64,000 nucleotides of DNA from Halorubrum salinum (GTDB lineage: Archaea > Halobacteriota > Halobacteria > Halobacteriales > Haloferacaceae). Below, one piece after another: positions 1 through 64,000 of the stretch. Location: contig NZ_JANHDO010000003.1 in NCBI RefSeq assembly GCF_024494575.1, positions 1-64,000 of the forward strand, read 5' to 3'. Within the stretch, counting starts at the first letter, position 1; the number at the start of each line of letters is the position of its first letter. The notes beneath the pieces are model-generated. The model worked only from the letters and a program-made list of their open reading frames with translations. It searched no databases and was not told the DNA's origin. The position numbers were made by a program, and so were the translations under genes.

Positions 1-100
1 GAAGCCACAATCATACGGCACTGACACCACACTCGCATGAGTTCAGGCGGTAACTGGATCGCACGTACACACGGTCGGCCGATCGCGAGATCGGAACCAA
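1..100. other. 23S-5S rRNA spacer (partial)
   Basis: This is the spacer upstream of the 5S rRNA. No reading frame or tRNA is visible and no recognisable 23S 3' end is present, so the 23S gene must lie outside the window. The assignment rests only on the adjacent 5S gene. A perfect GNRA-type hairpin (CCGATC, GCGA, GATCGG) lies at about 79-94, just before the tRNA-like element. Confidence 0.6.
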
Positions 101-156
101 CCGACACAGGGATCTCTCTGTGATAGAGAGTCTCGGTTCGAGTCCGAGAGTCGGCA
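101..156 (+). ncRNA. tRNA-like element in the 5S rRNA leader
   Basis: The DNA directly before 5S folds like a reduced tRNA. An acceptor-like helix pairs CCGAC (101-105) with GTCGG (150-154). A middle arm pairs CTCTCT with AGAGAG. A T arm has stem CTCGG/CCGAG around a TTCGAGT loop. A D arm is missing or replaced by the hairpin just upstream, and no anticodon loop can be read. In Haloferax, tRNase Z is known to cut the 5S precursor after a tRNA-like leader, which would place the 5S 5' end at about 159 here. The fold is seen in the sequence; processing is inferred from that work. Confidence 0.65.
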
Positions 157-158
157 TG

Positions 159-280
159 AAGGCGGCCAGAGCGGTGGGGCCACACCCGTACCCATTCCGA
201 ACACGGAAGTTAAGCCCACCAGCGTACCGGGAAGTACTGGAGTGAGCGATCCTCTGGGAACCGCGGTTCGCCGCCTACCC
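159..280 (+). rRNA. rrf: 5S ribosomal RNA
   Basis: The sequence matches the haloarchaeal 5S consensus. Terminal helix strands GGCGGCC and CCGCCTACC pair at the two ends, and the conserved internal segments GTACCCATTCCGAACACGG and AAGTTAAGCCCACCAGC are present. The length of about 122 nt is normal. The 5' end was placed just after the tRNA-like leader element and could be off by one or two bases. No tRNA-Cys follows, although that gene often sits after 5S in haloarchaeal operons; a terminator comes instead. Confidence 0.95.
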
Positions 281-308
281 ACTCATACGGGAGCACACTC
301 CCACCCAC

Positions 309-338
309 GCCCAGCGACACCACGTCGCTGGGCTTTTT
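309..338 (+). terminator. Hairpin plus T-tract terminator of the rRNA operon
   Basis: A perfect 10-bp stem (GCCCAGCGAC at 309-318 with GTCGCTGGGC at 324-333) has a 5-nt loop and is followed at once by five T residues and further T-rich sequence. Archaeal RNA polymerase terminates on T-tracts; the strong hairpin may protect the 3' end. It lies about 28 nt after 5S and marks the end of the rRNA transcript. Confidence 0.85.
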
Positions 339-426
339 GCATTTTATACGGAGAGCTATCAGCCTACATGTAGCGTCGCGGTTTTACGGGCGTCGTACCT
401 GCAGTGAGATGTTTGACTGCGGTCTG

Positions 427-717
427 CTACCGCGGTGAGTCGTTCGTCTCGGGGGGGTCGAGGTGATGGTCGACGACCGTTCCGTCTGGATCGAGCGTGA
501 CCGTCCCGAGCGAGATGGTCTCTCCGGGCTCGAAGCGTTCGGCGATGGTGTGGAGCGTCGATTCTTGATCGAGTCGCTCCCAGACGGCGTCGGCGACGAG
601 CGTTTGGAACGACTCTGGATCGGTCCATCCCGAGTCGATCTCCGAGGGAACGTGAACGACGAACTGGAGCTCGGCCTCGGTGAGGTGGATCCCGACACCG
701 AACGTGTCTGCGCACAT
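427..717 (-). CDS. Small conserved haloarchaeal protein, function unknown
   Basis: The protein has 96 residues and is very acidic, with no transmembrane segment or signal peptide. It reads as a compact mixed fold: a strand-rich N-terminus (GVGIHLTEAELQFVVHVP), a helical middle (FQTLVADAVWERLD) and a beta-turn C-terminus (LGTVTLDPDGTVVDHH). I do not recognise the family. It is a lone gene between the rRNA terminator and a histidine kinase on the other strand. A TTAACC element about 25-30 nt upstream of the ATG suggests a leaderless transcript. Coding status is supported by acidic composition and third-position GC bias. Confidence 0.7.
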   Translation of the reverse strand: MCADTFGVGIHLTEAELQFVVHVPSEIDSGWTDPESFQTLVADAVWERLDQESTLHTIAERFEPGETISLGTVTLDPDGTVVDHHLDPPETNDSPR

Positions 718-875
718 GCCTCTTGGTTTGTCGGTACCGGGTTAAGTATCGCCGGTCCGTTTCGATCGGAGTGTTCCGACAGGGTATCGCTGTCTTCGGG
801 GACACAGCGGATTCGCGTTCTCGGAGTCGATATTTTCGGCTCAAGGTTCAAATGGATCAGAATAGATGATATCGC

Positions 876-2471
876 ATGCACAGGCGCTCTGTCGTCACGT
901 TCGTCGGTGACGACCCGGGCGTGCGCGATCGCGTAGCACGCGCGATCGAGTCCGCGTGGGGTGGATCGCGTGTTCCGGACCTCCGAGCCGTTGGAGCGGC
1001 CGAGGTGGTCGGAGCACGCGCGGACGATACCGACCCGTTGCCACTGACAGACGTGTGTGGGATCGTCGCTACCGGTCGTGCAGTGGCAGATGACGCGGTC
1101 GCGGAGAACCTCTCTGCGACCCCCGAGGGAGTTCCGGTTATCGTCGTTCTCGAGGAGACGACCGCCGACGGGTTTCGGTCGGCTCTCCGGGCCGGTCCGT
1201 CCGATGTCGTCACCGAGGCGGAACTTGACGCCGAAGCCGCCGACGAGGCTGACACTGACGTGCTCACCCAACGGCTCGCAGAGCGGGTCTCGCCGGGCCG
1301 GATACGGTTTAGCGTGGACGATGCGGACCGACTCCGTGAAGTGTTGTTGGACGCTGGGTCGACGCTCATGAGTACGCGAACGGACGAGGTCGACACGAAG
1401 ATAACTTGGACGATGGCGAACGTCGGCGAACACGCCGAAGCCGACCGCATCGTCTGTTACCTCCGTGACGGTGAGACCTTCGATCCGCGGTACGTCTGGT
1501 GTCCCGATGGATGCGATACCGCGAGTTGTTCGCTCGACGAATTCCCGCAGCCAGACCGGCTTACCACCTTCGAAAACGTCGTCCATTCGTCTGCTCAGTC
1601 GACTGCCGAGCGCCGGATAGACGACTCCGAGAGAGTAGAGAACGAGACTGCGGGCGAGCCGCCCGCGACCGTTCACGTTCCGCTCGTGGCGGACTGGGAG
1701 CTGATCGGCGTTCTCTCCGTAGAGACGGACGCGTGGCGCACTTGGATCGAAGAGGAGGTCGACCTGTACCGGACGTTCGCTGACCTGATCGCCCATACGA
1801 TCGCGCGAAACGATCGGAGACTGGAGATACGGCGACGGACCGAACAGCTCGAACAGTTCAGCTCCGTCGTCTCTCACGACCTCAGAAATCCCCTCAACGT
1901 GCTTTCTGGGTACGTGGACATGATCGATGATGAGATCTCTCCGTCGAAACACGCTCCGATGGACCGTGCGATCACGCGGATGGAGACGCTTCTGGACAAC
2001 TTGCTCATGCTGGCCAAACGCGGTGAGACGATCGGGGAAACGGAGCCGACGCCCGTCTGTCAAGTCGCTGAAGACGCGTGGACATCGATCCGCGCACCGC
2101 ACGCGACGCTGACGCTCGCGGACGAAATCGGCACTGTGCAGGCTGACCCCCTTCGGCTCCGTCAGCTGTTCGAGAACCTGTTCCGCAATGCCGTCGAACA
2201 CGGCGGTCCACGGGTCGATATCGAGATCGGTCCCCGAGACGGTGCCGACGGTGTCGGGATGTATATCGCCGACGACGGTCCCGGGGTGTCACCGGACGTG
2301 AGTGACTCGCTTTTCGATTCGGGGGTCTCGACTGCAGACAGTTCCGGTATCGGGCTCGCGATCGTCTCTCGGATCGCCGACGCCCACGGTTGGGAAGTCG
2401 ATGTCACCAACGACGACGGTGCGGTGTTCGACATCTCGTTTGAGGCTCCGACTGCCGTCGAGCCTACCTGA
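876..2471 (+). CDS. Sensor histidine kinase (degenerate REC-like, GAF, HisKA, HATPase_c)
   Basis: This is a 531-residue soluble two-component kinase. Residues about 1-130 look like a receiver-fold domain in which the usual phospho-acceptor Asp and conserved Lys are not clear, so it may bind partners rather than be phosphorylated. A GAF-like sensor follows (about 150-305, with the cysteine-bearing segment CPDGCDTASC). The HisKA box is SSVVSHDLRNPLN with the acceptor at His334. The ATPase has an N box (LFENLFRNAVEHG), G1 (DDGPGV) and G2 (GIGLAIV). No transmembrane helix is present, so it senses a cytoplasmic signal. No response regulator is adjacent. Its end overlaps the convergent SRPBCC gene by 8 nt. 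Confidence 0.93.
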   Translation: MHRRSVVTFVGDDPGVRDRVARAIESAWGGSRVPDLRAVGAAEVVGARADDTDPLPLTDVCGIVATGRAVADDAVAENLSATPEGVPVIVVLEETTADGFRSALRAGPSDVVTEAELDAEAADEADTDVLTQRLAERVSPGRIRFSVDDADRLREVLLDAGSTLMSTRTDEVDTKITWTMANVGEHAEADRIVCYLRDGETFDPRYVWCPDGCDTASCSLDEFPQPDRLTTFENVVHSSAQSTAERRIDDSERVENETAGEPPATVHVPLVADWELIGVLSVETDAWRTWIEEEVDLYRTFADLIAHTIARNDRRLEIRRRTEQLEQFSSVVSHDLRNPLNVLSGYVDMIDDEISPSKHAPMDRAITRMETLLDNLLMLAKRGETIGETEPTPVCQVAEDAWTSIRAPHATLTLADEIGTVQADPLRLRQLFENLFRNAVEHGGPRVDIEIGPRDGADGVGMYIADDGPGVSPDVSDSLFDSGVSTADSSGIGLAIVSRIADAHGWEVDVTNDDGAVFDISFEAPTAVEPT

Positions 2472-2994
2472 CGTTAGAATCTCTGTCTGCGGTAGTCGCC
2501 GTCTCGAACCGATCGACAGTACGGCGGTGTCTGTCTCGAAACATGCCCTCGAACCCGACCTTCGCGAAGGGCCCGGCGGCGTCTCCGAGGGGACCGAGCG
2601 GCAGGCGGTAGTCGACCGTGTCGACGAGCAGCGTCTGGTCGCCGTCTGCGTAGAAGGCGTGGGTGTGTTCCCACGTCCGAAAGGGGCCTCCCTCCATCTC
2701 GTCGACGAACTGCGCGCGTTTTCCGACGGGCTCGTCTCCGTCGGGCGTTCGTTCGACGATCCGTGATGTCCACCGCTGGCGCGGACCGACTCCGAAGGGA
2801 CGGATCGACATTCGTATTCGGGAGCCTTCGACGAGCAACTCTGGGTCGGCGTTTCCCTCGGGGCCTTCGACCCCGTCGATAGCGAGGTTCATCCAGTCGG
2901 GAGTGAGCTCTCGGAGTCCGTCGATCGTCGAGTGAAACGCCCACACCTCGTCGATGGGGGCGGGGATTCGGGTCGTCCGGCGATACGTCGGCAT
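2464..2994 (-). CDS. SRPBCC (START/Bet v1-like) family protein
   Basis: The protein has 176 residues. The start was placed at the ATG giving MPTYRRTTRIPAPIDEVWAF, because this is the usual beginning of the fold (a beta strand, then the PAPIDEVWAF helix); a longer frame upstream is not family-like. The fold is a helix-grip cup that binds hydrophobic ligands in the cytoplasm, and the ligand cannot be told from sequence. Typical elements include a central DEMEGGPFRTWEHTHAF strand pair and a C-terminal long helix ending near FRDRHRRTVDRFE. It is divergent from the glycosylase gene with 109 nt between them, so the two could share a regulatory region. Confidence 0.85.
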   Translation of the reverse strand: MPTYRRTTRIPAPIDEVWAFHSTIDGLRELTPDWMNLAIDGVEGPEGNADPELLVEGSRIRMSIRPFGVGPRQRWTSRIVERTPDGDEPVGKRAQFVDEMEGGPFRTWEHTHAFYADGDQTLLVDTVDYRLPLGPLGDAAGPFAKVGFEGMFRDRHRRTVDRFETATTADRDSNVR

Positions 2995-3103
2995 ATCGTA
3001 CGTCACGTTCCGCTCGGACAAAAACCCCTCTTCGGTCGACCGGCTGTCGTGCGGTTCCCCGCTACCGAAACCCCGATACGACCACGTCGCGAGGAGACGT
3101 GGT

Positions 3104-4030
3104 ATGGAACGAGGCGCGATCGACATCGCCGATCTTGGCGGACCGTTCGACCTGCAGGCCACGGTCGAGAGCGGTCAGAGCTACCTCTGGAACCGCGCCG
3201 ACGGCGGCACGTACGACGAACTCCACGCCTACGGCGGAGACGAGTGGTACGAAACGGTCGTCGATCCGATACCCGGTGTCGTCGACGAGCGGGTGCCGCT
3301 GCGGGTCAGACAGACCGGTGGCGTTCACGATGGAACGCTTCAGTGGGAATCGTCTATCGACGCCGTTCCGTTCTTGTATCACCTGTTCCGCCTCGACGAC
3401 GACCTCGACGCGATCCGCGAGTCGACGCCGGACCTTCCGCTCCTCGATCGGGCGTACGACGCCTACGAGGGAATGCGTCTCACGCGCGATCCGGCGTTCC
3501 CGTGTCTCGTCTCGTTCATCTGTTCGGCACAGATGCGAGTCGCGCGCATCCACGGAATGCAGCGTCGGCTCCGCACGACGTACGGCGATGTCGTCACGCT
3601 CGACGGCGAGGAGTTCCACGCGTTTCCGACGCCGGACCAGCTCGCTTCGCGGACGGAAGACGAACTGCGCGATCTCTCGCTCGGCTATCGGGCCCCCTAC
3701 GTCCAGCGAACGGCGGAGATGGTCGCTTCCGGTGAGGCCCACCCGCGGGAGGCGGCAGATCTCCCGTACGAGGAGGCTCGCGAGTCGCTGACGCGGTTCG
3801 TCGGGGTCGGAGACAAAGTCGCAGACTGCGTGCTGCTGTTCTCGCTCGGGTTCTTGCAGGCGGTGCCACTCGACACGTGGATCCGGACGACTATCGAAGA
3901 GTACTATCCCGACTGCGAGCGGGGGAGCTACGCCGAGACGTCGCGTGCGATACGCGACCGGTTCGGCGGTGAGTTTGCCGGCTACGCACAGACGTACGTC
4001 TTCTATTACCTCCGGGCTGGCGGTGACTGA
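3104..4030 (+). CDS. ogg: 8-oxoguanine DNA glycosylase/AP lyase, OGG1 type
   Basis: This 308-residue HhH-GPD glycosylase removes oxidised guanine from DNA. The hairpin-helix-hairpin motif GVGDKVADC carries the predicted Schiff-base lysine (Lys238), and the catalytic aspartate is in VPLDTWI (Asp257). The Lys-to-Asp spacing of 19 equals that of human OGG1 (Lys249 and Asp268). The N-terminal TBP-like domain (GGPFDLQATVESGQSYLW) matches the OGG1/AlkA architecture. The start used is the internal ATG at 3104, because the longer frame would run through the divergent promoter. Base excision repair suits an organism exposed to light and oxygen. Confidence 0.93.
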   Translation: MERGAIDIADLGGPFDLQATVESGQSYLWNRADGGTYDELHAYGGDEWYETVVDPIPGVVDERVPLRVRQTGGVHDGTLQWESSIDAVPFLYHLFRLDDDLDAIRESTPDLPLLDRAYDAYEGMRLTRDPAFPCLVSFICSAQMRVARIHGMQRRLRTTYGDVVTLDGEEFHAFPTPDQLASRTEDELRDLSLGYRAPYVQRTAEMVASGEAHPREAADLPYEEARESLTRFVGVGDKVADCVLLFSLGFLQAVPLDTWIRTTIEEYYPDCERGSYAETSRAIRDRFGGEFAGYAQTYVFYYLRAGGD

Positions 4031-4084
4031 TCTCGCGGTATCGGCCGAAGTTTCATGCTGGTTCGTGTGGTACGCTGACTCGTG

Positions 4085-4468
4085 ATGGACTGTCGAGTCG
4101 TCGTCGAGGCCGCCGTTCCGGTGTACGATGTCGAGACGCCCGATGAAGCGGTCCGAATCGCGATCTCGAAGACCGGAAAGATGCTGAATCCGGACCTCAA
4201 CTACGTCGAGATCGAGACGGGAACTCGCCGCGCACCGAGCGGTGAAGAGCTTCCGCCAGCGTTCGTCGCGGCCGACGAGGCGCTCGTCGCACTCGAACTC
4301 CGAATGGACGTGTTCAACGTCGACCGCACGGAACACGCGAGTCGCGTCGCCAGAAAGGAGATCGGCCAGCGTCTCCGCAACATTCCGTTGGCGGTGCTCG
4401 ACGTGGAAGTGATCGACGACGATTCGGCCCCTGACGACGGCTCGACCGCCAACGATGGCCCGACGTGA
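4085..4468 (+). CDS. UPF0212/DUF555 family protein
   Basis: This 127-residue archaeal protein is of the UPF0212 (DUF555) family and has no assigned function. The conserved N-terminus reads MDCRVVVEAAVPVYDVETPD, then AVRIAISKTGKMLNPDLNYVEIE, and the family core ends near NIPLAVLDVEVI. The last 20 residues are an acidic, low-complexity tail typical of halophilic proteins. A GTG directly before the ATG is an alternative start one codon upstream. It follows the glycosylase by 54 nt on the same strand and could be co-transcribed. Confidence 0.88.
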   Translation: MDCRVVVEAAVPVYDVETPDEAVRIAISKTGKMLNPDLNYVEIETGTRRAPSGEELPPAFVAADEALVALELRMDVFNVDRTEHASRVARKEIGQRLRNIPLAVLDVEVIDDDSAPDDGSTANDGPT

Positions 4469-4576
4469 GCGAGCGTTCGCGACGTTCGCGCTGTCTGCGT
4501 GACGCGACGGATCGCACTCAACGAGACGCTGTCGTCACTCGGCGGTTGACGAACGACTGCAGTCGGCTGTGAAGAG

Positions 4577-4810
4577 TCAGTCTGCGGTCGGGGCCAGCGG
4601 CTCCGATTCGGATTCGTCCATCGGCTCGGTGATTCCTTCGGTCAGTTTAAAAACAGCGGCTTTGTGGTCGGTCTTCGATTTGTGTATCGATGTCGGCTTC
4701 ACGCCGAGTTCTTCGTAGGCGTCGAGGTCGATGTCCTCGTTCCAGAATTCGCACTGTTTTCGTACTTCTGCGAGGAGGCCGTGAAGATGGATGAGCTCCT
4801 GCTTCTTCAT
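4577..4810 (-). CDS. UPF0058 family protein
   Basis: This is a 77-residue archaeal UPF0058 protein. The signature is the N-terminal helical segment MKKQELIHLHGLLAEVRKQ, followed by a middle with HKSKTDHKAAVF. Histidines and acidic residues could bind a metal, but the role is unknown. The tail is acidic (MDESESEPLAP). A strong TATA region (4837-4845) centred about 31 nt upstream points to a leaderless or near-leaderless mRNA. Confidence 0.9.
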   Translation of the reverse strand: MKKQELIHLHGLLAEVRKQCEFWNEDIDLDAYEELGVKPTSIHKSKTDHKAAVFKLTEGITEPMDESESEPLAPTAD

Positions 4811-4836
4811 GAGTACCAGTCCTTTGCTACCGGAGG

Positions 4837-4845
4837 TTTATATTA
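4837..4845 (-). promoter_or_regulatory. TATA box of the UPF0058 gene
   Basis: The AT-rich block TTTATATTA stands out in GC-rich DNA and lies 27-35 nt upstream of the ATG at 4810, the spacing expected for an archaeal TATA box driving a leaderless transcript. Confidence 0.6.
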
Positions 4846-5009
4846 TTATCTTGAGTCACGTTATCATGGGTAGCTCGAATATCACGGCCGTACGGCCACA
4901 AACGGGCCGTTCTACGTTATCGATCGATACAGTTCCCGGTATGCGTTTTCGTCACGGACGCGCTTCGACGACCCGATCGGCTCGCTGCCGACCGCGCCGC
5001 GTCTCTCCG

Positions 5010-5189
5010 TTACTGGAACTGTTTGACCGCTTCGAGATCGCGTTCCGTTCGCATGAACTCCGTCAGCCGGCGGGTGGCGTGACAACCGGGGCAGCTAAAG
5101 TTCGAACGGAGCTGTTGCAGGTCTGCAGGGTTGTCCTGCCACTCTTTGCCACATTCCGGACAAACGAGTCTGACGAACGCGTCCACCAT
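5010..5189 (-). CDS. Small CPxCG-type zinc-finger protein
   Basis: The gene encodes 59 residues beginning MVDAFVRLVCPECGKEW. Two zinc knuckles are visible, CPECG and CPGCH (residues about 10-14 and 33-37), which together make one four-cysteine zinc site. The C-terminal half is a charged helix (TEFMRTERDLEAVKQFQ). Such CPxCG microproteins are common in haloarchaea and some affect motility or stress responses. The role of this one is unknown. It ends just before the 5.3-kb TFB gene's 3' side and has its own start; no clear partner gene is seen. Confidence 0.82.
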   Translation of the reverse strand: MVDAFVRLVCPECGKEWQDNPADLQQLRSNFSCPGCHATRRLTEFMRTERDLEAVKQFQ

Positions 5190-5310
5190 AGACCGTGGTA
5201 CACGCTACCGGGTTAAAAACATGCGTGGCGGATCGCGTCCGCGGCCGGCACGCGTCGCCTGATGCGGGGACGCCGGTCACGCCGCGACGCGGTACCGACG
5301 CGGCGTTGAT

Positions 5311-6324
5311 TCAAGCGGTGAGCCCCTCGCTCGTCTCGAGCAGTTCCTTGTACCGGTTCCGGATCGTCACCTCCGAGATGTCGGCGACCGCGGACACCTG
5401 GCTCTGGGTGACTTTCTCGTTCGAGAGCAGCGCGGCGGCGTAGACGGCAGACGCCGCGAGGCCGACCGGCGACTTCCCGCTCGTGATCCCCGCGCTCTTC
5501 GCGGCGTCGAGCAGGTCTCGTGCGAGACGTTGTGTCTCTTCCGTGAGCCCGAGTTTGGAGACGAACCGCGGGACGTAGCTCTCCGGGTCCGCGGGCTGGA
5601 CGCGTAGCCCGAGTTCGCGGATCACGTATCGGTACGTCCGGGTGAGTTCCATCTTGTCCACCCGGGAGACCGCGGTGAACTCGTCGAGGCTCCGGGGGTT
5701 CCCGACCTGTCTGGCGGCGGCGTACAGCGACGCGGTCGCGACCCCCTCGATCGAGCGCCCGGGCAGGAGGTTCTCGCTCAGCGCGCGGCGGTAGATGACG
5801 GAGGCCGTTTCACGGACGTTGTCGGGGAGCCCGAGCGCCGAGGCCATGCGGTCGATCTCGCCGAGCGCCTGCTTGAGGTTGCGCTCTTTCGAGTCGCGCG
5901 TGCGGAAGCGCTCGTTCCACGTGCGGAGCCGCTGCATCTTCTCGCGCTGACTGCTCGAGAGCGACCGGCCGTAGGCGTCTTTGTCCTGCCAGCCGATGTT
6001 CGTCGAGAGCCCCTTGTCGTGCATCATGTTCGTCGTCGGGGCCCCGACCCGCGACTTGCTGTCCCGCTCGCTGGAGTCGAACGCGCGCCACTCCGGCCCG
6101 CGGTCGATCCCGTCCTGCTCGACGACGAGCCCGCAGTCGTCACAGACCGTCTCCCCGTGCTCCGTGTCGGTGATGAGCGACCCGCCGCACTCGGGGCAGG
6201 TGGTCGTTCGCTCGCCGGCCCGCGTCGCTTCGCTGTCCGACGTCTCTCGGTCGATCGTTCGGTCGTCAACTGTGCGCTCGCGTTCCGTCTCTCCGCTGTA
6301 GCTGCGTGTGCGTGTTTCTGTCAT
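5311..6324 (-). CDS. tfb: Transcription initiation factor TFB
   Basis: This 337-residue TFIIB homologue bridges TBP and RNA polymerase at promoters. An acidic leader of about 40 residues is followed by the N-terminal zinc ribbon (CPECGG with CDDCGL, about 43-66), the B-reader/linker region (RGPEWRAFDSSERDSKSRVG) and two cyclin-like repeats (about 145-235 and 240-335). The second repeat contains the helix-turn-helix that reads the BRE. The family hallmarks GRSIEGVATASLYAAAR and SPVGLAASAVYAAALL are intact. Haloarchaea carry several TFBs, so this may be one paralogue among many. Its 5' region has two TATA-like elements. Confidence 0.97.
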   Translation of the reverse strand: MTETRTRSYSGETERERTVDDRTIDRETSDSEATRAGERTTTCPECGGSLITDTEHGETVCDDCGLVVEQDGIDRGPEWRAFDSSERDSKSRVGAPTTNMMHDKGLSTNIGWQDKDAYGRSLSSSQREKMQRLRTWNERFRTRDSKERNLKQALGEIDRMASALGLPDNVRETASVIYRRALSENLLPGRSIEGVATASLYAAARQVGNPRSLDEFTAVSRVDKMELTRTYRYVIRELGLRVQPADPESYVPRFVSKLGLTEETQRLARDLLDAAKSAGITSGKSPVGLAASAVYAAALLSNEKVTQSQVSAVADISEVTIRNRYKELLETSEGLTA

Positions 6325-6402
6325 AGGTTCTCCGATCGAACTCCCGACAGAAATACTGGTGTCGGGCGCGCCGATTCGTTAACTAACAGTAAGTCTCGAA
6401 AG

Positions 6403-6412
6403 TATATAAATA
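6403..6412 (-). promoter_or_regulatory. Probable TFB promoter TATA box
   Basis: TATATAAATA (read on the minus strand as TATTTATATA) lies about 80 nt upstream of the TFB start. Initiation about 25 nt downstream would give a 5' leader of roughly 50-55 nt, unlike the leaderless genes nearby. Confidence 0.6.
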
Positions 6413-6531
6413 TGTCGCCAGCTTTATTTAGGCTCGCAACAGAATCTACGAGCTAGACGGACAACGCGACGGAATCTGGATCCGCTTCACCTGTCCGCTT
6501 CGCTGTCGGACCGGATTCGATTTTGTCGGAT

Positions 6532-6540
6532 GTATATATA
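6532..6540 (-). promoter_or_regulatory. Second TATA-like element upstream of TFB
   Basis: GTATATATA lies about 130 nt upstream of the first TATA box. It could drive a longer TFB leader or a small RNA between mscS and TFB. No coding frame follows it directly. The assignment is by composition only. Confidence 0.35.
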
Positions 6541-6642
6541 GTTTGCTAGTCTCTATCAGTCGCTTCGGTCACCCTTCCACCCACCGGTCTGCCGGCAGGG
6601 CGTGCCGTGTTCTCGTCGGCCGATCGGTCGGCCGGGCCTCGG

Positions 6643-7599
6643 TCAGCGGTTCCGTCCCACGGGGAACCCCACCCTGTCCGGTTCCTCGTTGAACCGCGCG
6701 AGTATCCGCGTGTACAATTCGTTTTTGACGCGCTGTCCACGACGCGGGTGTGTGAGGTATCGGAGGCGGAGTTCGACCCACGACTCCGCCTGCCGCACGT
6801 TCACCGTGGGTCCATCGTGTACCTCCAGTTCGACAGGCGTCTCTGCGAGCGACTCGCGGTACGCCGCGATCCCGGCCGCCATCTCGTCGCCGAGCAGGTC
6901 CGTCGCCTCCTCGACCATCGTCGACCGGGCGAACGCGAGGTCGGTTTCAAAGGAGACCTGGACGGCGATCTCGTTCCAGACGTACGGCGACCCTCCCCCG
7001 CCGAAGTTGACGACGTTCGAGGAGAGCACGACGCTGTTCGGCACCGTCACCACGCGACCCGACGGCTGGTTCGTCGTGACGAGATCGCCGCTGATCTCCC
7101 ACAGCGTCGTCACGAGGAAGTCGACCTCGATCACGTCCCCGTTCGCGTCGCCGATCCGGACCCGATCACCGACGCCGTACGGCTGTTTGGCGGCGATGTA
7201 CACCCACGCGATCAGCGACAGGAGCGGCTGCTGGAGCGCGAAGGTGACGGCGAAGCCGACGACGCCGAGCGAGAACAACAGCCCGAGCCAGTTGGCCGTC
7301 AGCACGGCGAGCGTCGCCACGATCCCGACGAGCCCGAACGCGAGGCGGAGCAGGTTCCGCGTGTTGTGCGCTCGGCGCTTGTTCGTCGAGCGCCACACCA
7401 GCCGGACTGCGAGCAGGTAGAGCCCCGAAAGGATCCCGAGGACGCTGCCGACCTGAAGCCCTTTCGCGACCACCGCGTTCGCGGGATAGCCGACGATGTC
7501 CGGCCATCCCGTGAGCGGGCCGGCGGCGGTGACGTACGCTCCGACGATCCCGGCCGCGACTCCTCCCAGAACCGTCGCGACCGCCGCGTTGCGTCTCAC
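6643..7599 (-). CDS. Mechanosensitive ion channel, MscS family
   Basis: This 318-residue membrane channel is presumed to release solutes under osmotic downshift. Four hydrophobic segments are visible (about 5-28, 46-68, 86-106 and 108-136). The last is the pore-lining helix, rich in Gly and Ala (GVVGFAVTFALQQPLLSLIAW), leading into the beta domain with the signature YGVGDRVRIGDANGDVIEVD. The cytoplasmic alpha/beta part follows to the C-terminus (YLTHPRRGQRVKNELYTRI). The start is GTG because no ATG fits upstream in frame. It is divergent from a small membrane protein gene. Confidence 0.92.
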   Translation of the reverse strand: MRRNAAVATVLGGVAAGIVGAYVTAAGPLTGWPDIVGYPANAVVAKGLQVGSVLGILSGLYLLAVRLVWRSTNKRRAHNTRNLLRLAFGLVGIVATLAVLTANWLGLLFSLGVVGFAVTFALQQPLLSLIAWVYIAAKQPYGVGDRVRIGDANGDVIEVDFLVTTLWEISGDLVTTNQPSGRVVTVPNSVVLSSNVVNFGGGGSPYVWNEIAVQVSFETDLAFARSTMVEEATDLLGDEMAAGIAAYRESLAETPVELEVHDGPTVNVRQAESWVELRLRYLTHPRRGQRVKNELYTRILARFNEEPDRVGFPVGRNR

Positions 7600-7691
7600 G
7601 CTCGGTGCTCGCGCGCCGCGGTGATAGTCGTTCCGCCGCCCGGCGAGAGTCCCAAAAACACTTCATGGCTCGCCGCGTCCGCCGGATCGCA

Positions 7692-7901
7692 ATGTCCCCG
7701 ATACTGTTGCAGGGTGCGGCCGGCGTCGTCGCGCTCCTGTTCAGCCTCCTCGTACTGCTCGTACAGCTCGGTATCGTCGTCTGGGTCTACTCCGACGCGC
7801 AGAAGCGCAGCGATCAGCCCGCGTTCCTCTGGGGGATCGTCGCGTTCCTCGCACCCCTGCTCGGGTTGGTTCTCTACTTCCTGCTCGGTCGCACCCGCTG
7901 A
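7692..7901 (+). CDS. Small membrane protein with PLDc_N-like domain
   Basis: This 69-residue protein has two transmembrane helices (about 4-30 and 42-66) separated by the polar loop YSDAQKRSDQPAFLW. The pattern Y-x-D-A-x-x-R followed by W and a Leu/Phe-rich second helix is typical of the phospholipase D N-terminal (PLDc_N) domain. Here it stands alone without the hydrolase, so no enzymatic activity is expected. I chose the ATG at 7692; an earlier ATG at 7665 would add nine basic residues (MARRVRRIA) and cannot be excluded. It ends 8 nt before the convergent exchanger gene. Confidence 0.8.
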   Translation: MSPILLQGAAGVVALLFSLLVLLVQLGIVVWVYSDAQKRSDQPAFLWGIVAFLAPLLGLVLYFLLGRTR

Positions 7902-7909
7902 CCGGGCTC

Positions 7910-8995
7910 TCAGACCCCTCGGAGAACGCCGGTCAGTCCGACGGTCTCTGTGACGATCCATCCCACGAACAGCAGGTACGCGACCAAGAGCGCGTACGAC
8001 TCGGCGGTCGTGAGCCTGAGGTCGGTCCGAAGCAGCGCGAAAAGGAGCACGGTCGCCACGGTGAGGACGCCGAGCATCGGGACTGCAGTGGAGAAGTTGA
8101 TCTCCGCGCTGCCGACGATCAACACGCCGACGGGGATCGCGACGAGCAGGTCGAACGTGTTCGAGCCGAGGACGTTCCCGAGGCTCGTCGCGCCCCTGTT
8201 CTCGCGGGCGGTCCGGACGCTCACCAGCGTGTCGGGGAGGCTCGTCGCGGCCGCCACGACCGTGATGCCGGCGAGAAACTCCGGGACGCCGAACGTCGCC
8301 GAGAGCGACTCGACCGACGCGACGAGCCGCTCCACCGTGACGACGATGACGAGCAACCCGGCGGCGAGCTTCGCCCACTCGCGGCGGACGTCGACCCCGG
8401 ATCGGAGCCGATCCATCGCGGCGTCGTCGACGTCCTGGTACTGAATGAACAGGTAGAGCCCGTACAAAGAAAGCGGGATGACCGCGAGCGGTCGCGTGAG
8501 TTCGCCGACGATCGGCTCCGTGGAGACCGGATAGTAGATGACCGCGAGCGCGAAGGTGACGACGAGCGCGGAGACGGCGATCATGTAGAACTGCGCCTCC
8601 TTGTAGACGATGGCGCGGCTGGCTTCGAGCGGCTCGTCGGTTCCGAGCCCCGAAAGCGCCGGAATGACGAGGATGTTGAAGATGGCGGACCCGACGAGCG
8701 CGCCGACGCCCATGTCGAACACGCCGACCGCGGCCGTGACGAGGACGCTCACGAGTTCCGGGAAGCTGGATCCGATCGCGACGACGACGGACCCCTGCAC
8801 GACCGCCGGGAGCCCGTAGTAGCCCGAGAGCGTCTCGGCGGACTCCTCTAACCACCCGCTTCCGACCCAGATCGCGACCGTCGCCCCGACGACGACGAGG
8901 ACGTGAGCGAGCGGCGAGCCGGGGATGGATAGCCCGTCGAGAACGAGCGGAGCGCTGGAAGCGCTCGTCGCGCCGCCCGCGAGCGCTCCGACCAT
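7910..8995 (-). CDS. Sodium/calcium exchanger family (CaCA) antiporter
   Basis: This 361-residue integral membrane protein has about ten hydrophobic segments and two inverted alpha repeats. Repeat 1 reads GSSFPELVSVLVTAAVG with GSAIFNILVI; repeat 2 reads ATSLPDTLVSVRTAREN with GSNTFDLLVA. The ion-binding acid is Glu in repeat 1 but Asp in repeat 2, where the family usually has Glu. It exchanges cations, probably Na+ against Ca2+, across the membrane; the actual ion is not proven. The gene begins 4 nt after the malQ stop codon, so it is likely read in the same transcript. Confidence 0.9.
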   Translation of the reverse strand: MVGALAGGATSASSAPLVLDGLSIPGSPLAHVLVVVGATVAIWVGSGWLEESAETLSGYYGLPAVVQGSVVVAIGSSFPELVSVLVTAAVGVFDMGVGALVGSAIFNILVIPALSGLGTDEPLEASRAIVYKEAQFYMIAVSALVVTFALAVIYYPVSTEPIVGELTRPLAVIPLSLYGLYLFIQYQDVDDAAMDRLRSGVDVRREWAKLAAGLLVIVVTVERLVASVESLSATFGVPEFLAGITVVAAATSLPDTLVSVRTARENRGATSLGNVLGSNTFDLLVAIPVGVLIVGSAEINFSTAVPMLGVLTVATVLLFALLRTDLRLTTAESYALLVAYLLFVGWIVTETVGLTGVLRGV

Positions 8996-8999
8996 CGAC

Positions 9000-10490
9000 T
9001 CACCGGACGTGCTTCCCGGCCAGCTCCCACAGCCGGTCTGCGATCTCGTCGCCGAGCGCCCCGCGGGGCACGCGCCACTCCCAGTTGCCGTCTAGGGTGC
9101 CGGGCTCGTTGAACCGGGCGTCGCTCCCGAGTCCGAGCAGGTCTTGAACGGTCGTCATCGCGAGCACCGCCTCGGAGCGCCACACCTCCTCGATTATCTC
9201 CCACTCGACGGCGCGGTCGCCGCCCGCGCCGACGTTGTACCGGAAGCAGTCGCGCTGTTGTCCGGGGAGGTCGTCGTAGTAGCCGACCCACGTGTCCGTG
9301 TCGTGCGTCGAGGTGTAGCCGACCACTCCTTCGGGGTAGTGCATCGGCTGGTACTGGTTCCCCTCGGTACACCAGTCCGCGTACTGCGGCACGCGCATGC
9401 CGGGGAAGCCGAACTCGGCCATCAGATCGTCCATCGCCGGCTCCTCGAAGCCGAGGTCCTCCGCGATGAAGGGGGCCTCCCCGAGCTCGCGCTCGACCGT
9501 CTCGAACAGGTCGCGGCCCGGGCCGTCGCGCCACTCGCCGTCGGCCGGGTCGTCGCTGTCGGCGGGGATGGCCCAGTAGGAGACGAACCCGAGGAAGTGG
9601 TCGAGCCGCGCCACGTCGGCGAGTTCGAACAGCCGGCGGAACCGCGCCATCCACCAGTCGTAGTCGCGCTCGGCCAGTCGGTCCCAGTCGTACACCGGGT
9701 TCCCCCAGCGCTGTCCGTCGTCGCCCGGGTTCGGCGGGACGCCGGCCACCGCGGTCGGGCGACCGCCCTCGTCGAGCCGGAACGCCTCCGGGTTCGCCCA
9801 CACGTCGGCTGAGTCGAGCGCGACGTAGATCGGCACGTCGCCGACGATCGAGACGCCCTCGTCGTCGGCGACCTCGCGAACCTCGCGCCACTGCCGGTCG
9901 AAGGTCCACTGGACGAACTCGCGGTACCGAACCTCCTCGGCGTGGCGCTCGCGCGCCTCGGCCAGCGCGTCCGGGTCGCGGGTCCGCAGGCCCTCGGGCC
10001 ACTCGGTCCACGTGTCCTCCGGGCGCGACGCCGATATCGCGCGGAACAGCGCGTAGTCGTCGAGCCACGGCTCCCGATCGCAAAAGGCCGCCAGCTCCGC
10101 GCGGTCTGACTCCCCGGCCGCCTCGTCGAACCGCTCGAACGCCGTCCGCAACAGCGGCAGCTTGTACTCGCGGACCGCGTCGTACGCGACCCGGTCGTCG
10201 GGGAACTCCGGGACCGGTTCGAGGTCCGCCGCGTCGAGCCAGCCGTCGTCGACGAGCCCGGATAGATCGATCAAAAGCGGGTTGCCGGCGAACGCCGACG
10301 GCGACTGGTACGGCGACTCTCCGGCCCCGGAGAGCGTCGGCCCGATCGGACAGATCTGCCAGTGGCGGACGTCGGCGTCGCCGAGGAACGAGAGGAACTC
10401 GCTCGCCCCGTCGCCGAGGTCGCCGATGCCGTGGTCGCCCGGAAGCGAGGTGAGGTGACAGAACACGCCGCCGGAGCGGTCGAATCGCAT
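9000..10490 (-). CDS. malQ: 4-alpha-glucanotransferase (GH77, amylomaltase)
   Basis: This 496-residue enzyme transfers alpha-1,4-glucan chains between maltodextrins in the cytoplasm. All three catalytic acids of GH77 are seen: the nucleophile Asp in VARLDHFLGF (about residue 297), the acid/base Glu in FIAEDLGF, and the third Asp in STHDTDTWVGYY. The N-terminus RSGGVFCHLTSLPGDHGIGDLG is the family start, so the ATG at 10490 was preferred over one seven codons upstream. Length is normal for bacterial-type amylomaltase. It lies 93 nt downstream of the amylase gene on the same strand and directly upstream of the exchanger. Confidence 0.96.
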   Translation of the reverse strand: MRFDRSGGVFCHLTSLPGDHGIGDLGDGASEFLSFLGDADVRHWQICPIGPTLSGAGESPYQSPSAFAGNPLLIDLSGLVDDGWLDAADLEPVPEFPDDRVAYDAVREYKLPLLRTAFERFDEAAGESDRAELAAFCDREPWLDDYALFRAISASRPEDTWTEWPEGLRTRDPDALAEARERHAEEVRYREFVQWTFDRQWREVREVADDEGVSIVGDVPIYVALDSADVWANPEAFRLDEGGRPTAVAGVPPNPGDDGQRWGNPVYDWDRLAERDYDWWMARFRRLFELADVARLDHFLGFVSYWAIPADSDDPADGEWRDGPGRDLFETVERELGEAPFIAEDLGFEEPAMDDLMAEFGFPGMRVPQYADWCTEGNQYQPMHYPEGVVGYTSTHDTDTWVGYYDDLPGQQRDCFRYNVGAGGDRAVEWEIIEEVWRSEAVLAMTTVQDLLGLGSDARFNEPGTLDGNWEWRVPRGALGDEIADRLWELAGKHVR

Positions 10491-10583
10491 ACGCCCCCCT
10501 GTGGCCCCCACCGACTCAAGGGTTGCGTCCGAGGGTGACGGCGGTCGTCGCCGGCCGTCGCGCTCTCGGTCTCGGCCCCCTCG

Positions 10584-12737
10584 TCACACCGCTTCGCGAA
10601 CGACGGCGACCGCGTCGACGCGGATGCGCTCTCGTCCCTCGGCGTCGACGACGACGCACGAGTCGCCGGTGACGAGGTCACGGTCGGCGTGGGCCGTCTC
10701 GACCGCGACGCTCGCCGGCTCCGGCGCGAAATTGAGGACGACCACCAGCGACTCGTCGCCGTCGCCGCGGCGGAACGCGACCACGTCCTCGGGATGCACG
10801 TCGCCGCTGGCGGCGATCGGCCGCTCGTCGAGGTCGCCGCTCGCGACGTGGTAGTCCAGCCGTTCGAGGTCGCCGTCGGGCCCGAGCGCCGGGTGCGCCT
10901 CGCGGACGTCGAGCAGCCGCCTGTAGCGCTCGCGGACCGGCCCGCGGGCGTGGTCCCACGCGATCGCGTCTCTGCGCCCGCGCTGTCCGATCTCCTGTCC
11001 GGCGTAGATCATCGGCACGCCGGGGAGGACGAACGTCGCCGCGCCCGCCGCGGCCGCGGCCGCGTCGCCGCACTCGACTCGGTACCGCGTCTCGTCGTGA
11101 TTCTCGATGTACTGCAGGAAGCCGGCGTGGTCGGGGAACCCTATCTCGGCGCGCTGGTCGATCGCGTCGAGGACGCTCTTCGCCGGCTCCGCGCCTCGAC
11201 CGACCTGTCTGAGCTGGAAGTACAGCGTCGCGTCGAAGTGGACGTCGAACATCCCCTCGTGGAAGTCGGGGATGTACGGGATCGTCTCGTCCATCAGCAG
11301 GAACTCCCGGTCGATGTCTTTCACGCGGTCGCGCAGCTCGCGCCAGAAGGCGTCCGGCACGGCCCACGCCATGTCGCAGCGGAACCCGTCGACGAGCGGG
11401 GCCCACTCGTCGATCACGTCGAGGAGGAACCGCCGGACGTGGAGGTTCGCGTGGTTCAGGTTCGCGATGAGCTCCCAGTCGAAGTAGGTGCCCGGCTCGC
11501 CGGACTCCTGCCACTCGAAGCGGTCGCGGTACGGCGACTCGGGGTTCCGGTAGGCGTCCTCGAACCACTCGTGGTCGCGGGCGGTGTGGTTGGCGACGAA
11601 GTCGAACAGCACGCGCATCCCGTGGTCGTGGGCCGTCTCGACGAGCGCCTCGTAGTCGTCGCGGTCGCCCAGATCGGCGGCGGTGTCGAAGAAGTCGGTG
11701 ATGTTGTACCCGTGCGGCTTTCCGTCGTGTTGCAGGACCGGCGTGAGCCACAGCGTGTCGACGCCGAGGTCCGCGATCTCGGGGATGCGCTCCGCGAGCG
11801 CGTCGAACGCCTCCCCCTCCTCGGCGTCCGAGAACGTCCGGACGTACACCTCGTAGACGGTGGCGTCCGACGCCCACGACGGCGGGTCGTTGAGCCGCAC
11901 CGTCTCGAACCGCGTCTCGCCGGCCCCGAACGCCCCCTCGTCGAACGCGTCCCCGTCGAACGCTCCCGCGGTCGTCCGCTCGACCGCGACCGCGTCGGCG
12001 ACGCTGACGCGCGGGTCTTCGCCCGGCGGACGGGCGACGGCGACCGCGTGGACGCGCAGGCGGTCCGGAACCGCCTGCGCGTCCACGCGGAGCGTGCGTC
12101 CGTCGTCGGTCAGCCGCATCGCGTCTCGGGGGTTCGTGCGCCCGGTCGACACGGCGGTTTCCACGTCCCGGTCGTCCACGACGAAGGTCACGGCCAGCTC
12201 CTCGGCGTCGAGCGCCGACTCCGGGTTCGGCGTCGGCGTCGCGCGGACGACCACTTCGGCGCTGTCCGCGGTCCCGTCGTCCCGCGTTTCGGGGCCGTCG
12301 CCGCGCTCCACGGTCGCGTCGAGCCGGATCCGCGGGCGACCCGCTCCCTCGCGGTCCCGGTGGGCGGCGTACCCGCGGTCCGCGGTGTCGTCGGCGTCGC
12401 GGTCGCGCAGCGCGGTGCCGCTTCCGCCCGCGACGTCGACGCCCGCGTAGTCGGCGGGGAACGCGCGGACGGTCAGGCGGTGGTCGCCGTCGGGTGCGTC
12501 GAGCCCGATCAGGTACCGTCCCGGTACGTCCGGCGTGAACTGCGTCACCGGCTCCGTGCCGACGGTCGCGTCGCTGTCCGGCGGCGCGTCGACGACGCGC
12601 CAGGCGTAGCTCGCGTCCGGATCCGGATCGCGCGGAGCCAACTCGGTCGTCTCGCCGGTCGAGAGGAACCGCGGGGGACCGGGGTGGTGCTGGCCGACCC
12701 GTGGCGCGTCCGTGTGGGGGTCTCCCTGCCGTGTCAT
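10584..12737 (-). CDS. Alpha-amylase family protein (GH13) with long N-terminal beta domain
   Basis: This 717-residue protein acts on alpha-1,4-glucans or maltodextrins. Residues 1-285 form an Ig-like/beta-sandwich extension with poorly conserved acidic loops; the (beta/alpha)8 barrel starts near SDATVYEVYVRTFSD. The catalytic triad is complete: nucleophile Asp455 in DGFRCDMAW, acid/base Glu484 in LLMDET, and Asp548 in IENHDETR. The conserved region FDFVANHTARDHEWF is present. There is no signal peptide or Tat motif, so it works inside the cell. It is divergent from the double GH15 gene (112 nt between starts) and precedes malQ. Exact specificity (amylase, neopullulanase or maltogenic) cannot be read. 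Confidence 0.92.
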   Translation of the reverse strand: MTRQGDPHTDAPRVGQHHPGPPRFLSTGETTELAPRDPDPDASYAWRVVDAPPDSDATVGTEPVTQFTPDVPGRYLIGLDAPDGDHRLTVRAFPADYAGVDVAGGSGTALRDRDADDTADRGYAAHRDREGAGRPRIRLDATVERGDGPETRDDGTADSAEVVVRATPTPNPESALDAEELAVTFVVDDRDVETAVSTGRTNPRDAMRLTDDGRTLRVDAQAVPDRLRVHAVAVARPPGEDPRVSVADAVAVERTTAGAFDGDAFDEGAFGAGETRFETVRLNDPPSWASDATVYEVYVRTFSDAEEGEAFDALAERIPEIADLGVDTLWLTPVLQHDGKPHGYNITDFFDTAADLGDRDDYEALVETAHDHGMRVLFDFVANHTARDHEWFEDAYRNPESPYRDRFEWQESGEPGTYFDWELIANLNHANLHVRRFLLDVIDEWAPLVDGFRCDMAWAVPDAFWRELRDRVKDIDREFLLMDETIPYIPDFHEGMFDVHFDATLYFQLRQVGRGAEPAKSVLDAIDQRAEIGFPDHAGFLQYIENHDETRYRVECGDAAAAAAGAATFVLPGVPMIYAGQEIGQRGRRDAIAWDHARGPVRERYRRLLDVREAHPALGPDGDLERLDYHVASGDLDERPIAASGDVHPEDVVAFRRGDGDESLVVVLNFAPEPASVAVETAHADRDLVTGDSCVVVDAEGRERIRVDAVAVVREAV

Positions 12738-12849
12738 GTCACACCCATCGACGCCCGGGGTCTTCGGTGTTGCTCTTCGATACCCCCGCGAGGCTCCGCT
12801 CGACCGTCTCGGTCGTCAAGACTTTTACCGCGGGTATCACAGGGTGACC

Positions 12850-15800
12850 ATGCGACTGCGAACCGCTCTCACAGAGCACGAACGTCGGCGCGGAGAGCGC
12901 TATCCGGCGGAGCGTCCCACGACCGCCGGCGCGTTCACGGGCGACGACGGGCGGCTGGTCCACGTCGGACCCGACGGTACCGTCCACGACTGTTCGTACT
13001 CCCTGTCGGGAGTCGGCGGGGCCGACCGGCTCCGCATGGGGATCACGGCCGGCCGGGGCGTGCGCTGGCTCGACGAACTCACGACGACCCGGCAGCACTA
13101 CGACGGCGACACCCCGCTCGTCGAGACCGAGTACGACGCCGGGCGGTACACGATCCACCAGTTCGACCTCGTCGTCAGCGACACGCACCTCACCCACGTC
13201 GAGCTCCGCGGCGCGCCGCCCGCCGGGGCGGAGCTCGTCGCCGCCTGCGCGTTCGCGCCGGACATGGTCGAGGGGCGCGTCGGCAACCTCGTCCACGAGT
13301 CGGCCGGTCCCGAAGACGGGAGCGTCGTCGAGGTGTATCACCGCACCGAACACGACTTTTTCACCGCCTCGACGGGACTCTCCGCGGCGCACGGCCAGCG
13401 CCTCCGGACGATCCCCGAACTCCTCGGCGAGAGCGGCGACGGGTTCCCCCACCGCGGCGAGATAGACCAGCGCGAGGACTCCCGGCTCACCCCCGACGTC
13501 GTCATGCGCGCGCCGTTCGAGCGCGACGGGCGCACCGAGCGCGTCACGCTCGCCAGCCGCGCCGTAATGGACCGGCGAGACGCCCGCGACACGGGCGAGG
13601 ACGCGAAGGACGCGCTCTCGGACGGTCCCGACCGCCAGCGCCGCATCGACGAGATCGCGCGCATCGCGACCGCGTACCCCGACGCCGGTGACCTCCGCGA
13701 GGCCGCCGCGGGGCGGGGACCGACCGTTCCCGACGACGTGCCGCGGCGGGACGTCGTCGCGGGCGACCTCCGCACGCTCGACCTCCTCACGGCGGAGTCG
13801 GGCGCGCGGATCGCCGCCCCGGAGTTCGACCCCTTCTACTCCACCTCCGGCGGCTACGGCTACACGTGGTTCCGCGACGAGGCTGAGGTGTCGATGGCGC
13901 TTCTCGACGCCAGCGAGGAGATCGGGCTCGACGCCGACGAGGACCTCCTCGCGGCGGCCGCCTTCTTCTGTCGGACGCAGGACGCCGACGGCTCGTGGCC
14001 CCACCGGGTGTGGGCCGACTCGGGGAAGGTCGCTCCGGGCTGGGCGAACGCGCGGATCGAGGGCGCGAACGGGACCGCGGGTCCGAACGACCAGCTCGAC
14101 CAGCCCGCCTCCGTCGTCGCGTTCCTCGCACGGCTCCGGCGGACGGCCGACCTCCCCGAGGAGTGGCGCGACCGGATCGACGCCACCGTCGCGGACGCGG
14201 TCGCGTTCCTCCGCGAGACCACCGAATCGGACGGACTCCCCCGGCGCTGTCAGAACTGCTGGGAGAACGCGCTCGGCCGGTTCACCCACACCGGTGCGAC
14301 GTACCTGCGGGCGTTCGCCGCGGTCGCGCGCGCGCCGGTGGACGACGAGACGCGCGTCGCCGCGGCGGCCGCGGCCGACGACGCCCTCGCCGGGCTCGAC
14401 GAGCGGTTCGACGCCGACACCGGACGCTTCCCGCAGCGCGCGAGCGACGACGGCCGCGACGGCCGCGCGGACGCCAGCACGTTCGCGCTCGCGGGCGCGA
14501 CGACCGAGTACGCGGCCCTGCGCGACGAGCGCGCGGAGGTCGACGGCGCGCCCACCGACGGGTCGAGCGCGGCGGTCTCGACGGCCGACTTCGAGCGGTT
14601 CCTCGACCGCGTTCGGACGCACGTCGGGAACACGATCGACGCGCTCCACCGCGAGACCGCGGACGTCGAGGGGCTCGTCAGGTTCACGGGCGACGACTGG
14701 CGGACGGCAGAGCAGGGCGCGGCGAAGGTGTGGTCGCTCGCGACGCTGTGGGGCGTGACGGCGGCGGCCGAGATCGGCGGCCTCGTCGCCGACCGCGGCG
14801 GCGACGCCGGCTCGCTTTTCCAAGACGCGAGGAACCTATACTCGCTCTGTGAGTCGGACGGGCCGTTCGTCAACGACGCGGGGCTGTTCGCCGAACAGGT
14901 CTTCGACGACGGCGACCTCGACAGCGCGACCCCGCTCGCGTGGTCGCACGCGCTCCGGATCGACGCGACGGTGACGCTCGCCGCACACGGCGCGCTCCCG
15001 GTGCCGCACGACCGCCCCACGGGGCCGGACGAGGCCCCGCACTGGACGACGGGGCGGAAGTTCGGCGTCGGAACGCCGGCCGACCACGACGCCGACCGGT
15101 CGGTTCCGGTCTGGTACACGCTGACGGAAGGGGCGCTCACCGAGGCGCGGTTCCCGCGGATCGACGTGATGAACGTGCGGACGTTCGACTTCCTCGTCGC
15201 CGACCCGGAGACGGGATACACGATCCGGACCTTCGACGAGACGAGCCACGTGACGGCGACCGAGACGGTCGAACGAACGACCGAACCGACCGTCGACGAC
15301 GCGCTCGCGTACACGCAGACGATCCGCGAGACCGGCGACGGCCACGGCCACCGGTGGACGCTGACCGTCGAGTACGCGGTCGACACCGAGGGGAACGCGA
15401 TCCTCGCCGACGTGGAGTTCGAGGGCGGCCGCGAGTACGACGTGTACGCGCTCGTCGACACGACGATCACGAACGTCGGGACCAACGACCGCGGCGACCG
15501 CGTCGGCGACGAGGAGGGGTACCACCTGTTCGCGCGCAACGACGACGCGGCCGACCGCGACCCGGGCAAACTCGTCGACGACGACGGCGAGTCGTTCGAG
15601 GTCGCGCTCGCGCTCGCCAGCGAGGACCGCTTCGACTGGGCCAGCGCGCTCGCGGCCGGCGGCCACGAGGCCGACGCGCTGTTCGGCGAGGGGAAACGCG
15701 GCGAGGGAATCGCGGAGGCGGTCGGCAACGTCGTGTTGGCCGGGCTCGTCGGCAGCGGCACGGACGTCTCCGACACGGTCGCGCTCGGATTCGCCGAGGA

Positions 15801-17601
15801 GGCGGACACCGCGGCCGCGCTCGGCGAGGCGGAGGGTGCCATCTCCCGCGGGTTCGAGACGGTCAGTGACGCCTACGTGGAAACGTGGCGCGACTGGCTC
15901 GCCGACCGGTCGTTCCCCGCCTCCGTCGCCGGCGACGTCGACGTGGAGACGCAGTACCGGTTCGCGCTGATGACGCTGGCGGCCGTCGAGGACAAGCGCC
16001 ACGACGGCGCGGGGATCGCGAGCCCGTCGGTGCCGTGGGGCGAGACCGAGTACGCCGCGGAGGACCGCGGGTACGGCTACAACTTCGTCTGGTCGCGCGA
16101 CCTCTATCAGGTGTTCACGGCGCTCGTCGAGGTCGGCGAGGTCGACCGCGGAGCCGACGCGCTCGCGTACCTCTACAACACCCAGCAGGACGACGACGGG
16201 TTCCTCCCGCAGAACACCTACATCGACGGGCGCACCCGCTGGGGCGGCGAGCAGATGGACAACATCGCGTTCCCCTCCGTGATGGCGTGGCAGCTCCACG
16301 AACACGGCGTCGGGTTCGCCGACGCCGAGTACACGTACGACCACGTCCGTCGGTCGCTCGGGTACATCGCGGTCAACGGTCCCGAGACGGCGCAGGAACG
16401 CTGGGAAGAGGAGGCCGGGTTCTCGCCGTCGAGCATCGCCGCCGAGATAGCCGGCCTCGTCTGCGGAGCCGCGTTGGCGCTCGCGGAGGCCGACCGGCGC
16501 GACGCGCAGGGACGAACCGCGGACGCGGGCGACCTCCTCGACCCCGACGCGCTTCGCGCCGACGCGCTCGCGTGGCTCGCGCTCGCGGACGACTGGACCG
16601 ATCGCATCGAAGACTGGTGCGCGACCGCGACGGGGACGGAGCGCCACTCGGAGACGCCCTACTACGTCCGGGTCACCGCCGACGGCGATCCCGAGGCCGG
16701 CCGACCCCGAACGATCGCCAACGACGGCCCGACGTACGACGAGCGGGAGATTGTCGACGGCGGCTTCCTCGAACTCGTCCGGCTCGGCGTGAAGCCCGCG
16801 GACGACGATGTCGTGCGGAACTCAGTCTCGGTCGCCGACGACTCGATCCGCGTCGACACGCCTCACGGCCCCGCCTGGTACCGCTACGTCGGCGACGCGT
16901 ACGGCGAGATCGCGGCCGGTGACCCGGGCGCGCCGTGGGCCGGAACCGGCGACGGCCGCGGTCGCCTGTGGCCGATCTTCACCGGCGAGCGCGGCGAGTA
17001 CGAACTCCGCGCGCGCGCCGACGGTCCCGACGGGTTCGGCGGCACCGACGAGGACGCGCTCGAACCCGACGCGCTCTTGGAGACGATGGCCGGGTTCGGT
17101 AACTCCGGACGGATGTTACCCGAGCAGGTGTGGGACCGCGAGCACCCGACCGACTACGGCTGGGAGTTCGGCGAGGGAACTGGGGGGGCGACGCCGCTGG
17201 CGTGGTCGATGGCCGGGTTCATCCGCCTCGCTCACGGCGTCGACGCCGGCGAGCCGGTCGAGACGCCGTCAGTGGTCCGCGACCGCTACGTCGAACGCGA
17301 CCGGCCCGAGGGCCCTTCGATCGACGCGACGGCCGAGTTCGTCGCCGACGACCTCGTGATAACCGGTGAGACGACCGCCGACGTGGTCGCCGTCCACACG
17401 CCGGCCGGAGCGACCCTCGCGACCCCGCGAGACGGCTCGTTCGAGGTCCTGCTCGACCCCGACATCGACGCGCACGGTATCACCGTCGCTGCCGCGGCGA
17501 CCGGAGGGGCCGCCGACCTCGACATCGCGGACGCCGACAGCGACCATCCCCTCGGCGGGCTTCGCGACGTCGGCACCGCGGTCGAACGGATCCGGCTATA
17601 G
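12850..17601 (+). CDS. Double glucoamylase-type protein: two GH15 units in one chain
   Basis: This 1583-residue protein holds two complete GH15-type units. Unit 1 (about 1-720) has an N-terminal beta domain and an (alpha/alpha)6 barrel with DEAEVSMALLDASEE, an acid candidate Glu472 in NCWENALGRFTH and a base candidate Glu682 in LFAEQVF. Unit 2 (about 735-1510) begins with a glucodextranase-like beta domain (TTGRKFGVGTPADHD) and has YNFVWSRDLYQVFTALVEVG, acid candidate Glu1186/1187 in QERWEEEAGFSPSS, and base Glu1425 in MLPEQVWD. A C-terminal beta domain ends the chain. The start is the ATG at 12850, shortly after a TATA-like ACTTTTACC. No secretion signal is seen, so it probably releases glucose from internal glucan. 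Confidence 0.9.
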   Translation: MRLRTALTEHERRRGERYPAERPTTAGAFTGDDGRLVHVGPDGTVHDCSYSLSGVGGADRLRMGITAGRGVRWLDELTTTRQHYDGDTPLVETEYDAGRYTIHQFDLVVSDTHLTHVELRGAPPAGAELVAACAFAPDMVEGRVGNLVHESAGPEDGSVVEVYHRTEHDFFTASTGLSAAHGQRLRTIPELLGESGDGFPHRGEIDQREDSRLTPDVVMRAPFERDGRTERVTLASRAVMDRRDARDTGEDAKDALSDGPDRQRRIDEIARIATAYPDAGDLREAAAGRGPTVPDDVPRRDVVAGDLRTLDLLTAESGARIAAPEFDPFYSTSGGYGYTWFRDEAEVSMALLDASEEIGLDADEDLLAAAAFFCRTQDADGSWPHRVWADSGKVAPGWANARIEGANGTAGPNDQLDQPASVVAFLARLRRTADLPEEWRDRIDATVADAVAFLRETTESDGLPRRCQNCWENALGRFTHTGATYLRAFAAVARAPVDDETRVAAAAAADDALAGLDERFDADTGRFPQRASDDGRDGRADASTFALAGATTEYAALRDERAEVDGAPTDGSSAAVSTADFERFLDRVRTHVGNTIDALHRETADVEGLVRFTGDDWRTAEQGAAKVWSLATLWGVTAAAEIGGLVADRGGDAGSLFQDARNLYSLCESDGPFVNDAGLFAEQVFDDGDLDSATPLAWSHALRIDATVTLAAHGALPVPHDRPTGPDEAPHWTTGRKFGVGTPADHDADRSVPVWYTLTEGALTEARFPRIDVMNVRTFDFLVADPETGYTIRTFDETSHVTATETVERTTEPTVDDALAYTQTIRETGDGHGHRWTLTVEYAVDTEGNAILADVEFEGGREYDVYALVDTTITNVGTNDRGDRVGDEEGYHLFARNDDAADRDPGKLVDDDGESFEVALALASEDRFDWASALAAGGHEADALFGEGKRGEGIAEAVGNVVLAGLVGSGTDVSDTVALGFAEEADTAAALGEAEGAISRGFETVSDAYVETWRDWLADRSFPASVAGDVDVETQYRFALMTLAAVEDKRHDGAGIASPSVPWGETEYAAEDRGYGYNFVWSRDLYQVFTALVEVGEVDRGADALAYLYNTQQDDDGFLPQNTYIDGRTRWGGEQMDNIAFPSVMAWQLHEHGVGFADAEYTYDHVRRSLGYIAVNGPETAQERWEEEAGFSPSSIAAEIAGLVCGAALALAEADRRDAQGRTADAGDLLDPDALRADALAWLALADDWTDRIEDWCATATGTERHSETPYYVRVTADGDPEAGRPRTIANDGPTYDEREIVDGGFLELVRLGVKPADDDVVRNSVSVADDSIRVDTPHGPAWYRYVGDAYGEIAAGDPGAPWAGTGDGRGRLWPIFTGERGEYELRARADGPDGFGGTDEDALEPDALLETMAGFGNSGRMLPEQVWDREHPTDYGWEFGEGTGGATPLAWSMAGFIRLAHGVDAGEPVETPSVVRDRYVERDRPEGPSIDATAEFVADDLVITGETTADVVAVHTPAGATLATPRDGSFEVLLDPDIDAHGITVAAAATGGAADLDIADADSDHPLGGLRDVGTAVERIRL

Positions 17602-17637
17602 ACGGGCCGGCCGCGCTCATCGCCGATCTGTCTCCGT

Positions 17638-18174
17638 TCACCCCAGCGCGACCACGTCGACCTCGTGGTCCGTCCCGCCCTTGTCTCCCTCGCCACTGTC
17701 GCCCTCGCCTCCACTGCCCTCGCCTCCACTGCCCTCGCCTCCACTGCCCTCGTCTTCGCGGCCGACGTCGAGCGTCACCGCGTCGGTGAGCGACTCGCGG
17801 ACGCGCTCGCGCCACGCCTCGACCGCTTCACCGTGACGTCGGCGTCGCGTCTCCACGTCCGCGTCCGGGTGCTCCTCCGCCGTCTCGTCGACCTCCGGAT
17901 ACGTCGGGGCGTCTTCGACTAGGTCCCGAGGGTCGACGTGGATCGCTCCCGGTTCGGCCGTCGATCCGTCCGGTTCGGCCGTCGCTCCCCCGACCGCCGT
18001 TCCCGACGCGTCCGCCGCGTGCAGCCGCGCTCGCATCCGTCCGGAGAAGGGCGGCGTCACCCGGAGGACGACCTCGCGGTCGGTCCGGAGCGTCGCCTCC
18101 AGCGCGTTCGCCACGTCCTCTCGGTGAACTGCGATCGACCGGATTCTGGTCGGGTCCGCGGTGTCGTCGGTCAT
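17638..18174 (-). CDS. Haloarchaeal protein of unknown function with Gly-Glu-Ser repeat tail
   Basis: The protein has 178 residues. The N-terminal 60 residues look folded (IRSIAVHREDVANALEATLR, then VVLRVTPPFSGRMRARLH), and a helix-rich part contains RRRRHGEAVEAWRERVRESL. The C-terminus carries the repeat GEGSG three to four times before a charged end. The start lies 2 nt after the stop of the MutS-like gene, so the two are almost surely one transcript and may act together. I do not recognise the family. The repeat tail is a disordered, highly acidic linker. Confidence 0.75.
   Translation of the reverse strand: MTDDTADPTRIRSIAVHREDVANALEATLRTDREVVLRVTPPFSGRMRARLHAADASGTAVGGATAEPDGSTAEPGAIHVDPRDLVEDAPTYPEVDETAEEHPDADVETRRRRHGEAVEAWRERVRESLTDAVTLDVGREDEGSGGEGSGGEGSGGEGDSGEGDKGGTDHEVDVVALG
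17701..17745. repeat. Three perfect copies of a 15-bp tandem repeat
   Basis: The unit GCCCTCGCCTCCACT occurs three times without gaps and is flanked by degenerate copies on both sides. It is inside the coding sequence and in frame (5 codons), so a change in copy number would lengthen or shorten the Gly/Glu/Ser tail without a frameshift. Confidence 0.95.
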
Positions 18175-18176
18175 TG

Positions 18177-20069
18177 TCAGTCGTCGCCCCCCGACCACTC
18201 GGCGTCCGAGAGCGTTCGCTGGACCGCCTCCTCGCCGACGGCCCCGGCGAGGTGTTCGAACCCCGCCCGGACCCCGCGGTCGCTCGCGTTCGCGACGAGC
18301 CGCGAGACGATGAACTCCGGCGTCGACTTCCCGACGGTGCCGAACCGCGGCTGGTAGTCGACGCGCAACTCGAGGTCGCCGGTGAGCCCCTCCGCGAAGA
18401 TCCCGTCGATTCGGGCGGCCTCGGGCAGCGGGCTGAGGTCGTCCGCGAGGTGCGTCACGTACACTCCGAGCGCGCCGCGGTCGGCGGTGAGCGTGACGAG
18501 GCCGTTCAGCAGGTCGGCGGCGCGGCCGGGCTCCGTGATAGCCTCGAACTCGTCGACGAGCATGAGCGTCCGTCCGTCCTCGACGAGCGGCGGGACCACG
18601 GACTTCAGTGTCGACTCCAGCACGCCGGCGTTGAACGAGGCGTGCCGCCGGTGGAAGACGATCCGGTCGAACGAGCCCACTTCTGCCGCGTCCGCCGGCA
18701 CCGGGAGCCCCATCGACGCGAGCAGCGCGACCGCACACAGGGTTTCGAGCAGAGTCGTCTTCCCGCCCGAGTTCGCCCCCGTGAGCACGCTCACCCGGTC
18801 GCCGCTCGGCGGCGCCTCCGTCGCAGCAACGCCCGCGCCGTCCGCGAGCGAGTGCGACCCGACCCCGTACGACACCGGCTGAACGTCGCCCGAGACGAAG
18901 AGGTTGCGAGCGTTTCTGACCGCGATCCCGTCGTCGACGAGCCGCGGCCGAACGAGATCCCGTTCGGCCGCGAACCGTCCGAGCGACAGCAGGAACGCGG
19001 CGTCCGCTACCGCCCCGGCTGCGCGGGACACGTCGCTTTCGCCGCCGGCCTGCTCGTCGTCGCCGGCGTTCCCGCCGTCCCCTGCGCTTCCGCTGTCGCC
19101 TGCACTTCCGCCGTCGCCGGCGTCTCCGCCGTCGTCCGTCGCCTCTGCGCCGATCCGCGCTCGGATGTCGGCGGCCACGGTCGCCTCGCGCTCCTCGACG
19201 GCCGCCTCCAGCTCCGCTTCGAGGTCGCGGAGCGTGGCCGAGACGAAGTCGGCGGCGTCGAGAGCGTCGTCGGGCGCGGCCGCCCGCACCCGCGCCCTGT
19301 CGACGCCGGTCTCCGCGGCGACGTGGTCGATCGTCGCCGACTGCAGGGCCTCGAAGTCTCGCAGCGAGCCGTCTCTGACCGACTCCAACACGTCGAACGC
19401 GGCGTCCGACAGGTCGCGCGCGGCCGAGAGCTGCTCGCGCCGCCGGTCCAGTTCGTCGTCAGCGCCCCGAGCCACGTCGATGTCGGCGTCCGGTCCGGGG
19501 TCGATCGCGCCCCGAACGTCGGCGAGCGCGTCGGCCGCGTCGCGGAGCGTCTCGCCGTCGAGCGCGCCGATCGCCGCGAAGGGTCCGGACGTAACATCTG
19601 CCTCTCGCAGGGCGATCGCCGTCTCGACCGCGGCGCGGTCTCCTCCCCCCGCCTCGTCGTACGCGTCGAAGGCCGCGACGACCCGCTCGCGCGCTGCGTC
19701 GTCGAGCCCGGCCCACGTCTCGCGTGCGGCCGTGACGTCGTCGAGTCGGGCCTCCACGGCGTCCCGGTCTGCGAGCGGCGTCAGCACTCGAATCCGGTCC
19801 GCGGCGTGCGCGGTAAGCGCCCCGCCGGCCGCCAACGCGAGGAGGTCGTCGTACACGGAGCGCGTGTCGCTCGTCGCGAGCACGTCCATCCCGGCCTCGC
19901 CGTTCGCGCGGCGGAGGATTCGGGTCGCACGCCCCCGGTGGAGTCCGGCGTCGACGAGCGCGCGCACGTCGGCCGACTCGACCGCCTCGATCGCCCGCTC
20001 AGTACCGAGGGAGTCGGCGAGCTGCTCGCTCGTCTTCGGTCCGATCCCCCAGTAGTCCTCGAGTCGCAT
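18177..20069 (-). CDS. MutS-like ATPase with N-terminal helix-hairpin-helix
   Basis: This 630-residue protein belongs to the archaeal MutS/MutS2-like group. The N-terminus (DYWGIGPKTSEQLADSLG) is a helix-hairpin-helix DNA-binding motif. A long helical core and an acidic Gly/Asp/Ser linker (about 310-340) follow. The ABC-type ATPase has Walker A GANSGGKTTLL (Lys437), Walker B LMLVDEFEA and the MutS-type FHRRHASFNAGVLESTLKS segment. The mismatch-binding domain I of MutS and a C-terminal Smr nuclease are absent, so it is not classical mismatch repair; a role at recombination or branched DNA is inferred. The ATG at 20069 was chosen because upstream residues are basic and promoter-like. Confidence 0.9.
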   Translation of the reverse strand: MRLEDYWGIGPKTSEQLADSLGTERAIEAVESADVRALVDAGLHRGRATRILRRANGEAGMDVLATSDTRSVYDDLLALAAGGALTAHAADRIRVLTPLADRDAVEARLDDVTAARETWAGLDDAARERVVAAFDAYDEAGGGDRAAVETAIALREADVTSGPFAAIGALDGETLRDAADALADVRGAIDPGPDADIDVARGADDELDRRREQLSAARDLSDAAFDVLESVRDGSLRDFEALQSATIDHVAAETGVDRARVRAAAPDDALDAADFVSATLRDLEAELEAAVEEREATVAADIRARIGAEATDDGGDAGDGGSAGDSGSAGDGGNAGDDEQAGGESDVSRAAGAVADAAFLLSLGRFAAERDLVRPRLVDDGIAVRNARNLFVSGDVQPVSYGVGSHSLADGAGVAATEAPPSGDRVSVLTGANSGGKTTLLETLCAVALLASMGLPVPADAAEVGSFDRIVFHRRHASFNAGVLESTLKSVVPPLVEDGRTLMLVDEFEAITEPGRAADLLNGLVTLTADRGALGVYVTHLADDLSPLPEAARIDGIFAEGLTGDLELRVDYQPRFGTVGKSTPEFIVSRLVANASDRGVRAGFEHLAGAVGEEAVQRTLSDAEWSGGDD

Positions 20070-20131
20070 ATCCCGTGGTGTCGCCCCGGCGTCTTTGCGC
20101 TTTCGTCGCCGCGACCGCCGTCGTCGTCTCG

Positions 20132-20151
20132 CTGCACCAATATATGTGCAG
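20132..20151. promoter_or_regulatory. Inverted repeat around a TATA-like core, upstream of the mutS-like gene
   Basis: CTGCAC and GTGCAG, 6-bp arms, flank CAATATAT, an AT-rich core read as a TATA box on the minus strand. The core lies about 70 nt upstream of the ATG at 20069. This is the layout of a repressor site that would cover the TATA box. Confidence 0.45.
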
Positions 20152-20316
20152 TAGTTCCATGACCTCACTCAAGCACGGTTCCCGAACGAGTACGACGACG
20201 AGCGGTGAGCCGCCGCTTCCGTCGAGAATCTCATCGCGCTGCTTGAAGGACGTTCGGATCGGCCGAGTCGACCCGCGACTCACCGCCGCCGCGTCGGTCG
20301 AGCGGCGTCGCACGAA

Positions 20317-20332
20317 AACGTATGTATACGTT
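20317..20332. promoter_or_regulatory. Near-perfect palindrome upstream of the tauE pair
   Basis: AACGTAT and ATACGTT, 7-bp arms, are separated by GT, about 140 nt upstream of the 54-residue gene. It may be an operator; no factor is known. Confidence 0.4.
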
Positions 20333-20460
20333 ATCGATGGTTGGAGAGGGGTTCTGGAAATATTGTATTGTACGCTTCAGACACAACTGTTATATCGTCC
20401 AACCGGGTAGTGATCCTCGTCCAGAAATGTGCAACACTCGAATTACCGATCGCGGTCACC

Positions 20461-20465
20461 GGAGG
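20461..20465 (+). promoter_or_regulatory. Shine-Dalgarno sequence of the small membrane gene
   Basis: GGAGG ends 8 nt before the ATG at 20474. It decides the start: an upstream in-frame ATG at 20429 has no such site and would add 15 unlikely residues. Its presence means a leadered transcript, unlike most genes here. Confidence 0.75.
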
Positions 20466-20473
20466 ACGAACTG

Positions 20474-20638
20474 ATGCCCGGGCTCGAAGTTCCGACGTGG
20501 GACCCGGAGACGGCCATGCTCATCGGCGCGATCCTGTTAGAGGCTATCGTGTTATACGTCGGCTACGCCGGCCTCGAACGGCTCGTCGGACGCCGTCTCA
20601 TGGAGTTCTTGGTCGGGGGTGACTCCGATGCTCGGTAG
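20474..20638 (+). CDS. Small membrane protein (DUF7512-like), partner of TauE/SafE
   Basis: This 54-residue protein has one transmembrane helix (TAMLIGAILLEAIVLYVGYAG) preceded by a short acidic N-terminus and followed by a basic-acidic tail. As I recall, such small proteins (DUF7512) sit next to TauE/SafE genes in haloarchaea. Its end overlaps the start of the exporter gene by 11 nt, so translation is probably coupled. It may be a small accessory subunit of the transporter; this is inferred from the gene order. Confidence 0.8.
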   Translation: MPGLEVPTWDPETAMLIGAILLEAIVLYVGYAGLERLVGRRLMEFLVGGDSDAR

Positions 20639-21680
20639 CGTGATCGGGGCGGTAAGCGGCTCGCCCGAGACGGTCGCGCTCTTCGTCGGGTTCGGGCTCG
20701 TCGTCGGTCTCCTCTTCGGGTTCTTCGGGATGGGCGGGTCGTTCCTCGTGACGCCCGCGCTGTTGATGTTGGGCTATCCGGCCTCCGTCGCGGTCGGGAG
20801 CGGGATGGCGTTCGTGTTCGGGACGGCGGTCATCGCGACGCTCAAACACCACGACCTCGGGCAGGTCGACTACAAGCTCGGCGCGATCATGATCGCCGGG
20901 ACGACGATCGGTATCGAGGTCGGCCGCGCGAGCGTGTTCTACCTCGAATCGCTCGGACTCGCCGGCGGCGTGATAAGCGTGGTCTACGTGTTCTTACTCG
21001 GCGGTATCGGTCTCATGGTCACGCGAGACGCCCTGTCGGGCGACAGCGACGGCGGTATCGATCACGACGCGGACGGTGACGAGGACCTGAGCGAGTACGA
21101 TATCCCCGAGATCGCGACGCGGATCCAAGAGACGGTCCGGATCCCGCCGATGGTCACGCTTCGCGGTGACGTCCGCGTCTCCGTGTGGGTGATCACGGCC
21201 GTCGCCTTCTCGACCGGCGTCTTATCCGGGTTCCTCGGCGTCGGCGGCGGCTTCATCCGGATGCCGGCGATGATCTACGCGATCGGCGTTCCGGCCCCCG
21301 TCGCTGTCGGGACCGACCTCTTCGAGATCGTCTTCTCCGGCGGCATCGGCAGCTACCTCTACGGCCAGAGCGGCGGCGTGGACCTGAGCATCGTCGCCCC
21401 GCTCCTGTTCGGGAGCGCGCTCGGCGCGCGCATCGGCTCCGCCGCGACCGCCGTCGTCGACGCCGACGACATCAAGGTGTACTTCGGCGGGATGCTGCTC
21501 GCCGGCTCCGTCGCGGTCGGCGTCGGCGAAGTCGGTTCGTACCTCGGCAACGAGCTGTTAGAGACGGTCGGCCTGTTCCTCGTCATCGGGGCCGCGGTCG
21601 CCGTGGCCGGCGCGATCGTCTTCAGCACGCTCCGGACGCTGCGGTCGACCCGCGGACGCGTGACCGCGACGACCGACTGA
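20628..21680 (+). CDS. TauE/SafE family sulfite or sulfonate exporter
   Basis: This 350-residue membrane protein has about eight hydrophobic segments in two homologous halves. Half 1 carries GFFGMGGSFLVTPALLMLG and half 2 GFLGVGGGFIRMPAMIYAIG, the paired glycine-rich motifs of this family. A cytosolic acidic loop (about 135-165) links them. Substrates of characterised members include sulfite, sulfoacetate and taurine; the substrate here is not known. The ATG at 20628 follows a GGGGGTG ribosome site; a GTG nine nt upstream is less likely. It overlaps the small partner gene. Confidence 0.9.
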   Translation: MLGSVIGAVSGSPETVALFVGFGLVVGLLFGFFGMGGSFLVTPALLMLGYPASVAVGSGMAFVFGTAVIATLKHHDLGQVDYKLGAIMIAGTTIGIEVGRASVFYLESLGLAGGVISVVYVFLLGGIGLMVTRDALSGDSDGGIDHDADGDEDLSEYDIPEIATRIQETVRIPPMVTLRGDVRVSVWVITAVAFSTGVLSGFLGVGGGFIRMPAMIYAIGVPAPVAVGTDLFEIVFSGGIGSYLYGQSGGVDLSIVAPLLFGSALGARIGSAATAVVDADDIKVYFGGMLLAGSVAVGVGEVGSYLGNELLETVGLFLVIGAAVAVAGAIVFSTLRTLRSTRGRVTATTD

Positions 21681-21694
21681 CACCGGCTCGATCG

Positions 21695-23041
21695 CTAGTT
21701 TTCGCCCGGCGTCCACTCCGCGTCGAGTTCGCGGTGCGTGTACGGCAGCGCGTCCTCGCCGCTGTAGCTCGCCACGAGGTGCCCGTCGCCTTCGAGGTAG
21801 TACTTGTACGTCGTCAGCCCCTCCAGCCCGACCGGACCGCGCGCGTGGACCTTCCCCGTCGAGATGCCGACCTCCGCGCCCAGCCCGTACCGGTAGCCGT
21901 CGGCGAACCGCGTCGAGGCGTTGTGGAACACGCTCGCGGCGTCGATCCCGGTCATGAACGCCTCGGCGGCCGCGTCGTCCGCGGTGACGATCGACTCCGT
22001 GTGTTTCGATCCGTGGGAGTTGACGTGGGCTATCGCCTCGTACACGTCGTCGACGACGGCGATCGACAGTTCGAGGTCGCCGTACTCGGTGTCCCAGTCG
22101 TCCGCGGTCGCCGCCCCGACGTCGACGACTTCCCGAACCGCGTCGTCTCCGCGGAGCTCGACGCCCGCGTCCTCGTAGCGCTCGACGAGGTCGGGGAGGA
22201 ACTCGGCCGCGACCGACTCGTTCACGAGGAGCGTCTCGACCGCGTTACACACCGCCGGGTACTGGACCTTCGCGTCGAAGGCGACGTCTTCTGCCATCTC
22301 TAGGTCCGCCGCCTCGTCGACGTAGACGTGACAGATACCCTCCGTGTGACCGAGCACCGGGATCTGCGTGGTGTCCTGGATGTACGAGACGAACTCGGAG
22401 GAGCCCCGCGGCATCACGAGGTCGATCTGGTCGTCGAGTTCGAGGAGCCGGTCGACCTCCTCGTGGGCCTCGACCAGCCCGGCCCAGCCGTCCGGGATAT
22501 CGGCGATGTCCGCGGTCGCGTCCTCGATAATCCGATGGAGGACACGGTTCGACTCGCTCGCCTCGCTGCCGCCCTTGAGGATGACCGCGTTGCCGGACTT
22601 CAGCGCGAGCGCCGCGATCTGGACCAGCGCGTCCGGCCGCGACTCGAACACCGTGGCCACGACGCCGAGCGGGACCGACACGCGGTACAGGTCGAGCCCC
22701 TCGTCGAGTTCGCGGGCCGCGAGCGTCCGCCCGAGAGGGTCGTCCTGTTCGGCGACCGACTCGACCATCTCCGCGATATCCTCGATCTTCGCCGCGTCGA
22801 GCTTCAGTCGGTCGACGAGCGCCTGCGTGTACTCGCCCTGCGCCAGCAGGTCCTCGGCGGCGGCCACGTCGCGGGCGTTGGCGTCGAGGATCGCCGCCTC
22901 CTCCTCGCGGAGCGCGTCGGCGATCGACCGGAGCGCCTCGTTCCGCGCCGCCTCGTCGACGTTCGCGAGACGCAACGCGGCGCGCTGAGAGTCTCGAACC
23001 AGTTCGTCCGTGTCGCGCTCGACCGCTGTCGTGTCACTCAT
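21695..23041 (-). CDS. proA: Glutamate-5-semialdehyde dehydrogenase (gamma-glutamyl phosphate reductase)
   Basis: This 448-residue enzyme reduces gamma-glutamyl phosphate to the semialdehyde with NADPH in proline synthesis. The catalytic cysteine lies in [13 protein letters not shown]. Other aldehyde-dehydrogenase landmarks are [19 protein letters not shown] and [13 protein letters not shown]. The start was taken at [10 protein letters not shown] (23041), three codons into the longer frame. It overlaps the end of proB by 8 nt, so the genes are translationally coupled in the order proC, proB, proA. Confidence 0.97.
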
Positions 23042-23897
23042 CGGTCTCACCAGTGGATGGGACGAATAGCGTGCCCGCGGATTTACCGGCTGCGATCCGC
23101 GCTAAGACGTCCGGCTCGGCCGATCCGGCGATGATCGCCGGACAACCGCTCTCTGCGACGTCGCGCGCGCCCTCCACTTTCGTCTGAATTCCGCCGAAGT
23201 CGGTGGTCGTGCTGTCGCCGATGACGGCTCGCACGTCGTCGTAGTTTGACCCGACGGCCTCGATCACCGACGCGTCGGAGTCCCGCTTCGGGTTCCCGGT
23301 GTACACGCCGGCCACGTCGGTCAGCGTGACGAGCAAGTCGACGTCGAGCGCGAGTGCGACCGACGCCGACAGCATGTCGTTGTCGCCGATCCGCAGCTCG
23401 TCCGTCGCCACCGCGTCGTTCTCGTTTATGACGGGGACGACACCCCACTCCAGCAGCGTCTCGACCGTGTTTCGGACGTTTCGCAGCCGCTCGGGGCTGT
23501 CGAGGTCTTTCCCCGTCACCAGTATCTGTGCGACCGTCTGGTCGTACCGGTCGAAGCTCTGCGTGTAGTGACGCATCAGGAGGCTCTGTCCGACCGTCGA
23601 GAGCGCCTGACTCTCCTCTATCTCGTCGGTGTCGCGGTCGAGGTGCGTCTGTTCGAGGTGGCCGATACCGGCCCCTACCGCGCCCGAGGAGACGAGGACG
23701 ACCTCCTTGCCCTCCCGGCGCAGGTCCATCACGTCGGCGACCAGCTTGTCCAGTTTGACCCGGTCGAGCTTCGAGTCCTCGTCTGTGAGGGAGTTGGTCC
23801 CCGCCTTCACCACGACGCGGTCGGCCGCGGCCGCCGCCTTGCGGGCGCGCTCGACGTCGTCCGGATCGACCGCCGCCACCGCCGACTCACTCGTCAT
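23034..23897 (-). CDS. proB: Glutamate 5-kinase
   Basis: This 287-residue amino-acid kinase phosphorylates glutamate with ATP, the first step of proline synthesis. The N-terminal [11 protein letters not shown] and [14 protein letters not shown] bind the phosphates, [16 protein letters not shown] and [13 protein letters not shown] form the catalytic region, and [17 protein letters not shown] closes the active site. It lacks the C-terminal PUA domain of many bacterial enzymes, so it resembles the short form. It overlaps proC by 11 nt and proA by 8 nt. Proline may serve as an osmolyte as well as a building block. Confidence 0.96.
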
Positions 23898-24666
23898 CGA
23901 ACGCCTCCGCCAGTTCCCGCGAGCGCTCTTCGGCCGCCGCCACGGCGTCTGCGACCGCCGCGTCGGCGTCGCTGTCCCAGAGCACCTCCATCCCCTCGAT
24001 GGTCGTCCCGTTGGGCGAGCAGACCGCGTCGATCAGCTCGTCCACGCTCCGGTCGTCGCGGAGGACCGTCTCCGCGGCCCCCTTGAACGTCTGCGCGGCG
24101 AGCGTCTCGGCCTGCTCCGGGTCGAGGCCGCCGTCGATACCGCCCTGTTTCATCGCGTCGATGAGGTAGAACGCGAACGCGGGGCCGCTCCCGTTGACCG
24201 CCGTCGCGACGTCCATCAGCGACTCCTCGATCTCGACGAACTCGCCGACGGCGTTCAGCAGGTCTCTGACCTCGTCCGTGAGCCCGTCCGTCGTCGCCGC
24301 CGCGGCCATGTCGCCGGTCTCGGCCGCGAGGTTGGGCATGATCCGAACCACGGTCGCAGCCGTCCGCTCGGCGACGAACTCTCGGGGGAGTCCCGCGGCC
24401 AGTGTCACGAGCTGCTGGTCCGCCGAGAGGTCGAGGTCGTCGAGCACCGGCTCGGCGATGTCGGGTTTCACCGCGAGGACGACGATGTCGGCGTCCGCCG
24501 TGCCCGCGTCGACGTCGTCCGTCGTCTCGTCGGCCGCGTCCGCGACGCTCGCGCGCGCCTCCGGGTCGAGATCGATCGCGGTCAGGCGATATCCGTCGGT
24601 CCGGGCGAGCCCGCGCAGGAGGGCACCCCCCATGTTGCCACAGCCGATAACGCTCACGCGTGTCAT
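23887..24666 (-). CDS. proC: Pyrroline-5-carboxylate reductase
   Basis: This 259-residue NAD(P)H-dependent enzyme makes proline from pyrroline-5-carboxylate. The dinucleotide-binding motif [15 protein letters not shown] is at the N-terminus, and [16 protein letters not shown] and [12 protein letters not shown] are family features. The C-terminal dimer domain has [20 protein letters not shown] and [14 protein letters not shown]. The start at [11 protein letters not shown] was chosen because it begins the Rossmann strand. It is the first gene of the overlapping proCBA operon. Confidence 0.96.
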
Positions 24667-24750
24667 GTTGCCTGTAGAGAGCAGGTTCAGGCTCATACCA
24701 ACTGCGGTTTTCGCGAACCCCCGACTCCCGCGGTACGGACGCGACTATCC

Positions 24751-24830
24751 GTCGATCGCCTCGCTACTGCGTCGATCGCATCGCTACTGCGTCGATCGCA
24801 TCGCTACTGCGTCGATCGCCCCGCTACTGC
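24751..24830. repeat. Four tandem copies of a 20-bp repeat
   Basis: The unit GTCGATCGCATCGCTACTGC occurs four times head to tail. Copies 2 and 3 are identical and copies 1 and 4 differ by one base each. The last copy contains the stop codon of the glycosyltransferase gene; the others fill the spacer to proC. There are no spacers, so it is not a CRISPR array. Confidence 0.95.
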
Positions 24831-25828
24831 GTCACTCGTTCGTACAGCGACCGGTACCGCTCGGCGATCGAATCGAGCGAGAACGCCTCGCTGCGGGCGG
24901 CCGCGTTCGACCCCAGCCGCTCGCGGAGGTCGGGGTCGCGGAGCCTGCGGAGGGCGTCGGCGAACGCGTCGATCTCGCCCGCTGCGTCCGCCCCGGCCGC
25001 GGAGACCTTCAGGCAGTCCTCGCCGTCGTCGAGCCACTCGAACGTCTCGATGTCGCGGACGACGACGGCCTTCCCGGCGGTCATCGCCTCCAACAGCGCG
25101 ATCCCCTCGTTCTCCTCGTGGGTGGGGAACAAGAACACGTCGCCCGCGGCGAACGCTCCGCGAACGTCGTCGACGTACCCGGTGAACGTGCAGTTCTCCG
25201 GCGACTCCTCTATGAGCCGCGTGGTCTCACGCCCCTTCAACGACAGGTCGAGGGGACCGAACCACGCGAAGTCGATGTCGGGGAGTTCGCGGGCGAGGTC
25301 GACGAACGTCTCCAATCCCTTCCGTTTGATCACGTGGCCCACCAGAAACACGGTCGGCGGGTCGAGGTCGTATCGATCGCGGTACTCCGCTTCCAGCGAC
25401 TCGAACCCGTCGAGCTTCCCCCGGTCGACGCCGTTCGAGATCACGGTCGTCGGCGCGTCGGTGTAGTCGGCGATCACGTTCTCGTTGTACTCGGATGGAC
25501 AGACGAGCGCGTCCGCGAGTCCGTACGCGCGGCTGAGATACGGTTTGAGCGGCTTCGCGAGCGCGTTGGTAAACCGGAAGCTGTCCCCGAAGTCCTCGGC
25601 GGTGACGTGCGTGTGCGCGACCACCGGCACGCCGCGGTCGCGCGCGCGCCTCGCGTACCACAGCGACCGAGGGCCCATCAGGTTGCAGTGGAGCACGTCG
25701 ACGTCGAGCGTCGGCTCCGTGGTATAGTCGATGCCGACGCGGTCGAGCATCGTCCGCTGGTGGGCGACGGACTCCGCGATGCCGCCCGTGATCCGATCTT
25801 CGAACTCGAAGTAGTGGCTGACTCTCAT
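24824..25828 (-). CDS. Glycosyltransferase, GT4 family
   Basis: This 334-residue GT-B enzyme is expected to transfer a sugar from a nucleotide sugar at the membrane surface. The N-terminal half (RVSHYFEFEDRITGGIAESV, then VVAHTHVTAEDFGDSFRF) is the acceptor domain. The C-terminal half has the sugar-nucleotide site: VFLVGHVIKRKGLETFVDL and the EX7E-type motif EENEGIALLEAMTAGKAVV. Neighbouring phosphatase-fold and UPF0104 genes suggest glycan or glycolipid work. Acceptor and donor are unknown. The stop codon lies inside a tandem repeat array, so the last residues may differ between strains. Confidence 0.9.
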   Translation of the reverse strand: MRVSHYFEFEDRITGGIAESVAHQRTMLDRVGIDYTTEPTLDVDVLHCNLMGPRSLWYARRARDRGVPVVAHTHVTAEDFGDSFRFTNALAKPLKPYLSRAYGLADALVCPSEYNENVIADYTDAPTTVISNGVDRGKLDGFESLEAEYRDRYDLDPPTVFLVGHVIKRKGLETFVDLARELPDIDFAWFGPLDLSLKGRETTRLIEESPENCTFTGYVDDVRGAFAAGDVFLFPTHEENEGIALLEAMTAGKAVVVRDIETFEWLDDGEDCLKVSAAGADAAGEIDAFADALRRLRDPDLRERLGSNAAARSEAFSLDSIAERYRSLYERVTQ

Positions 25829-25901
25829 CGCGGCGTCACGGCCGTTCTCGCGGCCGTCGCAGCGGCACGGCCGATCGTGCGGCCGTCCCAGTCACCTCCG
25901 G

Positions 25902-26777
25902 TCACTCGACTTCCAGCCACGGGACCTCCATCAGCGGCGGGATGTGCGTCTCGATGTGGTGCTCCCAGACTCCCTCCTCGCCGAACGCCTCGCCGTGATC
26001 GGCCGTCACGACGACGGTGCCGTCGAGCTCCTCGACGAGTTCGGCCACGGATTCGAGCGCGATCCGGAGGTTCTCCTCGTAGAGACGAAGCGCAGTGACG
26101 CGGGTGCCATCTTTCACGAGGTCGGCGGGATCGAGCTCCAGCCACAGGCCGGCCTTCTGGGCGAACTCGCTGTCGTCCAGCCGGCTCTCGATCTTCGGGC
26201 GGATCGAGTCGCTGAGCGACGAGAGCAGGCCGTCGTCGGAGTCGTCGCCCGCGCCGTCGCCGCTCGCCGCCTCTTCTTCCTGCCGTTTGATCCCCTTCTG
26301 GATCTGTTTGAGCTTCTGTCCCTTCCCGCGCGAGAGGTACGGCGCGTGCGGCTGCATGTAGTGGAGGACGGTTCGGTCTGCGGCCTCGACGGCCGCCTGA
26401 TTGTCGTGAAACGCCTCTGCGAGGCCGTCGGGCGGGACCGTGCCGAGGTCCTCGTCCCAGCCGGTCTTCCAGACGTCGTGGATGTCGCTGATGTGCTCCG
26501 AGGCGGTCCACTCGTAGTCACAACTCGCGCCCCACTTCAGTTCGTTCAGCGGGATCCCCAGGTCGTTGATGAAGGGGTTTCCGGAGAAGTAGGCGATGTC
26601 GTGGTCGCCCGTGAACGTCCGGTAGGCCCACTCGGGCGTCGACGAGCCGACGCTCCAGCGCTTCTCCAAGTCGCCGTCGAGGTACTCGTCGTACACGTCC
26701 TCGAACACGTCGTATCGACACGCGTCGAGGACCAGACAGTAATCCCACTCCGACTCGAGGAACCGCTGGTCTTCCAT
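25902..26777 (-). CDS. Alkaline phosphatase/sulfatase-fold protein
   Basis: The protein has 291 residues. The N-terminal LVLDACRYDVFEDV supplies metal ligands and SVGSSTPEWAYRTF a likely nucleophile Ser/Thr. HYMQPHAPYLSRG and the terminal VVVTADHGEAFGEEG complete the two-metal site of the alkaline phosphatase superfamily. A charged, acidic insert (about 165-190) may be disordered. No signal peptide or membrane helix is seen. It lies 73 nt from the GT4 gene on the same strand, which suggests a role in transferring or removing phosphate or sulfate groups on a glycan; this is inference. Confidence 0.85.
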   Translation of the reverse strand: MEDQRFLESEWDYCLVLDACRYDVFEDVYDEYLDGDLEKRWSVGSSTPEWAYRTFTGDHDIAYFSGNPFINDLGIPLNELKWGASCDYEWTASEHISDIHDVWKTGWDEDLGTVPPDGLAEAFHDNQAAVEAADRTVLHYMQPHAPYLSRGKGQKLKQIQKGIKRQEEEAASGDGAGDDSDDGLLSSLSDSIRPKIESRLDDSEFAQKAGLWLELDPADLVKDGTRVTALRLYEENLRIALESVAELVEELDGTVVVTADHGEAFGEEGVWEHHIETHIPPLMEVPWLEVE

Positions 26778-26888
26778 AGGTCGTGCGCCCGTATCCGGCC
26801 GACGGTTGTATTCTTATTGGTACTGATCTCACCCCGATTTTCCGGCCGCGACCAGACGTTTCAAGTCCGACACCATCACAGGATGGTC

Positions 26889-27902
26889 ATGGACCGGAAC
26901 CCGCGGCGCGGGCTGCTACTCGGGGGACTCGCGGCCCTCGGGATACTCGCGGTGCTCTTCGTCGTCGTGGGAGCCGGCCGCGTCGTCGATCAGCTCGTCG
27001 CCGCCGACCGTCGTCTGGTCGTCGCCTCGTTCGGCCTCGCGCTCTGCTGGCTGCTCGCGTGGAGCATCATGCTCCGGACCGTGCTCGGCTCTCTCGACGT
27101 CTCGATGTCGGTTTTCACCGCGTTCCTCGTGTACGCCGGCGCGGTGTTCGCCAACAACGTCACGCCGTTCGGACAGGCCGGCGGCGAGCCGGTCGCGGCG
27201 GCGCTCATCTCGCGCGTGTCCGGCTCGCGCTACGAGACGGGGTTGGTAGGGATCGCGAGCGTCGACGTGCTCAACGTGGTCCCGTCCATCTCGCTCGTCT
27301 TCCTCGGCGTCGGGTACTACGCGACGACGACCGCCGTCGGCGAGCGACTGAGCGTCGCCGTCGCGGTCGCCGTCGGACTCATCACCGCCATCGTCACCGT
27401 CATCGGACTCGCGTGGCGGTTCCGCCGACGGGTGGTCGCCCGCCTGCCCGCCGGCGTCGCCGGACTGCTCGGTCGGCTGGACCGGTTCGATCCCGACGCG
27501 CTCGAAGCCCGACTCACGGAGCGGCTCCGGAACTTCTTCGAGGACATCGAGCGCGTCGGCACCAGCCCGGGCCGGCTCGCGGCGGCCGTGGGGCTCTCGC
27601 TCTCGGGCTGGGTCTTTCAGGCGGCGGCGCTCACGGTCGCGTTCGCGGCGGTCGGCCACCAGGTATCGCCGGCCATTCCGCTCTTCGTCGTTCCCTTGGC
27701 GTACGTCGCGGGCGCCACGCCGCTTCCCGGCGGTCTCGGCGGGATCGAAGCCGCGTTCGTCGCGCTGCTCGTCCCCACGACCGGCGTTCCCGCGTCGACG
27801 GTCACCGCAGCCGTGCTCGTGTTCCGCGGGGCGGTCTACTGGATGCCCGTCGCTATCGGCGGCGTGTCGGCCTCGGCGCTCGGCGTTCGAGCGATGCGGT
27901 AG
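26889..27902 (+). CDS. UPF0104/AglD-C-like flippase-type membrane protein
   Basis: This 337-residue polytopic protein belongs to the lysylphosphatidylglycerol synthase transmembrane (UPF0104) family, with about eight hydrophobic segments. Family landmarks are FANNVTPFGQAGGEPVAAALIS and the C-terminal PLAYVAGATPLPGGLGGIEAAF. In haloarchaea this domain also forms the C-terminus of AglD, an S-layer N-glycosylation enzyme, but here it has no glycosyltransferase part. It may move lipid-linked substrates. Starts at 26883 and 26889 are both possible; the second gives MDRNPRRG. It is divergent from the phosphatase-fold gene. Confidence 0.88.
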   Translation: MDRNPRRGLLLGGLAALGILAVLFVVVGAGRVVDQLVAADRRLVVASFGLALCWLLAWSIMLRTVLGSLDVSMSVFTAFLVYAGAVFANNVTPFGQAGGEPVAAALISRVSGSRYETGLVGIASVDVLNVVPSISLVFLGVGYYATTTAVGERLSVAVAVAVGLITAIVTVIGLAWRFRRRVVARLPAGVAGLLGRLDRFDPDALEARLTERLRNFFEDIERVGTSPGRLAAAVGLSLSGWVFQAAALTVAFAAVGHQVSPAIPLFVVPLAYVAGATPLPGGLGGIEAAFVALLVPTTGVPASTVTAAVLVFRGAVYWMPVAIGGVSASALGVRAMR

Positions 27903-27938
27903 TCGGGAGCGAAGACGGTCGCCGCGTGACCCGGGCCG

Positions 27939-28982
27939 CTAGACGTACCCTTCCTCGACGAGCAGTTCGCCGTTCAACAGGGAGGCACCGGCCGCGCCGC
28001 GGATCGTGTTGTGCGCGAGACAGTTGTACTTCGCGCCGTCGTCGGTCGTCTGGACCCCGCCGGCGACGATTCCCATCCCGTCGGCGTACGTCCGGTCGAG
28101 CCGCGGCTGCGGACGCTCCGGCTCGTCGTCGCCGAACACCTTGATGAGTTGGTCCGGCGAACTCGGTAGGTCCGCGCTCTCGAACGCCTCCATCGCGCCG
28201 CGCAGGTCGGCGGCCGACGGGTCCTCCGTGAACTCCGCGAAGACGTTCTCTAAGTGGCCGTCGAGCGTCGGGATCCGGTTACACGAGGCGGCGACGTCGG
28301 CGTCGTGGAGGTGCACCGCCGCGCCGTCGAATTCCCCGAGCAGCTTCCGCGATTCCGTCTCCATCTTCTCTTCTTCGCCGCCGATGTGCGGGATGGCGTT
28401 GTCGATGATCTCCATCGAGGTGACGCCGGAGTAGCCCGCGCCGGAGACCGCCTGCAGGGTCGAGACGTGCACGCTTTCGAGGCCGAACTCGTCGATCGCC
28501 GCGAGCGTCGGGACCATCGTGATGGTCGAGCAGTTCGGGTTCTTCACCAGGGCCCCGTCCCAGCCACGCTCGTCGCGCTGGACCTCGATCAGGTCGAGGT
28601 GGTCGGGGTTGATCTCGGGGATAGTGAGCGGGACGTCGTCGGCCATTCGGTCGTTCGAGGAGTTCGACGAGACGACGTACCCCTCCTCTAGGAACGCCGG
28701 TTCGACCTCGCTCGCGACGCCCGAGGGGAGCGACGAGAAGAGCAGGTCGACGTCGGCGTCGGCGACGCCGGCCGGGCTCGTCTCCGCGACCTCCATCTCG
28801 GCCACGTCGTCCGGAATGGGCGTGTTCACGCGCCACTTCGCGGCTTCGCGGTAGGTCTTGCCCGCGCTCTCCGCGCTCGCGGTGACCGCGGCGAGGTCGA
28901 ACGTCGGGTGGTCGTCGAGCAACTGGATGAACCGCTGTCCCACAGCACCGGTGGCACCGAGGATACCGACTCGTACAGACAT
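27939..28982 (-). CDS. asd: Aspartate-semialdehyde dehydrogenase
   Basis: This 347-residue enzyme reduces aspartyl phosphate to the semialdehyde used for lysine, threonine and methionine. The NADP-binding loop is GILGATGAVGQRFIQLL, the catalytic cysteine is in VKNPNCSTITMVPTL, and the conserved GAGYSGVTSMEI and active-site His region (CNRIPTLDGH) are present. It is the archaeal/fungal type by length and motifs. The ATG at 28982 was chosen as the Rossmann strand start. It converges with the UPF0104 gene and is divergent from nhaC. Confidence 0.97.
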   Translation of the reverse strand: MSVRVGILGATGAVGQRFIQLLDDHPTFDLAAVTASAESAGKTYREAAKWRVNTPIPDDVAEMEVAETSPAGVADADVDLLFSSLPSGVASEVEPAFLEEGYVVSSNSSNDRMADDVPLTIPEINPDHLDLIEVQRDERGWDGALVKNPNCSTITMVPTLAAIDEFGLESVHVSTLQAVSGAGYSGVTSMEIIDNAIPHIGGEEEKMETESRKLLGEFDGAAVHLHDADVAASCNRIPTLDGHLENVFAEFTEDPSAADLRGAMEAFESADLPSSPDQLIKVFGDDEPERPQPRLDRTYADGMGIVAGGVQTTDDGAKYNCLAHNTIRGAAGASLLNGELLVEEGYV

Positions 28983-29052
28983 TGCACGGGGGTCAGTCAC
29001 AGGGACGTAAGTGCGTTCGGATACGCGCCGATTCCGCCCGCTCGCTGAGAGG

Positions 29053-29062
29053 AATTAAATAC
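29053..29062 (+). promoter_or_regulatory. TATA box of the nhaC gene
   Basis: AATTAAATAC lies 21-30 nt before the ATG at 29083, which fits a leaderless transcript. Confidence 0.65.
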
Positions 29063-29082
29063 GCTCTCACGAGTTATGCGGT

Positions 29083-30762
29083 ATGACCGACTTCGGCGCG
29101 CTGTCGATCGCTCCGCCCGTGCTCGCGATCGTATTGGCGATTCTCACGCGAAAGGCCGTGTTGTCGCTGTTTCTCGGCATCTGGTCGGGCGCGGTGATCG
29201 TCACCGGCGGGCTCGGGATCGTCCAGACGTTCGAGTGGATCGTCGCCGCGATCTCCGACGAGTTCCAAGCCACCATCCTCGTGTTCACGCTGCTGCTCGG
29301 CTCCGGCGTCGCGATGGTGTGGAACCTCGGAGGTACGGCCGCGGTCCGGGAGTGGGCGCTGGCGCGTCTGGACAGCCAGCGGAAGGCCGGACTCGTCGCG
29401 TGGGGGCTCGGCGTCGTCCTCTTTTTCGACGACTACGCGAACACCGCCATCGTGGGCTCGGCGATGAAAGACGTCTCAGACCGCCTCCGGATCTCCCGCG
29501 AGAAGCTGTCGTACGTCGTCGACTCCACGGCGGCACCGGTGGCCACGCTCGGCATCTCCTCGTGGGTCGCCTTCCAGCTCTCGCTGATCGGGGAGGGGTA
29601 CGAGTCCGCGGGCGTCGCCGCCGCCAACCGCCCCGGCACCTTCGAGGTGTTCGTCTCCTCGATCCCGTTCAACATGTACGCTATCTTGGCGATCGTGATG
29701 GTGCTCGTGATCGTCGGCACGGGTCGCGACTACGGCGAGATGCTGACCGCCGAACACCGCTCGTGGACCGCGGGAAAGGTCACCCGCGACGAGGCGGTGC
29801 CGATGCAGGACGTCGCCGGCGAACTCGGCGAGCCGCCGGCGTCGACGCCCCGACTGGTCAACTTCTTCGTCCCCGTCGCGGTCCTCATCGCAGTCACGGT
29901 CACAACTGCGCTGTGGTCGGGAGAGTTCTCGCCGGTCGGGTTCGCCGGCGACCTCGCAGTCGGCGAGTTCGGCCCGGCGGGCGGCCGGCTCTGGGACGCG
30001 GCGCTTAACGCCTCTTACGAGGTGGCGCTCATGATCGGCTCGTTCGCGATGGTCGCGAGCGGGTTCGCGCTCGGGAAGGCGTACGACGTCTTCGGCGTCG
30101 GCGACGCGACGGAGTACACGATCGACGGGTTCGGAATCATGCTCACCGCGGCCGCCATCCTCTCGCTCGCGTGGGGGATCGGCGAGGCGATCGACGCGCT
30201 CGGGACGGGCGACTACGTGGCGACGATGGCGGTCGGGTCCGTGTCCCCCGCGCTGTTGCCCGCGCTGGTGTTCGTCGTCGCGGGACTCATCGCCTTCTCG
30301 ACCGGCACGTCGTGGGGAACGATGGGTATCGTCACCCCCATCGCGATCCCGATCGCGTGGGAGATAAGCGGCGGCGGTGCCGCGGGACACACGCTCGTCG
30401 CCGCGATGGTCGGCGTCATCTTCTCCGGGGCGATCTTCGGCGACCACAGCTCACCGATCTCCGATACGACCGTTCTCTCCGCGACGTTCACCGGTGCCGA
30501 CCTGATCGACCACGTCCGGACGCAGATCTACTACGCCGTCACCGTCGCCGCCGTCGTCGTGCTGCTTCTCGTGATCTGGGGAACCACGCGAGTGACGCCG
30601 CTCGCGCTGCTCCCGCTCGGTGCGGTGTTGCTCGTTGGCCTCGTGTACCTTCTCTCGGAGGTCGACGCCGCTCGTCGCGGGATCGACCCGGTGTCGGTCC
30701 GCGAGGCCCAAAGCGACGACGGCGACGCGGTGGTCGTCGCCGGAACCGAACAGGAGGACTGA
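29083..30762 (+). CDS. Na+/H+ antiporter, NhaC family
   Basis: This 559-residue membrane protein has about 12 hydrophobic segments. Typical family features are WGLGVVLFFDDYANTAIVGSAMKDVSD, STAAPVATLGISSWVAF and the late motif STGTSWGTMGIVTPIAIPIAWE followed by GDHSSPISDTT. The paired acidic residues in the FFDDYAN segment and the Asp-His-Ser motif are the expected ion-binding sites. It would expel Na+ in exchange for protons, or exchange a related substrate as some NhaC paralogues do. It stands as a single gene. Confidence 0.92.
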   Translation: MTDFGALSIAPPVLAIVLAILTRKAVLSLFLGIWSGAVIVTGGLGIVQTFEWIVAAISDEFQATILVFTLLLGSGVAMVWNLGGTAAVREWALARLDSQRKAGLVAWGLGVVLFFDDYANTAIVGSAMKDVSDRLRISREKLSYVVDSTAAPVATLGISSWVAFQLSLIGEGYESAGVAAANRPGTFEVFVSSIPFNMYAILAIVMVLVIVGTGRDYGEMLTAEHRSWTAGKVTRDEAVPMQDVAGELGEPPASTPRLVNFFVPVAVLIAVTVTTALWSGEFSPVGFAGDLAVGEFGPAGGRLWDAALNASYEVALMIGSFAMVASGFALGKAYDVFGVGDATEYTIDGFGIMLTAAAILSLAWGIGEAIDALGTGDYVATMAVGSVSPALLPALVFVVAGLIAFSTGTSWGTMGIVTPIAIPIAWEISGGGAAGHTLVAAMVGVIFSGAIFGDHSSPISDTTVLSATFTGADLIDHVRTQIYYAVTVAAVVVLLLVIWGTTRVTPLALLPLGAVLLVGLVYLLSEVDAARRGIDPVSVREAQSDDGDAVVVAGTEQED

Positions 30763-31015
30763 GCCGGATCCGGGACGGGCCAGTTAAGTTCGGCCGGGGC
30801 CTACCGTCGTGTGCGCGCCCTCAAGTCCCCGCCCGAGTACTCCCCGATGGGAGCGATGACCGCGCGGAGAACCCAGGCGCGCGACATTATGGTCGCACAC
30901 GCGACTCGCCCGTCGCCGCGCAGGCGACCGCCCGCCACGAGGGTTTCCCGGTCGACGCGGCACGCCGCCGGAGATGAGACCGGACGTTAGTGTCGCGGGC
31001 GACACACTGTTCGTG
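30763..31015. other. Intergenic region with possible decayed CBS-domain remnant
   Basis: The 253 nt have no intact gene. In one plus-strand frame (from 30847) the residues TQARDIMVAHATR resemble a CBS-domain start, and in a second frame (from about 30908) SPVAAQATARHEGFPVD resembles the end of a CBS domain. They would need a frameshift to join. A short hairpin is at 30990-31005. Confidence 0.3.
30990..31005. terminator. 7-bp palindromic hairpin after the RND gene
   Basis: GTGTCGC and GCGACAC are separated by two G residues, 11 nt past the stop of the RND gene on the minus strand. There is no T-run, so this is a weak candidate for a transcript end or a protein site. Confidence 0.3.
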
Positions 31016-33361
31016 TCAGTCAGCCGCCGGCGTCGCCTCGGTTGTCCCGCCGTCCTCGGAGGCAGGCGACGCGAGGGTCAACACGGCGGGGAGGATACCG
31101 AACGCGGTCGCGAGCGACAGCCCGATCGCCAGCACGGTCGTCACCCCGAAGTTCGCGAGCACGGGGAACCGCGAGGCGACGAGGATCCCGAACCCGAAGA
31201 TCGTGGTGAAACTCGACCCGATGATCGGTCGGGAGAGCTTGGCGACCGACGTCGCCGCGGCCCCGATCGGCGGCCGCCCGTGCGTCTCCGTCTCGAAGAC
31301 GAACCGCTCGTAGATGTGGATCCCGTAGGTCACGCCGATCCCGAGCGTGAGCGACGACATCGTGATCGTGAGCGGGTTCCACGGGACCGAGAGCACGTAC
31401 ATCCCTCCGGCGACGAGGAGCGCCGCGCTGCCGGCGACGCTGACGACGATGATCGCGGACACGCGGACCGACCGGAACGCGAACGCGAGGAACACGAACC
31501 CGAGCGTGAACGAGATGACCGTCATCGGCGTCAGCCCCGCCGTGACGTTCTCGATCACGTTCCGATTGAGCACCGGCTTCCCGGTGACGCGGACGTCGTT
31601 CGCACCCGTCAACGCGAGGTCGGCGTTCCCCTCGAACTCGTCGATGAGCGTCCGGACCTCCTCGCCTTCCACGTCCTCGACGTAGAAGGTCAAGAGCACC
31701 CGTGACGGCGTCTGGGCCGGATCGCGGACGCTCATCATCCCCGACCCCGTCTGCCGTGCCAGCGTCTCGTCGAGCCGTCCTTCCGTCTCCGGAATCGAGC
31801 CGCCGTTCGCCATTTGGACGGCCAACACCGGACTCTGTACCGCGTTCACCCGGTCGTTCGCCAGCATGAGTCGCTGATACCTGGCCAGTTCGCGGAACGT
31901 CTCCGGCGAGTACGCCGTCTCGGAGCTGACGCTGACGTACATCACCTTCGGGCTGTCGACGGTGTCGGACAGCCGGTCCATGTCGTTTTTCGCGTCGAGG
32001 TCCTGCGGCCAGAAGTCCATCATCTCCTGATTCGGCTCCACCTGCGGATACGCGTAGGCACCGCCGGTGACCAGAAGGAGCGCGACGAACAGGGTCACGA
32101 GCGGTCGCCCGCCGGTGACGACGCTGGTGAACCGCTCCGTCCCGGTCTCCAGCCAGTCGGTCGACGCCGGGGTCGTGTCGGTCGGGTCTCTCTGTGTGTA
32201 CCCGTCGCCGTCGAATCGGACGAGAAGCGCGGGGAGGAGCGTGACCGACAGCGCCATCGACGCCAACACGGCGGTCGCGCTCGTGATCCCGAACTGTCGG
32301 ACGGGGGGCACGCTGGACACCAGAAGCGACCCCAGTCCGATCACGGTCGCGCCCATCGCGATGAGCAGCGCGCGACCGGTGGTCCGCGTCGCGACCGCCG
32401 CGGCGGTCTCCGGCGAGCACCCGGCCTCGCGCTCCTCGACGTACCGCGAGTGGATCTGCAGTCCGTAGTCGATCCCTAGGCCGAGCGCGATGGGCATGAC
32501 TCCGAGCATGATCGCGTTGAAGTCGAACCCGAACACGCCCATCGCACCGACCATATACGCCAGCGCGACCATGGCGGTTCCAAGCGGGAGGAATACGTGC
32601 CACCCCCGCTCCACCTTCGCGCGCATCACCAGGTAGACCACGGTGAAGATGAGCGCGAACGCCCCGGCGAACAGCGTGATCATCTCGGGCAACATGAGTC
32701 CGAACGCGGCGTTCTCGAAGACGGGCTGTCCGGTGATGGTCGTCGTCACACCGGGCGGCAACGGCGCGAGACCGGTCTCCGTTCGCACCCTGTCGTAGAT
32801 GATGTCGGAGTCCCGCTGCGGGAGGAACGCCCCCCTGTCGAACGTGTCGACGTCGCCGTAGCTCGCGAGGATGATCGTCGTGCCGGGCTCGGGTTCGAGC
32901 CGGTCGACCATCGCGGCAGATTCCGGCCCCTGCTGGCGCACCCTGTCGATCGCTCGTTCGACCTCCGCTTCCGTCCGCGGTAGCTCGCCCCCGTTCCCCT
33001 GACGGACGACGTCCGCCAGCGAGGTGACCGTGGTCGTCTCGTCGATGTTCTCGGCGTATCGTCTATCGAGCCTGTCGATCGCTCGGATCGTCTCGGGGTC
33101 GTGAAGCTCGCCGGACTCGACGATGACGAACACGTTGTTGCCCGTCTCGAAGTCCTCTTTGAGCGTCTCCCAGTCGGTCGCCGTCTGGGAGTCGTCCTCG
33201 ATATAGAGGGTCATCCCCATGCTCATCTGGATCCCCGCGACCCCGACGCCGACGGCGATGAGCGCCGTCACGAGCACGACGGCGATCGTCTTGACCTGAT
33301 TTCGCGCGGCGTACCGGCCCGCGTGTTCTAACCCGTCTTGGATCCGCTCTCCGGCGTTCAT
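31016..33361 (-). CDS. RND superfamily permease (MMPL/HAE3-like)
   Basis: This 781-residue protein has two sets of membrane helices, each preceded by a large extracytoplasmic loop: one helix near 25-48, then about 225-400; one near 425-445, then about 610-765. Signature stretches are IMLGVMPIALGLGIDYGLQIHSRYVEE and TMSSLTLGIGVTYGIHIYERFVFE, with a buried Asp in the first half and a Gly/Thr in the second. Such permeases move hydrophobic molecules with proton or sodium force. It starts directly where the COG1361 gene stops (no gap), so the two are one operon and probably one machine. Confidence 0.9.
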   Translation of the reverse strand: MNAGERIQDGLEHAGRYAARNQVKTIAVVLVTALIAVGVGVAGIQMSMGMTLYIEDDSQTATDWETLKEDFETGNNVFVIVESGELHDPETIRAIDRLDRRYAENIDETTTVTSLADVVRQGNGGELPRTEAEVERAIDRVRQQGPESAAMVDRLEPEPGTTIILASYGDVDTFDRGAFLPQRDSDIIYDRVRTETGLAPLPPGVTTTITGQPVFENAAFGLMLPEMITLFAGAFALIFTVVYLVMRAKVERGWHVFLPLGTAMVALAYMVGAMGVFGFDFNAIMLGVMPIALGLGIDYGLQIHSRYVEEREAGCSPETAAAVATRTTGRALLIAMGATVIGLGSLLVSSVPPVRQFGITSATAVLASMALSVTLLPALLVRFDGDGYTQRDPTDTTPASTDWLETGTERFTSVVTGGRPLVTLFVALLLVTGGAYAYPQVEPNQEMMDFWPQDLDAKNDMDRLSDTVDSPKVMYVSVSSETAYSPETFRELARYQRLMLANDRVNAVQSPVLAVQMANGGSIPETEGRLDETLARQTGSGMMSVRDPAQTPSRVLLTFYVEDVEGEEVRTLIDEFEGNADLALTGANDVRVTGKPVLNRNVIENVTAGLTPMTVISFTLGFVFLAFAFRSVRVSAIIVVSVAGSAALLVAGGMYVLSVPWNPLTITMSSLTLGIGVTYGIHIYERFVFETETHGRPPIGAAATSVAKLSRPIIGSSFTTIFGFGILVASRFPVLANFGVTTVLAIGLSLATAFGILPAVLTLASPASEDGGTTEATPAAD

Positions 33362-35020
33362 TTACCCGAGGTACTGGCGCAGTCGGTCGCGCTTGAACAC
33401 GATCCCGGCTCCGAGAAGCACCGGCACGCCGACCGCCGTCAGGACGAGCGGCGTCGAGGGGCCGCTCGGCTCCGTCACCTCGACCGTGGCCGGCCGGACG
33501 TCGGAGACGACCGTCTCGTCGAACGGATTGTCGTACTTGATCGTCGCGTCGAGGGTGTACGCCTTCGGCGTCGCCGCCTCGTCTGCGGTGACCGTGTACG
33601 AGACGGTCGCCCGCTCGCCCGGTGATAGCTCGCCGACGTACGCCGTGTCGTCGTCGGTCTCGAACGGCGAGTCGGCGTTGATCCGAACGACCGCGTCCTC
33701 GAAGGCGCTCTCGCCCGTGTTCTCGACGGTCATCTCGATCCGCTCCGTCGCGCCCGCTTCGATCCGCGCGGTGTCGACCACGGTGAACTGCCGCTCGGGG
33801 CCGACCGAGACGTCCGCGGTCAGCGGGTCGCTGCGGACGGTGTTCCCGTAGTCGTCGTCGTGGGCGACGACTACCGGGAGCGCGTACGACTGCGCGAGCG
33901 CGCGGTCGGACACCTCCATCTTGACGCTGGTGGTCGCCGACTCGCCGGGTTCGAGCGTCCCGAGTTGCCCGCCGTTAGACAGCGGCGCGAACGGTCGGTC
34001 GGGCTCGGCGAACACGCGTGCGTTCGTCGCGGCCACGTCGCCCGTGTTCGTCACCGTAACGCGCGCCGCCCCGGTCGAATCGACGTAGAGCGAGCGCGAT
34101 TCGACCGACACGTCGTACTGCGGTCCCTGTGCCACGCCGACGCTCCCGTATCGGACCGCGGACTCGCTCGGCTGTCCGTTCGCATCCTCGTATGCGGCGC
34201 GGAACCCGACGGCGTACGACCCGGCGGACTCGACGCCGCGGACGACGGTCTGGAAGGTGGCGTTCCGCGTGTCGCCGGGCGCGACGGTGCCGAGAGCGAC
34301 CTCGTTGCTCTGCGGTTCGAAGTGCGTCGACCCGACGAGAGAGAGCGTCGCGTCGGACATCGCTTCGCTGCCGGCGTTGCGCACGGTCACCGCCACGTCG
34401 CCCTCGGCGTTCTCGTAGAGTCCGTCGCCGCGGACGTCGACGACCGCCAGCCGGCCGTCCGGCTCGACGCGGATCGTGACGCTCGTCTCCTCAGTCCCGG
34501 TGTTCCGATTGACGGTGTAGTCGTCCCGGTCGACGAAGATGTCGCGGATGTACGAGAACTCGAGGTCCATCGGCACGGTGTAGGTCCCCGGCTCGGCAGA
34601 CTCGTCGACTTCGATAGTGAGAGGGACCCGCGTGGCACTGCCGGTTCGCACCGTTCCGACGCTCTGTGTCCCCATCTTCACGTCGAGCGGGAGCCCCTCG
34701 TCGTCGTACGTGACGGTCGTCCCGGTTGCGGCCCCGATCTGGACGCCGTGCGCCTGCACGACCCGCGAGACGTCCTCGATCGCCCGATCGGAGTCGGTGA
34801 CCCCGTCGTGGCGGTTCTGGATCGCGAGCGTCAGCGTCGTGGTCTCACCCGGCGTCACCGTGTTGGTCCCGGCGACGGTCGCGTCGAGTTCCGGCACCGA
34901 CTCCTCGCTAAACCGCTCCGCGGCCGTCCCCGAGATCCCGATTCCCATCGATCCGACGAGCAGCAACGCGACTCCGACGACCGCTGCCTTCCGCAGCGTC
35001 TCACCCAGCCTGTCGTTCAT
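33362..35020 (-). CDS. Exported COG1361 (S-layer-like) beta-domain protein with C-terminal membrane anchor
   Basis: This 552-residue protein has an N-terminal hydrophobic signal (AAVVGVALLLVGSMGIGIS), about four to five Ig-like/NEW3 beta domains and a C-terminal membrane helix (PLVLTAVGVPVLLGAGIVF) followed by basic residues. The domains repeat motifs such as VTVTNTGDVAATNARV, LGTLEPGESATTSVKMEV and VGELSPGERATVSYTV. It is probably anchored outside the membrane with its beta domains facing the S-layer space. With its stop codon immediately next to the RND permease start, it is a likely accessory subunit that presents or receives substrate. Confidence 0.88.
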   Translation of the reverse strand: MNDRLGETLRKAAVVGVALLLVGSMGIGISGTAAERFSEESVPELDATVAGTNTVTPGETTTLTLAIQNRHDGVTDSDRAIEDVSRVVQAHGVQIGAATGTTVTYDDEGLPLDVKMGTQSVGTVRTGSATRVPLTIEVDESAEPGTYTVPMDLEFSYIRDIFVDRDDYTVNRNTGTEETSVTIRVEPDGRLAVVDVRGDGLYENAEGDVAVTVRNAGSEAMSDATLSLVGSTHFEPQSNEVALGTVAPGDTRNATFQTVVRGVESAGSYAVGFRAAYEDANGQPSESAVRYGSVGVAQGPQYDVSVESRSLYVDSTGAARVTVTNTGDVAATNARVFAEPDRPFAPLSNGGQLGTLEPGESATTSVKMEVSDRALAQSYALPVVVAHDDDYGNTVRSDPLTADVSVGPERQFTVVDTARIEAGATERIEMTVENTGESAFEDAVVRINADSPFETDDDTAYVGELSPGERATVSYTVTADEAATPKAYTLDATIKYDNPFDETVVSDVRPATVEVTEPSGPSTPLVLTAVGVPVLLGAGIVFKRDRLRQYLG

Positions 35021-35467
35021 TTTGTGTGCAAATTATACAATACTATCTCATAAGCGTTCGGATCTGACGGCCGGTGACGCACCCTCCAGCGAAGGGGATA
35101 TCTGGTTCACCATTCGACATCGAGGCATCCCGTTGTGATGACGGACACAGTCTCCGGTTCGCGGAGCCGGTCCCTTGGTAAACGCCGTAAAACACCTCAT
35201 TCTGCCGTTCAATCGACTCCAGTGCACCTACGTGTCGCCTCGCTGGACCTCTCGATCGCGTCTGTTCTCCGCGATCCGAAGGTGAAGTCCGAACGGACGC
35301 CGCCGTCGACGGACGCGATCTGAGCTATCGCTCTGCCGGTCCGGGCTCTCGAAACGATATTGTGGCTATAGCAAAATACTTTCTGCTAGCCGTCCGTCGT
35401 CGCACGCCGCCGCCCGGCCTTACCGGGACGCAAACATTTAGACGGCTATCTGGAGTCGGGCCGAGTG
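35021..35467. other. 447-bp intergenic region, no convincing gene
   Basis: The left edge (35025-35055) is AT-rich and is the promoter of the COG1361-RND operon. The right edge holds an inverted repeat (35364-35391) and a TTTAGA element before the MFS gene. A 62-codon frame in the middle is basic and Ser/Arg-rich, unlike the proteins here, and is not counted as a gene. Confidence 0.6.
35364..35391. promoter_or_regulatory. Inverted repeat around an AT-rich core upstream of the MFS gene
   Basis: GGCTATAGC (one extra T) and GCTAGCC flank AAAATACTTTCT. It lies about 80 nt upstream of the MFS start and could be an operator. Confidence 0.35.
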
Positions 35468-36694
35468 ATGGGAGCGCTGTCTCGGCCGGGATCGCTTCTG
35501 ATCCGAACACTGTCTGATATCAGAGAAGACGGACCGGTGTCGATCCTCCTCGTCGTGTCGCTCGGCTGGTTCCTCACCCTCGGCGTTCGGATCGTGTACC
35601 CGGCGTTGCTACCGCAGGTGACCGCTGAGTTCGGCGTCAGCAACGCCACGACCGGCGCGTTCGTCGGGCTCCTCTGGACGACGTACGCGCTGTTACAGTT
35701 CCCGGGCGGCGCGATCGCGGACGTCGTCGGCGAGCGCCTCGTGCTCACCGGCAGCATCCTCCTCTCTGCCGGTGCGGTCGGCGTGATCGTGCTCTCCTCG
35801 ACCGTCGAGACGTTCGTGTTGGCGACGGTGCTCCTCGGCCTCGGCACGGGGCTGTTCGGGACGACCCGCCTCACGGTGATCTCGGCGCTTTTCGACCGGA
35901 TGCGGACGACCGCGATCAGCGTGAACCAGGCCGCCGGCAACGTCGGGAACGTCGTCCTCTCGGCGAGCGCCGGGTTCGTGAGCGTCTACCTCGGCTGGCG
36001 GTGGGGCTTCGGCTTCCTCCTGCCCGTACTGTTGGCGTGCGCGATCGGCCTGTGGATCGCCCTGCCCCGGCGGGCGTCGACGGCGACCGGCGACGAGCCC
36101 TTCCGAGAGACGATGCGGAAGGTCGCGGCGTCGGTGCGCAGACCGCCGGTGGTGGCCGTCACGGCGCTGCTTTCTCTCAACATGTTCCTGTACCAGAGCG
36201 TGACCGGATTCCTGCCGACGTACCTCGTCACGCAGAAGGGTGTCGACCCCGGCTCGGCGGCGACGCTGTACAGCCTGTTCTTCGCGGCCGCGATCGGCGT
36301 GCAGTTCCTCTCCGGAATCGTGGCCGACCGGCGCGGAAACCGCGTCGCGATCGTGGTGTTCATCGGCCTCAGCGTCCCCGGATTCGTGCTCTTGACCGTC
36401 GTCGAGACGTTCGCGGCGCTGGTCGGAGTCACCGTCCTGTTGAGCTTCCTCCTCGGTGCGATGCCGCCGGTCAACGCGGCCGGTCTCGCGTCGCTCCCAC
36501 CGGAGATCCAGGGAAGCGGGTTCGGCCTGCTCCGGACCGGGTACATCGCGTTCGGTGCGCTCGGACCGCCGGCGGTCGGCGTCTTGGCGGACGCGGGGCG
36601 GTTCGACGCCGCCTTCCTCGCTCTCGGTGTCGTCGCGCTCGCGACCAGTGCGTGGGCCGTCGTCTTCGAGCGCGTCGGTCGCGCTCTCGCCTGA
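35468..36694 (+). CDS. Major facilitator superfamily transporter
   Basis: This 408-residue protein has 12 predicted transmembrane helices. The loop after helix 2 reads GGAIADVVGERLVLTGS, the MFS motif A position, and the equivalent second-half loop is GIVADRRGNRVAIVVFIG. The substrate cannot be inferred. The ATG at 35468 is preceded by a GTG that could add one residue. It is a single gene and converges with the next one, with 43 nt between the stops. Confidence 0.9.
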   Translation: MGALSRPGSLLIRTLSDIREDGPVSILLVVSLGWFLTLGVRIVYPALLPQVTAEFGVSNATTGAFVGLLWTTYALLQFPGGAIADVVGERLVLTGSILLSAGAVGVIVLSSTVETFVLATVLLGLGTGLFGTTRLTVISALFDRMRTTAISVNQAAGNVGNVVLSASAGFVSVYLGWRWGFGFLLPVLLACAIGLWIALPRRASTATGDEPFRETMRKVAASVRRPPVVAVTALLSLNMFLYQSVTGFLPTYLVTQKGVDPGSAATLYSLFFAAAIGVQFLSGIVADRRGNRVAIVVFIGLSVPGFVLLTVVETFAALVGVTVLLSFLLGAMPPVNAAGLASLPPEIQGSGFGLLRTGYIAFGALGPPAVGVLADAGRFDAAFLALGVVALATSAWAVVFERVGRALA

Positions 36695-36737
36695 TCCGCA
36701 CGCGTTTAGGGTCGTCACTCCGGCCGCGCTCGCCCGA

Positions 36738-37760
36738 TCACTGCCCGTCTCGGAGGACCAGCGGTCCGATCGCGAGCGTCCGTTTCGCGAGCGTGAGTAT
36801 CCTGAGCAGGTACGCGACGAACAGCACGAACGGCACCAGCGTGACCGCGAAGGCACCGGCGACCGCGACGGTGACGTGCTCGACTCCCAGCGTACTGCCG
36901 GGAACCGTCCCGCTGTCGACGACGGCGAGCATGAGTCCGGCGACGAGAAGCGCCGGCACGGCGGCGTAGAGGATCAGCCGCGACAGGTCGATGAGCGCCC
37001 ACTGAAAGTACAGCGTCTTGACGTGTTCGCGGGCCGGTCCGAAAAGCGACAGCGACTCCCTGAGGTCCCCGAGCGCGTCGCGCTCCGCCTCCGTGAGGCT
37101 ATCTCCGTGATCGGCTTCGAGCCGGTCTACTCGGTGTATCTTCCGCCCGTAGTTGAAATCCAGCGCGGCGAACACCACGTCGAACGAGCCGAACCGCGCG
37201 CCGTCGAGCTGCTCCCGTACGGTGTCGGCGTTGCCGGCGACCCGCTGACCGAGCTCCGCGAGGTCGTCACCGACCGCGTCGGGGCGTTCGGCCACCGAGA
37301 CCGAGGTGCGGAGTCGCTCCGATCTGTCCGCTGCGACGCCGAGGATCGCATCGAGGAACTCGGCGGGATCCGTCGGGCTCGGGTTGCCGGTGAGCGCGGC
37401 CACGGACTCGCGCACCTCCATCGCGCCGGCCATCCGATCCCTCTGGTCACCGAGCGGGCCGTTCTCTTGGGTCAACACGAGCTGTCCGATCGTGACGACG
37501 AGCGTGGTACCCGTGACGATCGCCGTGATCATCGCCGAGAACATCGTCTCTATCACGTCGCTCGACCCGACCTTCTCCGCGAGCGCCGGGGAGAGCGCCG
37601 CCGCACCGACGACGAACGCGACGAACAGACCCACGGTCACGACACCGGTGACGAGCAGCCGATTCGCGCGCAACAGGAGCCAGAGTTTCACTCCGCTCTC
37701 GTCGGCGCGGTCGCGCATCGTGTCCGCTGTGCCGCCGTCGGACCCCCCGTTCTCTGTCAT
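36738..37760 (-). CDS. Haloarchaeal four-helix membrane protein of unknown function
   Basis: This 340-residue protein has two N-terminal membrane helices (LVTGVVTVGLFVAFVVGAA and AMITAIVTGTTLVVTIGQLVL), a soluble helical domain of about 130 residues, and two C-terminal helices (LILYAAVPALLVAGLMLAVV and VAVAGAFAVTLVPFVLFVAY). The soluble part contains NYGRKIHRVDRLEADHGDSL and LREHVKTLYFQWAL-like segments. I do not recognise the family. No enzyme motif is seen. It is divergent from a histidine kinase gene, so it might be a target or a sensor partner of that kinase, but this is only position. Confidence 0.8.
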   Translation of the reverse strand: MTENGGSDGGTADTMRDRADESGVKLWLLLRANRLLVTGVVTVGLFVAFVVGAAALSPALAEKVGSSDVIETMFSAMITAIVTGTTLVVTIGQLVLTQENGPLGDQRDRMAGAMEVRESVAALTGNPSPTDPAEFLDAILGVAADRSERLRTSVSVAERPDAVGDDLAELGQRVAGNADTVREQLDGARFGSFDVVFAALDFNYGRKIHRVDRLEADHGDSLTEAERDALGDLRESLSLFGPAREHVKTLYFQWALIDLSRLILYAAVPALLVAGLMLAVVDSGTVPGSTLGVEHVTVAVAGAFAVTLVPFVLFVAYLLRILTLAKRTLAIGPLVLRDGQ

Positions 37761-37884
37761 GTTTCCTATGACGACCGGTGGCGGTCAAAAGACTGCGGTC
37801 GGCTCCGAAGGGACGTGGCGTCGTCGTCGGGAGTCGACACCCGAACCGTTATCAGACGCGGCCGTGAGTCGCACCCGTCGAACG

Positions 37885-39609
37885 ATGAACACGGTCTTTC
37901 TCGCACACGTCTCCGTATTCGCCGGTTCGGCGCTCGCCTGCGTCGCGGCCCTTCCGCGCGCACAGCGCGTCCGGGACCGAGAGACGCGGGAAGGTCTCGT
38001 CGGACTCCTCCTCGCCGTCACGGCGTGGGCCGGCGGGTACGTCGGATACCTCCTCGTGCCCGGCGAGCGGCTGAAGGTCGCGTTCTACATCGCGGGCTTC
38101 GTCGCGGCGCTCCTCGCCGTCGGCGCGTGGCTCTACTTCTGTGCCGCGTACACCGGCCGCTCGCCGCGACGGGCACCACACCGGTGGGCCGTGGCCGGCG
38201 TGTTCTTCGCGACGAGCGCCCTGAAGGTCACGAACCCGCTCCACAACCTCTATTTCACGGCCGCGTGGACCACCGAGCCGTTCCCTCACCTCGCGATCCG
38301 CCACGAGCTTCTCTACTGGGTCGTTCTCGGCGTCTCGTACGCGATCGTCGCGGTCGGGTTCTACATGCTCCTCGAACAGTTCTACTACACCGGCGCCGAC
38401 AGCCGGCCGCTCGTCGTGCTCGCAGGCATGACCGCCGTTCCGACCGTCGCCACCCTCGTCGGCGGCGAACTCCCGTGGCTGCTCCCCCTGTTGTACGAGC
38501 CGCCGGGCGTGGCGCTTTTCGCGCTCGGAACGCTGTTCGTCTACTTCCGTCGCTTCGAGGCGATCCAGTTCGCCGCCGAGAGCGACGACGCGGCCGTGTT
38601 CTTGGATCAGGCGGGCCGCATCCGCGACTACAACCGCGCCGCTCGGCTCCTGTTCCCGTCGCTCGAGGGGTCGGTCGGGAAGCCCTTCGACACCGTCCTT
38701 CCGCACCTCGCGATCGACCGCGGCGGAGACGACGTGATAGAAGTCGATCTGGGTGGTTCAGACGACCTTCGACGTTTCTACGAGGTCTCGCGGAACGCGT
38801 TTACCTCCGGCGGCGCGACGGCCGGCGAGCTACTCACGATCGACGACGTCACCGACAGAGAGCGGTATCGGCTTCGGCTCGAAGAGCGCACCGAGCAGCT
38901 CGAAGCGCTGAACCGCGTGGTCAGACACGACATCCGCAACGACATGGCCGTGATACGCGGCTGGTCGGAGACCCTCCGCGATCACGTCGACGACGAAGGG
39001 CGGGACGCGCTCGACCGCGTGTTGCGAAAGTCCGATCACGTCATCGAACTCACCGAGACCGCACGGGACTTCGTCGATTCGCTCACGGGCGACGCGCTCC
39101 CCGAGATCAAACCGGTCGACCTGCGGGAGCTGATCGAAGACGAGGTCCAGGCGGCCCGGGACTCGTACCCCGACGCCGAGTTTCGGCTGCGCGACGACTC
39201 GTCGCAGGTCACGGTCCGGGCGAACGAGATGCTGTCGTCGGTGTTCCGCAACCTCTTGAACAACGCCGTACAGCACAACGACAGCGACACGCCGCGAGTG
39301 ACGGTCGCGTGCGAGACGGACGACGCCGGCGTCCGCGTCCGCGTCGCGGACAACGGTCCGGGGGTCCCGGACGAGTCGAAGACCGCGATATTCGGAAAAG
39401 GCGAGCGGGGGATAGACAGCGCCGGGTCCGGGGTCGGCCTGTACCTCGTCTACGTGCTCGCGGATCAGTTCGGCGGCGACGTGTGGGTCGAAGACAACGA
39501 CCCCCGCGGAGCGGTGTTCGTCGTCGAACTCCCGCTCGCGGAGACGACGCGGGACGGCCCGCGAACCTCGGAGGACGCTCGCCCGGACGAGGCGTCGTCG
39601 AGTCAGTAG
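37885..39609 (+). CDS. Membrane sensor histidine kinase (7TM, PAS, HisKA, HATPase)
   Basis: This 574-residue kinase begins with seven transmembrane helices (about 1-220), the N-terminal HisK 7TM type found in haloarchaea. A PAS-like domain (AVFLDQAGRIRDYNRAARLLFP) follows. The HisKA box is RVVRHDIRNDMAVI with His348, and the ATPase has LLNNAVQHN, VADNGPGVPD and GVGLYLVYVLADQFGG. It senses a signal in or at the membrane and passes phosphate to an unlinked regulator. The start was set at MNTVFLAHVSVF since the membrane domain begins there. Confidence 0.93.
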   Translation: MNTVFLAHVSVFAGSALACVAALPRAQRVRDRETREGLVGLLLAVTAWAGGYVGYLLVPGERLKVAFYIAGFVAALLAVGAWLYFCAAYTGRSPRRAPHRWAVAGVFFATSALKVTNPLHNLYFTAAWTTEPFPHLAIRHELLYWVVLGVSYAIVAVGFYMLLEQFYYTGADSRPLVVLAGMTAVPTVATLVGGELPWLLPLLYEPPGVALFALGTLFVYFRRFEAIQFAAESDDAAVFLDQAGRIRDYNRAARLLFPSLEGSVGKPFDTVLPHLAIDRGGDDVIEVDLGGSDDLRRFYEVSRNAFTSGGATAGELLTIDDVTDRERYRLRLEERTEQLEALNRVVRHDIRNDMAVIRGWSETLRDHVDDEGRDALDRVLRKSDHVIELTETARDFVDSLTGDALPEIKPVDLRELIEDEVQAARDSYPDAEFRLRDDSSQVTVRANEMLSSVFRNLLNNAVQHNDSDTPRVTVACETDDAGVRVRVADNGPGVPDESKTAIFGKGERGIDSAGSGVGLYLVYVLADQFGGDVWVEDNDPRGAVFVVELPLAETTRDGPRTSEDARPDEASSSQ

Positions 39610-39725
39610 CGATCGGTTCTCACGGCCGTAGCGCGATCCCCGACCGACACACCGCCGCCTCAACCGCCCCGCGTCCGCGCCAATCGGCGGCGTTCGGCAC
39701 AACCGTTATTGGTCCGGCGTCGTGA

Positions 39726-39863
39726 ATGCGACTCAGAATGCGGCTCTCGACGATGCTTATCGCCGTCGGCGTGCTCGTGTTCGTCCTCCCACTGCCGGGA
39801 ACGTTCGTCCTCGGTGGGCTTCTCACGCTCATCGGGATCGCCGCCCGGTTGCTCGGTGCGTGA
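39726..39863 (+). CDS. 45-residue small membrane protein
   Basis: The frame encodes MRLRMRLSTMLIAVGVLVFV followed by LPLPGTFVLGGLLTL and a short IGIAARLLGA end. It is one or two hydrophobic segments broken by PLPG, with a basic N-terminus. Short proteins of this shape recur in haloarchaea, to my memory. It could start at the second ATG (39738). Function is unknown; a membrane-bound peptide is likely. Confidence 0.6.
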   Translation: MRLRMRLSTMLIAVGVLVFVLPLPGTFVLGGLLTLIGIAARLLGA

Positions 39864-39924
39864 TATCGCCCCCGGCTGACTCGCAGCGTTTCCGTTCTCC
39901 GTTTTTTCACTCCGCTCCGTAGGA

Positions 39925-39950
39925 GGCCCGAATGCGAGGATCGAACCCGA
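39925..39950 (-). pseudogene. tRNA 3'-end fragment (tRNA-like remnant)
   Basis: The block GGCCCGAATGCGAGGATCGAACCCG resembles the T-arm and acceptor 3' end of the tRNA-His gene about 100 nt downstream (GGTCCGGGTGCGAGAATCGAACCCG): about 20 of 25 positions agree. No 5' half exists. Such partial tRNA ends are left by past integration or tRNA recombination events. Confidence 0.5.
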
Positions 39951-40023
39951 GCGAGACTCGCTGCGCTCGTCTCGAGTGTCACTCTCGTCTCCCGTCTCTC
40001 TTCGTCACTACGTTCCTCAGAAG

Positions 40024-40097
40024 GTCCGGGTGCGAGAATCGAACCCGCGTCTCAGCCTCCACAAGGCTGAAGGATAGTCCACTACCCTAACCCGGAC
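40024..40097 (-). tRNA. tRNA-His (GUG)
   Basis: The minus strand folds into a full cloverleaf. Acceptor strands are GTCCGGG and CCCGGAC, where the first G can be the extra G-1 paired with C73, a mark of tRNA-His. The anticodon arm is CAGCC, TTGTGGA, GGCTG with anticodon GTG. The T loop is TTCGATT. CCA is not encoded. Confidence 0.95.
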
Positions 40098-40264
40098 ACG
40101 CACTCGCACGTACCCCGTTTCGACTGATAACCGTTACGACTCGCGGCAGTCCGTGCCATCGGTTCGCTCAGGCTGTGCGGCAAGAGAGCGTCTCTCGGTC
40201 GCGCGCTCGTGAGATCCCCGACCGCACCGCTTTTGCCGCGCCACGGCGTAGGCTCGTGTGACTC

Positions 40265-40720
40265 GTGGCGTTTACCGACAAGATATACGTGAAGAATCAC
40301 CGGCAGCTCGCCTCGCAGCTGGAGACGAGCATCCCGAAGGGCGCGTTCGCGGGCGCGACGCTCGACATCCTCTATAGCGGCGACGGCCTCTCGAAGCTCG
40401 ACTCGACGACGCGAGACCGCATCCTCGATTTCGCCGAGGACTTCCTCGATTGCGACTGCGACGCCAACCCGTACTGCGGCTGCCCCGAAGAGAAGTTCAT
40501 GCGGTACGTGCTCGAACTCCGCGCCGAGGGACTCGGTCCGCAGGCGATCGTCGACGTGATGACCGACGACTACATGGTGTACGCGTACACCGGCGACGTG
40601 CTCTCGTTTCTCGATGACTCGGTTCGCAACTTGGAGGCGATAGAGACCCTCGCCGACGTCGAGGGCAACGAAGAGATGTCCGAGCGGGCACGGCGCGCGA
40701 AACGGGAGCTGTCGGGCTGA
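40265..40720 (+). CDS. Conserved haloarchaeal protein (DUF5814-like)
   Basis: This 151-residue acidic protein has a GTG start (MAFTDKIYVKNHRQLASQLE). The central CDCDANPYCGCPEEKFMRYVLELR holds four cysteines that could bind a metal. The rest is helical, ending in RRAKRELSG. As I recall, similar sequences are fused to, or found near, haloarchaeal superfamily II helicases as DUF5814. Here no helicase is next to it. Function is unknown. Confidence 0.85.
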   Translation: MAFTDKIYVKNHRQLASQLETSIPKGAFAGATLDILYSGDGLSKLDSTTRDRILDFAEDFLDCDCDANPYCGCPEEKFMRYVLELRAEGLGPQAIVDVMTDDYMVYAYTGDVLSFLDDSVRNLEAIETLADVEGNEEMSERARRAKRELSG

Positions 40721-40862
40721 ACTCACCGCGGCTGACCGTGTCGGTTCGGTCCTTTTCCGGAACTCGCTCGCCTCACGTCACGCATAAAACCGGTCTGTCT
40801 TCTGTTCCCGGCGACGCGGATCGGTCGAACGGTCTAAGTACGCGCGAGCCGGAGTACGGACA

Positions 40863-41756
40863 ATGAGTCTTCGGCCCGCGTGGCTCTCGTTCAGGCGATA
40901 CGCGGCGGCGACGACGGGAATGACCCTCGTGTTGTTCTCGCTCGGGGTTTACACCGCGGCGACGGGGTCCGGACTGGCGTGTCAGGCCCAGTGGCCGCTC
41001 TGTTCCGACCAGCTCATCCCCACCCTCACGATCAACCCCGACTTCATCGAGTGGTTCCACCGCGTGTGGGCGATGGTGACCGGGTTCCTCATCGTCGGCG
41101 TCGCCGGCTGGACGTGGCTCGGTTCCTTCGACCGCCGAACGAAACTGGCCGCGACCCTCGCGGTGGCGATTCTCCCGCTACAGATCACGGTCGGTGCTAT
41201 CACCGTCACCGTCGGCGGGCTCGTTCCCGGCGGCTACACCGTCTCGACGCACGCCGCGCACCTCACGGTCGCTCTCTGTATCTTCACCCTGCTCGCGCTG
41301 GCGACGATCTGGGGAGGCGGTCGCGGCGGACCGCGACTCCTTCGGATAGCCACCACCATCGCCGTCGCCGGCATCGTCGCCAGCGCGGTGTTCTCGCGGG
41401 CGGTCCCCTTCGTCACCTACTCGCCGGGCGCGCAGGCGGGATTTTACATCACCGGGCTCGCCGGACACCTCGGGCTGGTCGCGACGATCGCGTACACGAC
41501 CGAGGCGGTCCGCGGCGGGTACGCCGGGATCGACCGCTCGACGGCCCGGGCCGTACGCGCGTTCGCCGCGGGGTCGATGGCCGCGCTCGTCGGGACGCTG
41601 CTCCTCGGTCGCGATCTCGTGTTGTACACCCGCGTCTGGCAGCAGATCAACCTCGTCGCGCTCGGCCTCGCGCTCGTGTGTGCCGTCGGCGCAGCGTGGG
41701 TGGTCCGCGGTGCAGACGGCACGGAGCGGCGGGCGACACCGGTCGGCGGCGACTGA
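40863..41756 (+). CDS. ctaA: Heme A synthase (CtaA/Cox15 family)
   Basis: This 297-residue membrane protein has about eight hydrophobic segments. It oxidises heme O to heme A for haem-copper oxidases. Conserved features are TAATGSGLACQAQWPLCSDQ near the N-terminus, EWFHRVWAM (Glu and His of the first half) and VSTHAAHLTVAL. The second half carries GLAGHLGLV. Length is on the short side for the family. No oxidase subunit gene is in the window. It starts with a good ATG about 20-25 nt after a TCTAAGTAC element. Confidence 0.9.
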   Translation: MSLRPAWLSFRRYAAATTGMTLVLFSLGVYTAATGSGLACQAQWPLCSDQLIPTLTINPDFIEWFHRVWAMVTGFLIVGVAGWTWLGSFDRRTKLAATLAVAILPLQITVGAITVTVGGLVPGGYTVSTHAAHLTVALCIFTLLALATIWGGGRGGPRLLRIATTIAVAGIVASAVFSRAVPFVTYSPGAQAGFYITGLAGHLGLVATIAYTTEAVRGGYAGIDRSTARAVRAFAAGSMAALVGTLLLGRDLVLYTRVWQQINLVALGLALVCAVGAAWVVRGADGTERRATPVGGD

Positions 41757-41910
41757 CCGCCTGCAGCCGTTTCGACCGACCGATGGCCACCGACTGATCG
41801 CTACGGCCCCACCGAGACTGTGGGGATCGATCGATGAAAACGCCCGTTGACGGCCGCACGTCCGGTTCGAGGAGGAAAGGTTGAAATCAGTCCCGGCACT
41901 TCCTCTCGGT

Positions 41911-42708
41911 ATGTCATACCGCACGGAAACCGACGTGAGCCGTCGGACGTACCTGAAACTCACCGGTGGCGCGGGCGCCGTCGGGCTGACCGGCGTCGCC
42001 GGCTGTCTCGGCGAGAACACCACGACGATCACGCCCGGTACCGCTCCCGGGTTCCCGCCGTTCGAGATGCGCGAAGACGGCGAACTGATCGGATTCGACA
42101 TCGACCTGCTTGAGGCCGTCGTCGCCGAGACCGACTACGAGCTCGGCGAGTGGGCGACCTTCGAGTTCGACTCGCTCATCCCCGCGCTCACGCAAAACGA
42201 GGAGATAGACGTGATCGCCGCCGCGATGACGATCACCGAGGACCGGCAGGAGACGATCGCCTTTTCCGACCCGTACTGGGAGTCGGATCAGGCGATCCTC
42301 GTGCGCGAGGGCGGCGACTTCCAGCCGGGTGCGTGGGCTGACTTCGAGGGCGTCCGCGTCGGTGCACAGTCGGGGACGACCGGCGCAGATCAGGTCCAGT
42401 CGAACCTCGTCGATCCCGGTATCATCGCCGACGAGGACTACTCCACGTACGACAGCTACGTGTTCGCAGTCGAGGACCTCGTGAACGAGAACGTCGACGC
42501 GGTCGTCGTCGACAACCCCGTCGCAGAGACGTTCGCGGCCAACCGCGACGTGACCATCGCCTTCGTCGAAGAGACCGGCGAACAGTTCGGCTTCGGACTC
42601 CGGCAGGGCGAATCGGAGTTCCAGTCCGCGCTCAACGACGGGCTCGCGACGGTCCGCGACGACGGGACGTACCAAGAGATAACCAACACCTGGTTCGGTC
42701 AGGAATAG
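41911..42708 (+). CDS. ABC transporter substrate-binding lipoprotein (polar amino acid family)
   Basis: This 265-residue solute-binding protein has a Tat signal (SRRTYLKLTGG) and a lipobox (GVAGC, Cys at about residue 33), so it is exported folded and held by a lipid. The mature part has the two-lobed SBP_bac_3 fold, with GFPPFEMREDGELIGFDIDL and VIAAAMTITEDRQETIAFSDPY as family marks. The ligand is probably a polar amino acid. The ATG at 41911 was chosen because the Tat motif starts at residue 10. It is the first gene of a four-gene operon. Confidence 0.92.
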   Translation: MSYRTETDVSRRTYLKLTGGAGAVGLTGVAGCLGENTTTITPGTAPGFPPFEMREDGELIGFDIDLLEAVVAETDYELGEWATFEFDSLIPALTQNEEIDVIAAAMTITEDRQETIAFSDPYWESDQAILVREGGDFQPGAWADFEGVRVGAQSGTTGADQVQSNLVDPGIIADEDYSTYDSYVFAVEDLVNENVDAVVVDNPVAETFAANRDVTIAFVEETGEQFGFGLRQGESEFQSALNDGLATVRDDGTYQEITNTWFGQE

Positions 42709-42709
42709 G

Positions 42710-43546
42710 ATGTCCGCCTTGGGGACGCTCGCGCCCGCCGCGGTCGACAGCCTCGGTGCTCTCGCGTCGGGAGGCGCTCCGTCGGTCGCGGCGTCCGACG
42801 TTGCCGCCGTCGCGTCCGGACTCGTCGTCGGGACCGCAGACTGGTGGTTCATCGGCGAGCCCGCGGACTGGTGGTTCGTCCTCGACAACGCCGACTACCT
42901 CGGCGTCGGCGTCCTGTTGACGATAGGGCTCACGGTCGCGTCGATCCTGTTCGGGTTCGCCCTCGGCTTCCCCGCGGGCGCGGTCGAGGTGTACGGCGAC
43001 GGGCTTCTCAAGCGAGCCGTCGGCACCGTCGGGGTCGTCCTCCGCGGGACCCCTATCGTCGTCATCCTGATCGTGATGTACTTCGTCGTCGGCGTCCCGC
43101 AGATCAACTTCGGCGTCGCCTCGCTGTCACCGCCGGTCGTCGCCGGCATCTTAGGGCTCGGACTGCGAAGCGCCGCCTACCAGTCACAGATCTTCCGAGC
43201 GACGCTCGCGAGCGTCGACGACGGTCAACTCGAGGCGGGTCGCTCTGTCGGCCTCTCGCGGTTCGAAGCGATCCGCTACGTCGTCGTCCCGCAGGCGCTT
43301 CGGCGGTCGATCCCGGGCTTTCAAAACGAGTTCACGATCGTGTTGAAGGACACGAGCATCGTCTTCGCGATCGGGCTCGCGGAGCTACTGACTCGGGGGT
43401 ACGACCTGTTCTCGGAGCGAACGACTGCAGTGCTCGAAGTCATCCTGTTCATCAGTGCAATCTACTTCGTCCTCACGTTCACGACGAACCGCGCGCTCGA
43501 TTACCTCGGCACTCGCTACGCGATCCCGGAGGGTGAGTCGACGTGA
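42710..43546 (+). CDS. ABC transporter permease (polar amino acid family), first
   Basis: This 278-residue permease has an unusual N-terminal extension of about 60 residues holding the doubled segment DWWF-x7-DWWF before the usual transmembrane domain (five helices). The EAA loop reads AGRSVGLSRFEAIRYVVVPQALRRSIPGF, which contacts the ATPase. It starts 2 nt after the binding-protein stop and its end overlaps the ATPase start (GTGA). It would form the channel with the second permease of this operon. Confidence 0.92.
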   Translation: MSALGTLAPAAVDSLGALASGGAPSVAASDVAAVASGLVVGTADWWFIGEPADWWFVLDNADYLGVGVLLTIGLTVASILFGFALGFPAGAVEVYGDGLLKRAVGTVGVVLRGTPIVVILIVMYFVVGVPQINFGVASLSPPVVAGILGLGLRSAAYQSQIFRATLASVDDGQLEAGRSVGLSRFEAIRYVVVPQALRRSIPGFQNEFTIVLKDTSIVFAIGLAELLTRGYDLFSERTTAVLEVILFISAIYFVLTFTTNRALDYLGTRYAIPEGEST

Positions 43547-44295
43547 GTGACTCCGACGACGGGTTCCTCCGCGTGTCCGACGTCTCGAAGTGGTACGGCG
43601 ACGAGCAGGTGCTCCACGACGTGTCCTTCGAAATGAGTCGCGGTGACGTGACCGTTCTCATCGGTCCGTCCGGCTCCGGGAAGTCGACGATGCTTCGCTG
43701 TGTCAACCGGCTCGCCGAGGCCCAAGAGGGATCGATCCTCCTCGACGGCGAGGAGGTGCTGTCGCCCGACCTCGACGTCGACGACCTCCGACGCGAAGTC
43801 GGGATGGTGTTTCAGGGGTTCAACCTGTTCGCGCATCTGTCCGCGGTCGGCAACGTCGCGCTCGGCCCGCGGCGCGTGCTCGGGCTCTCCGAACGCGAGG
43901 CACGCGAGCGCGCGGAGGCGCAACTGGAACGCGTCGGACTCGGGGATCAACTCGATTCGTACCCGGCGGAGCTGTCCGGCGGACAACAACAGCGCGTGGG
44001 GATCGCCCGCGCGCTGGCGATGGAACCGAAACTGATGCTCTTCGACGAGCCGACGAGCGCCCTCGACCCCGAACTCATCGGCGAGGTGCTAGAGGTGATG
44101 CACGGGCTCGTCGACGAGGGAATGACGATGCTCGTCGTCACCCACGAGATGAGCTTCGCCCGCGAGGTCGCAGACGAGATCGTGTTTCTCGACGACGGCC
44201 GCGTGGTCGAACGCGGACCCCCGGACCAGCTGTTCGAACGGCCCGAAAAAGAGCGGACCGGCCGCTTCCTCGAACGGATCGCGAGTCACGACTGA
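43543..44295 (+). CDS. ABC transporter ATP-binding protein (polar amino acid family)
   Basis: This 250-residue ATPase has Walker A (GPSGSGKSTMLR), the Q-loop (VFQGFN), the ABC signature (LSGGQQQR), Walker B (LMLFDEPTSAL) and the switch His (VTHEMSF). It is the GlnQ/HisP type. The start is a GTG that overlaps the previous stop by four nt, and the stop shares TGATG with the next start, so the three proteins are coupled in translation. Confidence 0.95.
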   Translation: MSDSDDGFLRVSDVSKWYGDEQVLHDVSFEMSRGDVTVLIGPSGSGKSTMLRCVNRLAEAQEGSILLDGEEVLSPDLDVDDLRREVGMVFQGFNLFAHLSAVGNVALGPRRVLGLSEREARERAEAQLERVGLGDQLDSYPAELSGGQQQRVGIARALAMEPKLMLFDEPTSALDPELIGEVLEVMHGLVDEGMTMLVVTHEMSFAREVADEIVFLDDGRVVERGPPDQLFERPEKERTGRFLERIASHD

Positions 44296-45221
44296 TGGCG
44301 GGCGCGACGAGACCCACGACGGTTCGAGAGCGCGTGAGCGACGCGGACGTCTCGGCCGGTCGGCTCCTCCTCGTCGCGGCCGGCGTGCTGTTCTGGGGCT
44401 GGCTCCTCGTCAGCTGGGTCAACCGGTGGCTGGGCGGCGTCGTCGTCCCCGTCGGCGATCCGCTCGTCGCGCCGGGGCTCGTCGAGGGGGCACTCGCCTC
44501 GCTCCCAGCGCTCGCGACGTACGCGAGCGACGCCGCCTTCGTCGTCCAACTCACGCCGAACCTCGCGCAGGGCACGTGGCTCACGGTCGTCATCACCGGC
44601 GTGAGCCTCGTCGTCGGTTTCTTCCTCGCCGTCCCCCTGGCGGTGGCCCGCGTGTACGGTCGGTTCTCGGCGTGGCTCTCGCTCGCGTACACGGAGCTAC
44701 TGCGTGGCACGCCGCTTCTCGCCCAGCTGTTCGTGCTGTACTACGGACTGAACCTCGGTCGATACGTTCCCGGCGCGCTCTCGGGCGTGTTCCCGCGCGA
44801 CGTCGTCTGGGTCGCCATCCTCGGGTTCACTCTCAACGGGGCCGCGTATCAGGCGGAGTACATCCGCGGCGCGGTCGAGAGCGTCGACGAGGGACAGATC
44901 ACCGCGGGACGGGCGATCGGCCTCTCGAAGGTTGAGTCCATCTATCACGTCGTGCTCCCGCAGGCGCTGCGGTACGCCATCCCTTCCTGGACGAACGAGT
45001 TCGTCTACCTGATCAAGTACTCGTCGCTCGCGGCGTTCATCACGGTCCCGGAGCTCTACTACCGTGCCGACCAGGTCGCCTCCGAGACGTTTCGGTACAC
45101 GCTCATCTTCGTCGTGACCGGCGCGATGTATCTCGCCCTCGTGATCACGGCCTCGAAACTGATGGAGCGCGTCGACGACCGCGTCGCGATCCCCGGACTC
45201 GGGGCCGCTCGGGAGCGGTGA
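44295..45221 (+). CDS. ABC transporter permease (polar amino acid family), second
   Basis: This 308-residue permease has a membrane helix near residues 20-45 followed by the five-helix core. The EAA loop is AGRAIGLSKVESIYHVVLPQALRYAIP and differs from that of the first permease. Two different permeases in one operon argue for a heterodimeric channel. The N-terminal helix and a loop of about 40 residues are extra relative to the bacterial HisM/HisQ family. Sequence ends GAARER. Confidence 0.92.
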   Translation: MAGATRPTTVRERVSDADVSAGRLLLVAAGVLFWGWLLVSWVNRWLGGVVVPVGDPLVAPGLVEGALASLPALATYASDAAFVVQLTPNLAQGTWLTVVITGVSLVVGFFLAVPLAVARVYGRFSAWLSLAYTELLRGTPLLAQLFVLYYGLNLGRYVPGALSGVFPRDVVWVAILGFTLNGAAYQAEYIRGAVESVDEGQITAGRAIGLSKVESIYHVVLPQALRYAIPSWTNEFVYLIKYSSLAAFITVPELYYRADQVASETFRYTLIFVVTGAMYLALVITASKLMERVDDRVAIPGLGAARER

Positions 45222-45293
45222 CTCCTCTCGCCATCGTGTTATTCGAGAAAGATTTAATATCCTACATTGAGCGTTGCGATCGTGTGCCACTCG

Positions 45294-46448
45294 ATGGAGC
45301 GGCGACCCGGGATCGCGTATCGCCGCCCCGACGGCGATCCGGACCGGTTCGTCGTCGAGAGCGTCGGCGAGTCGGGGCTCGACCCTGCGGTGCTCCCGCA
45401 GACCGGGTGGTCGGAGGCAGTTGCAGACGCGGACGCCGACCGATTTCACGCCGCTCTCGGTGAGGAACGGGTCGACGTCGCCTACCGTCTCGAGGTCGAC
45501 GACGCGGAGACGTGGGTTCACGAGCGCGCTGCCCGCGACGGGCGTGGCAACCTCGTCGGCTACCTCTTCACCGCCGGCGACCGCGTCGAGCGCAACCGGC
45601 AGCTCGAACGACAGCGTGAGCGCCTCGAAGAGTTCGCGAGCGTCGTCTCACACGACCTTCGCAACCCCCTCTCCGTCGCGGTCGGCAACGTCGAACTGGC
45701 GATGGAGTTCGAGGGAGACGCCAGTACGGACCGACTCGACCGCGCGCTCGACGCGCTCGATTGGATGGACGACCTCATCTCCGATCTGCTCGCTCTCGCC
45801 CGCGAGGGGCGGTCCGTCGAGGGGACCACGCCGGAAGACCTCACCGCCGTCGTCGAAGAGGCGTGGCGGACCGTCGCCCCCGGCGCGGACGCGAGGCTCG
45901 TCGTCACGGGCCCGCTGCCGCGCATCGAATGCGACAGACGCCGCCTCCGGCAGGCGCTAGAGAACCTCTTTCATAACGCGCTCGAACACGGCACCGACGC
46001 CGATGTGGCCGGCGACGACTTCGCCGACCCCGAGGGACGCGACACGTTCGACGACCGATCCGTCCCGCCCGGCACGTTCACCGACGCGGCCGACGGCGAC
46101 GTCGTCTCTGACGCACGGGAGGACTCGTCCGTGCGTGCGGGTGCGGACGACCCGGCGGTTCAGGTGTTCGTCGGCCGACTCGACGGCGGATTCTACGTCG
46201 CGGACGACGGAGACGGGATCGATCCCGCAGACCGCGACTCCGTGTTCGAACCGGGGCATACGACCGCCGAGGGGGGGACGGGCTTCGGGCTCGCTATCGT
46301 CGACAGAATCGCACAAGCCCACGGCTGGGAGGTCACGCTCACAGAGAGCCGGACGGGCGGGGCGCGCTTCGAGTTCGACGGCGTCAGCGTGCTCGGCGCG
46401 GATCCGCCTCTCGACGCGGGCGACACCGGGAGCGACGACGCGACCTGA
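45294..46448 (+). CDS. Soluble sensor histidine kinase (PAS, HisKA, HATPase) with an acidic insert
   Basis: This 384-residue kinase has a short PAS-like N-terminus (about 1-95), a HisKA box (FASVVSHDLRNPLSVAVG, His120) and an ATPase. Between the N box (LENLFHNALEHG) and G1 (VADDGDGI) lies an acidic, probably disordered insert of about 60 residues; the final GFGLAIVDRIAQAHGWE is normal. It has no membrane segment. A TTTAATAT box at 45252-45259 is 35-42 nt upstream of the ATG, which supports the start at 45294 and a short leader. No regulator is adjacent. Confidence 0.9.
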   Translation: MERRPGIAYRRPDGDPDRFVVESVGESGLDPAVLPQTGWSEAVADADADRFHAALGEERVDVAYRLEVDDAETWVHERAARDGRGNLVGYLFTAGDRVERNRQLERQRERLEEFASVVSHDLRNPLSVAVGNVELAMEFEGDASTDRLDRALDALDWMDDLISDLLALAREGRSVEGTTPEDLTAVVEEAWRTVAPGADARLVVTGPLPRIECDRRRLRQALENLFHNALEHGTDADVAGDDFADPEGRDTFDDRSVPPGTFTDAADGDVVSDAREDSSVRAGADDPAVQVFVGRLDGGFYVADDGDGIDPADRDSVFEPGHTTAEGGTGFGLAIVDRIAQAHGWEVTLTESRTGGARFEFDGVSVLGADPPLDAGDTGSDDAT

Positions 46449-46457
46449 TCGACGCGG

Positions 46458-47969
46458 TCACAGAAAGTCGCCGAGCCCCGCCTGTCCGTCGTCGTCTTCG
46501 GCGTCGCTCGCGTTACCGTCGGCGTCGACCGTGTCGGTTCCGTCCTCGCGTCCCGTCTCGCCCCGGCCGTCACCGGTATCTGCGTCTCCGGCGTCACCGT
46601 CCACGGTCTCGTCACCGCGTTCACCGACGGGAGAGACGGAGTCGGTGCTCGCGGCGAACGCGCCCCCCGCGTTGTCTTCCAGTCGGTCGTCACGAAGCGA
46701 CTGTGCGTCCTCGACTATCGACTCCACCTTGTTCGTCGACTCGCCGGAGCCGGTGACGAAGGCGACGCCCGTCTCGTCGAGGTCGTACGCGGCCGCCATC
46801 GCGACGGTCAGCTCTCGGGGCTTGCAGTGGTGCGTGATCGACTGTAAGAACGGGAGCACCTCTCTGCGGGCGGTGGCGACGCTGCAGCCGCTCGCTGCCG
46901 CGATCCGCCCCACCACCTCGTCGGCCGTCGCGTCCGAGGAACTCCAGAACTGCGGGCGGCCGTACCGCGTCCATCCGCCTTTGGTCTCGTCGCGCGCGGC
47001 GGCGACGCCCGCGGCCGCGTTGTCGGTCGCGTACCGCCAGTACGAGTAGTTCTGTGTGGCGCGCACGCGCCCGAGCCACACGTCGGCGTTCGCGAGGAAG
47101 TCGTACGCCCGAACCGCCTCGCGGGCGTCGTACACGTCGAGGACGTTGTTCTCGATCCACTTCGTGAGATCGTCGGGCGTCTCGTCGACGGCGTACGCCG
47201 ACTGGAGCGCCTCCTCGGCGGACTCCTCTTTGAGCACCGCATCGAGGAACGGGAAGAGTCCGAGCGCCTTGTCGCGGTCCCCGGTCACCACGTCGTCGAC
47301 GGTGATCGCGTCGCGCCCCTCGGCCGCCGCCTGCAGGTCGTTGACCGCGCCGCGGAGGTCACCGCGATTCCGCTCGGCGATCTCCGAGAGCGCGTCGGAC
47401 TCGAACTCGATCGCCTCCTTCCGACAGATATCTCGGAGCACGGGAACGATAGACCGAGCGGAGACGTCGCGGAACTCGATCTCTTGGGTGGCGTTGCGGA
47501 GCCCGCGAGACATGTCGTAGTAGTCGTTGGCGATGAGGACGATCGGCTGGCCGGACTCTTTCACCAGCTCCGTGATCGCGCTCGCGCCGCCGCGGTCGTA
47601 GTTGCCGTGGATGTTGTCCGCCTCGTCCAAAACGACGAGCTGGCGCGAGGCCGTGTCGCCCCCGGCTGCGCCGCCGCCGGCCGCGCTCCCGCCGAGGGTC
47701 GCGTTGCGGGCGGCCCGCCCCGCGAACCGTTCGATGATGTCGGCGGTGCGCTGGTCCGAGGCGTTCAGCTCGACCGTCTCCCAGCCCATGTCGTTCGCGA
47801 GCGCGTGCGCCGCGCTCGTCTTGCCGACGCCGGGGCTCCCGTGGAGCACGACCGCCTCCCGGTGGTCGTCCCACGAGCGCGCCCACTCCTCGAACGCGTC
47901 GCGAGCCTTGTCGTTGCCGCGGACCTCGGAGAGCGTGCGCGGGCGATACGTTTCGGTCCAGTCGGCCAT
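46458..47969 (-). CDS. rfcL: Replication factor C large subunit
   Basis: This 503-residue clamp-loader subunit puts PCNA onto primed DNA. Walker A is GSPGVGKTSAAHAL, Walker B LVVLDEADNIHG, and sensor 1 IVLIANDYYDMSRGLRN. An acidic linker (about 430-490) precedes a terminal PIP-type box QAGLGDFL, which binds PCNA. The N-terminal WTETYRPRTLSEVRGND is the usual RFC start, so the ATG at 47969 was chosen. No intein is present. The neighbouring HTH protein lies upstream on the same strand. Confidence 0.97.
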   Translation of the reverse strand: MADWTETYRPRTLSEVRGNDKARDAFEEWARSWDDHREAVVLHGSPGVGKTSAAHALANDMGWETVELNASDQRTADIIERFAGRAARNATLGGSAAGGGAAGGDTASRQLVVLDEADNIHGNYDRGGASAITELVKESGQPIVLIANDYYDMSRGLRNATQEIEFRDVSARSIVPVLRDICRKEAIEFESDALSEIAERNRGDLRGAVNDLQAAAEGRDAITVDDVVTGDRDKALGLFPFLDAVLKEESAEEALQSAYAVDETPDDLTKWIENNVLDVYDAREAVRAYDFLANADVWLGRVRATQNYSYWRYATDNAAAGVAAARDETKGGWTRYGRPQFWSSSDATADEVVGRIAAASGCSVATARREVLPFLQSITHHCKPRELTVAMAAAYDLDETGVAFVTGSGESTNKVESIVEDAQSLRDDRLEDNAGGAFAASTDSVSPVGERGDETVDGDAGDADTGDGRGETGREDGTDTVDADGNASDAEDDDGQAGLGDFL

Positions 47970-48137
47970 CACCGGCGGTACGCGAGTGCGGCGTTTAGTG
48001 GTTCCGGAGCGGTCTGCCCGGCCGTCTATACCGGTAGTCCGCCGTCTGCGGCGTTTCGTCGCGTCGGGGCACACCTCCGCGCGAACGCGAGAACGTCCGG
48101 TCGTCCTCGTCGTCCGGGCCGTCGATCCCTATCGCAC

Positions 48138-48944
48138 CTATTTCGGGGGCGAGCTCGACGGAAGCGAGCCGGTGCGGTCCGGTTTCGCGAGTCGACGAGC
48201 GGCCGCCGCGGAGACCGTCACGCGCCCGTCGCCGACGCTCACGGGCTCGCCGGTCACGTCGGCCAACACGTCGCGGAGGGCGTCGAGATACGCGCGCGAC
48301 CGGTCTTCCTGAATGACTCGCGTGTCTTTCGTCTCGTACGTGAGCGCGCGGTGGCCGACGTAGATCCGGACGAACGACTCGCGGAACGGTTTCGGCACGT
48401 CCCACACGACCTGCGGGAACGAGTCGAGCCCCGCCTTCTCTCCGACCGGGGCACCGATCGCGACGAGGCACCGACCGAGCACCGATGCGTCGGCGGCCGG
48501 AACCACCTCCGTCGCGCGGTTGTCTACGTCGGAGTTGCGGGTGAGAATACCGATACCGAGCGCCTCGAAGACCGAGCGCACCTCATCGGTCGTCACCGAG
48601 TCGTCGACGGTTATCGCCGGAACGAACGTGTCGTTGATGCTGCCGCCCGCGAGGACGTGTGCGAGGAGGTCGACGAACGCGGCAGTGGTCGCCTCGTCGG
48701 GGTCGAGCCAGCCGTGACCGATCGCCGTCTGGATACCTCGGACCGAGTCAGGCATCCCGCCGTCGAGCCACCCTCGAACGCGGCTCGGTGGGAGATCGAG
48801 AGCGCTGCCCACGCGCGTTCGGCCGTGGTTCGGGTGTTCTGCGGCGTACTCGCGGACGCGGCGATAGTCGAGGACTTTCTGCCACGGGTCGGGGTACTCG
48901 CGGTCGCTGTAGGTCCGAGCGAGGGCCTGCGCCGTGGGGTACAT
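48138..48944 (-). CDS. HTH protein with LAGLIDADG-like core (possible domesticated endonuclease fold)
   Basis: This 268-residue protein has an N-terminal helical/HTH part (YRRVREYAAEHPNHGRTRVG, LPPSRVRGWLDGGMP). The middle contains FVDLLAHVLAGGSIND followed by FVPAITVDD and FEALGIGILTRNSD, and then VLGRCLVAIGAPVGEKAGLD with PKPFRESFVRIYVGHR. This alternation resembles a LAGLIDADG endonuclease fold, but the catalytic acids are lacking (GG and VGH replace DG). A dead, DNA-binding relative as in bacterial WhiA would fit. The ATG at 48944 was chosen over an upstream GTG. It lies 168 nt upstream of rfcL on the same strand. The family call is uncertain. Confidence 0.6.
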   Translation of the reverse strand: MYPTAQALARTYSDREYPDPWQKVLDYRRVREYAAEHPNHGRTRVGSALDLPPSRVRGWLDGGMPDSVRGIQTAIGHGWLDPDEATTAAFVDLLAHVLAGGSINDTFVPAITVDDSVTTDEVRSVFEALGIGILTRNSDVDNRATEVVPAADASVLGRCLVAIGAPVGEKAGLDSFPQVVWDVPKPFRESFVRIYVGHRALTYETKDTRVIQEDRSRAYLDALRDVLADVTGEPVSVGDGRVTVSAAAARRLAKPDRTGSLPSSSPPK

Positions 48945-49116
48945 ACCCACGAATCGAATCAGTGACACCTTGAACGTAGCGGGATGGTTTTCAACGCTGA
49001 GATTTTGGCCAACACGTACATATACCAGATTCGCGTAGCATCAAGTAGCCAGCAACCCGACGGACGCGACCGCGGTAGGTCGTACTCGCGTCTTCGGCCG
49101 ACGCTGGGTGCAAACC

Positions 49117-49584
49117 ATGAAACTATTCAACCAAAACACAGCGGACGACCGCGCCGTGAGTCCTGTTATCGGAGTTATACTTATGGTCGCAATCACTGTC
49201 ATCCTCGCGGCCGTCATCGGGACCTTCGTGCTCGGTCTGGGCGATCAGCTAGGTGATACTGCGCCGCAGGCGAGCTTCGGGATTGACGACGTTTCCACAG
49301 ATGCGGCTAATAATAATGTCACTTTCACCCTCACAAAAACTGGTGGACAGGATCTTGAGGCAGCCGATCTGACTCTATCGGTTGAAGGTGCCCGTTCGGA
49401 TACAGACATCACCGACGGGAGCCATCTGGATTCACCGACATGGCAAACGGGCCAATCTGTAGACTTTACTGATGAGCCCGCTGGTGGATCCATCTCCTTC
49501 GCATCGGGCGATCGTCTTACGATCCGCGTGATCCACGAGCCGTCTGGTAACGCGATCTACTCAACGACAATCACAGCCGAGTAA
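49117..49584 (+). CDS. Type IV pilin (PilA-like)
   Basis: This 155-residue pilin has a short charged leader ending in DDRAVSPVIGVILMVAITV. This is the haloarchaeal H-domain motif, cut by PibD before the hydrophobic helix (to about residue 40). The mature part is a Thr/Asp-rich beta domain ending TTITAE. It would assemble into adhesion pili. Codon use is AT-richer than the neighbours, for example runs of AAT and ACT. The start is the ATG at 49117. The gene sits between the HTH gene and tRNA-Pro. Confidence 0.92.
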   Translation: MKLFNQNTADDRAVSPVIGVILMVAITVILAAVIGTFVLGLGDQLGDTAPQASFGIDDVSTDAANNNVTFTLTKTGGQDLEAADLTLSVEGARSDTDITDGSHLDSPTWQTGQSVDFTDEPAGGSISFASGDRLTIRVIHEPSGNAIYSTTITAE

Positions 49585-49912
49585 TCTACGTCTAAATTTA
49601 TTTTCGCCGGCTTTCTATTTGAGTCCAGTACCGCAACCCAAACACATCGGTGTTGAACTGTTGGATCGTTACGGGGTCCAATTCATCGCGAGCAGTGCGG
49701 ATATTTTCTTCAGACTGAATCAAGTGCGCGAGAGTCACAAGTCGATCAGGACATAGAACTCCCATAACTGACTCCGGTTACGTCGGTACTCCTCCGATGA
49801 GAGGGGCGTCGGCTACTACCGCCCCAAAATTGGTTGACTGTCGTGGAAAACTGAGCCGCAAGCATGTGTCTCGACGGGCAGATGTTTCTGACGAAAAGTG
49901 TTTTATTTTGAG
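49585..49912. other. AT-richer spacer with decayed-gene fragments next to tRNA-Pro
   Basis: This is a 328-nt region of lower GC than the window. It contains no full gene but two overlapping minus-strand fragments that suggest a broken gene (see separate entry). T-rich stretches are present near 49600 and 49900. Confidence 0.5.
49598..49765 (-). pseudogene. Decayed or very small gene fragment
   Basis: The minus strand encodes 55 codons from an ATG at 49765: MGVLCPDRLVTLAHLIQSEE, then NIRTARDELDPVTIQQF and a basic end (ESRRK) before TAA. The composition is protein-like, with hydrophobic and charged alternation. A second frame just upstream reads SSEEYRRNRSQLWEFYVLID before a stop, so the two could be one gene broken by a frameshift. 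I do not recognise the family. It may also be a random frame. Confidence 0.3.
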
Positions 49913-49983
49913 TGGGACCGCTGAGAGTCGAACTCAGGTCCTACGGACCCCATCCGCAGAGGATACCACTACCCCACGGTCCC
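49913..49983 (-). tRNA. tRNA-Pro (GGG)
   Basis: The minus strand folds into a cloverleaf with acceptor strands GGGACCG and CGGTCCC, anticodon arm TGCGG, ATGGGGT, CCGTA with anticodon GGG, and T loop TTCGACT. The discriminator is A. CCA is not encoded. The gene borders the AT-richer pilin locus. Confidence 0.95.
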
Positions 49984-50073
49984 GTGCTGCATTCGGAGAC
50001 ATGAGTGTCCGGTAATTAAGAACTTCGTTTCACGTGTCGCTTCGGCCCACGGCCGTCCGTCGTCGTCCCGTGA

Positions 50074-51054
50074 TCAGACGAGCACGCGCTCTATCGAGAC
50101 GACGGTCCCGGACTCGGCGTCGGGGTCGCCGACGATCCGGCCGAGACACACCGCGGCACCGTCGGGCGTGAAACAGGCAACGAGGGGGCTCTCGTCGGCG
50201 TGACCGCCCGGTTCCTGATTTTCAGCGGCTGCGTTCTCGGCGTCGTCGTCGACGCCGATGACGCCGGGCGCGTAGACGGGGGCACCGGTCGCAACGTTTC
50301 GCGCCGCCGACGGCGCGATGGTGACCCCGGGGAGGTGACCCAGCGCGTCCTCGGCCGGCCGGACGACCTCGCGGAGGAGCGTCTCGTCGCCCTCTTCGGC
50401 CCACGCGAGCGCGTCGACGAGGTCCTGCAGGGTGCAGAGATCGCGGTCGTCGAACGGATCGGTCGCGGTCCGGCGGAGGTGTCCCATGTGTGCGCCCACG
50501 CCGGTCGCGAGTCCGATGTCGTGACACAGCTTTCGGACGTACGTGCCGGACTCACACCGGATCCGGAGCAGCACCTGTCGGCCGTCGATCGCTAACACGT
50601 CGAGGTCGTCGATGGTCCGGCTGCGGAGCCGCCGCGTAACCGCGCTCTTTCGCGGCGGCTTCTGGTATATCTCCGCTTCGAACTCGGCGACGACGTCGCG
50701 GAAGTCGTCCGGCGCGTCGGCGTGAAGCTCCAACACCGCGACGTACTCTTTTCTCCCTTCGAGAAACACCTGTGCGGCTCGAGTCGCGGTGCCGGTGAGC
50801 GCGGGGAGACACCCGGTGACCTTGGGATCGAGGGTACCCGAGTGTGCGACGCCGTCTATCGGCTCGCCCTCGGGATCGAGCGCGGAGAGGCCCTCGTTGA
50901 TCGCGTCTCGTATCCACGCTGAGACTTGATGCGAGGAGGGTCCGGCTGGCTTGTCGAGGTTGACGACACCGAACCGGAGGAGCTCCGGGACCGTTCGGTC
51001 CTCGGGCGGGGTGCGAAGCGGCGTGCGGTCCGCGTCGGCTGGGTCACTGGGCAT
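50074..51054 (-). CDS. truB: tRNA/rRNA pseudouridine synthase Cbf5 (TruB family)
   Basis: This 326-residue protein is the catalytic subunit of the box H/ACA pseudouridine synthase and also acts on tRNA U55. The catalytic Asp is in VAHSGTLDPKVTGCLP, with GRKEYVAVLELHAD and YQKPPRKSAV following. The active-site region IRCESGTYVRKLCHD and the C-terminal PUA domain (ESPLVACFTPDGAAVCLG) are present. An acidic insert of about 25 residues lies in the PUA part. It lies 24 nt downstream of cmk and is likely co-transcribed. Confidence 0.96.
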   Translation of the reverse strand: MPSDPADADRTPLRTPPEDRTVPELLRFGVVNLDKPAGPSSHQVSAWIRDAINEGLSALDPEGEPIDGVAHSGTLDPKVTGCLPALTGTATRAAQVFLEGRKEYVAVLELHADAPDDFRDVVAEFEAEIYQKPPRKSAVTRRLRSRTIDDLDVLAIDGRQVLLRIRCESGTYVRKLCHDIGLATGVGAHMGHLRRTATDPFDDRDLCTLQDLVDALAWAEEGDETLLREVVRPAEDALGHLPGVTIAPSAARNVATGAPVYAPGVIGVDDDAENAAAENQEPGGHADESPLVACFTPDGAAVCLGRIVGDPDAESGTVVSIERVLV

Positions 51055-51078
51055 GGTTCGATATCAGTTCGAGCGGTC

Positions 51079-51657
51079 TCAAAACTCGTAGTCGACGCCG
51101 TCGATCGGTGCCTTCCCCTCGTCGTCGTCGGGGTCGTACGCCTCGACCGTCGCGACGAGCACGTCGATGAAGCGCTCGGGTCCCCAACGGGCGGTGTTGT
51201 AGGCGGCGTCGTAGATGGAGAGGTCGTCGATGTCGATGTCGTAGTACTCCAAGTATCGCTTCCGCTCGGAGGCTTCACGGCGCTCCGTCTCGGCTTTCGC
51301 GCGCTCGACCGGCTTGTCCTCCCGGTCGGCGATCCGCTCTGCGCGGACGGCGACGGGCGCGTCGAACCAGAAGCGGAAGTCGGCCGCGTCGGCGGAGAGC
51401 CACCCGGCCAGCCGCGATTCGAGGACCACGTCGTCGCGGGTCGTAGCGATCTCGTGGAGCCGACGGTCGAGATCGCGGTCTATCTGCGGATCCTCCTCGG
51501 CGAACTCGTTGAACTCGACCGGCGTCATGTCGCGTTCGGCCGCCATCTCGCGGAAGATGTCGCCGCCGGAGACGTGACCGAGGCCGAGGCGATCGGCGAG
51601 CGCCGTGGCGTTCGTGCTCTTCCCGCTTCCCGGCGGGCCGGAGACGGTGATCAACAT
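51079..51657 (-). CDS. cmk: Cytidylate kinase
   Basis: This 192-residue enzyme phosphorylates CMP and dCMP. The P-loop is [12 protein letters not shown], the CMP-binding helix region has [14 protein letters not shown], and the conserved [11 protein letters not shown] and ERIADRED follow. The archaeal short form of the family is seen. It precedes cbf5, an order common in archaea. Confidence 0.95.
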
Positions 51658-51739
51658 ATCGCTACTCCGCGGGTATCGTTCAAAACGGTTGTCGTTCGGC
51701 GCTCGCGGGGAGTGCGGCCACCGCCACGAACCCCGGCGG

Positions 51740-51994
51740 CTACTGGTCCCGAGTCGCCGCAGTCATCGACCACACGGCGACGAGCCCGAGGAGGACGGCG
51801 GGAATCAGCGGAAGCGCGAGATACGTCTGGAAAAACGAGAACCCGAGCGCGCCGGCGGCATACGGGTACACGTAGATGATCCCGGGGATGACGAGGACGC
51901 AGGTGAAAAGCACCGCTGTCAGCGCCCACCCCTTTCGTCCGAACCCGTCTGCGTCGGGTTCGCTTACGGCGTCGGCGTCGGGATCAGATTTCAC
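51740..51994 (-). CDS. Small two-helix membrane protein, function unknown
   Basis: This 84-residue protein has an acidic N-terminus and two transmembrane helices ([21 protein letters not shown] and [19 protein letters not shown]). The start is GTG and overlaps the end of the dehydrogenase by 11 nt, which argues for coupled translation. No family is recognised. It is upstream of cmk by 82 nt. Confidence 0.75.
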
Positions 51995-53024
51995 TATCGG
52001 GTTTTACCACCACTTTGCCAAAGCCCTCACGGTTCTCGATCAGTTCGTGCGCGCGGGCGGCCTCGCTCATCGGGAGCACCTCGCGCACGCGCGGCTCGAA
52101 GGTCCCGTCCCAGACCAGCTGTAACACGTCGTCGACCTCGCCGGGGGTCGCCATCGTCGAACCGATCACAGACAGCTGGTTCCAGAAGATCCGGTTGAGC
52201 CCTGCGCCCGGGTTCGGGCCGGTCGTCGCGCCACACGTGACGAGTCGACCTCCCTTCGCCATCGACTTCAGCGAGTCGGGGTACGTCGCCTCGCCGATGT
52301 GGTCGACCACGACGTCGACTCCGCGTTTCCCCGTTAACTCGGCGATCTCGTCCGCGAAGTCGTTCGCCTCGTAATCGATGACGTGGTCGGCCCCGCAGTC
52401 TTCGGCGTGCGAGAGCTTCTCCTCCGTAGAGGCGGTCGCGAACACCTCACAGCCCGCGTGGTCCGCGATCTGTACCGCGGCGTGCCCGACACCGCCAGAC
52501 GCGCCGAGGACGAGCACCTTCTCGCCCGCATCGAGTTCGGCCCGCGTGTGGAGCATCCGCCACGCGGTCTGGAAGACGAGCGAGGCGGACCCGGCGACCT
52601 CCCAGTCGACGCCCGACGGGACGGGAACGAGATTCTCTGCGGGCACCGCGGCCTTCTCGGCGTGGACGCCGCGGACGTGCTCGCCGATGATGTGGAACGA
52701 CGCGCAAAGCGACTCCTCGCCGCTTCGACAGAACTCGCACTCGCCGCAGGAGACACCGGCGCTCACGGCCACGTGGTCACCCGGCTCGAAGCGCGTCACG
52801 CCGTCGCCGACGGCCTCCACGACGCCCGCCGCGTCGCTGCCGGGGATGTGCGGCATCTCTAAGTCGACGCCCGGCAGCCCGCGTCGCGTCCAGATGTCGA
52901 GGTGGTTCAGCGCGCCGGCTTTGACGTCGACGAGGACCTCGCCGCGGCCGGGCTCTGGGTCCGGAAACTCGCCGTACTCGATCACGTCGCGGTCGCCGTG
53001 GGAATCGAACTGAACTGCTTGCAT
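51984..53024 (-). CDS. Zinc-type medium-chain dehydrogenase/reductase
   Basis: This 346-residue protein has the structural-zinc loop (SCGECEFCRSGEESLC), the catalytic-site start (PHIPGSDAAGVVEAVGDGVT) and the nucleotide-binding VLGASGGVGHAAVQI. The Cys of the catalytic zinc site is not present at the usual position near residue 40 (NHLDIWTRRGLP), so it may be a quinone-reductase or zeta-crystallin-like member. It reduces an unknown carbonyl or quinone with NAD(P)H. The ATG at 53024 was chosen from MQAVQFDSHGD. Confidence 0.9.
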   Translation of the reverse strand: MQAVQFDSHGDRDVIEYGEFPDPEPGRGEVLVDVKAGALNHLDIWTRRGLPGVDLEMPHIPGSDAAGVVEAVGDGVTRFEPGDHVAVSAGVSCGECEFCRSGEESLCASFHIIGEHVRGVHAEKAAVPAENLVPVPSGVDWEVAGSASLVFQTAWRMLHTRAELDAGEKVLVLGASGGVGHAAVQIADHAGCEVFATASTEEKLSHAEDCGADHVIDYEANDFADEIAELTGKRGVDVVVDHIGEATYPDSLKSMAKGGRLVTCGATTGPNPGAGLNRIFWNQLSVIGSTMATPGEVDDVLQLVWDGTFEPRVREVLPMSEAARAHELIENREGFGKVVVKPDSEI

Positions 53025-53277
53025 ACCGTCTCCCACCCGCGGCACCCACTAAACAGTACGCCAACCGGCTGTGATTTCGTCTCACGGCACAGTCCATCGC
53101 ATGGCACACCCCACTGCACGTCACACTTTATCGCACGTCACACCGTCTCACCCGTGCGATCTGGACGCATTCACCCGCTGTTTTCGTGATGTTTAAGTAC
53201 CGAAGGCGGGACCGTACGGATGCACGAACTGCAGGGGTACCGGGCCCCGAGTCCGAGAGGGCGATGATACGACGCGA
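53025..53277. other. Promoter region of the tRNA-Ser/ribosomal operon
   Basis: This spacer has no gene. The direct repeat GCACGTCACAC occurs twice near 53116-53143. A TTTAAGTAC element at about 53190 is a fair TATA box for the tRNA-Ser transcript. Confidence 0.5.
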
Positions 53278-53363
53278 GTTGCGGTAGCCAAGCCTGGCCC
53301 AAGGCGCAGGGTTGCTAACTCTGTGGCGTCACTGCCTCCGGGGTTCGAATCCCCGCCGCAACG
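53278..53363 (+). tRNA. tRNA-Ser (GCU)
   Basis: This is a class II tRNA with a long variable arm. Acceptor strands GTTGCGG and CCGCAAC, anticodon arm CAGGG, TTGCTAA, CTCTG with anticodon GCT, T loop TTCGAAT, and discriminator G, which fits Ser. It lies 57 nt before the S13 gene and is expected to be read with it. Confidence 0.96.
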
Positions 53364-53420
53364 CTCGAACGGACCGAGTACCGCCGGAATCGCGCCGGCA
53401 GGGCTCACCACAACCAACAC

Positions 53421-53942
53421 ATGAGCACGGAAGAATCACAGGACGACTCGCCGGAGGAGGAAGAAGACCTCCAGTACTTCGTCCGGATCGGGGGCGCGGA
53501 CCTCGACGGGACGAAGACGGTCGAGCGAAGCCTGTCCGAACTCGACGGCATCGGCACGCGCACGGCGCGGCTGGTCGCCGAGAAGGCCGACGTGGATCGT
53601 AAAGCCACGTTCGGTCTCCTCGACGAGGGTGACATAGACGCGGTGGTCGACATCGCCGAGAACCTCGAAGACCACGTCCCGTCGTGGATGACGAACAGAC
53701 AGAACGACTTCTACTCCGGGGAGACGACGCACCTCGTCGGCACCGACGTCAGCGAGAAGCGTCGCCACGACATCAACCGGATGAAGCTCATCGAATCGTA
53801 CAAGGGCGTTCGCCACAAGCGCGGCCAGAAGGTACGCGGCCAGCGCACGAAGTCCACGGGTCGCTCCGAGGGCACCATTGGCGTCAACGTCGAGGAGATC
53901 CGCGAGGAGATGGCGGAAGACGAAGCGGGTGACGAGGAATGA
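53421..53942 (+). CDS. rps13: Ribosomal protein S13
   Basis: This 173-residue small-subunit protein contacts the head of 30S and the tRNA. The N-terminal acidic part is halophile-specific; [31 protein letters not shown] is the helix-turn-helix region and the C-terminus is basic ([17 protein letters not shown]), followed by an acidic tail. Its stop overlaps the S4 start (ATGA). The alpha-type operon here is S13-S4-S11-rpoD. Confidence 0.97.
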
Positions 53943-54466
53943 GCACCGGCAAGAACACCAAAGGCTACGAGACGCCGAACCACCCGTACCAGGGCGAGCG
54001 GATCGCCGAGGAGTCGGACCTCCTCTCGCGGTACGGCCTGAAGAACAAAGAGGAACTCTGGCGCGCTCAGTCCGAGCTGCGCAACATGCGCCGCGAGGCG
54101 CGCCGACTGCTCGGCGAGGCCCAGGGTGACGTCGACGCCGCCCAGGACGCCGGATCGGAGTTCGTCGCACGGCTCCGTCGCATCGGTATTCTCGGCGACA
54201 ACGACGACATTTCGACGGTCCTGTCGCTCGACGTGACCGACCTGCTCGAACGCCGTCTCCAGACGGTCGTCTACCGGCAGGGGCTCGCGTCCTCGACACA
54301 GCAGGCGCGTCAGTTCCTCGTCCACGGACACGTCACCGTCGACGGGGCCCGAGTGACGCGTCCCTCGGTGAAGGTCGACGTGGCCGACGAGGGTGCCATC
54401 GACTTCGACGAGAACAGCCCGCTCGCGGACGATCTCCACCCCGAGCGCGCGGAGTCACAGGAGTAA
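53939..54466 (+). CDS. rps4: Ribosomal protein S4
   Basis: This 175-residue protein binds 16S rRNA early in assembly. The S4 RNA-binding domain is [35 protein letters not shown]. The C-terminal tail is acidic ([12 protein letters not shown]). It overlaps the S13 stop by four nt and precedes S11 by six. Confidence 0.97.
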
Positions 54467-54472
54467 CCAACA

Positions 54473-54862
54473 ATGAGTGAATCCGAGGACGGAAAGTGGG
54501 GAATCGCCCACGTGTACGCATCGTTCAACAACACGCTCATCACGGTCACCGACGAGACGGGTGCCGAGACGATCGCCAAGTCGTCCGGCGGCACCGTGGT
54601 GAAACAGAACCGCGACGAGGCGTCGCCGTACGCCGCCATGCAGATGGCGGAAGTCGTCGCCGAGCGAGTCAAAGACGCCGGCCTGGAGGGCGTGCACGTC
54701 CGCGTGCGCGGCCCCGGCGGCAACCTCAACAAGTCCACCGGTCCCGGTGCGCAGGCGACGATCCGCGCGCTCTCGCGCGCCGGCGTCGAGATCGGCCGGA
54801 TCGAGGACGTCACGCCCATCCCGCACGACGGGACGAAGGCACCGAAGAACAAGCGAGTCTGA
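54473..54862 (+). CDS. rps11: Ribosomal protein S11
   Basis: This 129-residue platform protein has the conserved [22 protein letters not shown] and ends [21 protein letters not shown]. It sits one base before rpoD. Confidence 0.97.
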
Positions 54863-54863
54863 C

Positions 54864-55616
54864 ATGAGTGACGCAGATTTCGACGTTGAGTACGTCGAAC
54901 GGGACGAACGCAGCGCGCGGGTGTTGATCCGCGGGCTCACCCCGGCGTTCGCGAACGGCATCCGCCGGGCGATGATCGCCGACGTCCCGACGTTCTCGAT
55001 CGACACCGTTCGGTTCGTCGAGAACTCCTCCGTCATGTTCGACGAGATGATCGGCCTGCGGCTGGGGCTCATCCCCCTCACGACCCCGCTCGACGACTTC
55101 GAGGTCGGCGACGAGGTCACGCTCGCACTCGACGTCGAGGGGCCCGACACGGCCTACTCCGGCGACATCGAGAGCGCGGACCCGCTGGTCGAGGTCGCAG
55201 ACGACAACGTCCCGATCATCGAGCTGAAGGAGGGACAGCGACTGGAGTTCGAGGCCGACGCGGTGTTAGACACCGGAAAGGAGCACGCCAAACATCAGGG
55301 CGGCGTCTCCGTCGGTTACCGACACCTCCAGCGCGTCACCGTCGAGGGCGACCGCGGCGAGTTCGACGAGGACGAACCGCAGATCCTCCGCGGCGTCGTC
55401 GAGACGCCCGATGGCGATATCGTGCTCACGGACGAGTTCGACAACGACCTCTCGGAGCGGTATCCGGGCAAGGAAGTCACGGTCGAGGACGTGCCTGGCG
55501 CGTTCGTCTTCCACATCGAGACGGACGGATCCTTCAGCGTCGAAGAACTGCTGCTCCGCGCGATCGACTCCATCGAGGTGCGCGCGGACGAACTACAGAC
55601 GAAAGTCACGGTCTAA
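54864..55616 (+). CDS. rpoD: RNA polymerase subunit D
   Basis: This 250-residue protein is the archaeal alpha-like subunit that starts polymerase assembly. The alpha motif is [28 protein letters not shown] cysteine-containing iron-sulfur domain found in some archaeal D subunits is absent; the segment is replaced by acidic sequence. It is the last gene of the first operon, ahead of a hairpin and tRNA-Leu. Confidence 0.96.
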
Positions 55617-55704
55617 CGTAATGACGGACCTTCGAACCACCCGGTCGGCGCTCGCCCCTGCCCGTAGTCGCGACGCCGACGCTCGCGCCGCCGAACGGCC
55701 GCGT

Positions 55705-55725
55705 GGTCCCGGCGACACCGGGACC
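55705..55725 (+). terminator. Hairpin between rpoD and tRNA-Leu
   Basis: GGTCCCGG and CCGGGACC form an 8-bp stem over a 5-nt loop, about 90 nt after rpoD and 40 nt before tRNA-Leu. There is no strong T-tract, so it may mark transcript end or processing rather than termination. Confidence 0.4.
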
Positions 55726-55765
55726 GAAAGTGGTTTGAAGGGAGCCGGATTACGCAGGAGTGCAC

Positions 55766-55850
55766 GCAGGGATAGCCAAGTCAGGCCAACGGCGCAGCGT
55801 TCAGGGCGCTGTCCTGTAGAGGTCCGCAGGTTCAAATCCTGCTCCCTGCA
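55766..55850 (+). tRNA. tRNA-Leu (CAG)
   Basis: This is a class II tRNA with acceptor strands GCAGGGA and TCCCTGC, anticodon arm CAGCG, TTCAGGG, CGCTG with anticodon CAG, T loop TTCAAAT and discriminator A. It lies 35 nt before L18e. The order tRNA-Leu, L18e, L13, S9 was described in Haloarcula as the S9 operon. Confidence 0.96.
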
Positions 55851-55874
55851 CTCCGTTTTTCAGAACCTCTCCAT

Positions 55875-55880
55875 AGGAGG
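55875..55880 (+). promoter_or_regulatory. Shine-Dalgarno sequence of L18e
   Basis: AGGAGG lies 5 nt before the ATG at 55886, in the spacer after the processed tRNA-Leu. Confidence 0.8.
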
Positions 55881-55885
55881 GAGCT

Positions 55886-56239
55886 ATGAGTAGCAAGACG
55901 AATCCGAAACTACAGAACCTCATCGCCGATCTGAAGTCGGTCTCGCGCGATTCCGGTGCCAACGTGTGGCAGGATATCGCGGACCGACTGGAGAAGCCAC
56001 GGCGCACGCACGCTGAGGTCAACCTGGGCCGTATCGAACGATACGCGCAGGAAGACGAGACGGTCGTCGTCCCCGGCAAGGTGCTGGGCAGCGGTGTGCT
56101 CGAAAAGAACGTCACCGTCGCCGCCGTCGACTTCTCGGGTACCGCCCGCACGAAGATCGACCAGGCCGGCGAAGCGGTGTCGCTAGAACAGTTCGTCGAA
56201 CAGAACCCCGAAGGCAGCAACGTCCGGGTGATTCGATGA
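55886..56239 (+). CDS. rpl18e: Ribosomal protein L18e
   Basis: This 117-residue large-subunit protein of archaea and eukaryotes is related to bacterial L15. The core [21 protein letters not shown], then [20 protein letters not shown] and ends near GSNVRVIR. It overlaps L13 by four nt (ATGA). Confidence 0.96.
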
Positions 56240-56685
56240 GTCTCGCGAAGATCGACGCGGACGTCGTCGTCGACGCCCGAGACTGCATTCTCGGCCGCGT
56301 CTCCTCGGAGGTCGCCCAGCGCGCCCTCGCCGGGGAGTCCGTCGCCGTCGTCAACGCCGAGCGAGCGGTCATCACCGGCAACGAAGAGGCGACGATGGAG
56401 ACGTACCACAAGCGCGCCGAACTCGGATCCGACAGCGGCCCGTACTACCCGAAACGGCCCGACCGGATATTCAAGCGTGCCATCCGCGGCATGCTGCCCT
56501 ACAAGACGGAAGACGGCCGCGAGGCGCTCTCGAACGTTCGCGTCTACGTGGGCAACCCCTACGAGCGCGACGAAGACGCCGAGAGCGTCGTCTTGGACGG
56601 CACCTCGCTGGACCGACTCTCGAACATCAAATTCACCACGCTCGGTGACATCTCCGAGTCTCTGGGAGCCAACGTCACATGGTAA
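56236..56685 (+). CDS. rpl13: Ribosomal protein L13
   Basis: This 149-residue protein has the signature [20 protein letters not shown] and the [22 protein letters not shown] region, with the usual LYVGNP-like VYVGNPY segment. It overlaps S9 by seven nt. Confidence 0.97.
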
Positions 56686-57077
56686 CGAACACCTCAGGCA
56701 AGAAGAAGACGGCCGTCGCCCGCGCAACCGTGCGTGACGGCGAGGGTCGCGTTCGCATCAACTCCCAGCCCGTCGAGCTGGTCGAACCGGAACAGGCGCG
56801 GCTCAAGATGCTGGAGCCGTTCCGCATCGCCGGTGAGGAACTCCGCGACGACGTCGACATCGACGTCACCGTCGAAGGCGGCGGGTTCAGCGGTCAGGCC
56901 GACGCCACTCGCACGGCCATCGCCCGCGGCATCGTTCAGCACCTCGGAGACGCCGAGCTGCGCGACGCCTACATGAACTTCGACCGGACGCTCTTGGTCA
57001 ACGACGTTCGCCAGTCCGAACCCAAGAAGTGGGGCGGACCGGGCGCGCGCGCTCGCTACCAGAAGTCCTACCGCTGA
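56679..57077 (+). CDS. rps9: Ribosomal protein S9
   Basis: This 132-residue protein has [21 protein letters not shown] near the start, [20 protein letters not shown] in the middle and the conserved tail [10 protein letters not shown] that reaches the P-site. The stop codon overlaps the ribosome site of rpoN. Confidence 0.97.
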
Positions 57078-57083
57078 GGTGAT
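57076..57083 (+). promoter_or_regulatory. Strong Shine-Dalgarno sequence of rpoN
   Basis: GAGGTGAT is complementary to the 16S rRNA tail and lies 6 nt before the ATG at 57090. It begins inside the S9 stop codon, so rpoN translation can restart here. Confidence 0.8.
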
Positions 57084-57089
57084 CCAGTC

Positions 57090-57284
57090 ATGATGATCCC
57101 CGTTCGGTGTTTCACGTGCGGCAACGTCGTGGGTGAACACTGGGAAGAATTCAAGGAGCGAGCCCGCGAGGGCGACGAGGACCCCGGCGCGGTCCTCGAC
57201 GACCTCGGGGTCGACCGGCATTGCTGTCGCCGGATGATGGTCAGCCATCGGGACCTCGTCGACGTCGTCTCGCCGTACCAGTAA
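57090..57284 (+). CDS. rpoN: RNA polymerase subunit N (Rpb10)
   Basis: This 64-residue zinc-binding subunit has the family start [17 protein letters not shown] and the second cysteine pair in [12 protein letters not shown]. The start is the first of two ATG codons, supported by the Shine-Dalgarno site. Confidence 0.96.
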
Positions 57285-57285
57285 C

Positions 57286-57468
57286 ATGTCTGCACAACGA
57301 TACAACCGATACGAGAAGGCACGCATCCTCGGCGCGCGAGCGCTGCAGGTATCGTACGGAGCGCCCGTGCTGATCGACTCGGATCAGACCGAGCCGATCC
57401 TCGTCGCCGCGGAGGAGTACGACGCGGGTGTGCTCCCCTTCACCGTCCGCAGGGAGGGCGAGAAATGA
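57286..57468 (+). CDS. rpoK: RNA polymerase subunit K (Rpb6)
   Basis: This 60-residue subunit stabilises the clamp. The motif [23 protein letters not shown] is clear. Its stop overlaps the eno start by four nt. Confidence 0.96.
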
Positions 57469-58667
57469 CGCGAATCACGAGCGTCTCGCTTCGGCGCGTC
57501 CTCGATTCGCGTGGAAACCCGACCGTCGAGGCCGACGTGCTCACCGAGTCCGGCGGCTTCGGCCGCGGAGCGGCCCCGAGTGGGGCCTCTACGGGCGAGT
57601 ACGAGGCGATCGAACTGCCGGCGAGCGAGGCGATCGCGAAGGCCAGAGAGCACGCCGTTCCGCGGCTCGAAGGCCTCTACGCCGGCGACCAGCGAGCCGT
57701 CGACAACGCGCTTCGCGCGGCCGACGGCACCGACGACTTCTCCGCGATCGGTGCGAACAGCGCCGTCGCGATATCGATGGCGGCAGCGAAGGCCGCCGCA
57801 GACGTGCTCGGTGCACCGCTGTACCAGCACCTCGGCGGCGCGTTCCGCGGAGACAACTTCCCCGTGCCGCTCGGCAACGTCGTCGGCGGCGGAGAACACG
57901 CCAAAGAGGCCACCCACATTCAGGAGTTCCTCGCCGCGCCGGTCGGCGCGCCGAGCGTCTCGGAGGCCGTCTTCGCGAACGCCGCGGTCCACGCGGCGGT
58001 CGCGGACGTGCTCGACGAACGCGGCGTTCCGGCGGCGAAGGGTGACGAGGGCGCGTGGGCACCACCGATCTCGGACGCCGACGCGTTCGAGGTCGTCGAG
58101 GAGGCGGTCGACCGCGTCGAGAGCGAGGTTGGCTTCGAGATCCGCTTCGGCCTCGACATGGCGGCCGCAGAGCTGTACGACGAGGAGGCCGAGGCGTACG
58201 TGTACGGCGACGAGACGAAGTCGACGGACGAGCAGGTCGAGTACGTCGCAGGACTCGTCGACGAGTACGACCTCGCGTACGTCGAGGACCCGCTCGACGA
58301 GAACGACTACGAGGCGTTCGCGGAGCTGACGGACCGGGTCGGCGACCGGACGCTGATCTGCGGTGACGACCTGTTCGTCACCAACGTCGAACGGCTCCGA
58401 GAGGGGATCGACGTCGGAGCGGCAAACAGCATCCTGATCAAGCCGAACCAGATCGGGACCCTGTCGGACGCGTTCGACGCGGTCGAACTCGCCGCCCGAA
58501 ACGGGTACGAGACGGTCATCTCGCACCGGTCGGGAGAGACCGAAGACACGACCATCGCACACCTCGCCGTGGCGACCGACGCCGGATACATCAAGACCGG
58601 CACGGTCGGCGGCGAGCGCACCGCCAAGCTGAACGAACTGGTCCGCATCGCGGACGGCGCGGTATGA
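57465..58667 (+). CDS. eno: Enolase
   Basis: This 400-residue glycolytic enzyme interconverts 2-phosphoglycerate and phosphoenolpyruvate. Active-site stretches are [40 protein letters not shown] and [14 protein letters not shown], with [17 protein letters not shown] closing the pocket. Metal ligands Asp and Glu are in their usual places. It starts inside rpoK and precedes S2. Confidence 0.97.
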
Positions 58668-58682
58668 CGGACACCCATACGC

Positions 58683-59483
58683 ATGAGTGAAGACAACGAC
58701 GCGGTCGAACTCGACGACGCGGAGACCGAGGCGGTCGACGCGGCGGTCGAGGAGGAGGCCGACACGACCGAGGAACCGACCGCCGACGCGGCCGCCGAGG
58801 GGGCGTCCGCCGACGCCGAGAGCGAGACCGCCGACGCGACGGCAGACGACGCCGACGAGGAGGACGCCTCCCCGTTCGACGACGACGTCATGCCCGATGA
58901 CGACGTCGACCTACTGATCCCCGTCGAGGACTACCTCTCCGCGGGTGTCCACATCGGGACCCAACAGAAGACCGCGGACATGGAGCGGTTCATCCACCGC
59001 GTCCGCGACGACGGGCTCTACGTGCTAGACGTGAGCACGACCGACCAGCGCATTCGCACCGCCGCGGACTTCCTCGAGAACTACAACCCCGAGCAGATCC
59101 TCGTCACGTCCTCGCGGCAGTACGGTCGGTTCCCGGCCGAGAAGTTCGCGGACGCCATCGGCGCTCGCGCTCGCACGGGACGGTTCATCCCGGGCACGCT
59201 GACGAACCCCGACTACGCCGGCTACATCGAGCCGGACGTCGTCGTGGTGACCGACCCGATCGGTGACGCGCAGGCCGTCAAGGAGGCCATCACCGTCGGC
59301 ATCCCGGTTATCGCGATGTGCGACTCTAACAACCAGCTCTCGAACGTCGATCTGGTCATCCCGACCAACAACAAGGGTCGACGCGCGCTGTCGGTCGTCT
59401 ACTGGCTGCTCGCCAACGAGACGCTCGACCGCCGCGGTGCCGACACCGTGTTCGCCCTCGACGACTTCGAGGACGAACTCTAA
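58683..59483 (+). CDS. rps2: Ribosomal protein S2
   Basis: This 266-residue protein carries a 65-residue acidic N-terminal extension ([20 protein letters not shown] and more) before the conserved core [20 protein letters not shown]. Other marks are [20 protein letters not shown] and [20 protein letters not shown]. Such extensions are common in haloarchaea. It is the last gene of the operon on this strand; the following gene runs the other way. Confidence 0.97.
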
Positions 59484-59576
59484 GTCGGCCGGCTTCGAGT
59501 TCGACTTTTCTGCGGGCAGAGCCACCGAACAGCCACGATTCACCGGAGAACCGACAACGGATTCGAGCCTCCCGAT

Positions 59577-59921
59577 CTACAACACGTCGATCGTGAGTGG
59601 GTAGCTCCACGCCTCCCCGTCAGAGGCTTTCACCGCAGCGATCACGATGAACACGGTGTCGACGATGCCGAGAACGGGCAGCGCCAGGAGTCCGATACCG
59701 ACGAGCACCAACACGAGCGCGATGAGCGAGTAGACGGTGAACCAGATCTGCCAGTTGATGGCGTTTCGCGCGTTCTCCTTGACGAACGCGTCGTCGGTGA
59801 CGACGTAGACCACGAGTGGTCCGACGAGCCACGTGAACAGGGCGAGGACGTGCGTCAGCGCTGCCATGGTGGTGTTGTCTCCGGTTCCGCCGGTATCGAC
59901 GCCGGCCGCTGTAGATCCCAT
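59577..59921 (-). CDS. DUF4870 family membrane protein
   Basis: This 114-residue protein has a Gly/Thr-rich N-terminus and four membrane segments (MAALTHVLALFTWLVGPLVVY, and two more around VYSLIALVLVLVGIGLLALP and GIVDTVFIVIAAVKA). The N-x-x-x-IN-W-Q pattern (ENARNAINWQIWF) is the family signature. Function is unknown. The ATG at 59921 was chosen over one 17 codons upstream. Confidence 0.85.
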   Translation of the reverse strand: MGSTAAGVDTGGTGDNTTMAALTHVLALFTWLVGPLVVYVVTDDAFVKENARNAINWQIWFTVYSLIALVLVLVGIGLLALPVLGIVDTVFIVIAAVKASDGEAWSYPLTIDVL

Positions 59922-59946
59922 GGATGCGATGTCCGCGGCTTGGTAT

Positions 59947-60537
59947 TTATGTGTTGGCGGTGTCCATCCCACTTTGATCTCCCGCCCCCTCGTCTGCCGG
60001 CGCGGACGTGTCGTACGTCCAGCGCGGTTCGATCTCGCGGTTCGCGACGACGACCCGGTCGCCGGCGTCCGTGTCGATCCGGGTCTTCCTGAGCTCGATG
60101 GCGGCGACGGTTCCGGTCACCCCCTTCGCCTCGACTCGGTAGCCCGGATTGAAATCCGGGTCTCGAAGGAGGTACACGCCGGCGACCGTGTCTTCGATCA
60201 TCTCTGAGAGCGCGTAGGAGACGCCGAGCGCGATGAATCCGACGGCGGTACCGAGACTCGCCGCGATGTCGCCCATGCCGACGACTTTCAGGAACGTCAG
60301 CGCGACACCGAACCAGAGGAACACGGAGACGAGCGTGACGATGAGATCGCCGACCAGCTCGCGGTCGCCGACGTACACGCGCTCGATCGACCCGCGGACG
60401 ACGGCGAGAGCGGCACGGACCGTCAGATACGCCAGCGCGAGGAAGACCAGCCCCGAGAGCAGTCTCGGTATCGCGACTATCAGGCCGTCGAGGAAGTTCG
60501 AAAGCGAGCGGGAGACGAGCAACGGGATCTGGGTCAT
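59947..60537 (-). CDS. Short MscS-like mechanosensitive channel
   Basis: This 196-residue protein has three to four membrane helices and the MscS pore helix (DIAASLGTAVGFIALGVSYAL), followed by the beta domain (DPDFNPGYRVEAKGVTGTVAAIELRKTRI) but almost no C-terminal cytoplasmic part. It is much shorter than the MscS at 6.6 kb. It may be a truncated but functional channel. A start at 60549 is possible. It lies 26 nt upstream of the DUF4870 gene on the same strand. Confidence 0.88.
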   Translation of the reverse strand: MTQIPLLVSRSLSNFLDGLIVAIPRLLSGLVFLALAYLTVRAALAVVRGSIERVYVGDRELVGDLIVTLVSVFLWFGVALTFLKVVGMGDIAASLGTAVGFIALGVSYALSEMIEDTVAGVYLLRDPDFNPGYRVEAKGVTGTVAAIELRKTRIDTDAGDRVVVANREIEPRWTYDTSAPADEGAGDQSGMDTANT

Positions 60538-60732
60538 GCCGAACCGCACACGGCCGAGGGTCGAAAAGGTGAGGGCGCCGACGGCTCAGTTCGCGTCCGT
60601 CTCGGGATGAACACGCCGTCGAGGTCGACGCTCGGGTCGCGCCGGGGATCCGTCTCTCGTCCCGACCGCTCGTCCGTGGCACGGGCCCGCTGAGACACGT
60701 CTTTCACTCGTGGTCTCGCAGTGATGACGTTA

Positions 60733-61689
60733 CTAGCGCCCCGAATCCGCGGTCTCGTCGACTGGCGCCCCGTCCCCGCACAGCGCCGACCGAGCCTCCG
60801 CGACGGTGTCGTCCACGCGCGCCCACGCCACGGGCGGCTCGACCGCCTCGAGCTCCGCGTCGAGCGCGTCGAGCCGTTCGCCGAACTCGTCGTCCCCGTC
60901 CGTCCCGTCGCCGAGCGCCTCGACGTGGTCCGTCACCTCGGCTTCGAGGTCGTCTATCCGCGCGTCCACGTCGTCCGGGAAGGAGACGCCGTCGCGGTCG
61001 GCCCACGCGCGGAGGTCGTCGGCCTCGGCTCGGAGGTCGGCGACGACGAGGTCGAGGACGCGCGTCTGGACGACGGCGTCGAACCACCGTTCTGGGTCGG
61101 CGTCGTCCGCGTCCCGCAGCGACTCGACGGTCTCGGCGACGGCCGCGGCGGACTCCTCGGCGGCCTCGACCTCGTCTACGAGCGCGTCGTGGCGTCGATT
61201 GGCCGAGCGGAGCCACGCCTCGAACGCCTCCAGTTCGGTTTCGAGGTCGTGGGCGACGCGGACGATATCCTGCGCGTCGGTCGTGATCTCGTGGAGGGCG
61301 ACCGCTGCGCGGTACACCGCCACCGGTTCGTCGAGCCCCGACCACGCCGCGCCGAGGTCGTCGCCGAGCGCCTCCACGTCCGCCCGGAGGCCGTCCAGTC
61401 GATCCCCGAACGCCCGCCGACGGACGTCGACGATGTCGAGATCCGGCGCGTTGCCGGCGGCGGTCGCCTCGTCGTGGGTCCGCGTCGCGAGGTCGATCCG
61501 CGTCTCCGCGGTCGCGAGTATCTGCGACACGTCGGTGACGCTTGACTCGATCGCCGCGGGTGTGACCTTCCCGTCCTCGGTGAAGGGTTCGAGCCACGTC
61601 CGGATCGACTCCGGTTCCTCGTCGGTTCTGTCGACCACGTCGTCGACGAGTTCGTCGAGGGGCGTCTCCGCGGGCGCGCTCTCACTCAT
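60733..61689 (-). CDS. Acidic coiled-coil protein ('halo transducer protein'-like)
   Basis: This 318-residue protein is made of heptad-rich helices, for example RLDGLRADVEALGDDLGAAW and LRAEADDLRAWADRD, and is very acidic. No membrane helix, HAMP or methyl-accepting hairpin is visible. Similar proteins bear the name halo transducer protein, but there is no evidence here of chemotaxis. The start is the ATG at 61689, where a TATAAC element sits about 25 nt upstream. It is divergent from pstS. Confidence 0.75.
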   Translation of the reverse strand: MSESAPAETPLDELVDDVVDRTDEEPESIRTWLEPFTEDGKVTPAAIESSVTDVSQILATAETRIDLATRTHDEATAAGNAPDLDIVDVRRRAFGDRLDGLRADVEALGDDLGAAWSGLDEPVAVYRAAVALHEITTDAQDIVRVAHDLETELEAFEAWLRSANRRHDALVDEVEAAEESAAAVAETVESLRDADDADPERWFDAVVQTRVLDLVVADLRAEADDLRAWADRDGVSFPDDVDARIDDLEAEVTDHVEALGDGTDGDDEFGERLDALDAELEAVEPPVAWARVDDTVAEARSALCGDGAPVDETADSGR

Positions 61690-61845
61690 ACGCCGATTTC
61701 GGTGTAGTGCGGTGTTATACCTTCCTAAGAGCGGTGTGTTCGGGGACGGAGGCAAACAGAGCGCTACGTGATGATATATAGCCGTCAGAATTCTCTCGTT
61801 CACTCACCACCGATACTGTGGACTCTTCGCGTGATAATAGACACC

Positions 61846-61875
61846 TATATTAAAAATATAAACCAGTTTAATATA
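61846..61875. promoter_or_regulatory. Inverted repeat in the pstS promoter, one arm on the TATA box
   Basis: TATATTAAA (61846-61854) and TTTAATATA (61867-61875) are exact inverse complements 12 nt apart. The right arm is the TATA box, 21-29 nt upstream of the pstS ATG, so pstS should be leaderless. The left arm could bind a phosphate regulator or a second TATA factor. Confidence 0.65.
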
Positions 61876-61895
61876 CTTGTCCGTTGCTACGCCTG

Positions 61896-63140
61896 ATGTC
61901 AGACCGGAACTGGGTCGACGGCGGCGTGTCGCGGCGGAAAGTTCTCATCACGTCCGGAGCGCTCGGAACTGCGGGGTTGGCGGGCTGTAGCGGAAGCAGC
62001 GACGGCGGCGACGGCGGATCTGGCGGTGACGGCGGCGACGGCGGATCCGGCGGTGATGGTGGCGACGGCGGATCCGGCGTCGACGGTGACGACGGCTCCG
62101 GGCAGAGCACGGCGCTGCTCAACGCCGAGGGCTCCTCGACGGTGTACCCCATCTCGAACACGGGGAGCTCGTACTGGAACTCCAACGCGCCGCCGAGCGA
62201 CGGCGAGTACTGGGGCGCCAATGACGAGACCTCCGTCCCCGGCTGGGATCAGCTCGCCGACGACGGCGCGGGCGACATGCTCATCGCCGACTACTTCGCC
62301 TCGAAGTTCGGCTTCGAGCCGACCGACCAGCGCTCCTCGCCGCCGTTCCCGACCACGGTCGGCCTGAGCCACTCCGGGACCGGCTGTGAAGCCGTTACCG
62401 ACGGCCTCGTCGACATCGGCAACTCCTCCGGTCCGATCACGGCGGAACTCGACTGGAGCGAGGAGAAGGCCCAGAACACGGTCGTCGACAACGTCGTCGG
62501 TCGCGACGGCCAGCCCGTCGTCGTCAGCTCCGACGTCTCCGACGCTGGCGTCACGCAGCTGACCGGCGAGGATATCCGCGGCATATACCAGAACGAGATT
62601 ACCAACTGGAACCAGATCGACGGCGTCGACTACGATCAAGAGATCTACGCCATCGGCCGCGCCGAGGGCTCCGGGACGGACACCTCGTTCCGCCTGAACA
62701 TGCTCGGCGCCGCCGACGCCTCGATGTCGGGCGTCGACACGCGTTTCGGGCAGAACCAACAGGTCGCGCAGGCAGTCTCCCAGAACGAGGGCGCCATCGC
62801 CTACATGGCGCTCGCGTTCACCAGCGAAACGGTCATCCCGATCTCCATCGAGTTCGATGGCACGCTGTACGAGACCAGCCGCGACGCGGAGAACACCATC
62901 TTCGACAGCGAGTACCCGCTCAACCGCGACCTCCACATGTACACGCTCATCGAGGAGAACAACCCCGACGGCGGCGGCTACGACCGGCGCGAGGCGGCGT
63001 TCGTCAATATGTTCCTCAACGAGTTCGGACAGACCGTCTTCGTTGAGGGGAACAACTACATCCCGCTCCCGACGAGCGACCTCCAGTCGATGAAAGACAA
63101 GGTCTCGTCCGTCGCCACGGAGGACCTCCTCTCGCCGTAG
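61896..63140 (+). CDS. pstS: Phosphate-binding lipoprotein PstS
   Basis: This 414-residue protein has a Tat signal (SRRKVLITSG) and a lipobox (TAGLAGC), then a Gly/Asp-rich linker of about 38 residues made of repeated GGDGGDGGS. The mature part has LLNAEGSSTVYPIS, GTGCEAVTDGLVDIGNSSGPI and AIGRAEGSGTDTSFRLNMLG, which hold phosphate as in known PstS proteins. It captures phosphate outside the cell for the PstCAB transporter. The ATG at 61896 fits the TATA box; pstC follows by 155 nt. Confidence 0.95.
   Translation: MSDRNWVDGGVSRRKVLITSGALGTAGLAGCSGSSDGGDGGSGGDGGDGGSGGDGGDGGSGVDGDDGSGQSTALLNAEGSSTVYPISNTGSSYWNSNAPPSDGEYWGANDETSVPGWDQLADDGAGDMLIADYFASKFGFEPTDQRSSPPFPTTVGLSHSGTGCEAVTDGLVDIGNSSGPITAELDWSEEKAQNTVVDNVVGRDGQPVVVSSDVSDAGVTQLTGEDIRGIYQNEITNWNQIDGVDYDQEIYAIGRAEGSGTDTSFRLNMLGAADASMSGVDTRFGQNQQVAQAVSQNEGAIAYMALAFTSETVIPISIEFDGTLYETSRDAENTIFDSEYPLNRDLHMYTLIEENNPDGGGYDRREAAFVNMFLNEFGQTVFVEGNNYIPLPTSDLQSMKDKVSSVATEDLLSP
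62004..62075. repeat. 27-bp tandem repeat encoding the PstS linker
   Basis: Two near-identical 27-bp units (62022-62048 and 62049-62075) plus a partial upstream copy encode GGDGGDGGS. Changes in copy number would keep the frame and change the linker length. Confidence 0.9.
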
Positions 63141-63295
63141 TCCGACGACCGACGGTCGGTCGACCCGAGACGGGCGCCGTCCCCGCCGACTGACCCCCCG
63201 CGACCGCCCGTCGCTCCGCGGCCGCCGGCGTTCACGCTACATACGAATATCGCTTCTACGACACACAACACGCGAATGCTCTCGATAACAGACAG
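63141..63295. other. pstS-pstC spacer
   Basis: The 155 nt have no gene. A short frame at 63276 ends at a stop after ten codons. An AT-rich patch at about 63238-63275 could hold a weak promoter for pstC. Confidence 0.5.
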
Positions 63296-64000
63296 ATGCC
63301 AACTGTAACAGACGCTCTCGGCGGCCGGGTGATCGACGCGCTCGGCGCGCAGCTCAGACGGGTCATGGAGTTCGCCGACGAGACGGAACCCCCCGCGCTG
63401 GCGATCATCTCCGCGATGACGCTGTCGCTTCTGGCCACGCTCGTCGGGTTCCTCGCCGTCTCCGACCTCACCATCGTTCCCTTCTCCGTCTTCCTCGCCG
63501 CCGCGGGGATCGGCTGGTTCCGGTATCAGGAGGAGACCGCGTACACGATCGCGCTGATGATGACGGTGTCGACGATCCTCATCCTCGGCCTGATCATCGT
63601 GTTCATCTTCCGGGAGTCGATCCCGGTGATCCGGTACGAGAGCGCGACGGTGTTCGGGATCACGGTCCCGGGGATCCGGATGTTCATCCAGCCTGAGTGG
63701 GACGCCGTCTCGCCGCCGATCCGGTACTCGATGGTGCCGATGATCCACGGGACGGTGATGGTCACGCTCATCGCGTCGGCCGTCGCCGCGCCCCTCGGCG
63801 TCTCCGCGGCGCTCTTCCTCTCGGAGATCGCCCCCGCGACCGTCCGCGAGGTCGTCAAGCCCGGCGTCGAGATCCTCGCCGGGATCCCCTCGATCGTCTA
63901 CGGGTTCATCGGGTTCACCGTGCTCGGCCCGTGGGCTTCCGACCAGTTCCGGACGACCGGGCAGGGGTCGTACCTGTTCGTCGGCATCGTCGTCGGGCTG
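63296..64000 (+). CDS. pstC: Phosphate ABC transporter permease PstC (5' part)
   Basis: The first 235 codons are in the window and the frame is still open at its end. The protein has a cytoplasmic helix with two early membrane segments (ALAIISAMTLSLLATLVGFLA and IALMMTVSTILILGLIIVFIF), then a periplasmic-side loop, and the PstC marks IHGTVMVTLIASAVAAPLGVSAALFLSEIA and VEILAGIPSIVYGFIGFTVLG. The start is the ATG at 63296. pstA, pstB and phoU are expected downstream outside the window. Confidence 0.93.
   Translation, partial: MPTVTDALGGRVIDALGAQLRRVMEFADETEPPALAIISAMTLSLLATLVGFLAVSDLTIVPFSVFLAAAGIGWFRYQEETAYTIALMMTVSTILILGLIIVFIFRESIPVIRYESATVFGITVPGIRMFIQPEWDAVSPPIRYSMVPMIHGTVMVTLIASAVAAPLGVSAALFLSEIAPATVREVVKPGVEILAGIPSIVYGFIGFTVLGPWASDQFRTTGQGSYLFVGIVVGL

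Follow-up and report, generated by a model that had tools for sequence, protein, structure and literature searches.

A predicted cleavage-dead LAGLIDADG protein paired with type IV pilin genes in haloarchaea, a candidate regulator of surface cassettes

The window analysed here, a 64,000-nt stretch of Halorubrum salinum DNA, carries at 48138–48944 on the minus strand a gene whose 268-residue product is, in the reading that we consider reasonably probable, a LAGLIDADG-derived protein that no longer cleaves DNA and regulates the surface gene next to it. The support that is observed consists of the loss of the catalytic acids, purifying selection, pairing with a type IV pilin, duplication together with that pilin, carriage by plasmids and presence in one virus. 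To these observations we add DNA binding, the target and the sign of regulation, all of which we infer.

In the proposed mechanism, a homing-endonuclease-like ancestor would have given rise to a protein combining a helix-turn-helix (HTH) with a pseudo-symmetric LAGLIDADG domain, which would then have been retained as the dedicated partner of a surface gene, most often a type IV pilin and less commonly an S-layer glycoprotein. The HTH and the LAGLIDADG saddle would bind at the shared promoter or elsewhere in the cassette without cutting, as WhiA does. The protein would regulate the adjacent pilin and also its own gene, the latter being proposed because the pair is either divergent or operon-like, and each mobile surface cassette would carry its own switch.

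Predicted fold of the protein

The reading frame, stop codon included, begins with an ATG that is the start favoured by the aligned homologues; an alternative in-frame GTG at 48968 would extend the product to 276 residues. The initial annotation had described this frame and its strand correctly, along with two peptides quoted from the product, LLAHVLAGGSIND (residues 93–105) and ESFVRIYVGHR (residues 189–199). The closest named relatives come from Halorubrum laminariae (82%), H. halodurans and H. rubrum. For the comparison of relatives, 55 of 66 homologue ORFs were aligned, the rest being four tandem proteins and seven sequences that are fragments or duplicates, have a broken frame or contain N (L059_b, L049, L004, L004_b, L065, L088 and L062).

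Searches of Pfam and NCBIfam with the 268-residue protein gave no family at E 10, a PDB sequence search gave chance matches only, a PDB profile search gave no LAGLIDADG match, and no LAGLIDADG model was among the Pfam families listed (25 of 29) for the 55 relatives at E 1; by sequence, therefore, the protein matches no LAGLIDADG Pfam model. When a profile of the family (48 of the 55 alignment rows) was compared by hhalign with haloarchaeal PF14528 intein regions (n=30), the two aligned over columns 85–228 with a score of 42.2, a probability of 76% and an E value, for this one comparison, of 2.2e-5, while scores were 13.3 with the reversed profile and at most 17.7 with 50 column-shuffled ones. 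Both LLAHVLAGGSIND and ESFVRIYVGHR are in register with the two intein LAGLIDADG helices, which correspond here to residues about 82–101 (48642–48701, minus strand) and about 185–200 (48345–48392, minus strand), and this register puts the catalytic Asp positions at G100 and R199. Given this match, and since G101 and R199 are invariant in the 55 aligned relatives, the proposal that the two peptides are LAGLIDADG-like repeats stands above chance.

AlphaFold2 models built from only four sequences were of low confidence for the full-length protein (mean pLDDT 48.0, pTM 0.39) and of moderate confidence for the domain (mean pLDDT 60.1, pTM 0.59). A repeated alpha-beta-beta-alpha pattern is seen in both. 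At its moderate confidence, the domain model (helix 10–24 and, further on, helix 111–125, strands 128–131 and 134–138, helix 143–157, strands 162–164 and 167–171, and helix 172–179) has the two helices, each followed by beta-beta-alpha, of the LAGLIDADG superfamily. LAGLIDADG proteins filled ranks 1–42 of the Foldseek list for the full model (best E 0.032) and ranks 1–47 for the domain model (best E 0.0094), with no match of either model reaching E 0.001. They also made up rows 1–41 of the VIA-align list for the domain model, including I-DmoI (4un7_G; Z 9.0, rmsd 5.0, 139 residues), the first unrelated row having a Z of 4.7; for the full model the best row was an intein (Z 8.5, rmsd 4.5, 129 residues). 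Since a best Z of 7–8 is usual for models without relatives, the consistency of these lists outweighs the Z values themselves. Taken together, two computational lines, the profile comparison and the structure models, point with moderate strength to a LAGLIDADG fold. The check by structure and profile prediction that had been suggested for the protein thus came out in favour of this fold, and a model lacking it, the outcome that would have spoken against the idea, was not obtained.

A putative HTH at residues about 20–60 (48765–48887, minus strand) is formed in the low-confidence full model by helices 20–36, 42–48 and 53–60. HTH models give weak scores in a few single members and stronger ones in tandem forms, one of which is clear (CENP-B_N, 8.1e-7, in L040). 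The tandem proteins, 513–535 residues long, contain two HTH plus LAGLIDADG-like units per chain (L040:7053–8636, L043:7151–8755, L050:6997–8535 and L053:7221–8813), a hint that the single-unit protein would act as a dimer.

Loss of the catalytic acids

At position 100, the first catalytic site, the 55 relatives have Gly (35), Cys (10), Thr (5) or Phe (5) and in no case an acid, and at position 199, the second, all 55 have Arg. The acid that ends each LAGLIDADG helix of an active homing endonuclease is thus absent from both, bearing out the earlier suspicion that the catalytic acids had been lost. Nei–Gojobori dN/dS values of 0.094–0.279 in 15 pairs of homologues (16 pairs were tried, one giving no value) indicate that the form lacking these acids is no pseudogene but evolves under purifying selection. 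With the ORF, the profile comparison, the models and fold searches, and the dN/dS values considered together, the protein is best read as a cleavage-dead LAGLIDADG derivative.

Pairing with type IV pilins

Divergent from the gene and separated from it by a 172-bp intergenic region, at 49117–49584 on the plus strand, lies a gene for a 155-residue archaeal type IV pilin, recognizable by its class III signal, conserved H-domain and Pilin_N domain (PF07790, E 1.4e-22). Of 65 homologues, 55 have the start of such a pilin at most 600 bp upstream, in divergent orientation in 34 cases and on the homologue's own strand in 21; the corresponding figures are 16 of 836 when all other genes in the loci are counted and 1 of 423 among those more than 3 kb distant. 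These 65 rows are the 66 homologue ORFs minus L004_b; fragments were kept, as was the pair L088/L089, whose members are identical. The gaps between same-strand pilins and the gene are 24–133 bp (22 rows).

The same pairing is found on plasmids. Among 22 matching plasmid records, seven regions were viewed; an annotated type IV pilin adjoins the gene in six of these, and a surface glycoprotein lies nearby in the seventh (Salinigranum rubrum). The pilin pairs include those of Halobacterium salinarum pNRC200, where the homologue is VNG_RS13700, and Halorubrum lacusprofundi pR1SE2. Pilins also persist in genomes where the gene is absent or fragmentary, so the gene is dispensable for having a pilin. 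The initial annotation had suggested control of pilus genes; the physical pairing is now established in 55 of 65 homologues, and regulation itself is the part that we infer.

Duplication, mobility and viral carriage

The genome contains a second copy of the gene, with a protein product 91% identical to the first, and the two strongest Pilin_N matches of the genome are the pilins of these two cassettes. A single blastn block (84.7% over 1604 columns) joins window positions 48137–49734 to L056:7837–9422 on contig G000:C1 and spans the gene, the intergenic region, the pilin and the end of a DUF7386 gene, so the duplicated cassette comprises gene, promoter, leader, pilin and remnant. The DUF7386 gene is intact beside the second copy (E 7.9e-46); in the window it is a truncated remnant at 49607–49738 on the minus strand (tblastn of the L056 protein, 44 residues at 84%). 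The second copy also has a tyrosine-recombinase-like gene in its vicinity, about 1.2 kb away.

A single-protein search matched 59 of 148 family genomes, and a profile search 134 of 292 class genomes in 47 of 77 genera, with up to five matches per genome. Within Halorubrum, 37 of 52 genomes had a match at E 1e-6, some of them fragments only. Truncated or broken copies were seen at G071:C9:211189–211332, G123:C11:79912–80112, G352:C7:29878–30339 and G342:C1:3145208–3145865, those of G071 and G123 being about 240 bp from an intact pilin. PADLOC returned nothing for the 268-residue protein.

The cassette also occurs in a virus. Protein gp09 of the temperate pleolipovirus SNJ2 is a homologue (35.7% identity), and gp10, encoded divergently from it at L158:4188–4652, is a Pilin_N pilin (PF07790, 3.8e-16); both are annotated as hypothetical. 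A second pilin-like ORF, absent from the SNJ2 annotation, follows gp10 at about L158:3673–4167 (both on the minus strand of the locus). SNJ2, with two records, was the only virus matched in the phage collection, and scans of IMG/VR with three queries gave no viral homologue. The 268-residue protein matches PHROG phrog_14115 at E 6.8e-91, a family whose function is unannotated there, so viral relatives do exist. As far as the portion of PMC13107129 used here goes, orf4–orf10 of SNJ2 were deleted as a validated lysogeny/lysis region in making a minimal replicon. A virus-borne pilin cassette becomes directly testable. We would go further only tentatively: dead homing endonucleases may serve as private switches with which haloarchaea exchange and mutually silence surface types, and the SNJ2 cassette may re-dress its host, for example by altering adhesion or by blocking rival viruses.

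This mobility also fits a different account, in which the protein is a homing or recombination factor: bound to the cassette, it would nick residually or recruit host enzymes, thereby favouring transfer, duplication or gene conversion of the cassette and with it the spread of pilin alleles. The patchy distribution, at both family and genus level, speaks for it, as do the two loci in this genome, the decayed copies beside intact pilins, and the carriage by plasmids and SNJ2; in addition, PMC5867893, in the portion drawn on here, puts forward the hypothesis that transfer of the Haloferax pilA2/glycosylation island is connected with a free-standing endonuclease of another kind (PF03161). However, both acids are missing in all 55 relatives under purifying selection, unlike in a homing gene that decays after fixation, and no insertion-site specificity was found, the flanks differing between the two copies here and among relatives. 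We therefore regard such a factor as unlikely.

Promoter box and leader hairpin

Returning to the regulator that we favour, the region between gene and pilin contains two conserved elements. Alignment of 24 divergent cassettes revealed a pilin promoter box at 48988–49022 (plus strand), with the pattern TTTTC-N5-TGATA-N5-GNCA-N2-A-N-GTACATA, which ends in a TATA-like element. With up to three mismatches, the box is present in 41 of 52 congeneric genomes, namely 30 of the 37 that have the gene and 11 of the 15 that lack it (presence of the gene being scored at E 1e-6, fragments counted). The gene-free genomes that carry the box rule it out as a dedicated operator.

The second element is a hairpin in the pilin mRNA leader at 49041–49116 (plus strand). 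Its 76 nt are 100% identical in the second cassette (L056:8741–8816), whereas the C-terminal parts of the two pilins share 61% identity. The hairpin is found in PilA-type pilin mRNA leaders of Halorubrum and ends about 10 nt before the ATG. In an alignment that was fitted to the structure and holds three weak, probably chance matches (A7; E 0.78–0.97), covariation is strong: 94.4% of cells are paired, and changes on both sides occur in 83 cells, compared with 6–20 in slid versions. All eight pairs of the inner helix have two-sided changes; the number of pairs with such changes was reached by 95 of 500 shuffles. At E 0.01 the covariance model found only the two pilin leaders in this genome, and a search of Rfam gave six matches up to E 5, none above the gathering score and none on the leader. 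The covarying hairpin is a candidate RNA element for the control of archaeal pilins.

LAGLIDADG maturases bind RNA, so it is worth weighing whether the protein binds this hairpin and sets how efficiently the pilin mRNA is translated or how stable it is. The strong covariation just before the pilin start codon and the full identity between cassettes whose pilins have diverged would suit such a role, and the fold searches did return a maturase, bI3. Yet the box and hairpin also precede pilins that have no partner gene, and the hairpin has matches in two genomes without the gene (G013 and G138), which excludes it as a private element of the gene, while the N-terminal HTH points to DNA. We consider RNA control by this protein improbable. 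Since box and hairpin both occur without the gene, they are elements of the pilin and not private operators, and this non-exclusivity is what weighs most heavily against the regulator that we propose in its simplest form.

Exceptions to the pilin pairing

Ten of the 65 homologues have no pilin start within the 600 bp upstream: L075, L087, L049, L045, L048, L052 and the tandem proteins of L040, L043, L050 and L053. L075 has pilins at 1.6 and 2.0 kb upstream, beyond an intervening gene; at L087 they lie downstream, and L049 is frame-broken. Five of the exceptions (L040, L043, L045, L048 and L052) are near S-layer glycoprotein genes, with TIGR04216 matched above its curated cut-off at L040 (1.6e-224) and L043 (5e-216), and below-cut-off scores to TIGR04216 or NF041335 at the other three. 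These five homologues, and pilin promoter elements that do not track the presence of the gene, are what one would expect if the protein regulated mainly other genes (archaella, S-layer or prophage) and the pilin were co-travelling cargo; the tight pairing with pilins in two geometries, divergent and operon-like, makes this a decidedly unlikely account.

The rfcL neighbour

The gene does lie upstream of rfcL on the same strand, as had been stated initially, its stop at 48138 facing the upstream edge of the rfcL ORF at 47972; the accompanying suggestion that it controls DNA replication did not hold up. In 30 rfcL loci, read from 39 congeneric genomes with rfcL, the gene adjoins rfcL (within 1,500 bp upstream) in only two, the window and L164. 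There is no rfcL near the second copy of the gene, and at six loci of other species the flanks, rfcL and tRNA-Pro, are 228–727 bp apart, compared with about 1.9 kb in the window, with no cassette between them. On these three observations we reject replication control through rfcL and regard rfcL as an incidental neighbour. The interval itself, from rfcL to tRNA-Pro(ggg) (window 47973–49912), is variable in Halorubrum: 6 of the 30 loci have a pilin without the partner gene, two have both, and several species lack the cassette. The stretch between tRNA-Pro and the cassette additionally encodes, in H. laminariae (L001), a 1441-residue protein resembling type IIG restriction enzymes.

Comparison with known systems

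LAGLIDADG homing endonucleases such as I-DmoI, PI-SceI and the haloarchaeal PF14528 inteins share with the present protein the two repeats per chain. They differ in that here both acids are replaced, an N-terminal HTH is added and the gene is stably paired with a surface gene; no intein or intron context was found in the loci read. The Haloferax endonuclease near pilA2 is likewise a LAGLIDADG protein outside introns in a region with a type IV pilin, although it belongs to another Pfam family, PF03161, which the 268-residue protein does not match; in the part of PMC5867893 used here, its authors propose island homing for it and not regulation. Predicted regulators of archaeal type IV pilus loci (PMC4858521, in part) are also encoded beside pilus genes. 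The main text of that paper, to the extent used here, does not mention LAGLIDADG, homing or intein, and its supplementary tables, in which further regulators are given, may list the family under an arCOG. In the literature searched, we found no description of this family. The new elements are the family, its domain order, the pairing with surface genes and the carriage by a virus, and the variation of haloarchaeal pili and S-layers gains a concrete candidate regulator.

The closest parallel is WhiA (DUF199), a sporulation regulator of actinobacteria that is conserved in Gram-positives. It has no nuclease activity and is a LAGLIDADG-derived regulator that does not cut. Like the present protein, it joins a LAGLIDADG-type domain and an HTH in a single chain. 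The likeness to WhiA drawn in the initial annotation stands at the level of the fold, the domain model aligning with Streptomyces WhiA (8dy7_I) at Z 8.1 (rmsd 5.8, 158 residues) and with WhiA 3hyj_D and 3hyi at Z 6.1, and falls at the level of family membership. The domain order is reversed, with LAGLIDADG N-terminal and HTH C-terminal in WhiA, whereas here the HTH occupies residues 20–60 and the LAGLIDADG region residues 82–255. The WhiA model PF14527 has no match to the protein or elsewhere in this genome; among the class genomes it has sub-threshold matches, at intein positions, in 2 of 21. In contrast to WhiA, the protein is archaeal, patchily distributed, borne by plasmids and a virus, and paired with surface genes. 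To our knowledge, few regulators derive from homing endonucleases, the classic case being WhiA, and a second, independent-looking archaeal family with the opposite domain order would show that selfish DNA has given rise to regulators in this way more than once.
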